The notes below the pieces were generated by a model, which saw only the letters and a program-made list of their open reading frames with translations, had not been told where the DNA came from and did no database searches. DNA of 43,286 bases from Patescibacteria group bacterium (GTDB lineage Bacteria; Patescibacteriota; Patescibacteriia; Magasanikbacterales; GWA2-37-8): contig JAKLGL010000001.1 in assembly GCA_022710645.1 (NCBI GenBank), positions 231,426 to 274,711 on the forward strand, in the 5' to 3' direction. Position 1 is the stretch's first letter. Each line of letters starts with the position of its first letter. Shown piece after piece: positions 1 to 43,286 of the stretch. The translations under genes and the position numbers were made by a program.

Positions 1-1009
1 AATATAAATTTTTTAAACTCTTCCAAATACTTTCATCGCGAACCGTATCCATAGATACCGGAATATAAAGCGGAGTAACTTCGTAATCTCCTTTATAATG
101 CAACCAGCATTGATAAAAAATTCTGGAATCTTCGGAAACAATGCTTTTGGAATGTCCACCTACATCGACTATCGCTTGAAAACTCATACTGTGGGAAGAA
201 AAAGTTACCAAATTATCCAAACGCGCAAGAGAAAAAAGCATCCAAAAAGTCGTACCGAAAGACATTATGCGAAGTATGGAAGGAGATTCCCATAAATTAT
301 TATTGTAAAGGGTAACCGGTTGAAAAGAGCTGTGTTCCGGTCTGGGGTGCAGACAATACAAATAAGTTAAATGAGCAAAATATTGGGGATGAATCACGGT
401 ATCAACATCAAAAACCGAAACTATGATATCTTTATAATTCCACCCTTTATCATCGGCGTATTTTTTAAATTCCTTTTCCGCAAAGTGAATATTGCTTCCT
501 TTTCCGGGAATCTCATCGAGTAAATTCTTTGGATGTGTGGTAAAAATCAAATCCGCAAAAATTCCTCTGAATTCTTGACTGATAAGTCCTTGCAAATTAT
601 TCCAATGTTCTTGTTTTCTTTCTTCCCCGGCCACTACCACATAAATATTTTTTGCCGGAAAAGTGGACGAAGCCAAAGCCTTTAAGGTTGTTTGAACCAC
701 TTCGTAAGTTTCGTTATAAAGCGGTAAAAAAACAACATTCTTGATCTGTTTTTTTCGATCAAAAAATTCGGAATTTAGCATCGCTAACCAATCTTTTTTT
801 GTAGCTCGATGAAAGCGAAACCAAGACAAAATCAAATAAACGGAAAAATAAAGTACGCGTAAAACCCAATATACGTCAAAAACCAAAATAAAATAGATCA
901 TCCAAAGAGGTTTAAAAAAAGACAGAACCACCCCTAAAATAAGGGTAAGCCAAATAGACAGCCCTGGTAAAATTTCATAAATTCGATACCTGACGTAATC
1001 GGGAATCAT
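1..1009 (-). CDS. Glycosyltransferase family 2, C-terminus off the window
   Basis: Membrane glycosyltransferase of GT2 type, expected to move a sugar from a nucleotide donor to a lipid or polysaccharide acceptor at the inner face of the membrane. The 336 visible residues open with two hydrophobic segments (about residues 15-60). A GT-A fold follows: NVVFLPLYNE begins the nucleotide-binding strand, VFDVDTVIHP holds the metal-binding DxD, and SEDSRIFYQCW is the ED motif with the catalytic base and a Q/RxxRW-like stretch. The start ATG at 1009 overlaps the stop of the upstream tsaB-like gene (ATGA), so translation is probably coupled. The end lies left of base 1, so further membrane segments may be missing. 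Substrate unknown. I translated this frame by hand because it runs off the edge. Confidence 0.85.
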   Translation of the reverse strand, partial: MIPDYVRYRIYEILPGLSIWLTLILGVVLSFFKPLWMIYFILVFDVYWVLRVLYFSVYLILSWFRFHRATKKDWLAMLNSEFFDRKKQIKNVVFLPLYNETYEVVQTTLKALASSTFPAKNIYVVVAGEERKQEHWNNLQGLISQEFRGIFADLIFTTHPKNLLDEIPGKGSNIHFAEKEFKKYADDKGWNYKDIIVSVFDVDTVIHPQYFAHLTYLYCLHPRPEHSSFQPVTLYNNNLWESPSILRIMSFGTTFWMLFSLARLDNLVTFSSHSMSFQAIVDVGGHSKSIVSEDSRIFYQCWLHYKGDYEVTPLYIPVSMDTVRDESIWKSLKNLY

Positions 1010-1395
1010 AGTTTTTTGTTTGAGCCTACATTGGCTTGGCCGCTATATTTAGCGCTTAAATAAGCTCCCTTTTTAGTTTTTTTGATTTTTTTCAAAAACA
1101 TTTTTGAATCATAGTCGATTAAACCGACAATCGGTTTTTTCAAGACATAACTCAGAGTATTGGCAAAAGTAACCGCTATTCTAGAAGCGGTAAAACGACC
1201 GACACCTGTTCGTACCCCCAAACCTTCGATATTCTTCAAATTAAAAAACTTTTTTTTCAATAATTCGTCAAAACACGCCAAAAGACCACGGTGCGCCTTA
1301 ACATCTTTAAAAACGAATTTTTTTTCTTTACCGCTTCGGCTTATGATATAAAAAAATATTTTTTCTTCTTCGCTATTATCCAAAAACAAATACAT
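1006..1395 (-). CDS. tsaB: TsaB-like protein (t6A tRNA modification), short form
   Basis: Probable TsaB/YeaZ, the TsaD partner needed for the threonylcarbamoyladenosine modification at A37 of ANN-decoding tRNAs. The segment around residues 58-92 (GVRTGVGRFTASRIAVTFAN, then LSYVLKKPIVGL) matches the TsaB signature in which GPGSFTGLRIG leads into a helix and the IPLVGV strand. At 129 residues it is little more than half the usual length of about 220; the second actin-like half is missing, as in some reduced TsaB proteins. The usual GPGSFTG is changed to GVGRFTA. It lies 4 bp after the HTH gene and overlaps the glycosyltransferase start by 4 bp, so the three form an operon. TsaD and TsaE are not in the window. 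Confidence 0.72.
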   Translation of the reverse strand: MYLFLDNSEEEKIFFYIISRSGKEKKFVFKDVKAHRGLLACFDELLKKKFFNLKNIEGLGVRTGVGRFTASRIAVTFANTLSYVLKKPIVGLIDYDSKMFLKKIKKTKKGAYLSAKYSGQANVGSNKKL

Positions 1396-1399
1396 AATT

Positions 1400-1993
1400 T
1401 TAGCTTAAAAATTGATAATCATCCGTTACTTTGATATAACGACGTTCCAATAGGTTATACAAAAATTTATCCCCCATTTCTTTACGATCCAAAAATTCTT
1501 TTTCGCTAAAAATAGTATAACGCAATTCTTTGCCGATATTTTTTTCAAAAGCCTGAAATATTTTACTAAACGCGCTTTCTTTGATCTCCCCAACCAACAA
1601 TAAATCCGTCGGAGCGTCATTTTCTTGGGTAAAATAACCGGACAATAACATCAACTTTATTTTCCCTGCTTTAGCCTTCAGATTATCCACAAACTCCCTT
1701 TCTTCAAGCATCTGAGCTTTATCAATCAAATCTTTCAATTCTTGATAAAGCAAGAAACCGGTTTGTAAACGATAACTTTTGATGTTTTCTCTGGCTTTCA
1801 CTTCTTTTTCTCCACCGCTAACACGAACAATGATACCCAATGTTTCCAAATTGGCTATCTCTCTTCTCACGCCGTTTATCTGACTTTCGCATAAACGAGT
1901 CAATTCTCGCACGTAAAAAGACCGCTCCGGATAGGCAAAAAATATCTTCAAGAGCTTTAACCTGGTTTTTGAACCAAAAATGTGTTCAAGCAT
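1400..1993 (-). CDS. Winged-helix regulator with nucleotidyltransferase-like C-terminal domain
   Basis: Probable DNA-binding protein of 197 residues. Residues 1-75 form a winged helix (KTRLKLLKIFFAYPERSFYV, then LTRLCESQINGVRREIANLE as helix-turn-helix, then a beta wing rich in charged residues). Residues 100-197 resemble the minimal nucleotidyltransferase fold fused to such domains in many Patescibacteria, with a hydrophobic strand and a polar DLLLVG strand, but I see no intact GSxxxG-DxD catalytic motif. It is the first gene of the leftward operon with tsaB-like and GT2. A bidirectional AT-rich promoter region separates it from the gene at 2061. Its target is unknown; it may sense its own operon. 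Confidence 0.6.
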   Translation of the reverse strand: MLEHIFGSKTRLKLLKIFFAYPERSFYVRELTRLCESQINGVRREIANLETLGIIVRVSGGEKEVKARENIKSYRLQTGFLLYQELKDLIDKAQMLEEREFVDNLKAKAGKIKLMLLSGYFTQENDAPTDLLLVGEIKESAFSKIFQAFEKNIGKELRYTIFSEKEFLDRKEMGDKFLYNLLERRYIKVTDDYQFLS

Positions 1994-2003
1994 AAAATTA
2001 CTA

Positions 2004-2032
2004 TTGTATTTTTTCTTTATTATTAGTATAAT
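2004..2032 (+). promoter_or_regulatory. Sigma-70-type promoter for the PP2C-like/propeller gene
   Basis: TTGTAT (2004-2009), a 17 bp spacer and a perfect TATAAT (2027-2032) lie 28 bp before the ATG at 2061. On the opposite strand, TTATAC and TACAAT overlap the same bases with 17 bp between them and could serve the leftward gene starting at 1993, so this short gap may be a back-to-back promoter. Confidence 0.65.
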
Positions 2033-2060
2033 AAACTAAGTTTAAAAAGTCAAAGATAAT

Positions 2061-4349
2061 ATGGAAAAACTTCTGCAATTAAACGAATTCTTTGTCGAAG
2101 GAGGACATCAAGAAATATCCCACGTTTTACTCAATCTCATACAGCCAACCAGTGAAACGGAAGAAAAAGAAAAGGGGTATTTTTTTGCCATCTGTGAAAT
2201 CAATCAAGGTAACAGTCAACAAATCGCCGAACTCCAAAGAATAATGGGTGAAATAGAAAACGGATATTATGAAACTTCCGACACTGAAAATAAAAACTCT
2301 CTGGAAATAGTGTTGGAAAAAATTAATCAACAAAATTTGGCTCTTTTCGGATTAAACCTATCTTTACATTGCGTAGTCGGAGCCATCAAAAGCAACGAAA
2401 TAGTTTTTTCTTATTGTGGCAAACCAAACATATTGCTTTTTTACGCCAACAAAGAAAAAATCTACAGTAAATTGGATTTAACCGAAAATTCCGAACCGGA
2501 AACAAATACTGACAAAACTTTATTTTCTCAATTGGTCCAAGGTAAAGTAAGTCCCGGCGATTATTTTTTTGTCGGAACCAAAAAAGTAATTGAGTATTTC
2601 AGCCATGACCGTTTGCAAAAAATCATCACCACTCGCGGTTCCGAACAAAGTTCCGAACATATTCGCAGAGTTCTTTCCGAGTTGAAAAACGGCTTATCTT
2701 TTGGTGGTTTGATAATAAACCTGCGAGAAAAAAACGCCGTAGACAAAGCTCCGGAGAAAAAAATTCGTCTTTTTTCAGAAAACAAAGAAAAAATAAATTC
2801 TCTTTTCGTCACCGAACAAAATACCGCCAATACCCTCTCCCCTTCTCTATTCGGAGAATTTGCGACCAAACTCAAAAACGGAGCTGTAAATTTTAAAAAA
2901 CAAAACTCCGAAAAACCATCTTCCGCAACAATAGAAGAAACCATTGATACTGACACAAAAATCAATGCCCCTCACCTCAAACAACGTTTGGCATCAAAGA
3001 TGAATACTGAAATATTTATAACTTTGGGAAAAATTATTGCCAAATATTCATGGATAGCCGTGAAAAATTTTGGCAAATTACTATGGTGGCTAACACTTAT
3101 GTTGGCAGCGACGATAGGGGCTTTGCTCAAATTTTTACAATCAATCTTTTTTTATTTAATCAATTACAAAAATCAACGCCGACAAATCAAAGAACGTTGG
3201 TCGCAAACTTTTTATAGTTATAAACAAAATTTTAAACATTTACCGTTAACGACCAAAATTTTAGGCCTGATTTCTTTGGTGGTTTTGGTTACTTTTTTGT
3301 CCAGCATATTTTATCTGCAACATGCCAAAAATATCCAAAAAGAAAACGTTTATTACGAACAAGCCTTTTCGAATTTACGATCTGAAATGGAAGAAGCTGA
3401 AAATTCTTTGATTTATAGTGATAATAATTCGGCTGCCAATTTGGCAAACCAGATAGAACAAACTTTAAACACTTTGGTTTGCAGACCCCAAGACGAAGCC
3501 GATTGTCGAGATGTCAAAGAAAAGTTTGCGAAATTGCAAGCAAAAATCCAAAAATTTGCAGACACGGAAATAACCATGTTGATCAATTGGAACGTTCTAG
3601 GTTTTCAAAATATAACCAAATTTACCAAAGTAGACGGAAAAATTTTCGGCATCAACACCGAAAGTGACACCGTATACGTTTATAACTTATTGACCAAAGA
3701 CGGAACAGCTACTCTCAAATTGCCGGGAGAAAATAAAACACGGTTAGCAGCTTCTCTCAGAGATGAAAAATCAGCCTTATTTTTAAACGATAAAAAAGAA
3801 CTATACAAATATACCGCTGATACAAATTCTTTTACCAAATTAAGTATTTCTTTTACCGATAATGACGGAGAATTAAAAGCTCTTTTACCCTACAACAGTA
3901 GATTGTATATTCTGGACACTTTAAATAATCAAATTTACCGTCACGACGCCATCGCTTCCGGATACGGCTTAGGAAAAGAATGGATAAAATCGCAAAATAC
4001 TGACATTAAAAACGGAATATCTTTCGCTATAGATGGTGATCTTTTTTTGGTAAAAGGACAAGGAGAAATTCTCAAATTCACCAACGGCGAACTACAAACA
4101 TTTAATCTTCCTGATCTAAAACCTGTTTTGCAAAACAGTGCCAAAATATGGACTTACTCCGAAGATAAATATCTTTATATTTTGGATTCCAAAGAAAAAA
4201 GATTGATAGTTCTCAACAAAGATGGCACGCTCAAAAATCAATATACTTCCGATCAATTTGAAGAACCGAGCGATATGATAATAGAAGAGAAAAACAAAAT
4301 CGCCTATATACTCGATAAAGGAAGAGTTTTCCAAATAGAGTTAAAATAA
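2061..4349 (+). CDS. Membrane protein: degenerate PP2C-like domain, two TM helices, coiled coil, beta-propeller
   Basis: A 762-residue protein of unknown role. Residues 1-225 look like a PP2C (PPM) phosphatase fold: VVGAIKSNEIVFSYCGKPNI corresponds to the strand pair with the GNSR-like motif, and SPGDYFFVGTKKV to the GDxLLLxSDG strand. The metal-binding DG of active enzymes is replaced, so it is probably a pseudophosphatase. Residues 335-370 and 400-420 are membrane segments, 425-505 a helical Glu/Lys-rich stretch (coiled coil), and 510-762 a repeated WD/NHL-like propeller with YILDSKEKRLIVLNKDG-type blades. The topology suggests a cytoplasmic phosphatase-like domain and an outer propeller. 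It stands alone between its promoter and a strong terminator. An inward signalling or envelope-sensing role is inference. Confidence 0.65.
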   Translation: MEKLLQLNEFFVEGGHQEISHVLLNLIQPTSETEEKEKGYFFAICEINQGNSQQIAELQRIMGEIENGYYETSDTENKNSLEIVLEKINQQNLALFGLNLSLHCVVGAIKSNEIVFSYCGKPNILLFYANKEKIYSKLDLTENSEPETNTDKTLFSQLVQGKVSPGDYFFVGTKKVIEYFSHDRLQKIITTRGSEQSSEHIRRVLSELKNGLSFGGLIINLREKNAVDKAPEKKIRLFSENKEKINSLFVTEQNTANTLSPSLFGEFATKLKNGAVNFKKQNSEKPSSATIEETIDTDTKINAPHLKQRLASKMNTEIFITLGKIIAKYSWIAVKNFGKLLWWLTLMLAATIGALLKFLQSIFFYLINYKNQRRQIKERWSQTFYSYKQNFKHLPLTTKILGLISLVVLVTFLSSIFYLQHAKNIQKENVYYEQAFSNLRSEMEEAENSLIYSDNNSAANLANQIEQTLNTLVCRPQDEADCRDVKEKFAKLQAKIQKFADTEITMLINWNVLGFQNITKFTKVDGKIFGINTESDTVYVYNLLTKDGTATLKLPGENKTRLAASLRDEKSALFLNDKKELYKYTADTNSFTKLSISFTDNDGELKALLPYNSRLYILDTLNNQIYRHDAIASGYGLGKEWIKSQNTDIKNGISFAIDGDLFLVKGQGEILKFTNGELQTFNLPDLKPVLQNSAKIWTYSEDKYLYILDSKEKRLIVLNKDGTLKNQYTSDQFEEPSDMIIEEKNKIAYILDKGRVFQIELK

Positions 4350-4360
4350 AAAAATAATAC

Positions 4361-4392
4361 AAAAAATACCGGTCTCGGCCGGTATTTTTTTT
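4361..4392. terminator. Bidirectional intrinsic terminator
   Basis: TACCGG/CCGGTA stem with an A tract on the left and a T tract on the right, between the convergent genes ending at 4349 and 4422. It should act in both directions. Confidence 0.85.
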
Positions 4393-4421
4393 AATAATTT
4401 TAATAATTTCGTATGTATATT

Positions 4422-5420
4422 TTATTCTTTTTTAAGTTTTTGAATCGCTTCAACAAAATCATTTATTCCTTTTTTTTCACTTAACCAATACCACCATTCC
4501 GCACCCCACAAATATATTCTCGGAAAACCGACTCTCTGCGCATAAACTATATTTTCATTTAATCTATTCAAATCCATGGTTTTATATTGTTCATCCAAAG
4601 GAGTCAACATCAAATTTTGATTGGCAATCCACGGCTCGGCTTGCAATTCCATCACAAAAGCATTATGAACGCTTTTGCCGGCTAACCATAGTTTGGCTAC
4701 ATAAAAAAATGGGGGTAACCAATCATAATTGAAATACCCAAATTGTTCACTCCAAACCACTCGATACATCGTAGTTCCAAAATAATCTGCCGCCCTGGCG
4801 CTTCTCTGCCACAGACTCAATTCTCCACTGTCAGTGGTAAGCAACGGATGCAAACCATCCAAACTTTTAACTAAATCGATTTCTTTTTTTAAATCGGAAT
4901 ATTTGTAAACTTTACATTCGCCAAAAGGCAAAAAAGGTTCGTTTTCCACTTGCCACATTTCCAAAGCTGGATTGTCTTTGTATCTTTTTACCGTTTCAAC
5001 AATATAATCATTTAGAGCTTTTTTATAATCTTCATTTTTCAACTCTTTCGTCCAATCCGGTATATGACATTCCGGCCAACGAGGTGTTTTTTGTCCTATA
5101 GCCAAAATAACTCTGGCGCCTTTTTCCTGAGCTTTTGCCAAATAATAATCCACTTCGCTAAAATCGTATTTACCTTTTTCTTTCTCAATATTATTCCATT
5201 GAACTGATAATCTTATAAATTTAAAACCCCACTCCCCGAGAATATTGTCAAATAATTTTTTTTCATCCAATTGCAAATAACGAGTATAATCAGGGTTAAA
5301 GCTGACACCAAAAACCGCTTTCTCGTTTTTTTCCAAACTCAAAAGCCAAGCTTGGCCGTAAAGAAAAGCAAGCACGGCAACAATTATTAAAAAATATTTT
5401 AAAAATTTTTTAAGCATCAT
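4422..5420 (-). CDS. Membrane-anchored clan-A glycoside hydrolase-like protein
   Basis: A 332-residue protein with an N-terminal hydrophobic helix (residues 4-24) that is either a signal anchor or an uncleaved signal peptide, followed by a (beta/alpha)8 barrel. FGVSFNPDY opens strand 1 and FIRLSVQWNNIE is strand 2. WQVENEP holds the clan-A acid/base pair N160-E161 at the end of strand 4. Candidates for the nucleophile are E258 or E262 in AFVMELQAEPW. IYLWGAEWWYW near residue 310 is the aromatic platform on strand 8. This order matches GH5/GH39-type endo-hydrolases; substrate specificity cannot be read. It is the last gene after folD and the EamA transporter. Likely faces the outside and trims surface or environmental polysaccharide. 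Confidence 0.75.
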   Translation of the reverse strand: MMLKKFLKYFLIIVAVLAFLYGQAWLLSLEKNEKAVFGVSFNPDYTRYLQLDEKKLFDNILGEWGFKFIRLSVQWNNIEKEKGKYDFSEVDYYLAKAQEKGARVILAIGQKTPRWPECHIPDWTKELKNEDYKKALNDYIVETVKRYKDNPALEMWQVENEPFLPFGECKVYKYSDLKKEIDLVKSLDGLHPLLTTDSGELSLWQRSARAADYFGTTMYRVVWSEQFGYFNYDWLPPFFYVAKLWLAGKSVHNAFVMELQAEPWIANQNLMLTPLDEQYKTMDLNRLNENIVYAQRVGFPRIYLWGAEWWYWLSEKKGINDFVEAIQKLKKE

Positions 5421-5450
5421 AATAAAATTATTAAAACCTTCAAGAGTGCT

Positions 5451-6365
5451 TCAGAGCAATAGCCCCAGACCGATTCCGATCACAACCACCGCAATCGCCT
5501 CTTGTACAATCTCAAGTTTATTATATTCTTCTTTAAAAATTCTCGGAAAAAATAAACTCAAAATACCCACTAAAATAACCAATAAACCGAATTGCACGCC
5601 GGCCATGGCGTTTACCAAAGAAACACTACCCAGCGCTGTAGCCAATTGTATCAACAATACACCGATAACTCCAAAAATTTTATTGAACAATATCAACCAA
5701 ATCTTTTTCTCGTTTTTTGCTGTTTCAGAAGAACAACCTTCTTTTTTGAACCAAGAACAAATTTCTATTCTCACAGAAGGTGTCGCCAAAAGAATCAAAC
5801 CGAAAAATCCCGATAATCCTCTAGTCCAAACCAAACCCGATAAAAAACCGTAAACATCATACAAATATTTGGCTGCTACATGAGAAACGGCAAAAAACGC
5901 TCCCGAAATAATGATCCATAAAAATCCGCGATGCCAACCCGAATGTTCAGGGCTTTGTTCAAAAGAAATAAGCAAAGATCCAAAAATCAAAAAAATACAA
6001 GCTATAAGTTGTTTTTCCGTGAGAATTTCATTCATCAAACCGACGCTTATCAAAAAAACAAAAGTTGGAATAGCGGCACCAAGTAAAGGACCAGCATGAC
6101 TGACTTCACTTTTCAAAAAACCTTTATACATCGCCCAAAAACCAAACAATAAACTCAAACCGGAAACAGCCGCCAAAAACATCCCTTCCTTGGGTAAAAA
6201 TTTTACATTAAAAAATAACGTAACAAATAAAACCAACAACGGAACCGTGGTATAAAAAACAAAAACCGCCGGAGTGGCCAGTTTCTTGGAAAGAATAAAT
6301 TTATCCGAAATTGAAACAAGCGATAAAGTAAAGTAACCTAATAATGCGATTACAAACCAAGACAT
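5451..6365 (-). CDS. EamA/DMT-family membrane transporter
   Basis: A 304-residue integral membrane protein with about ten hydrophobic helices in two halves, the length and pattern of the drug/metabolite transporter superfamily (EamA). The first half includes the SxxxxxxKFILSKKLATPAV start and the FWAMYKGFLKSEVSHAGPLL segment typical of EamA repeat 1. The second half starts near GFLWIIISGAFFAVSHVAAK. A charged cytoplasmic stretch (about residues 200-225, KKEGCSSETAKNEKK) lies in the second half. It lies 30 bp before the glycoside hydrolase and 57 bp after folD. Substrate unknown; candidates are amino acids, nucleotides or sugar phosphates. Confidence 0.82.
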   Translation of the reverse strand: MSWFVIALLGYFTLSLVSISDKFILSKKLATPAVFVFYTTVPLLVLFVTLFFNVKFLPKEGMFLAAVSGLSLLFGFWAMYKGFLKSEVSHAGPLLGAAIPTFVFLISVGLMNEILTEKQLIACIFLIFGSLLISFEQSPEHSGWHRGFLWIIISGAFFAVSHVAAKYLYDVYGFLSGLVWTRGLSGFFGLILLATPSVRIEICSWFKKEGCSSETAKNEKKIWLILFNKIFGVIGVLLIQLATALGSVSLVNAMAGVQFGLLVILVGILSLFFPRIFKEEYNKLEIVQEAIAVVVIGIGLGLLL

Positions 6366-6422
6366 AGCTATTTATTTAAGAGATTAAAAAAATTAATATA
6401 TTTTACAAAATCTTTTAGATCT

Positions 6423-7268
6423 TTAAATTTTTTTAATTTTATTTTCTCCGCACAAGGCAGCATTTAACAAAAGTTTACTCACTGTCACCGGTCCTACTCC
6501 CCCGGGAGTCGGCGTTACCCAAACACCTTTTTTATCCAGAGATACGACATCTACATCACCATAAGATTTTCCATCCACAAAAGAAAAGCCGGCATCAATC
6601 ACTATCGCGCCTTTTTTTACCATCGGAGCTTTTACTAAATTTATTACTCCCGCGCCAGTTACGATAATATCAGCTCCCAAACATTTCTTTTTTAAATCTC
6701 TGGTAGCACTGTTACACACGGTAACTGTCGCACGCTCTTGCATCAAAATAGTGGCGAGAGGTTTGCCGACCAAAATTCCCGCGCCGATAATCACCGCTTC
6801 TTTGCCGGGGAATTTTACTTTCAAACTCTTCAGAATTTCCATCACTGCGCCGGCTGTTGGCGGTTCTAAAACCCTATCAGCTTGATAAAGCTGACCCAAA
6901 CTTTGTGCACTCAAACAATCAATATCGGAATCTATAGCTAGAGAATTAAGAACTACATCTTTTTTTATTTTTTTCGGCAAAGGTAATTGCACAATAAGTC
7001 CACATAAATTTTTCTGTTTTTGTAAAGATTGAATAATTTTTTTCAGCTCTTCCGTATTTATTTTTGCACTTAATTTTACCAATTCAAAATCAAAACCCAA
7101 TTTTTTGGCTAAACGTTCTTTTTGCGAGACATAAACTTGCGAAGGTTTTGAATTCCCTACCAAGATTACCGCTATTTTGGGAGACAAGCCTTGTTTAATC
7201 AATTTTTTAACCTTCTCCTGTGTTTTTTTGTTTAAATTTTCCGCTATTTTTTTACCGTTTATAAGCAT
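6423..7268 (-). CDS. folD: FolD: methylene-THF dehydrogenase / methenyl-THF cyclohydrolase
   Basis: Bifunctional cytosolic enzyme that interconverts 5,10-methylene-, methenyl- and 10-formyl-tetrahydrofolate with NADP. Its 281 residues are the usual length. Visible motifs: VYVSQKERLAKKLGF with catalytic Lys50; QLPLP near residue 105; PPTAGAVMEIL in place of the usual PCTPxG; IIGAGILVGKP for the nucleotide loop (GRSxxVGxP in most, so the Arg-Ser contact to the NADP phosphate differs); and TPTPGGVGPVT at the C-terminus. It supplies or uses the C1 unit made by glyA at 12.4 kb. First gene of a leftward set with EamA and the glycoside hydrolase. Confidence 0.97.
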   Translation of the reverse strand: MLINGKKIAENLNKKTQEKVKKLIKQGLSPKIAVILVGNSKPSQVYVSQKERLAKKLGFDFELVKLSAKINTEELKKIIQSLQKQKNLCGLIVQLPLPKKIKKDVVLNSLAIDSDIDCLSAQSLGQLYQADRVLEPPTAGAVMEILKSLKVKFPGKEAVIIGAGILVGKPLATILMQERATVTVCNSATRDLKKKCLGADIIVTGAGVINLVKAPMVKKGAIVIDAGFSFVDGKSYGDVDVVSLDKKGVWVTPTPGGVGPVTVSKLLLNAALCGENKIKKI

Positions 7269-7287
7269 ATATTTTAGTTATGTGTCC

Positions 7288-7317
7288 ATTATACTATAAA
7301 ACACGCTTTCAAGTAAA
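7288..7317 (-). promoter_or_regulatory. Probable folD promoter
   Basis: On the minus strand, TTTACT (7317-7312), an 18 bp spacer and TATAAT (7293-7288) end 19 bp before the folD ATG. The -10 is perfect; the -35 matches four of six consensus bases. Confidence 0.55.
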
Positions 7318-7346
7318 GCCTTTTTAAGAATTTCATAAAATTTAAT

Positions 7347-7402
7347 TTGGCTAAAATTAGCCAACAAACAGGCTTGACAAAACTGCCAAAATGTGCTATA
7401 AT
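7347..7402 (+). promoter_or_regulatory. Palindromic operator plus consensus extended -10 promoter
   Basis: TTGGCTAAAATTAGCCAA (7347-7364) is a perfect inverted repeat with 8 bp arms and a 2 bp centre. Nine bases later come TTGACA (7374-7379), a 17 bp spacer and TGC-TATAAT (7394-7402), a fully consensus extended -10 promoter. The palindrome centre is about 18 bp upstream of the -35, the place for an activator or a repressor that touches polymerase. A related arrangement recurs at 43054-43150. Confidence 0.8.
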
Positions 7403-7448
7403 TATCTGTTACTTCAAAACAGGTCGGAGTAACTTTAATTTCTGGCTC

Positions 7449-7469
7449 TTAAGCCGCACATCGGCTTAA
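7449..7469 (+). promoter_or_regulatory. Hairpin in the 5' leader of the GT4 gene
   Basis: TTAAGCCG and CGGCTTAA form a perfect 8 bp stem with a 5 nt loop, 19 nt before the ATG at 7489. There is no T tract after it, so it is not a terminator. No Shine-Dalgarno is present, so the hairpin may set the ribosome landing site or stabilise the 5' end. Confidence 0.5.
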
Positions 7470-7488
7470 ACCAAAAACTTTATGTAAT

Positions 7489-8646
7489 ATGAAAATTGCC
7501 ATGATCGGTCAAAAAGGCGTTCCGGCTATTTTCGGCGGTATTGAAAAACACGTCGAAGAACTCGGAGCCGAATTGGCCAAAAAACACGAAGTTTTGGTGT
7601 ATGCCAGAAATTGGTATACTCCGAAAAATATTTCCGTTTACAAAGGAATGAAAGTTCTTCATCGCGGAACCTTGCACACCAAACATTTGGATGCCATAGT
7701 TCACACTTTCGTTTGCACTTTAGACGCTATCTTCGTGCAAAAAGCCGAAGTGATTCATTATCACGGAGTCGGCCCTTCTCTTTTGAGTTTTATTCCGAGA
7801 ATCTTGTCTCCGAAAACGAAAGTGATTTCCACTTTCCACTGTATCGACAGATATCACCAAAAATGGAATTGGTTTGCCCGCACTATGCTTGCCCTTGGAG
7901 AAAAAGCCGCCTGCACTTTCGCACATCAAACCATCGCTGTGAGTAAAACCATTCAAAATTACGCGCTTAACGAATACAAATGTTATACCGTATATAATCC
8001 CAACGGAGTTTCTCCGGTGGACAAAAATATCGGCAGTTCCGCTTTGAAAGAGTTCGGTTTGGAAAAAGACAAATATTTGGTAATGATTTCTCGTTTAGTC
8101 GCTCATAAAGGAGCCCACTATCTGATAAAAGCGTTCAAGAATGCAAAAATCAAAAATCCACAATTGCTAAAAGATTATAAATTGGCGATTGTCGGCGGTA
8201 GCGCTTTTACAGATAATTACGTAGAATATTTACATCGTTTGGCTGGAAATGATAAAGATATAATTTTTACCGGCAATCAAAGTGGTAAAAAATTGAACGA
8301 ACTTTACGCCAATGCCAAGATGCTTATTCACCCTTCTGAAAACGAAGGTTTACCGATAACTGTTTTACAAGCCATGTCTTACGGCGTACCGACTTTGGTT
8401 TCTGATATTCCGGAACATCAAGAAGTTATTATTGATAATCGTTTCTGGTTTACCAACGCCTCTACTGTTTCCTTGACCAATAAAATAATCGGACTTTTAA
8501 AAAACCCCGATTTACTTCAAACCGCGGGTCGAAAAAATAAACAAACCGCGGAAAGGAATTATGCTTGGGAAGATATCGCCAAAAAAACCGAAAACATCTA
8601 TCAATTAAATGAAAAGATCTCCGAATTAAAACTTAAAACGGTTTAA
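7489..8646 (+). CDS. Glycosyltransferase family 4 (GT-B)
   Basis: A 385-residue retaining glycosyltransferase with a GT-B fold, expected in the cytosol or at the inner membrane face in polysaccharide or glycolipid assembly. The N-terminal acceptor domain starts MKIAMIGQKGVPAIFGGIEK, whose glycine loop is typical of GT4. The C-terminal donor domain has VMISRLVAHKGAHYLIKAF, IVGGSAF, and PSENEGLPITVLQAMSYG with the EGLP/E-x7-E pair that binds the nucleotide sugar. It is monocistronic, has the strongest promoter motif in the window with a palindromic operator, and ends in a strong terminator. It has no Shine-Dalgarno. Sugar and acceptor cannot be told. Confidence 0.9.
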   Translation: MKIAMIGQKGVPAIFGGIEKHVEELGAELAKKHEVLVYARNWYTPKNISVYKGMKVLHRGTLHTKHLDAIVHTFVCTLDAIFVQKAEVIHYHGVGPSLLSFIPRILSPKTKVISTFHCIDRYHQKWNWFARTMLALGEKAACTFAHQTIAVSKTIQNYALNEYKCYTVYNPNGVSPVDKNIGSSALKEFGLEKDKYLVMISRLVAHKGAHYLIKAFKNAKIKNPQLLKDYKLAIVGGSAFTDNYVEYLHRLAGNDKDIIFTGNQSGKKLNELYANAKMLIHPSENEGLPITVLQAMSYGVPTLVSDIPEHQEVIIDNRFWFTNASTVSLTNKIIGLLKNPDLLQTAGRKNKQTAERNYAWEDIAKKTENIYQLNEKISELKLKTV

Positions 8647-8688
8647 AAAATAAACCCCCGCTACAGAAGCGGGGGTTTATTTTTATTT
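8645..8688. terminator. Bidirectional intrinsic terminator between convergent GT4 genes
   Basis: TAAACCCCCGC (8651-8661) pairs with GCGGGGGTTTA (8669-8679), flanked by A and T tracts. The right T tract overlaps the end of the leftward GT4 gene at 8683. Confidence 0.9.
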
Positions 8689-9894
8689 ATTTATCAACTC
8701 TTCGTAAACCTCTTCCAATCGTTTTACATATTCTGCCGGATTGTGATTTTCAAAAATCAATTTTGTGGCACTGGCTATTATCTTATCGCTTCCCGTCTTT
8801 GACAAAGAAAAAGCTTTCTTGATACCCGCAGCCAATTCTGTCGAATTTTCCGGAGAAACCAAAAATCCGGTTTTACCGTCTATTACCAGTTCCCTATTTC
8901 CTCCTCGATCTGTCGCTACCACCAATCTACCATAACCAAGAGCTTCCAAAATAGAGATTGAACAATTTTCGTAAAACAATGATGGTACTACCACTACTTT
9001 TGCTTGCTTGATTATTTCTTCCCATTTATTATCGGCCACCCAACCGGCCATTTCCACATTTTTCAAATTATTTTTTTTGATAAATTCTTCAACCCATTTT
9101 TCTTCCGGTCCGTTGCCGGCGATAATCACAGGATAATCTCGCAACAGAAGTAAACTTTCCATGAAATATCTGATACCTTTTTCTTGATGCAGCCGTCCGA
9201 GATATAAAATTTTATCTCCCAAAGGTGGAACTTGTTTCGGTGGCAAATAGGGATTGCGAATAACTTTTATTTTTTGTTCCGGAAATCCCCAAGCGATCAT
9301 TTTTTCTTTGAAAAAAGCACTGGGTGTAATAAATACATCCACATCTTGATAAATCCCTTTGAGCCAATAATAATATGCTTCCAGCGCCGCGACTTTGCTT
9401 TTGATAAACGATCCGTCAACGCATTTACCCAAAACACATTGATAATACTTATGTTTATGACAACGTTCACACAAACTGTTATTTCTAATCATTCTATGGT
9501 TGGGACACATGACTTGGACATCATGCACGGTTAATACGGTCGGAATTTTACTGCGTTTCAATTTTTTGAAAATACTGGCGGAAAGTTGGTGATAAACATT
9601 GTGCAAATGCGCAACTTCGGGTTTGCCTTTTTCTTTGAATAATAAATTTAACTTGGTTTCAACTTCGGCGGAATTGAAAAGATGCCAAAAATTATGCCAA
9701 ATATTTTTTCCTCCGGTCAAATCCACTTCGGAAATAAAATATTTTTCATAAGGACTTTTCAAGTTTTGCAAATGATTCATGGAAAATTCCTGTACTTCGT
9801 TCCCCTTTTCTCGCAACCCCGCAATTGTATCAAAAAAAATTTTTTCCGCCCCGCCGCGATGATAATAAAATTTATTGGCTTGAAGTATTTTCAT
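8683..9894 (-). CDS. Glycosyltransferase family 4 with internal Cys/His cluster
   Basis: A 403-residue GT-B glycosyltransferase. I chose the ATG at 9894 (MKILQANKFYYHRGGAEK), because the longer reading would only translate the end of the upstream methyltransferase in another frame. The glycine-rich RGGAEK acceptor loop is at residues 13-18, ILYLGRLHQEKGIRYFMESL starts the donor domain, and PSLFYENCSISILEALGYG carries the E-x7-E-type nucleotide-sugar motif. Residues 130-158 hold Cys130, 142, 145, 153 and 158 with nearby His, a probable zinc-binding insert seen in a subset of GT4 proteins. The start lies 1 bp after the methyltransferase stop, so the two genes are probably cotranscribed. Substrate unknown. 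Confidence 0.88.
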   Translation of the reverse strand: MKILQANKFYYHRGGAEKIFFDTIAGLREKGNEVQEFSMNHLQNLKSPYEKYFISEVDLTGGKNIWHNFWHLFNSAEVETKLNLLFKEKGKPEVAHLHNVYHQLSASIFKKLKRSKIPTVLTVHDVQVMCPNHRMIRNNSLCERCHKHKYYQCVLGKCVDGSFIKSKVAALEAYYYWLKGIYQDVDVFITPSAFFKEKMIAWGFPEQKIKVIRNPYLPPKQVPPLGDKILYLGRLHQEKGIRYFMESLLLLRDYPVIIAGNGPEEKWVEEFIKKNNLKNVEMAGWVADNKWEEIIKQAKVVVVPSLFYENCSISILEALGYGRLVVATDRGGNRELVIDGKTGFLVSPENSTELAAGIKKAFSLSKTGSDKIIASATKLIFENHNPAEYVKRLEEVYEELINK

Positions 9895-9895
9895 A

Positions 9896-10624
9896 TCATT
9901 TTTGTAAAATAGTCGCTTGCTCTTCCCCATTTTTTTCTTTTTTACCAAGCTGATTGTAATTTTCTATTTTAAATTTGGAAAAACCGACTTGTTTAACCAA
10001 TTGTTTCATTTCGTCTTTGGTAAAAACATGTATAAATCGCATAACATTTTTACCCGGTGTGGCTTTCCAACCAACATATACATCCCTTTCGTCATAACCG
10101 TTTTTTAAACACACTTCCATAGATTCTTTTATATTAAATCTTTTTTCAACTTTATCATTCAATAAATTCCAATTTAAAATTATTGCTTTTCCTCCGGGCT
10201 TCAAAATTCTTTTTACTTCAGTCAAAAATTTTAAATGATTTTCTCTACCCGGTAAATGGTGCATAGCCGCAAAACTTATCACTAAATCAAATTTATTTTT
10301 GGAATAAGGAATTTTTAAAGCATCACCGACTTTGAATTCCACTTTTCCTTTTTTTATATCCTCTTTATATTTTTTTGCTGCAATCGCAATCAATTTGGAA
10401 GAAATATCCAAACCATAATATTTTTTTATACCTCTATGCAAAAGCTCGGGGATTACCACTCCATTACCACAACCAATATCCCCTACCACCATCCCCTTTT
10501 TTGCCGCTTTTAAAATCTGAATTTTTATCGGACTGGGTTGATAACGAGAAACATCCCAATCTTTGGCGATGGTATTGTAATTTCGAGTAATATTGCGTAT
10601 AATTTGTGCAGGTTTTAAAGCCAT
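9896..10624 (-). CDS. Class I SAM methyltransferase, Trm9/ALKBH8-like
   Basis: A 242-residue SAM methyltransferase. VVGDIGCGNGVVIPEL (about residues 46-61) is motif I, YYGLDIS the acidic motif II, VGDALKIPYSKNKFDLVIS motifs III-IV, and LKPGGKAIILNWNLL motif VI. Family features point to the tRNA wobble-uridine methyltransferase Trm9/ALKBH8: the N-terminal YNTIAKDWDVSRYQPSPI, the AAMHHL after motif IV, the W in ILNWNLL, and ERDVYVGWKATPG followed by RFIHVFTKDEMKQLVKQVGF, which parallels the DVFVPW...RYYHLYREGEL segment of Trm9. Such enzymes methylate cm5U34 to mcm5U34. The gene is divergent from elp3, whose product makes cm5U34, with 5 bp between the start codons. The link to tRNA is therefore both sequence- and context-based; a generic UbiE-like methyltransferase is the alternative. 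Confidence 0.75.
   Translation of the reverse strand: MALKPAQIIRNITRNYNTIAKDWDVSRYQPSPIKIQILKAAKKGMVVGDIGCGNGVVIPELLHRGIKKYYGLDISSKLIAIAAKKYKEDIKKGKVEFKVGDALKIPYSKNKFDLVISFAAMHHLPGRENHLKFLTEVKRILKPGGKAIILNWNLLNDKVEKRFNIKESMEVCLKNGYDERDVYVGWKATPGKNVMRFIHVFTKDEMKQLVKQVGFSKFKIENYNQLGKKEKNGEEQATILQK
10575..10603 (+). promoter_or_regulatory. elp3 promoter inside the methyltransferase start
   Basis: TTGTAA (10575-10580), 17 bp spacer, perfect TATAAT (10598-10603). Transcription would start near 10610, giving a leader of about 20 nt to the ATG at 10630. An earlier start at 10606 would lie at or before the transcription start. The promoter sits in the first codons of the divergent methyltransferase gene. 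Confidence 0.65.
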
Positions 10625-10629
10625 ATACT

Positions 10630-12219
10630 ATGGATAAATTAGCGGAAAAAATCATTATCAAAGCAGCTAAAATCAAAAAACCGACCATGGAAGCGCTAGA
10701 TGCTATCAAGCGCGATTTTTTACGTACAAACAAAGACACTAAAGACATCCCCAAAAAATCCGACCTATTGGCAGTATACCATGAATTATTGCAAAAAAAC
10801 AAGATTAAAAAGAGCGTCGTTTTGGAAAAATTACTGACTAAGCGGGCCGTACGCACACTTTCCGGTGTGTCTATCATTACTGTTTTGACCAAACCATACC
10901 CTTGTCCCGGAAAATGTATTTATTGTCCGAATGAAAAAGCCATGCCCAAAAGTTATATTTCCGACGAACCGGCGGCCGCTCGCGCTTTACAGTTGCATTT
11001 TGATCCTTACGAGCAAGTGGTTCGTCGTATAGAATCACTCCAAAAAAACGGGCATCCGACCGATAAGATAGAATTGATTGTCAAAGGCGGTACTTGGAAC
11101 GCCTATCCCCTACAATATCAATATTGGTTTATTGTTCGCTGTTTTCAAGCAGCAAATAAGTCCGTAAAGTTCATAAAGCCTATAAAGTCCATAAAGTCAT
11201 TGAAAGAAAAATTAATTTTAGAACAAAAGAAAAACGAAAAAGCCAAGCACAGAATAATTGGTTTAACTTTGGAAACAAGACCGGATTTTATCAATGAAAA
11301 AACCGTTTGGGAAATGCGCGAACAAGGCTGCACTCGGGTAGAACTTGGCGCGCAAACAATTGATGATAAAGTTTTAAAATTGATTAAACGCGGACACACT
11401 GCCAAGGCGATTAAAAACGCCATGCGTTTGTTAAAACTTTACGGTTTTAAAACTGATTTACATTTGATGCCTCAATTCCCCGGTTCAACTCCTGGAAAAG
11501 ATCTCAAAATGATGAAAGAAGTTTTTGATAATCAGGATTATCGACCGGATATGATAAAAATTTACCCCTGCACGGTAGTAAAAAATTCCGAACTTTATAG
11601 TTGGCTGAAAAAAGGAAAATACAAACCTTATTCTGATAAAAAACTTTTGGAAACACTGATTGCTTTCAAAACCAAAGTCCCGCGTTATGTGCGTATATCT
11701 CGTCTTATCCGCGATATTCCGAGCCATCACATAGAAGCCGGCAATAAAATGACAAATTTACGACAAGTAATACAAACCGAAATGGCTAAGCGCGGGCTGA
11801 AATGCAATTGCTTGCGTTGTCGTGAAATCGGCCATAATGACGAATCAAAAATTAAAACTCCAAAACTATTTATTGATAAATATGAAGCCAGCAATGGCAT
11901 GGAATATTTTCTAAGTTTCGAGGATAAAAAAAGAACTGTTGTTTTTGCTTTTTGTCGATTACGTATTGATAAAAACGGATTATTCCCCTCTTTCATACGC
12001 GAACTTCACACTTACGGACAATCTTTGGCAATAAACAGTAGAAATAAAAAAGAAAGCCAACACCAAGGATTTGGCAAACAATTGGTTGCGGAGGCAGAGA
12101 AAATATGTAAAAATAATCAAGTTAATACCTTGGCCGTGATTTCGGGCGTGGGTGTAAAAGAATATTATAAAAAACTAGGGTTTAAAGAAAATCAAACATA
12201 CTTAGTTAAAAAGCTCTAA
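10630..12219 (+). CDS. elp3: Elp3: radical SAM/GNAT tRNA U34 carboxymethyl synthase
   Basis: Makes 5-carboxymethyluridine at the wobble U34 of tRNA from acetyl-CoA and SAM. Start taken at 10630 (MDKLAEK), 529 residues, the normal size for single-protein Elp3 of archaea and bacteria. Cys92, Cys96 and Cys99 in CPGKCIYC form the CxxxCxxC cluster site. MPKSYISDEPAAARAL and VKGGTWNAYPLQYQYWF follow as in Elp3, and GLTLETRPDFI, ELGAQTIDDKVL and HLMPQFPGSTPGKDL are further radical-SAM barrel strands. CLRCREIG is the zinc-binding linker. The C-terminal GNAT domain (about residues 395-529) has FIRELHTYGQSL, QHQGFGKQLVAEAE for acetyl-CoA, and AVISGVGVKEYYKKLGF. A 45 bp, 9-bp-period repeat lies inside the gene (11158-11202). 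Confidence 0.95.
   Translation: MDKLAEKIIIKAAKIKKPTMEALDAIKRDFLRTNKDTKDIPKKSDLLAVYHELLQKNKIKKSVVLEKLLTKRAVRTLSGVSIITVLTKPYPCPGKCIYCPNEKAMPKSYISDEPAAARALQLHFDPYEQVVRRIESLQKNGHPTDKIELIVKGGTWNAYPLQYQYWFIVRCFQAANKSVKFIKPIKSIKSLKEKLILEQKKNEKAKHRIIGLTLETRPDFINEKTVWEMREQGCTRVELGAQTIDDKVLKLIKRGHTAKAIKNAMRLLKLYGFKTDLHLMPQFPGSTPGKDLKMMKEVFDNQDYRPDMIKIYPCTVVKNSELYSWLKKGKYKPYSDKKLLETLIAFKTKVPRYVRISRLIRDIPSHHIEAGNKMTNLRQVIQTEMAKRGLKCNCLRCREIGHNDESKIKTPKLFIDKYEASNGMEYFLSFEDKKRTVVFAFCRLRIDKNGLFPSFIRELHTYGQSLAINSRNKKESQHQGFGKQLVAEAEKICKNNQVNTLAVISGVGVKEYYKKLGFKENQTYLVKKL
11158..11202 (+). repeat. In-frame 9-bp tandem repeat inside elp3
   Basis: Five units of a 9 bp sequence related to AAGTCCATA encode five tripeptides: KSV, KFI, KPI, KSI and KSL. 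The period keeps the frame. It sits in a surface linker between the WFIVRCFQAAN helix and the conserved GLTLETRPD strand, where Elp3 lengths vary. Confidence 0.85.
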
Positions 12220-12350
12220 GCTCTAATATCTAAACTCTAAACAATTTCAAAATTCAAATATCAAATTATAAAACTTTTAGATATTAGATATTCAATATTG
12301 TTTAGAATTTAGAGATTAGAATTTAGAGATTAGAATTTAGGATTTATTTT
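12214..12350. repeat. AT-rich imperfect direct and inverted repeats between elp3 and glyA
   Basis: The gap holds short words related to TTTAGAGATTAGAATT in tandem on the right (12301-12343), and their reverse complement (CTCTAATATCTAAACTCTAA) on the left (12221-12240). The two sides could pair as a weak hairpin about 120 nt long. It starts on the last codons of elp3. I see no clear promoter for glyA in it. Confidence 0.6.
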
Positions 12351-12358
12351 TTTATTTT

Positions 12359-13606
12359 ATGAACAAACAAAATTTATCACAATTTGACCCAGAGATATAT
12401 CAAGCGATAAAGCATGAACAATCTCGCCAAGAGGAAAATCTGGAAATGATACCTTCGGAAAATTTTGTTTCATTACCCGTACTTCAAACGCTTGGATCCA
12501 TTTTAACCAACAAATACAGCGAGGGCTATGTTGGTAAACGATATTATGGCGGTTGTGAATTTATTGACGAAGTGGAGCAAGCGGCCATAGATCGCGCCAA
12601 AAAGCTTTTCGGGGCAGAGCACGTCAATGTCCAGCCGTTATCGGGCGCTCCGGCCAATATCGCTGTTTATTTCGCATTATTAAAGCCAGGAGATACTGTC
12701 TTGGGCATGGATTTGGAACATGGCGGACATTTGACCCATGGGCACCCAGTCACTTATATGGCCAAAATTTTCAACTTTATCCGCTACAAGACCAATGACA
12801 AAGGTTTAATAGATTACGACCAATTACGCTCAGTAGCAATTGAAAATAAACCAAAAATTATTTTAGCCGGATATTCAGCCTACTCTCGTCATATTGATTG
12901 GAAAAAAATCAAAGAAATAGCTGACGAAGTCGGTGCTATCACCATGGCCGATATCGCGCATATTGCCGGACTTATTGCCGGAGGCCAAATGGAAAATCCC
13001 GTCCCCTATTTTGACATTGTCACCACTACTACACACAAAACTCTTCGCGGTCCCCGTGGTGGTATGATTATGTGCAAAGAAAAATTTGCCAAAGACATAG
13101 ACAAAGCCGTATTCCCGGGATTTCAAGGCGGACCGCACGAAAACAATATCGCGGCCAAAGCCGTAGCTTTCAAAGAAGCACTTCAACCTGATTTCAAAGA
13201 ATACGCCAAACAAATTATCGTAAATGCAAAAGTACTGGAAACCGAATTCAAAAAAATGGGATACACTATTTGTTTTGGTCAAACTGACAATCATCTTTTA
13301 CTTATTGATTTGACCAACAAAAACGTTTCGGGTAAAGAAGCACAAAAAGCTTTGGATAAAGCTGGAATCACAGTTAATAAAAATATGGTTCCGGGAGAAA
13401 CCAGAACCGCGATGGATCCTTCCGGTATTCGTCTGGGCACTCCGGCGCTTACTACACGCGGGATGAAAGAAGAAGAAATGAAAATTATCGCCGGGTGGAT
13501 TGATGAAGCGATACAAAATAAAGATAATGAGGAAAAATTGACGGAGATAAAAAATAAAGTCGTTGAATTGAATAAAAAATTTCCACTTTATCCGGAACTA
13601 GAATAA
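12359..13606 (+). CDS. glyA: Serine hydroxymethyltransferase
   Basis: PLP enzyme converting serine and tetrahydrofolate to glycine and 5,10-methylene-THF, the main C1 entry for the FolD step. The 415 residues match the family length. Visible motifs: [13 protein letters not shown] at the N-terminus, [48 protein letters not shown], and [14 protein letters not shown] with the PLP-binding lysine. [14 protein letters not shown] closes the active site. The gene follows elp3 after a 139 bp repeat-filled gap and ends at a strong terminator. A short glycine-adjacent HGG and full set of catalytic residues indicate an active enzyme. Confidence 0.98.
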
Positions 13607-13618
13607 AAGTTATAAAGT

Positions 13619-13653
13619 AAAAACTTTCGCCTTAGAAGGCGAAAGTTTTTTAA
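13619..13653. terminator. Bidirectional intrinsic terminator after glyA
   Basis: AAACTTTCGCC pairs with GGCGAAAGTTT around a 6 nt loop, with A and T tracts on the two sides. It serves glyA and, on the other strand, the gene ending at 13711. A second small stem (CTCTCTT/AAGAGAG, 13678-13699) lies nearer that stop but lacks a T tract. Confidence 0.88.
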
Positions 13654-13710
13654 TACTTTAAAGATTCTTCCTTAACTACTCTCTTGAATAAAAGAGAGGG
13701 AGGATAAAAA

Positions 13711-16700
13711 CTACTCAGCTAAAACATCTTCACCATCCGATGTCGAAGTTACCGCTTCTTCAGGTAAAGAAAAAACAATCAAATCTTCCGGTAAAAAATC
13801 ATAAGTCACATTATCAAAATTACTTTCGGATAAATTTACATTTACCGTTTTTATCAATCCGTAATAATTCCCCGGATCGGAAAATATTCCACAAAACAAA
13901 TCCGCAAAATTTACTTCATCCAATTCAACCGTGCCACCATCACCGTTTATGCCTTTACTTTCGGTTTCATCCAAATAAAATATTTCACCGTATGGTTTGA
14001 CGGTAATGAAAGAAACGTTTTTTAACGAAGCAACGGAATTGCTTAAATTCAATGCGTTTGCCCATGGGATAAAACTGTTGAAAAATCTGACATTTTCCAA
14101 AACCAAACTGCCGTTTCTGACTATCAAGCCTTGACTACGTCTTTTTCCGGAATTTAAAATTTGTCCGCGATATAAATCTGACAAAGCCAAACCCCAAGGA
14201 CTTTCCACTCCGTAAGAATATTTCAAACCGGTATTTAAATACGGTTCCAAACCGACAAAGTCTACATATTTAAAAACATTCACCGCGTTATTAAAAGACA
14301 TAGCTCTTTCGTAAATATCGGGCAAATATATTTTTATTCTGTCTTCCGAAGTTCCGCTAAGCGATAAATTTTTATTGGACGATATTCCGTCCAATCCTTC
14401 ATAATAAAATTCCGCTCCGGGCTCAACAACAAAAGGTGTTAGAACTTCGATAATACTATGATTTAAAACCAGAGGCACTTCTCCTTTCTTTAAAATCAAT
14501 TCTCCTCTGAGACTTTCATTGTAAATACCATTGACTCTGTTATTTTCCAAAACTAACCCCTCAGCTTGCCATGTTCCGCTATAGCGAATATGTAACGGAT
14601 ATTCTTGATAGCCGCTAATTTTAACTTTGTTCAAAACTAAATCTCCACCTTCAAGCGAAATTCCTGTATCATAAGCGTTTAAATCCGAAATTATTTCACT
14701 ATCGTTTATGGAAGCAGATGAATTTCTGAATAGAGCGGCGGCCGCTCCACCGCAACCGCGCAAAATCGCGCCGCTAATCTCTATGTTTGAATTTTCCGCT
14801 TCCAAACATTCGTTTGTCGGATCAAGATATTTTTTATACATCGTACCTGCGGAAGCCAGTTGAATGTGCGGTTGCAAACGATCAAACTGTCTCATCTCAA
14901 AATTTTTCAAAACCGCAGTGGTATCGTAAAATCTCAATAAAATTCCACCCATTACTTGTTCACTCGAAGTCGACAAAGATAAGGTATCCAAAAAATCATC
15001 ACCAAAACTATGATCGTAAACGGAAGTAAAAATCACTTTATTACCCTCTTCTCCCCGAATTTCAAGCTTGCCGGCCACATCTAAATTGGAATAAGCCAAA
15101 ACCGTATCATAATCTTCAAAAGACGAACTCTTTATTATCGTCCCCGCTTCCATAATCAGAGTTTTACCCGATGGAACATAATAATAATCCAGGATATAAG
15201 GACTGCCTTCTTTGGTTAAAACAACTTCATCTTCAATCTGATCGCCTGACAAATAATTATATTCCCGATTTATCATTGGCACGCTTGTGGCAATTTGCGT
15301 CCAAGTGGAAGTATTTTCAACATTATCTATAGCTCGAACACGAAATTCATAATTACCGCTTCTATTCGTTGTGTAAACAAAAGAAGTTGAGGATATCAGA
15401 GGAAACAAGCCGGACCAAACTGTACCGGTATTTATCTCGCCTTCAAAACTTACAGGCAACGAAGTTGTTTCTGTGGAAGAAAATGTCAATGTAATTTGCG
15501 AAGTGGAAGTATTTTGAATCAATTCCAAAAATAAATTCGGCGGTTCTATAAAAGTATCACTAACCGGTTGTTCAAAAGCGGGCAAATTGTTTTCTCCGTT
15601 TGGAGAACTGCGAAACACCGGATATTCTTCAAAAATTTCCTCAGAAGAAGAATTTATTGTCGACGTCGCGACAGTATCTGTAATCAAAATTTCGGATTCA
15701 GCTTCATTTTTATTTTCTTCTTCGGCACTTGCTTCAGGTATAAACTCTTCCGGTTGTATTTCTTGATTTTGCTTAGCTAATTCCTGAATATTTTCTTTGG
15801 TTTCTTTGAGTTTTTCCAAAATATCACCTCCGAATTCCACGGACGGAGCAATGGTTTTTTCCATAACATAACCTTCCGCATTTTGACGCACAGACGGTAA
15901 TTCGGGATTGGATAATGAAAATAATATTTTTTCCCACCAAGACATTTGGTCATATTGCATTTCCGCTTTTTTCGCTTCAGCTTCAGTAATAAATAATTTT
16001 ATCAAACCTGAACTGTAGGAAATGGCTTGGGGAATGAGATTTTTGGAATAATCGATTAAAACCAAGTTTGTGTTTAAAGGATCTACTAAATTTTCTTTTA
16101 GCAAAGAACTTTCTTTCCAATCAACGTCCATTCTGCCTATATAAAGTAATTTTTCTGTTTTTATATTTTCAAAAACTCCATATAAATTACCTTGGCTTTT
16201 AATAGTGCTTTGAATTTTGCTTTTAATTGTAATATATTTATCACTTTCAATTGTTCTATCAGAATAAAAATTATTATTAGAATATTCAGCCAATTCTCTG
16301 AAAGCTTGATCTAAACTATTTATTTCTTTAAATTCATATTGAAGTAGTGGTCTGATATCATCCCAATTATTTTTTACAAAACTTTCATAAGAATCTCCCG
16401 GGTGAGCGCTGTTGCGAGTGTGCGCAGGCACTGCCATATCGGAAAGCAGATGGATAGCATGCCCCAAACCCAAAAAAGCTTTTTCTTTGTCTCCTCTAGC
16501 ATAATCATCCAAAGCTCTTTGCCAACTCCTATCGCCTATGGAATATTTTATTTGCTCATACGGGCTTTGTAACCAAACCGGAGCAATCGGAAAAATCGGA
16601 AATTGTTCGCCAAAAACAAAATCGCTAAAACCTACGTTGTAAACAGGGTCAAAGAAATGATTAAACCAACGGATGGGTGCATCCTCTTCTCCGGCGCCTC

Positions 16701-16884
16701 GGGTAATATAGTTTATTTGTTCATTGGTAATTTTTATTTCATTTTGACTATTATAAAGTTCTGTAGCCAAATTAGCGATATTGGGATGAGCAACAGTATG
16801 ATCATAAGCCAAAACCGGTTGATAACTAAAAAACAGAGCGAACATAAGCCCTGCAAAAAATAAAAACTTTCCCCTCCTTAACAT
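13711..16884 (-). CDS. Secreted zinc phospholipase C/S1-nuclease-like enzyme fused to a beta-helix domain
   Basis: A 1057-residue exported protein. Residues 1-26 are a signal peptide ending VLA/YD. Residues 27-330 carry the zinc-site pattern of the phospholipase C/S1-P1 nuclease superfamily: H33 near the mature N-terminus, D68 in EEDAP, H76 in NHFFDP, H145-x3-D149 and H155 in HAIHLLSDMAVPAH, then H161 and E167 in HPGDSYE. The D149-to-H155 spacing equals that of D122 and H128 in Bacillus cereus PLC. Residues 370-450 are a Glu/Ser-rich linker, about 455-555 a fibronectin-like domain (NYEFRVRAIDNVENTSTW), and 570-1040 a right-handed beta-helix with repeated I/V-x-N turns. It may act on phospholipids or phosphomonoesters while the helix binds a surface glycan; the substrate is inferred only. 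Confidence 0.75.
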   Translation of the reverse strand: MLRRGKFLFFAGLMFALFFSYQPVLAYDHTVAHPNIANLATELYNSQNEIKITNEQINYITRGAGEEDAPIRWFNHFFDPVYNVGFSDFVFGEQFPIFPIAPVWLQSPYEQIKYSIGDRSWQRALDDYARGDKEKAFLGLGHAIHLLSDMAVPAHTRNSAHPGDSYESFVKNNWDDIRPLLQYEFKEINSLDQAFRELAEYSNNNFYSDRTIESDKYITIKSKIQSTIKSQGNLYGVFENIKTEKLLYIGRMDVDWKESSLLKENLVDPLNTNLVLIDYSKNLIPQAISYSSGLIKLFITEAEAKKAEMQYDQMSWWEKILFSLSNPELPSVRQNAEGYVMEKTIAPSVEFGGDILEKLKETKENIQELAKQNQEIQPEEFIPEASAEEENKNEAESEILITDTVATSTINSSSEEIFEEYPVFRSSPNGENNLPAFEQPVSDTFIEPPNLFLELIQNTSTSQITLTFSSTETTSLPVSFEGEINTGTVWSGLFPLISSTSFVYTTNRSGNYEFRVRAIDNVENTSTWTQIATSVPMINREYNYLSGDQIEDEVVLTKEGSPYILDYYYVPSGKTLIMEAGTIIKSSSFEDYDTVLAYSNLDVAGKLEIRGEEGNKVIFTSVYDHSFGDDFLDTLSLSTSSEQVMGGILLRFYDTTAVLKNFEMRQFDRLQPHIQLASAGTMYKKYLDPTNECLEAENSNIEISGAILRGCGGAAAALFRNSSASINDSEIISDLNAYDTGISLEGGDLVLNKVKISGYQEYPLHIRYSGTWQAEGLVLENNRVNGIYNESLRGELILKKGEVPLVLNHSIIEVLTPFVVEPGAEFYYEGLDGISSNKNLSLSGTSEDRIKIYLPDIYERAMSFNNAVNVFKYVDFVGLEPYLNTGLKYSYGVESPWGLALSDLYRGQILNSGKRRSQGLIVRNGSLVLENVRFFNSFIPWANALNLSNSVASLKNVSFITVKPYGEIFYLDETESKGINGDGGTVELDEVNFADLFCGIFSDPGNYYGLIKTVNVNLSESNFDNVTYDFLPEDLIVFSLPEEAVTSTSDGEDVLAE

Positions 16885-16919
16885 AATTTTAAAATTATTT
16901 ATTTATTGATTGTTTGTTG

Positions 16920-16950
16920 CAGATTCTTCGGCTTCGCCTCAGAATGACAG
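16920..16950. repeat. Half copy of the TGTCATYCTGA palindromic repeat
   Basis: Right-half sequence of the dispersed repeat: it starts CAGATTCTTCGGCTTCG and ends TCAGAATGACAG. It is itself a small hairpin around GGCTTCGCC. It lies 4 bp beyond the end of the GIY-YIG gene. Confidence 0.8.
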
Positions 16951-16954
16951 TTTA

Positions 16955-17251
16955 TTACTCCCCGATTAATTGATTATATAAATCATTCCATTGAGAATTT
17001 TCTTGTTCTATTAGTTTTATTTTTTTAATTCTCATCCACCCTTTAATTTGTTTCTCTCGATAAATCGCATCTTCAATATTTCCAAAATATTCATAATAAA
17101 CCAATTTTGAACATTTATACTGTTCTGTAAACCCTTCTTTTACTTCCATTTTATGTTCTTCCACCCTTCTAATTAAATCATTAGTTACACCTGTATATAA
17201 GACACGACTAATACTAGCCATGATGTATACGTAATAATTATGATGTTTCAT
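16955..17251 (-). CDS. GIY-YIG nuclease-fold protein
   Basis: A 98-residue stand-alone GIY-YIG domain of the YhbQ/UvrC-like family. YYVYIMAS is the GIY strand, VLYTGVTNDLIRRVEEHK the YIG strand with the conserved Arg, and AIYREKQIKGW carries the catalytic-type Glu (E in YREKQIK). KLVYYEYF is the third strand. Such small proteins can nick or bind DNA and are often found in several copies in Patescibacteria and Gram-positives; function here unknown. It is closely flanked on both sides by members of one palindromic repeat family (16920-16950 and 17262-17357), unlike other genes here, which raises the possibility of shared mobility. Confidence 0.9.
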   Translation of the reverse strand: MKHHNYYVYIMASISRVLYTGVTNDLIRRVEEHKMEVKEGFTEQYKCSKLVYYEYFGNIEDAIYREKQIKGWMRIKKIKLIEQENSQWNDLYNQLIGE

Positions 17252-17261
17252 AACTTTTTAC

Positions 17262-17357
17262 TGTCATCCTGAACGAAGTGAAGGATCTGTAAGTAAGATA
17301 AATCTTTGAGTTAAAGTCATTGCTAATTACAGATTCTTCGTTTCACTCAGAATGACA
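17262..17357. repeat. Dispersed palindromic repeat, complete copy
   Basis: Ends are TGTCATCCTGA and TCAGAATGACA. The left arm holds GAACGAAGTGAAGGATCTGT and the right arm ACAGATTCTTCGTTTCACTC, which pair imperfectly around about 40 nt of AT-rich loop. Similar copies lie at 22208-22296 and 23632-23726. Confidence 0.85.
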
Positions 17358-17369
17358 ACTAATTCTATT

Positions 17370-17879
17370 TTAGAACGACTCAATTAACCAAACACCTTGA
17401 AGATTTTTTTGAAAAGTAAAAATTTGACCATATTTTACGCCATCTTTTTCAATAAAATAAGAGTAGGTCTTCTTACTATCAAAATCAGCTTCTGGTTTTA
17501 TTATTTCTATATCTTTAAGCATTTTTGCATATCTATCAATACTCTTAATTCTTTCTAGCTCTTTTTTAAAAACAACTTGTTCACTCTTTGCTACGCAACA
17601 TTCCACTGCCTCGTCTATATCCCCTTTTTTCAAAGCTGTTATAAATTTAGCATGGGTTTGTTCCGGAGTTTGAGTGGTAGCCACACCTTCCAAAGGTTCT
17701 TGTTTATACATCTTCCCCATCTCCTCCATCGTATACATCCTATAAGGAAATTTATCTTGTGCAAAACCCATTTTCACATAAATTTGCGACTGTGCGTACC
17801 AAAGCCAAGCACCGATTAAAATTAAAACAACGATTAAAACGCTGATAATGGTTATAATGATTTTGAATGTTTTAGACAT
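17370..17879 (-). CDS. Single-pass membrane protein with NTF2-like outer domain
   Basis: A 169-residue protein of unknown function. Residues 6-30 form a membrane helix (IIITIISVLIVVLILIGAWLW); the remainder is outside. Residues 72-169 (TPEQTHAKFITALKKGDIDE, then AVECCVAKSEQVVFKKELERI, ending TFQKNLQGVWLIESF) look like the helix-strand pattern of NTF2-like or DUF4878 lipoprotein domains, where a K-x-GDIDEA helix is common. Cys94 and Cys95 are adjacent. The start is well placed but has no Shine-Dalgarno. It lies 25 bp after the small membrane protein gene at 17905 and may be cotranscribed with it. Confidence 0.65.
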   Translation of the reverse strand: MSKTFKIIITIISVLIVVLILIGAWLWYAQSQIYVKMGFAQDKFPYRMYTMEEMGKMYKQEPLEGVATTQTPEQTHAKFITALKKGDIDEAVECCVAKSEQVVFKKELERIKSIDRYAKMLKDIEIIKPEADFDSKKTYSYFIEKDGVKYGQIFTFQKNLQGVWLIESF

Positions 17880-17904
17880 AAAAAAATTTTAGATTATTGC
17901 AAGA

Positions 17905-18072
17905 TTACTCCAATCCTTGCACGTATTGTTTATATACTTCCCTGGTATCTATTTTACTTTGGGGAGAATTTTTTAATTGCGCATAATAGCTATATAAAAC
18001 AATGTCAGTAAAAATCAAAACTGCTATCAAACACAAACTAAGAGCTATGTATATTTTTTCTTTTTGACTCAT
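17905..18072 (-). CDS. Small membrane protein, 55 residues
   Basis: Unrecognised protein. Residues 6-30 (KIYIALSLCLIAVLIFTDIV) are a single membrane helix, followed by a short polar tail ending VYKQYVQGLE. I chose the ATG at 18072 over a longer open reading frame to 18240, because that extension translates a palindromic repeat and an extended -10 promoter (18100-18108). The tail resembles the region just after the helix of small envelope proteins, nothing more specific. Confidence 0.6.
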   Translation of the reverse strand: MSQKEKIYIALSLCLIAVLIFTDIVLYSYYAQLKNSPQSKIDTREVYKQYVQGLE

Positions 18073-18099
18073 AAAATAATTATTAATATCAATAAAAAT

Positions 18100-18108
18100 A
18101 TTATAACA
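18100..18108 (-). promoter_or_regulatory. Extended -10 element before the small membrane protein
   Basis: TGT-TATAAT on the minus strand, 28 bp before the ATG at 18072. No convincing -35 is seen at 16-18 bp. Confidence 0.5.
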
Positions 18109-18155
18109 TAGATAAAAAAAATAATCACTCGTTTCACACAAATGATTATTTTTCT

Positions 18156-18421
18156 CCCTCATCTGCGTGCAGGTGAGGGGCTCATCCCGCCTATGGCGGG
18201 AATCGCTTCCTTTGTATGCTAAAAAAAATAATTTCGACATTACGTCGAAATTATTTTTCCTTCCTTAGTAATATTATACACCAAAAAATCTTTTCTTTCT
18301 AAAATCTTTTGTGGATAAGTTTACCCTGTTAAATAATTTTTGTTAAAAAATTAGCGCGAAGCGCTATTTAACAGGGTGAATAAAACAAAACCCCGTCCCC
18401 TCACCTGCACGCAGATGAGGG
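18156..18421. repeat. Pair of inverted 25-bp palindromic repeats around nested hairpins
   Basis: A 25 bp sequence (18156-18180) recurs as an exact inverted copy at 18397-18421. Each copy is itself nearly palindromic (CCCTCA, CTGC, GCAG, TGAGGG in order). Between them lie a 15 bp stem at 18224-18238/18244-18258 (AATAATTTCGAC core) and an IR with ACCCTGTTAAAT (18323-18334) and ATTTAACAGGGT (18366-18377) that encloses a TAGCGC/GCGCTA hairpin. The stretch 18073-18501 has no gene; apart from these structures and the terminator I see nothing else in it. Confidence 0.8.
18224..18258. terminator. Long A/T-flanked hairpin, probable bidirectional terminator
   Basis: Perfect 15 bp stem with a 5 nt loop (ATTAC), with A tract on the left and T tract on the right. 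It separates the small-protein promoter from the S-layer side. Confidence 0.6.
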
Positions 18422-18433
18422 ACTTGCGCAGAT

Positions 18434-18468
18434 AACAAAACCCCGCCCTTGCGGGCGGGAGTTTTGTT
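18434..18468. terminator. Terminator of the S-layer-like gene
   Basis: CCCGCCC (18442-18448) pairs with GGGCGGG (18453-18459) around TTGC, extended by AACAAAAC/GTTTTGTT. It follows the stop at 18502 on the minus strand and is the most GC-rich terminator in the window, fitting a highly expressed gene. Confidence 0.85.
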
Positions 18469-18501
18469 TTACCAATTGTATTAACTGATAATTAAATCAG
18501 G

Positions 18502-21500
18502 TTAGTATTTTTTGGTGTTAGCAATAGGTAATGTGAAGATGTATTCTGCGTTGCCTGGGTTATTACCAGCAACGAAGTATTCAGCCCACAAGATGTTATT
18601 GCTACCAGAACCTTTTTCCAAAGACAAACCGTAAGTGGCATCAACGGCAACGCCGGAGGTGTCAGCTTTAACAGTATAGGTCTTGGTGGTTCCTTTTCCA
18701 ACTACCAACGGAGTAGCAGACATATCGAATACTAAACCGGAGGTAATATCTTTTTTCTCTGTAGAACCTTCATAAAGTTTGAAGTGAGAAACAGAGGAAG
18801 TAGCTGTACCAACTTCAACCACAGTGAGAGATGTAATATATACATCTTCATTGGCATCAGCGGTAACAGTGAATTTCAAGACTTCTTCTTGGGTTTGTTG
18901 GCTACCTGTAGATCCTAAAGACACAGCGGCCAAAGTCGGCATGGTCTTGCGGATTTGCATGTTGTTGCCATAAACATCCAAAGATTTGGTCAATTCAGTG
19001 CCAGCAGAACCTTTGTATTTCAAAGATTTCAAGTTAGCTCTGAAAGTAGAACTGCTTTGATCAGCTGTATCAATGGTGTTCAAAACAACTTTCAAGGTAA
19101 CGGTTTCATTGCTGTTAGCAGCAACGATTAACGCGTTGGTGTTGATCTTGATAGTTGTAGAATTGTTCAACATGAAATCAGTACCGATCAAGGTAGTACC
19201 TTTGTACAATTTCACAGCAGACACTCTGGAGTCAGACGGCAAAGTGGAGGAGTTGACGATAGTCATCTCAGTGATATTGGACAAATCATCTTGAGAGGTC
19301 AATTTGAATTGAGCAACTTCGTGTTCAATACCGGATTTAGCCAATATGATAGAGGCATCTCTGGTATCGGCACCAGCAGCTACAGTCAAAGTGCCAGAGT
19401 CAATAACGATTTGATTTACAGTAGTACCTGTTTTAGCAGACAAGGATTTACCACGGCTGTCTTGATTGTTGAAAGTCAAAACAGTAGCGATAGAACCAGT
19501 GGCAGCGGTGTCAAAGGAAGCTTTAACTTCGAAAGATTTGATTTGATCTTTGTTGATGACAACATTGAGGCCGGAGAAAGCAGCACCACTTGCATTGAAA
19601 TCGCGAGTAGAACCAACTTGTACTCCGTCAGCAAAGATTTTCATGTCATAAACGGAAGAATCAGCAACTTTTGTACCAGAACCACTGTTAGCGGCAGCTT
19701 CGATGGAAGTGATAGTGACAGCGTCATTTTCAGCTTTCACATTGAATTTGCCGATTACAACGTCAGATGTTCCATAAACGATCTTGCGATCAGTGGAATA
19801 ACCGTCGTTGCGAGAAACTGTCAAAGCAGCGCCTTCGATGGAGATGATAGCGCCATTCGGGCTACCATTGATATCACCGGAGGAAACACTGTTGCCAGAA
19901 GCGACATATTCCGGAGCTTCGCCATTGACGAAGTTTCCGCCAGTAACAAAGAATTTGATATTGGCAGCGGAAGTAGCATCGGTTTTAGCATCAACAGTAA
20001 TTTTGAGTTCGTTGTCACCTTTATTGAAAGTAACAGCGGATTCAATTTCTTTAATACCGGTATTTGCATCAGGATCAAAAGATCCGAGCAAGAAACCGTT
20101 CATATAAACTTTAGCGTTTTGGAAAGAAGAAGTGACAGAAGTACCTGTCCATTCTACTTTTACGCCATCAGCTTTGATAGCTTCGTCAGCGCGAACATTG
20201 GCCAATAAAGATACAGAACCAGTGGTACCTTTGATAACATCGGTATCAGCAGGTTGAGTGGTCTTTTTGGTAATGGATAAAGCGCCAGAAGTGATATTGA
20301 CGTTGTTGGTATCGGTATCCTTTGTTACAGCAGCGCCAAAACCAGTGGATTTCTCAATGATAGAGATATCTTCGGTTTTGTTCACCAAGAATGTAAGAGA
20401 AGGAGTAGAAGCGTTTTCTTTGGCAACGATATCACCTTTTACTTTGAAGGTCATGGTATCGCCTTTTTCAATCAAAAGACCACCATTGTTCAAAGTGAAG
20501 GTAATGTAACGACCATCGATAACACCGTAACCAGAAACCATAGCGCCAGCTTTTTCCAAATAGACATTGGTCAAAATTTTGGCCATATCTTCATTTCCAG
20601 TGTTTCTCAACATAATGGATTTGAAGATGATGTCTTTAGAAGAAGTAGCTGTTTGTTGAACATCAAAAGATGCCAATTCAGCAGCTGTATCTCCTACTTT
20701 CGGAGCTTTAGCTGAGGTGTTGAAATCAACATAAGCTGTAGCTACATCGTAGCTAGTAAAGCTCATCAAGTTACCGAAAATCGGGAAAGAACCAGCAACA
20801 GTAACACCACCAGCGGAAACTGCAGTAGCTGCAGAGATTCCGAGAGCGCCATTACCAGCAGCAGCGTTCAAAGAAGCCACGATTTCCAAAGTAACAGTTT
20901 GACCAGCCGGGATGTTTAATACCGGAGAGAAGGTCAAGTTAACTTCGTCAGAACTATTCATGTCAGCTTGAGAAGAGACGCGAGCGCCATTTTTCTCAGC
21001 CCATACGCTGCCAGCAGTGCCAGCAAACATATTGTAATCACTCAAACCAGTTCTTTTAACGGTAAGAGCATCGACATTAATAGCGTTGTCAGAACCAGCG
21101 GTTAAGTTCACTTTAACGAACGGAACGCGGGTACCGTTTTGCGGAACGCTAGCAGCAGCCGGAGTATCCATAGCTAAGGAAACGGTTAATTTTCCAGAAG
21201 CTGTTGGGATTACCGGAGCGGCAGTTCCAAGACGACTAGCGATAGTCGGTACTTCAGCTGAAATGGCAGCTCCCATAGTCAAACCGGCGATAGCGCTGGT
21301 CGGAAGGGTGCGAACATAAGCAGCTTTGAAGCGGTTGGCAGTCATACCAGCGGCATCTACTTCGCGCAACACTTTACCAGTGTCTACGAAATAAGTTTTT
21401 CCATCAACTTTTACTAAAGCACCCGGATAAACGGAAGCTTCGGTAATAGTGGTGGTGTCTTTGGTATAATATGGCCATTCGGACAAGCCGATAATTTTCA

Positions 21501-21948
21501 CTTTGTAAGTAGCACCAAAGATAGCTTTAGCAGCAGCATCGGTGATAGGATACAAAACATTGTTTAAACCAACTACATACAAGGTATCGGAACTCAAGTA
21601 TTTTACTACTTCAGAACCATTGCGATAAAACACATGATACGGAGCTGCAGCAGGTTGCATCAAGCTGTCGAAACAAGCTTGAGAGATGGTCTTATAGTAT
21701 TTGCTATAAGCTTCATCAGCATTCCAGGATTTGAAAACGTCGCCATCAGAAAAATAGCGATATTTCAAGTTGTTATCCAAGACATAGATAGCCGGTTTGC
21801 CGGATACTTTGATCATGTCACCAGCGACCAAAGTCGGGCAACTTGTATCCATAGCGTTAGCTACGGAAGGAACCAAAGTGGCAACGCCGAGAGACCACAA
21901 AATTGTAGTCATCACTACGCCCATGGTAAAAATTTTCTTCAAGTTCAT
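18502..21948 (-). CDS. S-layer-like surface protein
   Basis: A 1148-residue exported protein, probably the main surface-layer or cell-surface polymer subunit. Residues 1-32 are a signal peptide ending SVANA. Residues 35-230 hold about three copies of a short repeat (IKVSGKPAIYVLDNNLKYRY, VKYLSSDTLYVVGLNNVLYP, VKVDGKTYFVDTGKVLREV), a module common in Patescibacteria surface proteins and possibly the cell-wall anchor. Residues 250-1148 are a run of Ig-like beta-sandwich domains rich in Thr, Ser, Ala and Gly, almost without Cys. The base and codon use is more GC-rich than in neighbouring genes (many AAG, GCA, GTA codons), typical of very high expression. A folded 5' leader lies before it, and an ECF sigma/anti-sigma pair lies upstream. 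Confidence 0.8.
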   Translation of the reverse strand: MNLKKIFTMGVVMTTILWSLGVATLVPSVANAMDTSCPTLVAGDMIKVSGKPAIYVLDNNLKYRYFSDGDVFKSWNADEAYSKYYKTISQACFDSLMQPAAAPYHVFYRNGSEVVKYLSSDTLYVVGLNNVLYPITDAAAKAIFGATYKVKIIGLSEWPYYTKDTTTITEASVYPGALVKVDGKTYFVDTGKVLREVDAAGMTANRFKAAYVRTLPTSAIAGLTMGAAISAEVPTIASRLGTAAPVIPTASGKLTVSLAMDTPAAASVPQNGTRVPFVKVNLTAGSDNAINVDALTVKRTGLSDYNMFAGTAGSVWAEKNGARVSSQADMNSSDEVNLTFSPVLNIPAGQTVTLEIVASLNAAAGNGALGISAATAVSAGGVTVAGSFPIFGNLMSFTSYDVATAYVDFNTSAKAPKVGDTAAELASFDVQQTATSSKDIIFKSIMLRNTGNEDMAKILTNVYLEKAGAMVSGYGVIDGRYITFTLNNGGLLIEKGDTMTFKVKGDIVAKENASTPSLTFLVNKTEDISIIEKSTGFGAAVTKDTDTNNVNITSGALSITKKTTQPADTDVIKGTTGSVSLLANVRADEAIKADGVKVEWTGTSVTSSFQNAKVYMNGFLLGSFDPDANTGIKEIESAVTFNKGDNELKITVDAKTDATSAANIKFFVTGGNFVNGEAPEYVASGNSVSSGDINGSPNGAIISIEGAALTVSRNDGYSTDRKIVYGTSDVVIGKFNVKAENDAVTITSIEAAANSGSGTKVADSSVYDMKIFADGVQVGSTRDFNASGAAFSGLNVVINKDQIKSFEVKASFDTAATGSIATVLTFNNQDSRGKSLSAKTGTTVNQIVIDSGTLTVAAGADTRDASIILAKSGIEHEVAQFKLTSQDDLSNITEMTIVNSSTLPSDSRVSAVKLYKGTTLIGTDFMLNNSTTIKINTNALIVAANSNETVTLKVVLNTIDTADQSSSTFRANLKSLKYKGSAGTELTKSLDVYGNNMQIRKTMPTLAAVSLGSTGSQQTQEEVLKFTVTADANEDVYITSLTVVEVGTATSSVSHFKLYEGSTEKKDITSGLVFDMSATPLVVGKGTTKTYTVKADTSGVAVDATYGLSLEKGSGSNNILWAEYFVAGNNPGNAEYIFTLPIANTKKY

Positions 21949-21961
21949 AATTTAGTTAATA

Positions 21962-22180
21962 ATTATAGTTTCCGCATTTCTACGCGCCCGACAAGCAGGG
22001 TTAGAAAAAATCGGAACTTTTTGTCTGACGACCTAAGACATATGCCCTTAGTCCGCCAAACGCACAATACCGTGCGAGTCCGTATGGACCCTCGACCTTG
22101 ATAACAACGGCTAATTGACTTAGGAATCCCCCTCCAGTATGAAGACAAATTAATTATCTGCAAGCTGGAAGGGATTGGAT
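21962..22180 (-). ncRNA. Structured 5' leader RNA of the S-layer-like gene (candidate)
   Basis: Minus-strand RNA that can fold into several clean stems, read by eye. A 12 bp helix pairs 22165-22176 with 22125-22137. CCTAAG (22119-22124) pairs with CTTAGG (22032-22037). Inside it TTAGCCG (22108-22114) pairs with CGGACTAA (22048-22055), enclosing two hairpins: CGCAC/GTGCG at 22061-22076 and GTCC/GGAC at 22079-22089. A 3' domain pairs AGTTCCG (22012-22018) with CGGAAACT (21967-21974) around TTTCTA/TAGAAA, ending 18 nt before the ATG. There is no Shine-Dalgarno. I do not recognise a known riboswitch class. Confidence 0.55.
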
Positions 22181-22207
22181 AAGCCAATGGTGAATTAAAA
22201 TTTTCTT

Positions 22208-22296
22208 TGTCATTCTGAGTCGTAGACGAAGAATCTGTAACAAGCAATTAACTTACTTACAGATCCTTCCCCGCCCCAAGGCGGGTCAGGATGACA
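22208..22296. repeat. Dispersed palindromic repeat copy
   Basis: Ends are TGTCATTCTGA and TCAGGATGACA; the arms carry GAAGAATCTGT and ACAGATCCTTC. A CCCCGCCC/GGCGGG part replaces the usual TTCGTTTCA segment. It lies 2 bp from the stop of the gene at 22299 and within 30 bp of the S-layer leader. Confidence 0.85.
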
Positions 22297-22298
22297 AT

Positions 22299-23624
22299 TT
22301 ACTTTTTTAAGGTACTCGTTCCTACTGTAGTAGACGTTCCGGTCGGCGTGGTTGTTACAATCACTGTGGTTGACGCTGTCGGAGTGCTAGTGACTATCAC
22401 TTTAACATCAGCAGTGGAGGTGGCACTTTGACCGGCTTCCACTTTTTCTTTGACAACTTCTACGACCGGAGGTAAAACTATTTGCACATTATTTACAGCC
22501 GTATCAATAATTTTTTCCACGGTCTTGTTTACTTCGTTTACTTCTTTTACCATATTCAAAACACCGGCCAGATTATCATCGTTCAACATGTTTTGCAATT
22601 CGTCAGTTTTCAAATCCGATGCTTTGATAACTTCTTGCGTTTGTAAAGCGGCTTGTTTGGTAGTACTGGCAACACTGGCTATTTTTTGTTGTATATCCAA
22701 AGATGAAGAAACAGAAAAAGCCGTACTGCTATTGCTTTCCAACCCTCTCATTTCGGATTTAACCGCTTCTACCACATTACTTACTCCAACTAAACTTTCA
22801 GTTTTCAATAATGTTTCACTAATGGTATCTTTTACCGCTTCATCAAGCATTTGTTTAACCTCTTCTTTACTAACCGAATTATCTCCTTCCAAATGTTTAG
22901 TAACAACAACTTCCACGGTTTTTACCGCAACGTCTTTAGCTAAATCTTTAACTTCAGAAATGGACTGAACGACGTCCTTATCAACAGTGGAAGTAGCTAT
23001 CAAAGCCAAATCGGCTTTTACTTCTCCCAAAACAATTTTTACTTGATCGGTATTTTTTTTAACTTCTTTGAGATCATTGGCAGCCAAAGCAACTTGAGAT
23101 TTTTCATCCAATTTGGAAGTCAAATTATTGATTTCATTTTTTAAATCTTCAACCGTTTCGGAAACTCTTTCAACTTTTTTCGGATCTTGACTTATGGAAA
23201 CTTTTTTTATTTCATTGGCGCGACGTTTGGCGAATTCGGCATGCAATTTTGTCTCAGCAGTATCATTTCCTAAAATGGAAGCTGTTGCCATTTGTGTTTT
23301 TTCCACAACTCTTTTGGCTCCATACAAAAAATCTCCCGGCAAACTTTCATAAGCGGCGTCTACGGTAGCTATCCAGCCGGATGTTCCGACCAAAGCCACT
23401 ATCAATAACACAGATAATGGTTTTACTACATTTAACATGATTCCTTCACCCAAAAATACAGACATTCCAATCCAAAAATTTTCATAAGCAGTATGTCTTT
23501 GGGGGACAATATTATTTTTGATTTGAGACAGCAAAATCTCACGGTTTTGTTTCAACCATGTTTCAGACGGCGCAGCGTCATTATGTTTTAATCCTTTAAG
23601 TTGTGAGATCAATTTTTTTGACAT
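22299..23624 (-). CDS. DUF5667-type anti-sigma-like membrane protein
   Basis: A 441-residue protein, probably the anti-sigma partner of the ECF factor encoded upstream. Residues 1-60 are cytoplasmic and start SKKLISQLKGLKHNDAAPSE, like the anti-sigma N-terminus. Residues 68-88 (VVKPLSVLLIVALVGTSGWI) are a membrane helix. Residues 92-140 (AAYESLPGDFLYGAKRVVEK, then KLHAEFAKRRANEI) are the DUF5667 hallmark. Residues 145-400 are a long helical, Glu/Lys/Val-rich coiled region, then a Thr/Ser/Ala tail that is low complexity. It is 108 bp downstream of the sigma gene, separated only by a palindromic repeat. Regulation of the S-layer gene is inferred from position. Confidence 0.75.
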   Translation of the reverse strand: MSKKLISQLKGLKHNDAAPSETWLKQNREILLSQIKNNIVPQRHTAYENFWIGMSVFLGEGIMLNVVKPLSVLLIVALVGTSGWIATVDAAYESLPGDFLYGAKRVVEKTQMATASILGNDTAETKLHAEFAKRRANEIKKVSISQDPKKVERVSETVEDLKNEINNLTSKLDEKSQVALAANDLKEVKKNTDQVKIVLGEVKADLALIATSTVDKDVVQSISEVKDLAKDVAVKTVEVVVTKHLEGDNSVSKEEVKQMLDEAVKDTISETLLKTESLVGVSNVVEAVKSEMRGLESNSSTAFSVSSSLDIQQKIASVASTTKQAALQTQEVIKASDLKTDELQNMLNDDNLAGVLNMVKEVNEVNKTVEKIIDTAVNNVQIVLPPVVEVVKEKVEAGQSATSTADVKVIVTSTPTASTTVIVTTTPTGTSTTVGTSTLKK

Positions 23625-23631
23625 AACTATT

Positions 23632-23726
23632 TGTCATCCTGAACACAGTGAAGGATCTGTAAATAAGGTAAATCTTTAAATTAAAATATTGCTTTTTACA
23701 GATTCTTCGTTTCACTCAGAATGACA
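23632..23726. repeat. Dispersed palindromic repeat copy between anti-sigma and sigma genes
   Basis: Ends are TGTCATCCTGA and TCAGAATGACA, with arms CAGTGAAGGATCTGT and ACAGATTCTTCGTTTCACTC. It occupies nearly the whole gap between the two genes and could form a large hairpin in their shared transcript. Confidence 0.85.
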
Positions 23727-23732
23727 TTTTGT

Positions 23733-24290
23733 CTATTCTGTCCCTGTTAAACTTTTTAATTTTTTTAAAGCACGATGAAGTGTGACTCGAACTGCGATAC
23801 TTCCCTTTCCGGTTATTTCAGCGATCTCTTCTATCTGTAACTCATCGACATAACGCAAAGTCAAAACTTCTTGATATTCCAATTTTAATTTTTTAATAGC
23901 TTTTATCAAATCTTCGGCTTCTAATCCTATATTTAGATCTCTTTCACTTTTTCCTTCATCCCCAGGCTCCATACCCTCGGGTAAAGAAGATAAAAATATT
24001 GTTTCAGATTTAACGGATTTACTGCGATAAAGATCTATAATGCAATTTCTGGCTATCTTATAGAGAAGACCACTAAAACTTTTAAGCTCTTTATTTTCAT
24101 TTATATAATTCCAAGCTTTTAAAAATACTTCCGATGTTAAATCTTCGGCTTCTTCGCGACTATTAACTTTGAAATAAACAAAACGATAAATTCGTTTGGC
24201 GTATATATCATAAAGAGCCGCAAAGGCCTCCGGGTCTTTGTGAGCTTTCAATTTATAGATAAGTAAATTTTCAGTAATACTGCTCAACAT
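23733..24290 (-). CDS. ECF RNA polymerase sigma factor
   Basis: A 185-residue group 4 sigma factor. Region 2 spans about residues 20-90 (ALYDIYAKRIYRFVYFKVNS, EEAEDLTSEVFLKAWNYI, and LYKIARNCIIDLYR, the -10 reading helix). Region 4 spans about 125-180 (LKLEYQEVLTLRYVDELQIE, EIAEITGKGSIAVRVTLHRA), the -35 reader. The linker is Glu-rich. It forms an operon with the DUF5667 protein and so has the usual sigma/anti-sigma order. I keep the ATG at 24290, although a strong GGAGG sits 6 nt before an in-frame ATT at 24317. Targets probably include the surface proteins nearby. Confidence 0.92.
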   Translation of the reverse strand: MLSSITENLLIYKLKAHKDPEAFAALYDIYAKRIYRFVYFKVNSREEAEDLTSEVFLKAWNYINENKELKSFSGLLYKIARNCIIDLYRSKSVKSETIFLSSLPEGMEPGDEGKSERDLNIGLEAEDLIKAIKKLKLEYQEVLTLRYVDELQIEEIAEITGKGSIAVRVTLHRALKKLKSLTGTE

Positions 24291-24351
24291 CTTAGTAGAC
24301 GTAAATAATGAAGAAATGTTACACCTCCGTAAAATAAGCCTTTAGTGTATC

Positions 24352-24405
24352 ATAGGGCAAGCCCTATTTTCTTTTAATTAAATTGAATACAAATTGTGTT
24401 CAATT
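24352..24405. promoter_or_regulatory. Two palindromes upstream of the sigma factor gene
   Basis: ATAGGGC-AA-GCCCTAT (24352-24367) is perfect. AATTGAATAC and GTGTTCAATT (24381-24405) pair 9 of 10 bases. Both lie between the divergent sigma gene (start 24290) and the gene at 24562, as operator candidates. I find no clear ECF-type promoter motif among them. Confidence 0.5.
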
Positions 24406-24489
24406 TAGCAAATTATAGCAAAAAAACATAGCCGATCTTCTCCTAACAAATCAGCCCTTTTAATGATACAAATAATACCATAATTTGAT

Positions 24490-24518
24490 TTGCCCGTCAA
24501 TGAAAAAAGGTGTATTAT
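24490..24518 (+). promoter_or_regulatory. Probable promoter of the adhesin-like gene
   Basis: TTGCCC (24490-24495), 17 bp spacer, TATTAT (24513-24518) with TG two bases upstream. It ends 43 bp before the ATG at 24562. Confidence 0.5.
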
Positions 24519-24561
24519 AAAACAAGAATAAAAGATTGAAAAAATAAAAGATTTAAAGATT

Positions 24562-26271
24562 ATGAATTTAAATAAATTTTTAAAACATTTTTTTGAAAAA
24601 AAATACTTTGGTATTTATAGGCACGCTAAAAAACTGTTTATTTTTGATATTTTTTTGCTAACATTAGCTATTTTTTTATTTGGAAGCGCACTTTTTTGGT
24701 TTTTATGGCAACCAAGCATAAAATCTCAAATAGAGATAGAATTCTCTTATTCTAGCGAAAAAATCATTAGCGGACAAGATTTGGATGTAATTATTAACTA
24801 CAAAAATAATAGTGAGTTAGAGTTAAACGACTCTATTTTGGCTTTATATTTACCACCTGGTTTTTCGCTTAATAAAGATAAAAACAACCAAATTTTAGAA
24901 AAAAATACGATAAACCTCAGTACTATTCCCGCTGGTGGAAGCGGAAAACTGACAATTTCTGGAGAAATAGTTGGAAATACACTAGAAAATGACAAGATTT
25001 TGGCTGTATTAACATATAAAATAGGAAAAACCAAAAAAACTGAACAAAAAAAAGAACTTAGTTTTATTGTGTATTCAGGTTCTTATCTCAAAAGTGAACT
25101 TTTCATACAAAACTCCGCATTCCCGGATAAAAATGTTCCCTTTACAATTAAATTGTCTAATTTAAGCCAAAAAAAATTGAACGATGTTTTTATTGCACTG
25201 CCTGAATATGCTAAAATAAGCGAAAAAAATACTTTTGACCTTCTTCCTGGACAAGAGCTTATTTTGAACGGAACAGCTAATATTCCAAAAACTTTGGGCA
25301 TTCTCCCCTTTTCTTATTCTGTTTCCAGAAAATATAATAACGCAACTTTCATTCAACAGTCTGAAAAAAATTCTTTGGAAGTGTTAAGTCCGAAAATAGG
25401 GTTAAAAATAATTCCCAAAACTATCAATTCATATATTGAACAAGGTAAAAATTTACCGATTGATATTATTTTTGAAAATCTTTCAGGAAATATTTTGCAA
25501 AATCAAAAAATTATTTTGAAAGACAAAAATAATATTTTAGATCTTTCTGCCGCAGCCGCGCAAAACAATATTTCTTACTCCGAACAAGGTTTGATTATCG
25601 ATGCAACAGCAAGAAAAATTTTTGTTGATGATACAAATTTAAAATCAGACAGATTTGGTCTTGAATTAAAAATTAAGGATAATGCCGGCTTTGTTTCGTC
25701 AAATCTTGTTTTGGTTCCGGAATTTTCCGCCACTTTATCTAACAGCAACATTGCTTTTACTTCCACAGGAAATGAATTGGATTTAAAAATTTTAGCCGGT
25801 ATCTCCGCTACAGCATCGGCTCATTATTACACGCCTGAAGGTGATCAAGTCGGACGAGGTCCTTTACCGCCGCAAGTCGGACAAAATACCAAATATTGGA
25901 TATATTTGGATATTAAAAACGGGGCCAATCAATTGTCTAATTTTGTTTTTTCCGCACAAACCGGACCCTTTACTATCCCCGGAGAAAAACAAAGTGTAAA
26001 CTATGGCGATAAACTTCTTTTTGAAAAAAACTTTATTTCATGGCGAAAAGAATCGGTAGAATCGTTTAATGTTTTCGGATTGTATTTTGAAGTTTCTTCA
26101 ACACCGCAAACACCAGACATTGGAAAAGAAATAATTTTATTACAAAATGCAAAAATTGAAGCCACGGACACAGTGACCGGTAAAAAAATAAAGATAGATT
26201 TGGAACCGATAACAAACAAACTTTTACCGGAAGACAAAGGAAGTGAGGTTGATAATAAAGTGATAAACTAA
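24562..26271 (+). CDS. Anchored adhesin-like protein with Ig-like domains
   Basis: A 569-residue protein. Residues 1-28 are basic and cytoplasmic, 29-52 (FDIFLLTLAIFLFGSALFWF) form one membrane helix, and the remaining about 515 residues are outside. The outer part repeats a CARDB/DUF11-like pattern: ISGQDLDVIINYKNNSELEL, FPDKNVPFTIKLSNLSQKKL and IEQGKNLPIDIIFENLSGNI are the start strands of three domains, each about 120 residues. A last domain starts near GDQVGRGPLPPQVGQNTKYW. It has no Cys-rich or catalytic motif. It probably presents a stalk at the surface; function unknown. Monocistronic, with its own promoter and terminator. Confidence 0.68.
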   Translation: MNLNKFLKHFFEKKYFGIYRHAKKLFIFDIFLLTLAIFLFGSALFWFLWQPSIKSQIEIEFSYSSEKIISGQDLDVIINYKNNSELELNDSILALYLPPGFSLNKDKNNQILEKNTINLSTIPAGGSGKLTISGEIVGNTLENDKILAVLTYKIGKTKKTEQKKELSFIVYSGSYLKSELFIQNSAFPDKNVPFTIKLSNLSQKKLNDVFIALPEYAKISEKNTFDLLPGQELILNGTANIPKTLGILPFSYSVSRKYNNATFIQQSEKNSLEVLSPKIGLKIIPKTINSYIEQGKNLPIDIIFENLSGNILQNQKIILKDKNNILDLSAAAAQNNISYSEQGLIIDATARKIFVDDTNLKSDRFGLELKIKDNAGFVSSNLVLVPEFSATLSNSNIAFTSTGNELDLKILAGISATASAHYYTPEGDQVGRGPLPPQVGQNTKYWIYLDIKNGANQLSNFVFSAQTGPFTIPGEKQSVNYGDKLLFEKNFISWRKESVESFNVFGLYFEVSSTPQTPDIGKEIILLQNAKIEATDTVTGKKIKIDLEPITNKLLPEDKGSEVDNKVIN

Positions 26272-26296
26272 TTACTATTCAGCAAACAATAATACA

Positions 26297-26331
26297 TAAA
26301 CACAGGGCTGATACCCTGTGTTTATTTTTAC
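26297..26331. terminator. Bidirectional intrinsic terminator
   Basis: TAAACACAGGG pairs with CCCTGTGTTTA around a 6 nt loop, followed by a T tract on the plus strand. It separates the adhesin-like gene from the permease gene. Confidence 0.85.
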
Positions 26332-26343
26332 GCCCGAAAAAGG

Positions 26344-27543
26344 TTATTGTAATATCTTGATCACACTATAAATCGCAGCAACACTAAATACAACCAAAAC
26401 AGGAACTACCAAAAGCCAGTAATATTTCAAACCATATCTGTCTGCCGGTAAATCTCCTTTTTGTTTAGCGGCTGTAAATATCAATACGCACAAGATAGCT
26501 TCAATACTGATAAACAAACCTCCGACCACATCTAATACTTCAGCAAAAGAACGCAGCCCTAAAGCAAACAATAAGATCGGAATAAAAATAACTGCTACTT
26601 CCGCAAGTGTTTTGTTTACCCCATGATCCCAAACAAAAGATTGTTTCAATGCTATACCAATCCCCATAAAACCCGTACCCATAGCCAAAGCGGCGAATAG
26701 ATTAAATAAAACAGCTATAAACGGTCCAAATTGTCGGCTTAGCCCTACAGTGGCCACTTCGGTAATATTCTGTCCACTAAAGCCTACTGTAGCCGCAACA
26801 AACAACAAATAAACACAAATGGGTATTAAAGTTCCTATAATAATAGCTTTTTTAAAATGTTTTTGACTACCTGGCAACAATGCATGGGCTTCCACTATAG
26901 CCGGACTGGCATGCAAAGCAAATAATACCACTCCGTAAGGCAAAAATAAATTTACCGGATTAAAATAAGCTAAATTTTCAAAATTAAATTTTTTTAGCAA
27001 AAAAATCGACAAACCTGTAATGATAAAAATGACTCCAAGACTCAACCATTTCTCGACTTTTTTGATTGTTTGTAAACCAAACCAAACCATAACACTTCCA
27101 AAAACCCAAAATAAGACACTCCAAAAAGCCGGCATTCCGCCGAAAAGAGCTGCTAAAACTTCACCCTCGCCGATAATATAAGCCAGGAGTACTCCATAGC
27201 TGCTCAAAATAATAGTTATTGATAAAATTATTTTAGCCCAGCGTCCCAAATATTTCCCAGCAAACCCCGCTAATTGTAATTCTTGATTTGTACGAATGGA
27301 AATTTCTCCAAGCATTAAATTTAAAAACATCATTACCAACCCCAAACCGACTATATAAAGCAACCCTGTTATCAAACCTACTTGTGCCACCACATAAGGC
27401 AAACCCAAAACTCCGGCACCTATAGTCATGCCGGTAATCATGAAAATAGCCTCCCCTACCGAGGCTTGTGTTTTATAAACTCCTTGATGTAAAATTATTT
27501 CTTCTTTTTTAAGATTATACATAATATGAATATTATACATCAT
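26344..27543 (-). CDS. Aromatic amino-acid permease family (AAAP) transporter
   Basis: A 399-residue integral membrane protein with about eleven helices. EAIFMITGMTIGAGVLGLPY is the unwound first helix of the amino-acid permease fold, nearest to the tryptophan/tyrosine permease (HAAAP/AAAP) family. GEGEVLAALFGG, PYGVVLFALHASPAIVEAHA and ALAMGTGFMGIGIALKQSF are further conserved helices. Three close ATG codons could start it (27543, 27540 and 27522); the last gives MYNLKKEE. It may be read through from the tRNA-Val gene upstream, but a terminator lies between. Probable proton-coupled uptake of an amino acid, fitting a host-dependent lifestyle. Confidence 0.88.
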   Translation of the reverse strand: MMYNIHIMYNLKKEEIILHQGVYKTQASVGEAIFMITGMTIGAGVLGLPYVVAQVGLITGLLYIVGLGLVMMFLNLMLGEISIRTNQELQLAGFAGKYLGRWAKIILSITIILSSYGVLLAYIIGEGEVLAALFGGMPAFWSVLFWVFGSVMVWFGLQTIKKVEKWLSLGVIFIITGLSIFLLKKFNFENLAYFNPVNLFLPYGVVLFALHASPAIVEAHALLPGSQKHFKKAIIIGTLIPICVYLLFVAATVGFSGQNITEVATVGLSRQFGPFIAVLFNLFAALAMGTGFMGIGIALKQSFVWDHGVNKTLAEVAVIFIPILLFALGLRSFAEVLDVVGGLFISIEAILCVLIFTAAKQKGDLPADRYGLKYYWLLVVPVLVVFSVAAIYSVIKILQ

Positions 27544-27645
27544 TTAAAATTCCTTGACAAAAAATAAATTTTTAAATTAAAAAAATAATTGTCCCAACAC
27601 TCTTATTCCATCACTACTCCAAATATTGAGTTGCTTAGTGTATAC

Positions 27646-27675
27646 AAAAAACACTCGTTAAGGAGTGCTTTTTTT
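27646..27675 (-). terminator. Terminator after tRNA-Val
   Basis: GCACTC and GAGTGT pair around a 6 nt loop on the minus strand, followed by six T; the stem lies only a few bases past the tRNA 3' end. Confidence 0.8.
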
Positions 27676-27678
27676 ATG

Positions 27679-27752
27679 TACACGCTGAGGGATTCGAACC
27701 CACGACCCCCTCGGTGTAAACGAGGTGCTCTAACCAACTGAGCTAAGCGTGC
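27679..27752 (-). tRNA. tRNA-Val (TAC)
   Basis: A 74 nt cloverleaf on the minus strand. Acceptor stem GCACGCT/AGCGTGT, starting with a G-U pair; D arm with AGCTCAGTTGGTTAGAGC; anticodon stem CCTCG/CGAGG with loop TTTACAC, anticodon TAC; T arm with GGTTCGAATCC. The CCA end is not encoded. The terminator follows at once. Confidence 0.95.
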
Positions 27753-27800
27753 ATAAACGTGTTTAATATTATAAACAAACAAATATAAAAAGTCAAGACT

Positions 27801-27832
27801 AAAAAACCTCACCGTTTCCGGTGAGGTTTTTT
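27801..27832. terminator. Terminator of the rplJ-rplL operon
   Basis: AAAACCTCACCG and CGGTGAGGTTTT pair around TTTC, with A and T tracts; it lies 15 bp past the rplL stop. Confidence 0.9.
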
Positions 27833-27846
27833 ATTTTATCTAATTC

Positions 27847-28248
27847 TTATTTCAAAGTGACTTTACCGCCAGCTTCTTCAATTTTCTTTTTCATTTCATC
27901 AGCTGCGTCTTTTTTGACACCTTCTTTAATATTTTTCGGAGCTCCATCAACCAAAGCTTTAGCTTCAGCTAATCCCAGACCGGTAATTTCTTTTACTACT
28001 TTGATAACGTTGATTTTGTTGGCACCGGCATCGGTCAATTCAACGTTGAATTCGGTTTTTTCTTCAGCGGCAGCGCCACCGGCAGCCGGAGCAGCAGCCA
28101 TCATCATGGCCGGAGCGGCAGCGGAAACTCCGAATTTTTCTTCCAATACTTTGACCAATTCGGCCAAGTCCAAAACGGACAATTTTTCGATTTGTTCCAC
28201 CAAAGATTTAAACTTTTCCGGAACAACTACATTTTTTTCTTCTGACAT
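27847..28248 (-). CDS. rplL: 50S ribosomal protein L7/L12
   Basis: The 133-residue stalk protein that recruits translation GTPases. The N-terminal dimerisation helix pair ([20 protein letters not shown]) is followed by an Ala/Gly/Pro-rich hinge ([20 protein letters not shown], somewhat Met-rich and longer than usual). The globular C-terminal domain has [20 protein letters not shown] and [20 protein letters not shown], the GTPase-contacting helix. It follows rplJ by 15 bp. Complete. Confidence 0.98.
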
Positions 28249-28263
28249 AGTTTTATAAATTAA

Positions 28264-28788
28264 TTACGCTTTCGCGTTTTTGATATTGTTTAATACTGAA
28301 ACCAAACCTCGTAAATTACCGGCTAATACATTAACAAATCCGGAAACCGGAGCGTTAATAGAACCGACCAATTTACCCAACAATTCTTGTTTACTCGGCA
28401 AAGCAGCCAAGCTTTTTACATAATCTCCGGCAATAAATTTATTTTCCAAAATACCGCCGTAAATAGAAACTTTATCGTTGGTTTTGGCAAAAGTGGCGAC
28501 GATTCTGGCCGGAGCGACTTCATCCAAAGGGCTGACAAAAGTGGCAACGCCACCTTCAAAAGTTTTCGGATTAATATCGTTCAAACCGAGTTCTTCACAA
28601 ACTTTGCGCAATAAGGTTTTTTTGGCCACCGTTACACTCACTCCTTCTTTACGACATTTTTTGCGTAAATCTTCGGACTGAGAAACTGTTAAGCCTTGAA
28701 AGTTGGCGAACACAACAGCTTTCGCTTTTTTGATATCTTCTCCCAAACTTTCAACTACAACCTTTTTTTGTTGTTTTGTTTTTGGCAT
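28264..28788 (-). CDS. rplJ: 50S ribosomal protein L10
   Basis: Stalk base protein that binds L7/L12 dimers and 23S rRNA. Start taken at 28788 (MPKTKQQKK), 174 residues, since the longer reading would begin inside the leader hairpin. Features: VVFANFQGLTVSQSEDLRKK, VTVAKKTLLRKVCEELG, and SKQELLGKLVGSINAPVSGF at the C-terminal L12-binding end. The promoter and L10 leader lie directly upstream, and the ATG follows a T tract of seven with no Shine-Dalgarno. Confidence 0.97.
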   Translation of the reverse strand: MPKTKQQKKVVVESLGEDIKKAKAVVFANFQGLTVSQSEDLRKKCRKEGVSVTVAKKTLLRKVCEELGLNDINPKTFEGGVATFVSPLDEVAPARIVATFAKTNDKVSIYGGILENKFIAGDYVKSLAALPSKQELLGKLVGSINAPVSGFVNVLAGNLRGLVSVLNNIKNAKA

Positions 28789-28902
28789 AAAAAAACTGTG
28801 GTTTTTAACCACAGACACAAGTATCTTCGACCTGGTCCTTTTTTAGGACGAGATTACCTCGGTAGCATATTTAACTCCATAAGGAGAGCTACTGTCTATG
28901 GT
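28789..28902 (-). promoter_or_regulatory. L10 leader with attenuator-like hairpin
   Basis: The minus-strand leader carries GCTACCGAGGTAATCTCG and later CTTGTGTCTGTGG, features of the ribosomal L10 leader, the binding site of the L10-(L12)4 complex. CTGTGG-TTAAAAA-CCACAG, then TTTTTTT, forms an intrinsic terminator whose T tract runs directly into the rplJ ATG. Feedback by attenuation is known for this family; here it is inferred. Confidence 0.75.
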
Positions 28903-28908
28903 GCGATT

Positions 28909-28936
28909 ATTATAACAGAATCTATATTTTTGTCAA
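28909..28936 (-). promoter_or_regulatory. rplJ-rplL promoter
   Basis: TTGACA (28936-28931), 16 bp spacer, TGT-TATAAT (28917-28909) on the minus strand: a near-perfect extended -10 promoter. Confidence 0.85.
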
Positions 28937-28954
28937 GTACCCCTACTTTACCAA

Positions 28955-28985
28955 ATAAAAAAGGGGTGTGTTGCCACAACCCCTA
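28955..28985 (-). terminator. Terminator of the PHP gene, overlapping its stop
   Basis: AGGGGTTGTG pairs with CACACCCCTT around GCAA, then T tract on the minus strand. The stem begins at the TAG stop codon. Confidence 0.8.
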
Positions 28986-29882
28986 TTTGCGATTCGCCAG
29001 AATTTTACTCAAGCTGTCCGGTTGAATCCCGTCAAAAACAGGGTATTCACCCGGAAAACTCTCCGCCCCCTTCCGGAAGACTTCACCGTGCCAGTCGCTT
29101 CCTCCGGTCACAATTAACCGATATTTCCAGCACATGTGATAAAGGGTCAGGGCTTGACTCGCCTTAATTCCAGGATAAAACACCTCCAGACCATCGATTC
29201 CAGCTCGACGCATCTTTCGGAAATTTTCCCCGAGATGACTCACTGTCATTTGGGTGTAGTATTCATTGAGCGTCCATATAGGATGTGCCCAAATGGCCAG
29301 TCCACCGGAAAGATGAATGAGTTTTATCACCTTTTTTATTCCCGGTTTTTTTCTCGGGAAATAAGCTGAGCAACCTTTGCCCAGATATTTGGAGTAAAAA
29401 TCATCATCAGAGAAAATTCTTTCTCTCTCCAGCCGTTCACTGTTTTTCGGGTCAGCCAAGATAGCTTGAACTATCAATAGTCGTCCGAATGTTTCAGTAA
29501 ACTTCTTTTTCTCCCACAGAAGAGAAAGTTCCAAAGACCAACCCAACTCAATCAATTTTTGAGCTGTTTTCAAAGCCCTTTCTTCCTGTTTTTTCTTCTC
29601 TTTTTCGAAAAAATCTTTCAACAAATCCTGTCTGGTAAATCCATAAGCAAGGATATGATAATCGATTTTCCCGACTCTGGCCGTGATCTCACACCCTTTG
29701 ATAAAAATCATTCCCAATTGTTCAGCTGTTTCCTGTGCAGCCTGGATATGGGAAAGGGTGTTATGATCTGTTACTGATATTTCACGCAAGCCGAACTCGG
29801 CCGCGATTTTGACTACTCCTTCTGGCGAAAACTTGCCATCGGAGCAGCGCGAATGCAGGTGGTAATCCACCTTAATCGGCAT
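28983..29882 (-). CDS. PHP-domain phosphoesterase
   Basis: A metal-dependent phosphoesterase of the TrpH/RNase AM type, which removes phosphate from nucleoside 3',5'-bisphosphates or 5' RNA ends in relatives. Start taken at 29882 (MPIKVDYHLH) because GGAG sits 7 nt before it, giving 299 residues; the alternative is 29888. Motifs: HLHSRCSDG (metal HxH and S-DG), SVTDHNTLSH (DH), KGCEITAR (E), YHILAYGF (H), IWAHPIW and SDWHGEVFR (DxH). The protein uses a more GC-rich codon set than its neighbours and has one of the few clear Shine-Dalgarno sequences. It has its own promoter and terminator, so it is probably a recently acquired unit. Confidence 0.88.
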   Translation of the reverse strand: MPIKVDYHLHSRCSDGKFSPEGVVKIAAEFGLREISVTDHNTLSHIQAAQETAEQLGMIFIKGCEITARVGKIDYHILAYGFTRQDLLKDFFEKEKKKQEERALKTAQKLIELGWSLELSLLWEKKKFTETFGRLLIVQAILADPKNSERLERERIFSDDDFYSKYLGKGCSAYFPRKKPGIKKVIKLIHLSGGLAIWAHPIWTLNEYYTQMTVSHLGENFRKMRRAGIDGLEVFYPGIKASQALTLYHMCWKYRLIVTGGSDWHGEVFRKGAESFPGEYPVFDGIQPDSLSKILANRK

Positions 29883-29950
29883 AAACATGCTCCGACTCCA
29901 TCTAAAAAATTGTTAAAATTCTGGTTTTTAAAAGAACTCTTTGACTTCTC

Positions 29951-29979
29951 ACAATAGCACAAAAAAACAAATTAGTCAA
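29951..29979 (-). promoter_or_regulatory. PHP gene promoter
   Basis: TTGACT (29979-29974), 17 bp spacer ending TGTGC, TATTGT (29956-29951) on the minus strand. The TGTGC-TAT form matches the promoters at 7.4 and 43.1 kb. Confidence 0.65.
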
Positions 29980-30004
29980 GGGTTAGAAGTTAGCCAATGA
30001 TATC

Positions 30005-30034
30005 AAAAAAACCGCCTAATTTGGCGGTTTTTTT
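30005..30034. terminator. Terminator of pyrH
   Basis: AAACCGCC pairs with GGCGGTTT around a 6 nt loop, with long A and T tracts; it is 3 bp beyond the pyrH stop. Confidence 0.9.
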
Positions 30035-30036
30035 CT

Positions 30037-30717
30037 TTAATTGATGACAGTGCCTTTTATCTTTTTATCCCCTATCGCCTTTTTGACCTCTGTCAAATTA
30101 TCGCCTTTGACAAACAATACTTTCATTTTATTTTTTCGCGCCAAAGCGGTAGCAACAGGATCAAACGGCACATTGGCTCCGGGAACCCATTTGGTGCCGA
30201 CTATTTTTTGAAATTCCACCCAACCTACGCTTTCCAATTTTTTTGCGTCTTTATTTGTACGAGGATCTTTGTCATAAACATAATCTATATTGGAAAGATT
30301 GATAACCGTATCAGCTCCGTATTTTTTGGCCAAAAGTACCGCATCGTAATCTGTGGAAAAACCTGGTTTCCAACCGGCTGCTATCATCACTTGGGTAGTC
30401 CACTTCTGTGTTTTGGTAGGATCGATAACCAATTCAAAATGGGCATTTTTACCGAAAAGAGCCTGCATCAAACGAGCGTTGAGTCTGGTAGAATAAATAC
30501 CTATCCAATCCAAATCCACAGTTTGTAATTTACCGGCATTTTTAGCAACTCCTTGATAAAGACGCGCCGTATTTCCTCCGCCGCAAACCAAGATAAATTT
30601 ATAATCTTTTTTAAAACTGAGAATCATTTTGACAAAACTTCGTAAAAATTTCGGATCAAATCCCGTTTTAGGAATAATAATAGAACCACCAAGCGAAATA
30701 ACAATTGTTTTCTTCAT
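30037..30717 (-). CDS. pyrH: UMP kinase
   Basis: Phosphorylates UMP to UDP with ATP. The 226 residues are the archaeal-type length, shorter than the about 240 of most bacteria. TIVISLGGSIIIP is the amino-acid-kinase P-loop-like start, FILVCGGGNTARLYQG the substrate loop, GWKPGFSTDYDAVLLA the nucleotide segment, and INLSNIDYVYDKDP carries the characteristic VYxxDP. MKVLFVKGDNLTEVKKAI is the C-terminal strand. It starts 7 bp after the M14 peptidase and is probably cotranscribed with it, ending the operon. Confidence 0.93.
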   Translation of the reverse strand: MKKTIVISLGGSIIIPKTGFDPKFLRSFVKMILSFKKDYKFILVCGGGNTARLYQGVAKNAGKLQTVDLDWIGIYSTRLNARLMQALFGKNAHFELVIDPTKTQKWTTQVMIAAGWKPGFSTDYDAVLLAKKYGADTVINLSNIDYVYDKDPRTNKDAKKLESVGWVEFQKIVGTKWVPGANVPFDPVATALARKNKMKVLFVKGDNLTEVKKAIGDKKIKGTVIN

Positions 30718-30724
30718 ATATTTT

Positions 30725-31684
30725 TTATTTCGTACTTTCGTATTTTTTTGTACGTTCGTACGTAATTAAATCAATTAATCCTTTTATCCAAATCATATTA
30801 ACTTTCATCGCTTCTTGCAAAGAAGTGGATCCCATAGTTTCTATGGTTACACTGTAAGGAACTCCAAAGCGATAAAAGAGATCCGGCAAGGTTCCGTCAT
30901 GTCGAACTATGAAACCGTTTTTATCCGACATCATCGCTTTTTCAAGACATTGGGAACGATCTCCGTTTGTATCAACTTCGCAAAAACCGGCGTCAATCAA
31001 CTTATTTTTATAAAGCGGAACAATATTTTTTACTCCGTTGATTATTTTGGAATAAACACTTAATTTACCAAAAGAATAATGATAAGCCGCTGGAATCGAA
31101 TCACTGATATAATCTTGATGAATATCCAATAAAGCTTTAACTTGCAACAATGGTTCTTTTTTCAATAAACGATGCATTGTTTTTGTTTCAAGCGGCAAAT
31201 TTTTGGATATATCGCTCGACCAATGCCAAGCTTTATAATTATTACTATTTTTTATATCATCCAAAAAAGTTCCGTCGGCCATTTCATAACGCAAAAAATC
31301 ATTGTTCCCCAAATCCCCTTCGCTCTCATCGATATTATATCTGGTCATTTGTGAAAAACCAGAAGGATTGCACAAAGGATAAATAATTAATTTGATTTTA
31401 TTTTTTTTCGCATAGCGAAAAATTTCTCCCAATTGATTAAGGATGGTAAGCGGTCCGGCCGTTTCTTCGCCGTGAATTCCCGCGGTAATAAATAAAATAG
31501 GGTCTTCGGACTTAATTTCTCTGGAAGCTATCCGCAAAAAAGGAAAGGTTCCGTTTTTATAAACCATTTTATACGAGCTCAATTTAACACCTTTTATTCT
31601 GCGGGCTCTTTGACGCAAGGTTTTGATATATTCGTTTATATCATGACTATAATATAAACTGATTTTACCTCTTTTTCGCTTCAT
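30725..31684 (-). CDS. M14-family zinc carboxypeptidase-like protein
   Basis: A 319-residue zinc hydrolase. The zinc site is HGEE in FITAGIHGEETAGP (H71 and E74), then the third ligand H in LLDIHQDY near residue 185. PLCNPSGFSQMTRYN is the substrate loop with Asn-Pro and the R-N pair, and SVTIETMGS carries the catalytic Glu of M14. The family includes peptidoglycan D,L-carboxypeptidases and succinylglutamate desuccinylases. There is no signal peptide, so a cytosolic peptidase, perhaps for cell-wall fragments, is likely. Its start is overlapped by the small basic ORF upstream. Confidence 0.85.
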   Translation of the reverse strand: MKRKRGKISLYYSHDINEYIKTLRQRARRIKGVKLSSYKMVYKNGTFPFLRIASREIKSEDPILFITAGIHGEETAGPLTILNQLGEIFRYAKKNKIKLIIYPLCNPSGFSQMTRYNIDESEGDLGNNDFLRYEMADGTFLDDIKNSNNYKAWHWSSDISKNLPLETKTMHRLLKKEPLLQVKALLDIHQDYISDSIPAAYHYSFGKLSVYSKIINGVKNIVPLYKNKLIDAGFCEVDTNGDRSQCLEKAMMSDKNGFIVRHDGTLPDLFYRFGVPYSVTIETMGSTSLQEAMKVNMIWIKGLIDLITYERTKKYESTK

Positions 31685-31829
31685 AATAATTTGCGAGGTT
31701 TTTTATATTTTTATTATCTATACGAGATTTTAAATCAGCACAGTGCACAGCTTTATTGGCTTTAAACAAACTCGGGGTGCGATAAGCTGTTTTACCTTTT
31801 TGCGCTCGATTGCTCGCATAATTTTTCAT
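31665..31829 (-). CDS. Small basic protein, 54 residues (putative)
   Basis: A short open reading frame read by hand (MKNYASNRAQKGKTAYRTPS at its start; Lys/Arg-rich end NYYEAKKR). It contains one Cys and one His (KAVHCADLK). It lies 15 bp after the holin-like gene and overlaps the M14 start by 20 bp in another frame, as packed operon genes do here. No Shine-Dalgarno and no recognised family; it could be a nucleic-acid-binding peptide or a chance ORF. Confidence 0.35.
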   Translation of the reverse strand: MKNYASNRAQKGKTAYRTPSLFKANKAVHCADLKSRIDNKNIKNLANYYEAKKR

Positions 31830-31844
31830 ATTCGATATAACGAC

Positions 31845-32183
31845 TTATTTATTCAATACAATATTAATAAACCAACCGATAATAGTCATAGCCAAAGCGC
31901 CCCAAAAAGCCGGCAAAAATCCCGCTACATAAAAACCTTCCACCAACCAACCTACGAGCCAAAACATTAAAGCGTTAATCACAAAAGTAAACAATCCCAA
32001 AGTTACTAAGTTTATCGGCAAAGTCAATAATAAAACTACCGGACGAATAAGCGCATTTACCAAACCAAGCACTAAAATAACAATTAAAGCCCGACCAAAA
32101 CCGGAAATACTAACTCCGGGCAAGTAATAAGCTAATAGTATCAAAGCCGCGGAATTTAAAATCCAACTAAAAATTGTTTTCAT
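31845..32183 (-). CDS. Phage-holin superfamily IV membrane protein
   Basis: A 112-residue protein with four hydrophobic helices. LPGVSISGFGRALIVILVLG, LVNALIRPVVLLLTLPINLV, TLGLFTFVINALMFWLVGWL and FWGALAMTIIGWFINIV match the four-TM 'mycobacterial phage holin' family that occurs widely in bacterial chromosomes without phage context. No phage genes are nearby, so this is a resident membrane protein of unknown role. It is in the leftward run between the site-2 protease and the M14 peptidase. Confidence 0.85.
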   Translation of the reverse strand: MKTIFSWILNSAALILLAYYLPGVSISGFGRALIVILVLGLVNALIRPVVLLLTLPINLVTLGLFTFVINALMFWLVGWLVEGFYVAGFLPAFWGALAMTIIGWFINIVLNK

Positions 32184-32221
32184 ATAAATATATTATTTTT
32201 TTATTATTCAAATTATAATTA

Positions 32222-32839
32222 TCAAAAACCCACCAATAAATTAACGATAAAATTTATAATCGGAAAAATCAAATCAAACAAAAACAAAACAAACACAAGC
32301 AAGATAATAAAACTGTTTTTTTCCAACAAATTAATAAATTTTTCATTTCCGGGAGGCAATACGGCATAAAGAATTTTTGAACCGTCAAGCGGAGGAATCG
32401 GCACTAAATTAAAGACCATCAATAAGACATTGGCGTAAACTATCACATACAGATATTGGGTTAAATTTGTCACAGGTAAAAATCTGATCAGTAAAGAAAA
32501 AGCCAATGCTAAAGAAAAATTAGATAACGGACCGGCCAAAGCCACTAACGCCGGTCCCCATTTTTGATTTTTCAAATTATACGGATTATAAGGAACGGGT
32601 TTGGCGTAAGCAAACAAAAACTTTCCGGCGCTTAGCACGGAAAGCAATATTGGCATAACCAAAGTCCCCCACAAATCTATATGAGCTTTCGGATTTAAAG
32701 TTAGCCTCCCGGCATAACGAGCCGTGGGATCACCAAGTCTATCAGCCATCAATCCGTGAGCGTATTCATGTATAATCGCCGACGGAACTATCACCAAAAA
32801 ATAAAACAAAATTGACATCCATTGCATAAATATTGACAA
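32222..32839 (-). CDS. Site-2 protease-like membrane zinc protease (M50)
   Basis: A 205-residue intramembrane metalloprotease. H24-E25-x2-H28 (IIHEYAHG) is the zinc and catalytic site, NPKAHIDLWGT the conserved NPxxHID segment, and NLVPIPPLDGSKIL provides the third ligand Asp. Hydrophobic segments lie before, between and after these motifs. It is the short SpoIVFB/rseP-like form without PDZ or CBS domains. Such enzymes cut membrane-bound anti-sigma factors, so it could serve the ECF sigma system at 23.7 kb, an inference without positional support. The start at 32839 overlaps the divergent rpmB promoter. Confidence 0.9.
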   Translation of the reverse strand: MSIFMQWMSILFYFLVIVPSAIIHEYAHGLMADRLGDPTARYAGRLTLNPKAHIDLWGTLVMPILLSVLSAGKFLFAYAKPVPYNPYNLKNQKWGPALVALAGPLSNFSLALAFSLLIRFLPVTNLTQYLYVIVYANVLLMVFNLVPIPPLDGSKILYAVLPPGNEKFINLLEKNSFIILLVFVLFLFDLIFPIINFIVNLLVGF

Positions 32840-32861
32840 ATTTCTTAAACTTGTTTATAAT
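32833..32861 (+). promoter_or_regulatory. rpmB promoter
   Basis: TTGACA (32833-32838), 17 bp spacer, TATAAT (32856-32861): perfect consensus. It overlaps the start of the divergent M50 gene, and the leader to rpmB is about 40 nt. Confidence 0.88.
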
Positions 32862-32907
32862 ATTTTTACCTATTATAAAACATCTAAATCAATTTAGCAA
32901 CAAAAAT

Positions 32908-33084
32908 ATGAGCAGAACTTGCGCTTTATGTGGAAAAACCGCGGCGCGCGCCAATCATGTCTCCCACGCCAAAAACAAAGTCCCCCGCCATCAAAAACCT
33001 AATTTGCAAAAAGTTGATATGGCCGGAACTTCCGTTAAAGCTTGCACGACATGTCGCCGTACGCTTAAAAAAAATTCCAAATAA
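32908..33084 (+). CDS. rpmB: 50S ribosomal protein L28
   Basis: A 58-residue large-subunit protein. Start at 32908 (MSRTCALCGK) fits the family; the longer reading frame upstream lies in the promoter. Cys5-x2-Cys8 and the ACTTC pair near residue 46 form the zinc-ribbon version of L28. NHVSHAKNKVPRHQKPNLQK is the rRNA-contacting basic region. Expressed alone from its own promoter and terminator. Confidence 0.95.
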   Translation: MSRTCALCGKTAARANHVSHAKNKVPRHQKPNLQKVDMAGTSVKACTTCRRTLKKNSK

Positions 33085-33123
33085 CACTAAAAAACTCTCC
33101 TTAAATCGGAGAGTTTTTTAGTG
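33085..33123. terminator. Bidirectional terminator between rpmB and the candidate small RNA
   Basis: CACTAAAAAACTCTCC pairs with GGAGAGTTTTTTAGTG around a 7 nt loop, a 16 bp perfect stem with A and T tracts. It ends rpmB on the plus strand and would end the RNA candidate on the minus strand. Confidence 0.9.
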
Positions 33124-33253
33124 TTCGCCACTGAGGTTAAAACATGTCCCTAAATGTATAGGTGGTAAGTCGCAAGTTTAACCCTCGGGCCAAACAGATA
33201 TTGACAAACCTTCACATGTTTTTTGTAGAACAGTTTTACCTCATTGGTGAACA
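33120..33253 (-). ncRNA. Candidate rod-shaped small RNA with 6S-like architecture
   Basis: Minus-strand RNA with pairing ends: GTTCACCAATGAGGTAAAAC near 33250-33231 pairs with GTTTTAACCTCAGTGGCGAAC (33142-33122), with three isolated mismatches and a bulged A; then AAAACATGT pairs with ACATGTTTT next to it. The distal end has a hairpin, GTTTGGCC with GGTTAAAC around CGAG (33178-33197). Between lies an asymmetric open region carrying a small CCTA/TAGG stem-loop. An extended -10 (TGA-TATCAT) precedes it and the strong terminator follows, giving a transcript of about 170 nt. There is no open reading frame. The shape suits 6S RNA; identity unproven. Confidence 0.55.
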
Positions 33254-33258
33254 TATAT

Positions 33259-33287
33259 ATGATATCACAAAATAAATAATCGGTAAA
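33259..33287 (-). promoter_or_regulatory. Promoter of the candidate small RNA
   Basis: On the minus strand, TTTACC (33287-33282), 17 bp spacer, TGA-TATCAT (33267-33259). The start would be at about 33252, exactly at the 5' arm of the rod. Confidence 0.55.
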
Positions 33288-33288
33288 T

Positions 33289-33328
33289 AAAACAAAAAAC
33301 CTCTCTAAAAAGAGAGGTTTTTTGTTTT
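33289..33328. terminator. Bidirectional terminator of ndk
   Basis: AACCTCTCT pairs with AGAGAGGTT around AAAA, extended by A/T pairs to 18 bp; overlaps the last codon of ndk. Confidence 0.9.
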
Positions 33329-33920
33329 ATTCGAGAATTCCATCAAGATTTACATCGTATAATATTTGCTCTGAAACCAAACGATAATTTATCAACTCTT
33401 TTTCATCAAACCAAATTTTTATTTCACGTAACGCTTCTTCAGGCTTATCTGAACAATGAATCAAATTACGCACGGCACGATCATCAACACCGGCCAAATC
33501 ATAAGAATCCAAAGTTAAATCTCCTCTGATAGTTCCGACATCTGAAGTTGCCGGTTCGGTAGCTCCGACTAATTTTTTGACCACTGATACTGATTGATTT
33601 CCTTCCCACACCATAGCGACTACCGGTCCGGAAGTCATAAATTTGACCAAAGCGCGAACAATATCTTTACCGTATTCTATTGCCGGTTTATCCACTGTCA
33701 TTCCCGCAGTCTTGCGACTTTCCAACATTTTAGCGCCTTTACTTTCAAACCAAACATCGTCTTTATTGTAATGAGTCCAACATTGATCTTCGGTCGGGAC
33801 AATCATTTTCAAAGCTACGAGTTTTAATCCTGTTCTCTCTATTCTTTTGATGATTTCACCGATGAGAGTTCTCTGCACTCCGTCCGGTTTGACGATAACG
33901 AATGTTTTTTCTTTTTTCAT
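33327..33920 (-). CDS. ndk: Nucleoside diphosphate kinase, long form
   Basis: Transfers the gamma phosphate between nucleoside triphosphates and diphosphates through a phospho-histidine. TFVIVKPDGVQRTLIGEIIK is the start, SGPVVAMVWEGNQSV the middle strand, and RNLIHCSDKPEEALREIKIW holds the catalytic His (usual NHGSDS, here HCSDKP). The protein is 197 residues against about 140-150 normally: an insertion of about 30 residues (WFESKGAKMLESRKTAGMTV region) precedes the GPVVAM strand, and about 20 extra residues follow the C-terminus. It has its own promoter (TTGACA 33988-33983, 18 bp, TAATAT 33964-33959). Confidence 0.95.
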   Translation of the reverse strand: MKKEKTFVIVKPDGVQRTLIGEIIKRIERTGLKLVALKMIVPTEDQCWTHYNKDDVWFESKGAKMLESRKTAGMTVDKPAIEYGKDIVRALVKFMTSGPVVAMVWEGNQSVSVVKKLVGATEPATSDVGTIRGDLTLDSYDLAGVDDRAVRNLIHCSDKPEEALREIKIWFDEKELINYRLVSEQILYDVNLDGILE

Positions 33921-33958
33921 AAAAAATTACTTAATTTTATTATTGAAAGCTCGGCCCT

Positions 33959-33988
33959 ATATTACAATAAAAATACATTTTTTGTCAA
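33959..33988 (-). promoter_or_regulatory. ndk promoter
   Basis: TTGACA (33988-33983), 18 bp spacer, TAATAT (33964-33959) on the minus strand. The -35 lies at the end of the upstream yraN gene. Confidence 0.6.
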
Positions 33989-34344
33989 TAAATCACATTA
34001 AACGTAAATTTTATTGTTTTAGTTTTTACATTTACATAAATCACCAAAGCCGCCGGGATTAAGCCTATATCTTCCAATTTATTTTTGTAAGCGTAAACTC
34101 TGATGCTTTTGAGAAGTTTCTGAACTTTCTGATAGGTAACAGCCGAATTATTGGCCAAATCAGCATCCAAACGAGTTTTTACTTCCACAAAATAATAATC
34201 GCCGCCTTTTTCGGCGACGATATCTATTTCTCCCCAAGGAGTATGGTATTGTCTATCTTTGATTTCGAAATTGTTTCGTCGCAAGAATTCAACCGCTTTT
34301 TCTTCACCCCAATCACCGATATTTTTATTATATCTACCCTCCAT
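33985..34344 (-). CDS. yraN: YraN/UPF0102 family endonuclease-like protein
   Basis: A 119-residue protein of the UPF0102 (YraN) family with a PD-(D/E)xK nuclease fold. IGDWGEEKAVEFLRRNNFEI is the family start, HTPWGEIDIVAEKGGDYYFV has the acidic E-x-D residues, and VEVKTR the EvK end of the motif. The family usually occurs next to ribosomal or RNase HII genes; its cell role is unsettled. It is the last gene in a leftward run from 35612. Complete. Confidence 0.92.
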   Translation of the reverse strand: MEGRYNKNIGDWGEEKAVEFLRRNNFEIKDRQYHTPWGEIDIVAEKGGDYYFVEVKTRLDADLANNSAVTYQKVQKLLKSIRVYAYKNKLEDIGLIPAALVIYVNVKTKTIKFTFNVIY

Positions 34345-34393
34345 AATTAAGTTTTCACTTGATTCAAATCCGGATTTAAAACAATTTTTCGTA

Positions 34394-34795
34394 TTATTTC
34401 TTCGGAAGATACTTTTCGCGCATTTGTTTTTCTTCTTCGAATTTTCTAATTTCCGGAATTCTTTTTAACATATACTTCATAGTTTTCAAAGCCGAAGAGA
34501 CGGCAAAAAACAAAGCTATCATCCACCAAAATCTCCAAGCCAAAAACGGAATATGTTGCTGTCGAAAGAAAAACCAGAAAACCAAAAAGAAAGACATACC
34601 GATCAACACACCCCCGAAACGACGATAAATCTCGGCTTTAACCTTATCTAAGGTATGTTTTTGTAAATATTTAAAAACAAAAGCTCCGATGATAACAACT
34701 AAAATAAAAAACAACCAAAACCATTTGGCCCCGCCATATAATATATACGGCTGAGAAAACCAATAATCAATTCTTAACAAATTAAAAATACTCAT
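34394..34795 (-). CDS. Small membrane protein with three helices
   Basis: Unrecognised 133-residue protein. Helices are at about residues 25-45 (WFWLFFILVVIIGAFVFKYL), 63-80 (GVLIGMSFFLVFWFFF) and 88-105 (AWRFWWMIALFFAVSSAL). It is Trp/Phe-rich and the last 28 residues are basic and helical (RIPEIRKFEEEKQMREKYLP). It lies between the methyltransferase gene (9 bp) and yraN (49 bp). No enzyme motif is visible. Confidence 0.75.
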   Translation of the reverse strand: MSIFNLLRIDYWFSQPYILYGGAKWFWLFFILVVIIGAFVFKYLQKHTLDKVKAEIYRRFGGVLIGMSFFLVFWFFFRQQHIPFLAWRFWWMIALFFAVSSALKTMKYMLKRIPEIRKFEEEKQMREKYLPKK

Positions 34796-34804
34796 AAATA
34801 AAAA

Positions 34805-35365
34805 CTAAACCCTCTCTTCTTTTTTAAAAATTAGACAAAAATGATATTCTCCGGCCGGAAATTTCTCTTGCAAAACAAATCCGTTTTGTTTTCCTAAAAC
34901 CATCAACTCTTCGGGATTAACCATCTGTTTATCCTCCGGTCCGAGCTTCCCTTCAACTTTATTCGCCCAATCAATCACGGTTAACATCGCGTCTTTTTTT
35001 AACAATCTTGCCGCTTCCGCAAAAGCATTAGCTTTGTTTTTCAATTGAAAGAATACATTAACAAAGAACCCCGCGTCAATACTTCCCTCCGGAACTCCGG
35101 CTCCTCCGACTTTCTCCAAATCAGTCCAAACAGTCAAAATATTATGATAACCTTCGAATTTACTTCGATTTTTGATACTTTCCAAAACATCTTTCAAAAT
35201 ATCCATGGCATAAACCAAACCCTTATCCCCGACTTTCCTGGAAGCGGTAAATGTAAAATTTCCGGTGCGACCACAACCAAATTCCGCCACTTTCATACCT
35301 TCTTTCAGATCTATCTTTTTATAAATTATTTCGGGATCCAACAAAGATAATTCGTTTTTAGACAT
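34805..35365 (-). CDS. Class I SAM-dependent methyltransferase
   Basis: A 186-residue methyltransferase. MKVAEFGCGRTGNFTFTASR is motif I, VYAMDI motif II, YHNILTVWTDLEKVGGAGVP motifs III-IV, and LLKKDAMLTVIDWANK motif VI. It resembles small UbiE/Trm112-independent methyltransferases, and the substrate is not identifiable. The first residues (MSKNELSLLDPEIIYKKIDL) include the helical N-terminus. It is 4 bp downstream of the small membrane protein gene at 35370. Confidence 0.88.
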   Translation of the reverse strand: MSKNELSLLDPEIIYKKIDLKEGMKVAEFGCGRTGNFTFTASRKVGDKGLVYAMDILKDVLESIKNRSKFEGYHNILTVWTDLEKVGGAGVPEGSIDAGFFVNVFFQLKNKANAFAEAARLLKKDAMLTVIDWANKVEGKLGPEDKQMVNPEELMVLGKQNGFVLQEKFPAGEYHFCLIFKKEERV

Positions 35366-35369
35366 ATGA

Positions 35370-35612
35370 TTATCTAATAAAAATTTTACCCAAAGTGGCC
35401 ATTAAAAAACCTTCCCACATATTGGTAATTAAAAGAAAACCTACAAAAATCAAAATCAAACCTATCAACTTGTAAGCCAAACGACTACCACCTTCCACAT
35501 CCAGTTTTTCTTCCGCCCAAGCGATACGACCAAAATTTTCCATAAACCATTCAGTTTTCCAAATAAAAAATACACCTACAGCGACAATTAAAATTCCAAT
35601 TATATATTTCAT
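35370..35612 (-). CDS. Small two-helix membrane protein
   Basis: An 80-residue protein with helices at residues 3-16 (YIIGILIVAVGVFFIW) and 49-72 (LIGLILIFVGFLLIT, then FLMATLGKIF). A middle loop carries WFMENFGRIAWAEEKLDVEG. It resembles the small cytoplasmic-loop proteins common in Patescibacteria; no function known. It begins the leftward run to yraN. Its ATG lies next to a duplicated tRNA fragment (35615-35642). Confidence 0.7.
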   Translation of the reverse strand: MKYIIGILIVAVGVFFIWKTEWFMENFGRIAWAEEKLDVEGGSRLAYKLIGLILIFVGFLLITNMWEGFLMATLGKIFIR

Positions 35613-35614
35613 AA

Positions 35615-35783
35615 AATATTTTTGTGCTCAGAAGAGGACTCGGCCGCGACTAAAATTTTCTTCCGAAAATTTTGTCTGGCCACCGCCTCACGGTCTCGCT
35701 CGCCCATCTGCGTCGCGCGACATCGCTCCGGCGTTCTCGTCCTAAAAATATTTTCAATATTTTTGTGCTCAGAAGAGGACTCG
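35615..35783. mobile_element. Small element bounded by a duplicated tRNA-Leu 3' end
   Basis: A 28 bp sequence (35615-35642) recurs exactly at 35756-35783. The second copy is the 3' end of tRNA-Leu. The 113 bp between is unlike the region: it starts with the hairpin AAAATTTTC-TTCC-GAAAATTTT (35652-35673) and continues as a GC-rich stretch with CG-rich words. The layout resembles the left and right attachment sites of an element at a tRNA end, or a tandem duplication of the tRNA end. No integrase gene is present. Confidence 0.6.
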
Positions 35784-35849
35784 AACCTCCATGGCCTTGC
35801 GGCCGCTACCACCTCAAGGTAGTGCGTCTACCAATTTCGCCATCTGAGC
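35766..35849 (-). tRNA. tRNA-Leu (GAG)
   Basis: An 84 nt class II tRNA on the minus strand. Perfect acceptor stem GCTCAGA/TCTGAGC; D arm GGCGAAATTGGTAGACGC; anticodon stem CTACC/GGTAG with loop TTGAGGT, anticodon GAG; variable stem CGGCCGCAAGGCCATG; T arm GGAGGTTCGAGTCCTC. CCA is not encoded. Its 3' end is duplicated downstream. Confidence 0.95.
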
Positions 35850-35854
35850 TAAAT

Positions 35855-36622
35855 TCAAAACATGCGATTTTTCCCGACTATCATTTCTATCTTATTCTTT
35901 GCCAATTTGAGCTTTAGATTTATTTCTTTTGTTTGGCGTCCGTCAGTCTCTACCAAAAAAGCGCTTTCACCTATTATTTCCATTTCTTCAAAAGGAAAGA
36001 TACTCGGTTCTTCATACTTATATCCGAAAAAACCGCTTTTTGTCAATGGTCGAAGAAATGCTTCCAGTTTTCCATCTTGTGGATGCACCACTCTGACTTC
36101 TTTGTCTTTTTTGTCTTTTTTCCAATAAAAAGGCTGGAAATTACACACTACCACTTCCATCTTATCCGCAGCCGTAACTTTAAATTTACGATCATAAATC
36201 ACTTGAACTTTCGAAGGTAACACGTGTAATTGAGATACAAAAAATCGATTATTCACCAATCCTATGTCAAGTTTTTCTTTTCTTCTTTTAGCCAACACTT
36301 CAACACTGTCTTCATTCAAAGGAATCCCGAGCACCGGAGCGACAGTATTGTTTTCAACTCCTATCGGTAAAAATCCAAAAACACAATTACTTCCGGCACC
36401 GCGACTCAAAACCAATCCGAACGTTTTGTCATTTCCCACAATAACGATATTGGTAGCCCCTCTCTTGATCTCGTCATCAATAATCGGTTTTGCATCGGTA
36501 AAATTATTTAAACGCAAAATCTTGCCGGAAATACCATAATCCGTCAATCTATTTTCTATTGTTTTAACGATTCCATTATATTTTCGTTGTTCCAAAAAAC
36601 TATCGTATAAATAAACGTACAT
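35855..36622 (-). CDS. Diacylglycerol-kinase-fold protein with degenerate nucleotide loop
   Basis: A 255-residue protein of the DAGK/NAD-kinase fold. The family signature GGDGTxN is replaced by VGNDKTF (residues 62-68), and PIGVENNTVAPVLGIPLNED stands for the PLGTGNDFAR loop. SVEVLAKRRKEKLDIGLVNN and FFVSQLHV continue the lipid-kinase pattern. The C-terminal beta domain has the FLVETDGRQTK strand. Because the glycine pair and catalytic-type Asp are altered, activity is uncertain. It lies 5 bp before the tRNA-Leu region and 26 bp after bactofilin. It may still bind a phospholipid or long-chain base. Confidence 0.72.
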   Translation of the reverse strand: MYVYLYDSFLEQRKYNGIVKTIENRLTDYGISGKILRLNNFTDAKPIIDDEIKRGATNIVIVGNDKTFGLVLSRGAGSNCVFGFLPIGVENNTVAPVLGIPLNEDSVEVLAKRRKEKLDIGLVNNRFFVSQLHVLPSKVQVIYDRKFKVTAADKMEVVVCNFQPFYWKKDKKDKEVRVVHPQDGKLEAFLRPLTKSGFFGYKYEEPSIFPFEEMEIIGESAFLVETDGRQTKEINLKLKLAKNKIEMIVGKNRMF

Positions 36623-36648
36623 AGTCGTTTTATAAAACTATGCAAAAT

Positions 36649-37128
36649 TTAACCAAGATACTCGTCGCTTTGTTCAGCTGACTGTTCTTCCGTTTTCTTA
36701 CTGCGACGTCCGGATTTTATTTCTACTCCCTCGATACCCGGCATAGTGATTTTACCAAAAACTATCGCACCCGGTTCTATAGATAAAATTTTAACTTCGA
36801 TATCTCCCAAAATACGAGCGGTAGAGGCCAATTCCAAAGATTCTTTCACTTTCATATTTCCTCTAACTTCTCCGGCTATCAAAGCGCTTCCCGCTCTGAC
36901 ATTGGCGATTATTTTAGCTCCCGGTTCAACGCTTAACACGCGACTGGTATGTACGCTGCCGTTGACAGTTCCTTTTACAATGATATTTCCTTCGGAAGAA
37001 AAATCCCCTTCCACATTCACCGACGGCCCGACAACCGTATCAATATTGTCTTCAGTTTCACGGTTGGTTTGTTCGATATAAACCTCCTGTTCTTCCGTAT
37101 TTTGTTTATTTTGTTTTTGAAATATCAT
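36649..37128 (-). CDS. Bactofilin (polymer-forming cytoskeletal protein)
   Basis: A 159-residue bactofilin. The core, about residues 32-135, is a regular beta-helix of short turns: VNVEGDFSSEGNIIVKGTVN, SVHTSRVLSVEPGAKIIANV, RAGSALIAGEVRGNMKVKES and TARILGDIEVKILSIEPGAI. The polar, disordered N-terminal tail (KQNKQNTEEQEVYIEQTNRE) and Lys/Ser/Glu C-terminus fit. Bactofilins form filaments that guide cell shape or wall synthesis. It has a promoter of its own (37164-37193) and lies between argS and the lipid-kinase-like gene. Confidence 0.93.
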   Translation of the reverse strand: MIFQKQNKQNTEEQEVYIEQTNRETEDNIDTVVGPSVNVEGDFSSEGNIIVKGTVNGSVHTSRVLSVEPGAKIIANVRAGSALIAGEVRGNMKVKESLELASTARILGDIEVKILSIEPGAIVFGKITMPGIEGVEIKSGRRSKKTEEQSAEQSDEYLG

Positions 37129-37163
37129 ATGAAAATTTTTAATTTAAAATTAATTTTTAATTT

Positions 37164-37193
37164 ATTATACGTATATTTTACCTTATTTGTGAA
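37164..37193 (-). promoter_or_regulatory. Bactofilin promoter
   Basis: TTCACA (37193-37188), 18 bp spacer, TATAAT (37169-37164) on the minus strand; leader about 35 nt, no Shine-Dalgarno. Confidence 0.6.
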
Positions 37194-37234
37194 AAAACAA
37201 CAACTACCCAAAAAATAAGGTTTTCTCGAATATT

Positions 37235-38938
37235 TTACATTTCTTCCACCGTATCTATAGATAAAATATTCAAAGAGTTCTGTAAAATAATTTTTACCGC
37301 CAAACACAAAGATAATCTGGCGCAACGTATTTTTTCATCATCGGTTTTCAAAACACTGACTTTGGTATAAAAATCATTAAAGGCCTTGGCTGTATCAAAA
37401 CAATATTTGACGATGACGGAAGGATTGTAGTTTTTAAAAGCCTTTTCCGCTTCCGTTTGATAATCAGCCAAACATTTTATCAGTCTTTTTTCTTCTTGAT
37501 TCTTCAAACATCCGTAATCAACTTTTTGCAAAGGACATTTTTTCCCTTTATTTAACAAACTATTGATACGGGCTACGGTATAAATAACATAAGGACCGGT
37601 AAAGCCGTCAAAAGAAATGACTCCATCCGGATCAAAAACTATACTTTTTTGCGCTTCATGTTTCAAAATATCAAATTTTATAGCACCCAAAGAAATTTTC
37701 TTTACCGTTTCTTCTATTTTTTTCTTAGACCAGTCACCATGACGCTTTATTGTTTCTTGATAAATTCGTTCGAAAACATCTTTGTACAAATCTTCATACA
37801 AAATCACATTGCCTTCGCGCGAAGCCATTTTACCGCTCGGCAAAGTAACCAAACCGTAGCCGATGTGCGTCATTTTATATTTATAACCGGCCAATTCCAA
37901 AATTTTAAACAATTGTTTGAAATAAAAATTTTGTTCCACCGAAGTTAAATGGATACTTTCGGTAGCTTTATATTTTTTATTTTTCGCCACCGCCAAACCC
38001 AAATCGGAAGTTAAATACAAACCGGCGCCGTTACTCTTTCGCAAAAGCGCGATATCCAAACCGTATTTGGTTAAATCCGCAATTATCGCCCCACCTTCTC
38101 CGACTTGGGCGATTTTATTTTTTAAAAGTTTATCCACCATTTTTTGACCGACATGTTTGGTTTCTTTTTCATAAAAAACACTTTTATGAACCACTTTTAA
38201 ATCTTTAAAAGCTTTTTCAAAACCTTCAACACTCCATTGTTTGGTCTGTAAATATAAAGGCCAAATACTTTTATCTTTAGCTTCCATTTTTTGTTGCATA
38301 ATCGCAACTTCATCCGCCGCTTCCGGATGATCTTTGAGATAACGACTGGCTTCCGCATAAATTTCTCCTAACCATTTTTGACGATTCTTCGGAGGTTTTT
38401 CTTTATTATGAAATTTTAACAAACCCCAAAGACACTTTGCCACATGAGCTCCAAAATCGTTTAAATAATTTACTCTGACAACATTGTAACCGTTTATTTC
38501 AAAAAGATTGGCCAGAGAATTTCCCAAACAAATATTACGCAAATGTCCGATATGTAACTCCTTGTGCGTATTATTACTCGGATATTCCACGAGAACTTTT
38601 TTATTTTTCCCATTTTTATTCAAGCCGAATTTTTTTCCTTTTTTTACAATATCATCCAATATTAATCTGGCGTATTCTCCGGTGTTGAAATAAAAATTAA
38701 CATAAGGACCGTAATTAACGACTTTTTCCACCAATACAAATTTAGACAAATTACCATTAATTTTTTCCGCTAAATTTTTTGCCGTTTCAGCGGGATTTGT
38801 CTTTTCGCTTTTCGCCAAATCAAAACAAGGATATGCCAAATCACCCATTTCCGGATTCGGTGGCACGGAAAAAAATACTTCTCCTTTTATTCCGGATTTT
38901 TTTAACAAATTTTCAACTTGTTTGTGGACCTTGCACAT
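37235..38938 (-). CDS. argS: Arginyl-tRNA synthetase
   Basis: Class I synthetase. Start taken at the ATG at 38938 (MCKVHKQVENLL), 567 residues; a TTG at 38947 would overlap tyrS. It follows the tyrS stop by 1 bp (TAATATG). Motifs: SVPPNPEMGDLAYPCFDLAK in the N-terminal Add1 domain, NTHKELHIGHLRNICLG for HIGH, GLVTLPSGKMASREGNVILY in the KMSKS position (MASRE form, usual in ArgRS), and the C-terminal anticodon-binding DALR domain (VKYCFDTAKAFNDFYTKVSV). Part of the valS-tyrS-argS operon. Confidence 0.96.
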   Translation of the reverse strand: MCKVHKQVENLLKKSGIKGEVFFSVPPNPEMGDLAYPCFDLAKSEKTNPAETAKNLAEKINGNLSKFVLVEKVVNYGPYVNFYFNTGEYARLILDDIVKKGKKFGLNKNGKNKKVLVEYPSNNTHKELHIGHLRNICLGNSLANLFEINGYNVVRVNYLNDFGAHVAKCLWGLLKFHNKEKPPKNRQKWLGEIYAEASRYLKDHPEAADEVAIMQQKMEAKDKSIWPLYLQTKQWSVEGFEKAFKDLKVVHKSVFYEKETKHVGQKMVDKLLKNKIAQVGEGGAIIADLTKYGLDIALLRKSNGAGLYLTSDLGLAVAKNKKYKATESIHLTSVEQNFYFKQLFKILELAGYKYKMTHIGYGLVTLPSGKMASREGNVILYEDLYKDVFERIYQETIKRHGDWSKKKIEETVKKISLGAIKFDILKHEAQKSIVFDPDGVISFDGFTGPYVIYTVARINSLLNKGKKCPLQKVDYGCLKNQEEKRLIKCLADYQTEAEKAFKNYNPSVIVKYCFDTAKAFNDFYTKVSVLKTDDEKIRCARLSLCLAVKIILQNSLNILSIDTVEEM

Positions 38939-38939
38939 A

Positions 38940-40133
38940 TTAAACAATTTTTACAAAAAATCTGCTTCCTTTTTGAATAATATCGCCTTCTTTAACTTCC
39001 ATCTTGATATCTTCTATTTTAACATCGTTTATTTTAACTCCTCCTTGCGCGATATTTTGACGAGCTTCGGAAGTGCTTTTGCAAATTTTACTTTCCACCA
39101 AAACTGAAACAATATCGTATTTGTTCGGTTTAAATTCAGGGATTTCGGTCGGTATTTCTTTTTTGGAAAAAGTTTTTATAAAATAGTCTTTGCCTTTTTC
39201 CGCCGCTTCTTGACCCAAAAATGTTTTAACAACCTCGTATGCCAAAACCATCTTATAATCGCGCGGATTAGCTCCGTTTTTTAATTCTTTTTCCATTTTT
39301 TTTACTTCTTCCATATCCATTCTGGTGCAAATTTCCAACCCTTTTACAATCATATCATCGCTCCAACTCATAACCTTGCCGAACATATCTTCCGGTGTTT
39401 GATTGAGAGATACGGCATTTCCGGAAGTTTTGCCCATTTTTTTACCGGAACTGTCAACCAATAATTTTGTAGTTAATACGAATTTATCTTTTTTCTTAAG
39501 TTCGGCCATCAAATCGCGGCCGGCCAACATGTTAAAAGTTTGATCGTTTCCGCCAACTTCCCCGTCTACATCCATAGCTACACTGTCGTAACCCTGCATC
39601 ATCGGATACATAAATTCGTGAACAAAAATCGGTTTTTCTTCTTCAATTCTTTTCTGAAACATATCTCGTTCCAACATTTGTTGAACGGTAAAATGAGAAG
39701 CCAATTCTATAATATCAGCAAAATTCATTTTGGAAAGCCAATCGCTGTTATATTTTATTTCCACCGGATTTTCTCCTTCAAAATTCAAAATCGAACCGGC
39801 TTGTTTTTGGTACTCTTTGCAATTTTCCAGCACTTGTTCGCGAGTCAACTGTTTTCTGGTTGCAAGTTTATCGGTCGGATCACCTATCATGCCGGTAAAA
39901 TCACCGATAAGCATAATAACGCGATGTCCTAAATTTTGAAATTCTCGCAGTTTAAGCATGGTAATACCGTGACCAATATGTAAAGTCGGCGAAGTCGGAT
40001 CATAACCCGTATATAAAGTTAATCGTTTGCCGGATTTTAAAAGATTTTTCAAAAAATCCTTATTGGGATAAACATTTTCTACCCCTCTGCTTAATAAGGA
40101 TTCGATTTTATTAACATCGGTTTCAACTTTCAT
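38940..40133 (-). CDS. tyrS: Tyrosyl-tRNA synthetase
   Basis: Class I synthetase of 397 residues, the TyrRZ-like form with a C-terminal S4 domain. LYTGYDPTSPTLHIGHGITM holds HIGH (residues 52-55), and VDSSGKKMGKTSGNAVSLNQ the KMSKS loop (KMGKT). FMYPMMQGYDSVAMDVDGEV, then GGNDQTFNMLAGRDL, are the tyrosine pocket. The S4 segment (ILVESKICKSTSEARQNIAQ, GGVKINDVK) is at residues 330-397. Directly between valS (4 bp) and argS (1 bp). Confidence 0.97.
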   Translation of the reverse strand: MKVETDVNKIESLLSRGVENVYPNKDFLKNLLKSGKRLTLYTGYDPTSPTLHIGHGITMLKLREFQNLGHRVIMLIGDFTGMIGDPTDKLATRKQLTREQVLENCKEYQKQAGSILNFEGENPVEIKYNSDWLSKMNFADIIELASHFTVQQMLERDMFQKRIEEEKPIFVHEFMYPMMQGYDSVAMDVDGEVGGNDQTFNMLAGRDLMAELKKKDKFVLTTKLLVDSSGKKMGKTSGNAVSLNQTPEDMFGKVMSWSDDMIVKGLEICTRMDMEEVKKMEKELKNGANPRDYKMVLAYEVVKTFLGQEAAEKGKDYFIKTFSKKEIPTEIPEFKPNKYDIVSVLVESKICKSTSEARQNIAQGGVKINDVKIEDIKMEVKEGDIIQKGSRFFVKIV

Positions 40134-40137
40134 ATTT

Positions 40138-42792
40138 TTAAACTATATTTTTTAATTGATTTTTCAATTTATTTAATTTTTCTTCCGTTTCTTGCATTTT
40201 TGTTTTCTCTTTTTCCACCACTACTGCCGGAGCATGAGCGACAAAATCCGCATTATTCAGTTTTCTTTGCAAAGAAACAAGGTAATTTTCCGTTTCTTCA
40301 ATTTCTTTGTTTAAACGAACTTTTTCTTTTTCTACATCAATATCACCCATCACATCCAAATAAACTTCCGTTCCGCTTTCCACAAAACCGACATAATTTT
40401 TCGGTTTTTTAATCGTATTTTTTACATTCAGTTCTTCCAATCTTCCCAAACCTTTAATAATTTCCAAATTCTTAGACAATAATTTTTTTTGTTCTCCTGC
40501 GGAAATGACGGCTTTGATTTTTTTGGCCGGTTCTATTTTGTTTTCCGCACGAACAGCACGAATACTTGAAACAATATTTTTTATTGTTTCAAACGAATTC
40601 GGAATTTCTTTGATTTTCAATTTCGGCCATGACACCACCATGAGCATTTCATTTTCTCCATAAACTTCCTGCCAAATAGTTTCTGTAACATATGGCATAA
40701 AAGGATGCCATAATTTCAACAAGGTGTTCAAAATATAATTTAATATTTCAGCTTTGTCACCTTCAATTTTTGCAACTTCCAAATACCAGTCGGCCAAATC
40801 TCCCCAAGTAAAATCTCGCAACAATTCTCCGGAATAAGCAAAATTATAATTTTCCAAATTTACAGTTATTTCCGTCGTGATTTTATCAAGCTTGCCCAAA
40901 ATCCATTTATCGGCTTCAGTTTTACCTTTAGGCGCTTTGATATCTTTTTTCGGTTCGGGAACATTCAGCAACATAAACCGGGAAATATTCCACAGTTTAT
41001 TGGTGAAATTACGAAAACCGGCAATTTTCTCTTCGGACAATTTGATATCATTTCCAGGCGTTGTTCCTAATAAGAGCGACAAACGCGTGGCGTCGGTGCC
41101 AAATTTTTCAATCATTACGAGCGGATCAATGACATTGCCCAAACTTTTACTCATTTTACGTCCTTGATCATCTCTCACCATACCGTGCAAATAAACTTTT
41201 TCAAAAGGTATATCGCCCAAAGCATAAGTCGTCATCAAGATCATGCGCGCCACCCAGAAAAATATAATATCGTAACCGGTTTCAAGTACCGATGTCGGAT
41301 GAAAATTTTTGAAATCAGCGGTTTTTTCAGGCCAACCAAGAGTAGAAAAAGTCCAAATACCGGAACTAAACCAAGTATCCAAACTATCGGGATCTTGAAC
41401 CCACCCTTCTTCTTTCGGAGCTTCCACGTCAACTTTTATTTTTTTATCTTTATACCAAACCGGAATTCTATGTCCGTACCAAATCTGACGAGAAATACAC
41501 CAGTCATTGAGATTGTTTATCCAACTAAAATAAACTTTTTCAAATCTATCGGGAATTATCTCTATTTGTTTATTTTCCACAACTTTCAACATCAACTCTT
41601 TGAGTGTTACCTCATCTCCGACATTTATACCTTTGATATTTTTTCCTTTAAACTTAAATTTTTTATTTACCGCCACAAACCATTGATTGGAAGGCAGCGG
41701 TTCAATAGGTGTACCGCAACGATAACAAACGGATAAATTATTCGGAATATCCTTTTCTTCGATCATCAAACCGGAGGCAATTAAATTTTCCACCACTTTT
41801 TTCCTGGCTTCTTTTACAGTCAAACCAACATATTCTTTCCCGGCTTGCGCGGTCATTTTACCATCTTCATCAATAATTTTGATTATCGGCAAATCATTTT
41901 TGATAGCCATGTCATAATCCACTTTGCTATGTGCCGGAGTTACGCCAAGCGCGCCCGTGCCAAAAGACATATCTACTGCCGTATCTGCAATAATTTTTAT
42001 TTTTAAATCATTACCGCCGGCAAAATTTTTAACTTCAAACGTTTGTCCGATATATTGTTTGTATCTATCATCGTCGGGATTCACCGCGATAGCCGTATCA
42101 CCGAGTTTGGTTTCGGGTCTGGTGGTGGAAATAACAATCGGAAAATCGGCGGAATATTTGAAAGTATAAAATTTCGCTGATTGTTCTTTGTATTCCACTT
42201 CATCGTCAGCCAAAGTGCTTTTACATCGCGGACACCAATTGACAATGCGATAACCGCGATAAATCAATTTATCTTTATACATTTTGGAAAACACAGTGCG
42301 CACAGCCAAATTTCTTTTTTCATCCAAGGTAAACGCTTCCCTGTTCCAATCCAAACTTGAACCCATTTTTTTACTTTGGTTTACGATAGTATCATGAGAC
42401 TGTTGCGCAAATCTATCAACTTCAGCCAAAAATTTTTCTCTACCCAATTCAACTTTCGGTTCTTTAATACCTTTTTCCATCAAAATCTTTTCTACTTTTG
42501 TTTGAGTGGCAATGGCCGCATGGTCAGTGCCCGGCAACCAAAGAGTTTTGTCGCCTTTCATCCTATGATAACGAACCAATACATCCTCTATCGCGAGCAT
42601 GGCTGCATGACCCATATGAAGCGTACCGGTAACATTTGGCGGAGGTAATACAATACTATAAGGTTTCGCGTTTTTCTTGCACACACCTTTTTGAACACAA
42701 ACATCGGGATTAAAAAATCCGCTATCTTCCCATTTTTTATAAACATTATCTTCAAATTGTTTTGGCTCGTAAGCCTTGGCTAATTCACGCAT
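40138..42792 (-). CDS. valS: Valyl-tRNA synthetase
   Basis: Class I synthetase with editing domain, 884 residues from the ATG at 42792 (MRELAKAYEPKQFE); a GTG at 42810 would add six. VLPPPNVTGTLHMGHA holds the HMGH motif, WLPGTDHAAIATQ the valine pocket, STTRPETKLGDTAIAVNPDD the editing site, and GRKMSKSLGNVIDP the KMSKS motif. CPRCKSTL and CYRCGTPIEPL are zinc-like Cys pairs. The C-terminal coiled coil (MGDIDVEKEKVRLNKEIEET to the end) is the tRNA-binding arm. It opens the operon with tyrS and argS, behind a hairpin leader. Confidence 0.98.
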   Translation of the reverse strand: MRELAKAYEPKQFEDNVYKKWEDSGFFNPDVCVQKGVCKKNAKPYSIVLPPPNVTGTLHMGHAAMLAIEDVLVRYHRMKGDKTLWLPGTDHAAIATQTKVEKILMEKGIKEPKVELGREKFLAEVDRFAQQSHDTIVNQSKKMGSSLDWNREAFTLDEKRNLAVRTVFSKMYKDKLIYRGYRIVNWCPRCKSTLADDEVEYKEQSAKFYTFKYSADFPIVISTTRPETKLGDTAIAVNPDDDRYKQYIGQTFEVKNFAGGNDLKIKIIADTAVDMSFGTGALGVTPAHSKVDYDMAIKNDLPIIKIIDEDGKMTAQAGKEYVGLTVKEARKKVVENLIASGLMIEEKDIPNNLSVCYRCGTPIEPLPSNQWFVAVNKKFKFKGKNIKGINVGDEVTLKELMLKVVENKQIEIIPDRFEKVYFSWINNLNDWCISRQIWYGHRIPVWYKDKKIKVDVEAPKEEGWVQDPDSLDTWFSSGIWTFSTLGWPEKTADFKNFHPTSVLETGYDIIFFWVARMILMTTYALGDIPFEKVYLHGMVRDDQGRKMSKSLGNVIDPLVMIEKFGTDATRLSLLLGTTPGNDIKLSEEKIAGFRNFTNKLWNISRFMLLNVPEPKKDIKAPKGKTEADKWILGKLDKITTEITVNLENYNFAYSGELLRDFTWGDLADWYLEVAKIEGDKAEILNYILNTLLKLWHPFMPYVTETIWQEVYGENEMLMVVSWPKLKIKEIPNSFETIKNIVSSIRAVRAENKIEPAKKIKAVISAGEQKKLLSKNLEIIKGLGRLEELNVKNTIKKPKNYVGFVESGTEVYLDVMGDIDVEKEKVRLNKEIEETENYLVSLQRKLNNADFVAHAPAVVVEKEKTKMQETEEKLNKLKNQLKNIV

Positions 42793-42813
42793 AATATATA
42801 GAAAATACACAAA

Positions 42814-42840
42814 AGATTCCCAAACCTATGTTTGGAATCT
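42814..42840 (-). promoter_or_regulatory. 5' hairpin in the valS leader
   Basis: AGATTCC-AAAC and GTTT-GGGAATCT pair around a 4 nt loop, right at the mRNA start predicted from the promoter upstream. The T tract after it is interrupted (TTTTGTGTATTTT), so it is a weak terminator at best; it may cap the 5' end. Confidence 0.5.
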
Positions 42841-42851
42841 CTTTTTTTGTA

Positions 42852-42880
42852 ATTTTACCGCAAAATTATTAAAAAAGCAA
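42852..42880 (-). promoter_or_regulatory. valS-tyrS-argS promoter
   Basis: TTGCTT (42880-42875), 17 bp spacer, TAAAAT (42857-42852) on the minus strand; transcription would start near 42845. Confidence 0.55.
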
Positions 42881-42913
42881 GAACGATTTTATCTTCAAAT
42901 TGCCCTTACTCAC

Positions 42914-43050
42914 CATTCTGAACGAAGTAAAAAATCCCTTAAAGTGTCATTCCTGCGGAGACAGGAATCCAGTGGTCAACTTTCCTGGATCCCCGCCTTC
43001 GCGGGGATGACATTTTGCTTGCAGATCCTTAGCTACTGCTCAGGATGACA
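42914..43050. repeat. Palindromic repeat copy with a second repeat nested inside
   Basis: The outer copy has a degraded left end (ATTCTGAACGAAGT) and the right end GCTCAGGATGACA. Inside, at 42945-43012, is a different palindromic unit with ends TGTCATTCCTGCGGAGACA and CCCCGCCTTCGCGGGGATGA. The region 42793-43286 holds no gene. Apart from this repeat, the valS leader and promoter, and the operator-promoter at 43054-43150, I see only a hairpin pair (TTTAGTGC 43157-43164, GCACTAAA 43187-43194) and the palindrome ACTAAATAT/ATATTTAGT (43241-43261). Confidence 0.8.
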
Positions 43051-43053
43051 TTT

Positions 43054-43150
43054 TTGGCTAAAATAAGCCAGTTTACTATAACTATTTTGGCTAATATTAG
43101 CGAAAATATTCATTAAGGCTCTTGACAAAAGGTTAAATATGTGCTATCAT
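43054..43150 (+). promoter_or_regulatory. Two palindromic operators and an extended -10 promoter for a gene right of the window
   Basis: TTGGCTAAAATAAGCCAG (43054-43071) and TTGGCTAATATTAGCGAA (43087-43104) are imperfect copies of the operator at 7347-7364, with centres 33 bp apart. Then come TTGACA (43122-43127), a 17 bp spacer and TGC-TATCAT (43142-43150). The transcript would start near 43157, with its leader running past the right edge. Confidence 0.75.
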
Positions 43151-43286
43151 ATATTGTTTAGTGCCAAGAATTAGGTTAAAATAAAAGCACTAAAAAAGCT
43201 CTTTACAAAATATGTGTTTATCAAAAAGTTGGTATTAAATACTAAATATTGGATATTTAGTTAGGTAAAAAGAGAAAAGTACAAAG

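Follow-up and report, generated by a model that had tools for sequence, protein, structure and literature searches.

A Trm9-like methyltransferase gene head to head with elp3 in Patescibacteria and its predicted role in wobble-uridine modification

The divergent gene pair

The window (the whole stretch of 43,286 nucleotides that was analysed, from contig JAKLGL010000001.1 of a Patescibacteria group bacterium) contains a gene for the radical SAM protein Elp3 and, transcribed divergently, a gene for a class I methyltransferase (Table 1). The preliminary description had placed the two genes head to head with 5 bp between their start codons, and the orf coordinates agree; an alternative in-frame GTG start of elp3 at 10606 would overlap the methyltransferase orf. 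Downstream of elp3 is glyA (serine hydroxymethyltransferase, 12359-13606), which is also found near elp3 in one related genome (G036; L059:1-210). The genome from which the window is taken (G000) comprises 929,478 bases with an estimated completeness of 100%, as befits the reduced bacterium that had been supposed. Elp3 makes cm5U34, which in eukaryotes is methylated to mcm5U34 by Trm9-Trm112.

Table 1. Coordinates of the divergent gene pair and its motifs in the window, and of stand-alone asparagine synthetase genes at or near elp3 at other loci (prefixed L).
Feature	Coordinates	Strand	Remarks
Trm9-like class I SAM-dependent methyltransferase, predicted cm5U34 tRNA carboxyl methyltransferase	9896..10624	minus	ATG start at 10624, 242 aa; AlphaFold2 model pLDDT 96.7
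Methyltransferase residues 196-199, RFIH	10028..10039	minus	counterpart of Trm9 RYYH (R241 kept, Y243 replaced by I)
Methyltransferase residues 181-186, DVYVGW	10067..10084	minus	counterpart of Trm9 DVFVPW
Gap separating the two divergent ATG codons	10625..10629	.	5 bp
elp3, radical SAM/GNAT tRNA U34 cm5-forming enzyme (predicted by homology)	10630..12219	plus	ATG at 10630, stop at 12219, 529 aa
Elp3 CxxxCxxC iron-sulphur motif, CPGKCIYC	10903..10926	plus	residues 92-99
Stand-alone Asn_synthase	L158:957-1805	minus	PF00733
Stand-alone Asn_synthase	L160:3834-4265	plus	PF00733
Stand-alone Asn_synthase	L161:1539-2324	minus	PF00733
Stand-alone Asn_synthase	L214:2322-3110	plus	PF00733
Stand-alone Asn_synthase	L216:4719-5531	plus	PF00733

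The identification of elp3 by its CxxxCxxC motif and GNAT domain was borne out by a domain search, which detected Radical_SAM, Radical_SAM_C and GNAT domains, and by a score of 556 bits against the NCBI model TIGR01211 (ELP3; cut-off 350). Because of this score the protein must be considered ordinary in sequence, so that the original label "divergent Elp3" is apt for the orientation of the gene and not for its product. A CxCxxC....H motif is present at 392. The nearest solved relatives are 6iaz/6ia8 ("Histone acetyltransferase, ELP3 family", E 2e-123) and 5l7j ("ELP3 family", E 2e-110), and solved archaeal Elp3 chains align along the whole length of the protein. The residues needed for the use or hydrolysis of acetyl-CoA, which are K150, K266, Q461 and Y517 in MinElp3 and K77, K193, E386 and Y441 in DmcElp3 (PMC6367351), were mapped by hand on the structure-chain alignment and are matched by K146, K274, E458 and Y512, with glutamate at the equivalent of MinElp3 position 461 as in DmcElp3. 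For archaeal Elp3, formation of cm5U34 is established (Selvadurai 2014, as cited in PMC5372719).

Affinity and active site of the methyltransferase

A profile was made from eukaryotic Trm9/ALKBH8 sequences with zero bacterial input. We take these query sequences to be those of the eukaryotic enzymes; the yeast Trm9 sequence used matches the solved Trm9 of Y. lipolytica with E 2e-71, and the published numbering of R29, H115, R241, Y243 and N271 fits it. With a threshold of E<=1e-5, the entire genome of the window gave a single match to this profile, the methyltransferase beside elp3 (E 6e-24), and members of the same family were the top match in 48 of 57 related genomes. The methyltransferase of the window scored 85 bits and archaeal relatives of Trm9 scored 96-127, compared with 4.8 for UbiE, 6.9 for CmoM, 0.9 for BioC and -0.5 for UbiG of E. 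coli and at most 30 for the remaining methyltransferases of the examined genomes. When a second profile, built from 47 members of the methyltransferase family in the same order, was compared with all PDB chains, the first-ranked match was Y. lipolytica Trm9 (5cm2_Z, full length, 107 bits; runner-up 93); with this profile, the methyltransferase of the window scored 258 bits, ALKBH8 134 and ScTrm9 120-128. Profile-profile comparison of the family with three eukaryotic Trm9/ALKBH8 sequences gave a probability of 99.9 and E 3e-36, and alignment columns reading D..(I/V)PW and RYYH in both families confirm the parallel that had been seen between the DVYVGW...RFIH segment and Trm9/ALKBH8. By its sequence, then, the methyltransferase is a relative of Trm9, and in profile scores it goes with Trm9/ALKBH8 rather than with UbiE or CmoM, as the preliminary description had proposed.

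Two other identities were considered and rejected: UbiE/COQ5 (TIGR01934, 59.6 bits, cut-off 158.35; PRK00216, 60.4 bits, cut-off 216) and CmoM, which scores 40 bits with the family profile, far below ScTrm9 and ALKBH8. Pfam recognises generic methyltransferase domains only, including Ubie_methyltran at 45 bits, as would be expected of a generic UbiE-like small-molecule methyltransferase that adjoins elp3 by chance. Such an identity is highly improbable, being contradicted by the UbiE-family NCBIfam models, which give about 60 bits or less where their cut-offs are 158-420, by the negligible score of UbiE itself with the Trm9 profile, and by a linkage to elp3 that extends through the phylum (see below).

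Phylogeny and fold are less discriminating. A quick tree had the out-groups on one side and the Trm9-like sequences of CPR, archaea and eukaryotes on the other (SH-aLRT 93). A more careful tree held all CPR sequences together (95/94) and did not do so for the out-groups, and constraining the latter together was allowed (AU p 0.42). The trees fit a relationship with Trm9 and do not firmly place the out-groups; the Trm9 clade lacks firm tree support because the out-group branches are long. When the predicted model of the methyltransferase was searched with Foldseek and VIA-align 2, class I methyltransferases all matched at similar scores; Trm9 (5cm2_Z) was ranked 29 by Z (19.9) and 16 by Foldseek, with a sequence identity of 26% that was among the highest listed. 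The fold search is non-discriminating for such a model, as the fold is common to all class I methyltransferases. On a Peregrinibacteria contig, a Trm9-like orf adjoining elp3 also encodes, as a fusion, a glycosyltransferase domain of the WecG/TagA type (L145:5962-7512, plus strand).

In yeast Trm9, R29, H115, R241, Y243 and N271 are needed for full activity (PMC5372719). All five are the consensus of the bacterial family, being present respectively in 47, 34, 46, 31 and 38 of the 47 sequences of the order, in 61, 53, 55, 38 and 57 of 61 additional loci, almost all of which belong to the phylum, and in 18, 16, 18, 18 and 18 of 18 archaeal sequences; L057 and L018 are examples of relatives with the complete set. 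The family therefore appears well equipped for the Trm9 reaction. The window's own member is somewhat less certain, because only R27, H122 and R196 correspond to R29, H115 and R241, while isoleucine (I198) replaces Y243 and glutamate (E235) replaces N271. Conceivably the sub-lineage of the window has drifted, with these two substitutions and GW in place of PW, to an enzyme that is weak or makes a different derivative, most of the family still making mcm5U; its near relatives (L002-L005) likewise have RFIH, RYLH or RYIH and mostly glutamate at the position of N271. Such drift is considered unlikely, as R29, H115, H116, R241, W145, W168, H244 and E250 are retained and the gene is intact, present throughout the clade and has kept its head-to-head position beside elp3.

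Linkage to elp3 and distribution

The preliminary description had reasoned from a single locus, and its expectation that the methyltransferase gene would be linked to elp3 in related genomes held both within the order and far beyond it. The 57 related genomes represent 41 genera of the same order. The methyltransferase was found in 48 of them and Elp3 in 50; 47 have both and six have neither. The two genes are adjacent and divergent in 46 of the 47 genomes with both, a recurrence that goes beyond chance, and the distance between the chosen start codons has a median of 2 bp (between -9 and +12 for 34 of the 46 pairs). The one unlinked case is G053, where the genes are 13.8 kb apart. In G037, the methyltransferase gene lies at a contig end and no Elp3 was found. 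Three genomes have Elp3 only: the contigs of G041 and G055 stop near elp3, and G036, which is a single contig, truly has no such methyltransferase.

Of 153 genomes drawn from the whole phylum, 59 were called positive for Elp3 and 39 for the methyltransferase at the threshold used, and all 39 have Elp3; none of the 94 genomes without Elp3 has the methyltransferase. This nesting is significant by Fisher's test (p 7e-22, uncorrected for relatedness). In 30 of the 39 the two genes are neighbours, no more than about 400 bp apart; four more pairs lie within 4 kb and five are on separate contigs, and the linked genes are all divergent. Since 19-20 of the 59 Elp3-bearing genomes have no recognisable methyltransferase, Elp3 also works without it, which counts against the two-enzyme reading; one genome scored as negative, G127, has a weaker methyltransferase head to head with elp3. 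An independent scan of contigs recovered loci from Parcubacteria, Peregrinibacteria, Berkelbacteria, Komeilibacteria, Abawacabacteria and others, mostly with the same head-to-head pair, and from archaea as well. The same Trm9-like gene was seen in an Ignavibacteriales MAG (L093, again head to head with elp3) and an Omnitrophota MAG (L121), both sequences falling with those of CPR in the tree, which indicates either transfer or mis-binned contigs.

The distribution also bears on the substrate, which a class I sequence and fold alone would leave unfixed. CmoM is likewise a methyltransferase of a wobble carboxylate, and the enzyme beside elp3 might methylate another carboxylate (for example of the cmo5U34 type) or a substrate other than tRNA, its gene being linked to elp3 for other reasons. 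This is quite improbable, given the strict nesting within Elp3-bearing genomes and the wide separation of CmoM from the methyltransferase of the window with both the Trm9 profile and the family profile.

A predicted wobble-uridine pathway

The usual bacterial enzymes for C5 modification of U34 are scarce in these genomes. A profile search found MnmG in none of the 57 relatives of the order; across the phylum it turned up in only five of 153 genomes, all five without Elp3. No genome of the order has a match to MnmE over the cut-off; every one of them matches in the GTPase domain only, as Der/Era-type GTPases do, and these matches were therefore not counted as MnmE. MnmA is over its cut-off in 53 of the 57 genomes, including that of the window, and for some tRNAs mcm5s2U34 is therefore a possible final product. 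In the genome of the window, tRNAs with U34 were found for Lys, Glu, Gln, Arg, Gly and Leu, and for each there is a counterpart with C34. Among its 44 tRNAs (loci L166-L208), isoleucine is represented only by one with the anticodon UAU; there are just two CAU tRNAs and none with the isoleucine anticodon GAU. The UAU tRNA may be the reader of AUA, and the missing GAU tRNA may be encoded in a part that was not assembled. With MnmG absent from 148 of the 153 genomes of the phylum and Elp3 missing from 94, more than half have no recognised U34 C5-modifying enzyme.

Trm112 (PF03966) had no match at E<=0.001 in the whole genome of the window and none over the cut-off in the 57 relatives, while the positive controls, E. 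coli and four archaea, all matched. The preliminary description had noted only that no Trm112 gene was in view, and the absence thus extends to the whole genome. For this reason the methyltransferase was not assigned to a Trm9-Trm112 holoenzyme. Known Trm9 requires Trm112 (PMC5372719, PMC3110198), and the PF03966 model is merely 40 positions long; the methyltransferase might accordingly act on cm5U34 with the aid of a zinc-knuckle activator too divergent for this model, or of another protein. Against this, which we think unlikely though the least so of the alternatives weighed here, are the failure to match in G000 and its relatives and the nature of the matches elsewhere: PF03966 is over the cut-off in six of the 153 genomes drawn from the phylum, and the matches that were read (G127, G139 and G141; L146, L148 and L149) are zinc-knuckle stretches inside other methyltransferase orfs of 338-420 aa.

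The divergent pair would form the C5 arm of a wobble-uridine pathway, in place of the usual MnmE/MnmG route of bacteria. Its substrate and product, its independence of Trm112 and the identity of the modified tRNAs we infer as follows. Elp3 alone, with SAM and acetyl-CoA, would convert U34 to cm5U34, as suggested by its homology and by the archaeal enzyme; the Trm9-like methyltransferase, without Trm112, would esterify the carboxylate to give mcm5U34; and MnmA, encoded elsewhere, may contribute the 2-thio group of mcm5s2U34 in, for example, tRNA-Lys (UUU), tRNA-Glu (UUC) and tRNA-Gln (UUG). We consider it probable that Elp3 and a Trm112-free Trm9-like methyltransferase act in this succession, and the two-gene mcm5U34 interpretation of the preliminary description is supported, with a chemistry that is predicted from homology.

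The predicted system resembles eukaryotic Trm9-Trm112 and ALKBH8 in that homology extends through the whole methyltransferase domain and takes in the C-terminal lid, the signature of the family is TR, HH, W, D..PW, RYYH, E, N, and the methyltransferase is expected to act after an Elp3. Unlike the eukaryotic Trm9-Trm112 system, it is bacterial, no Trm112 gene was found, there is no long linker before RYYH, and the partner Elp3, so far as is known, acts with no further Elongator subunits. An Elp3 with a Trm9 relative and without Elongator partners has been predicted for Haloferax and Sulfolobus, and the two genes are clustered in S. solfataricus (PMC2584109, PMC5372719). A Thermoproteota contig (L135) has the methyltransferase gene and elp3 in tandem. 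In contrast to the CPR lineage, the archaea of the control set match PF03966, and the haloarchaeal loci of the contig scan show no Elp3 in the fetched flanks, whereas the pair of the phylum is divergent. The bacterial MnmE-MnmG(-MnmC) system has the same target, C5 of U34 in purine-ending split-box tRNAs, and likewise operates beside MnmA, but its enzymes and chemistry are different and its MnmG is distributed apart from Elp3. CmoM, like the predicted enzyme, is a bacterial class I methyltransferase that esterifies a wobble-uridine carboxylate, but it is not the closest family by profile and has no link to elp3.

No report of a bacterial Elp3-Trm9 pairing came to light in a literature search that covered Elp3, Elongator and wobble uridine in Patescibacteria or CPR. 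What is new is the wide presence in bacteria, the conserved head-to-head order, the nesting in Elp3-bearing genomes and the finding of no Trm112 gene; the pairing itself had been predicted for archaea.

Some genomes that have Elp3 without the methyltransferase have a different neighbour. A stand-alone Asn_synthase gene (PF00733, without the glutaminase domain) is found at or near elp3 in five of these 19-20 genomes, which belong to four genera (G077; G113 and G154; G128; G194). It is head to head with elp3 in G113, G154 and G194, one gene off in G077 and in tandem in G128, and it was not found in the loci read that bear the methyltransferase. Asparagine synthetases use ATP to activate a carboxylate, which they then amidate. 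This is the chemistry needed to convert cm5U to ncm5U, and the elp3-adjoining Asn_synthase is therefore a candidate ncm5U-forming enzyme, to be taken as a lead. The enzyme of this step is unknown in yeast (PMC3110198, PMC6367351). A tentative extension, which we would not yet favour, is that CPR possess a wobble pathway of archaeal and eukaryotic style, free of Trm112 and of MnmE/MnmG, in which the neighbour of elp3 sets the side chain: the methyltransferase (mcm5U34) in most lineages and the Asn_synthase domain (ncm5U34) in others. If so, the Asn_synthase domain would represent a type of enzyme not known from eukaryotes.

The occurrence of a Trm9-like enzyme beside elp3 through much of CPR contradicts a 2017 review in which bacterial relatives of Trm112-dependent methyltransferases were undetectable (PMC5372719), and mcm5U, which has been listed as typical of Eukarya (PMC2584109), becomes testable in bacteria. 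The pathway would explain how U34 is modified in genomes without MnmE/MnmG. Its methyltransferase would be a naturally occurring Trm9 with possibly no need of an activator, and together with Elp3 it would offer a simple two-protein system for cm5U chemistry.
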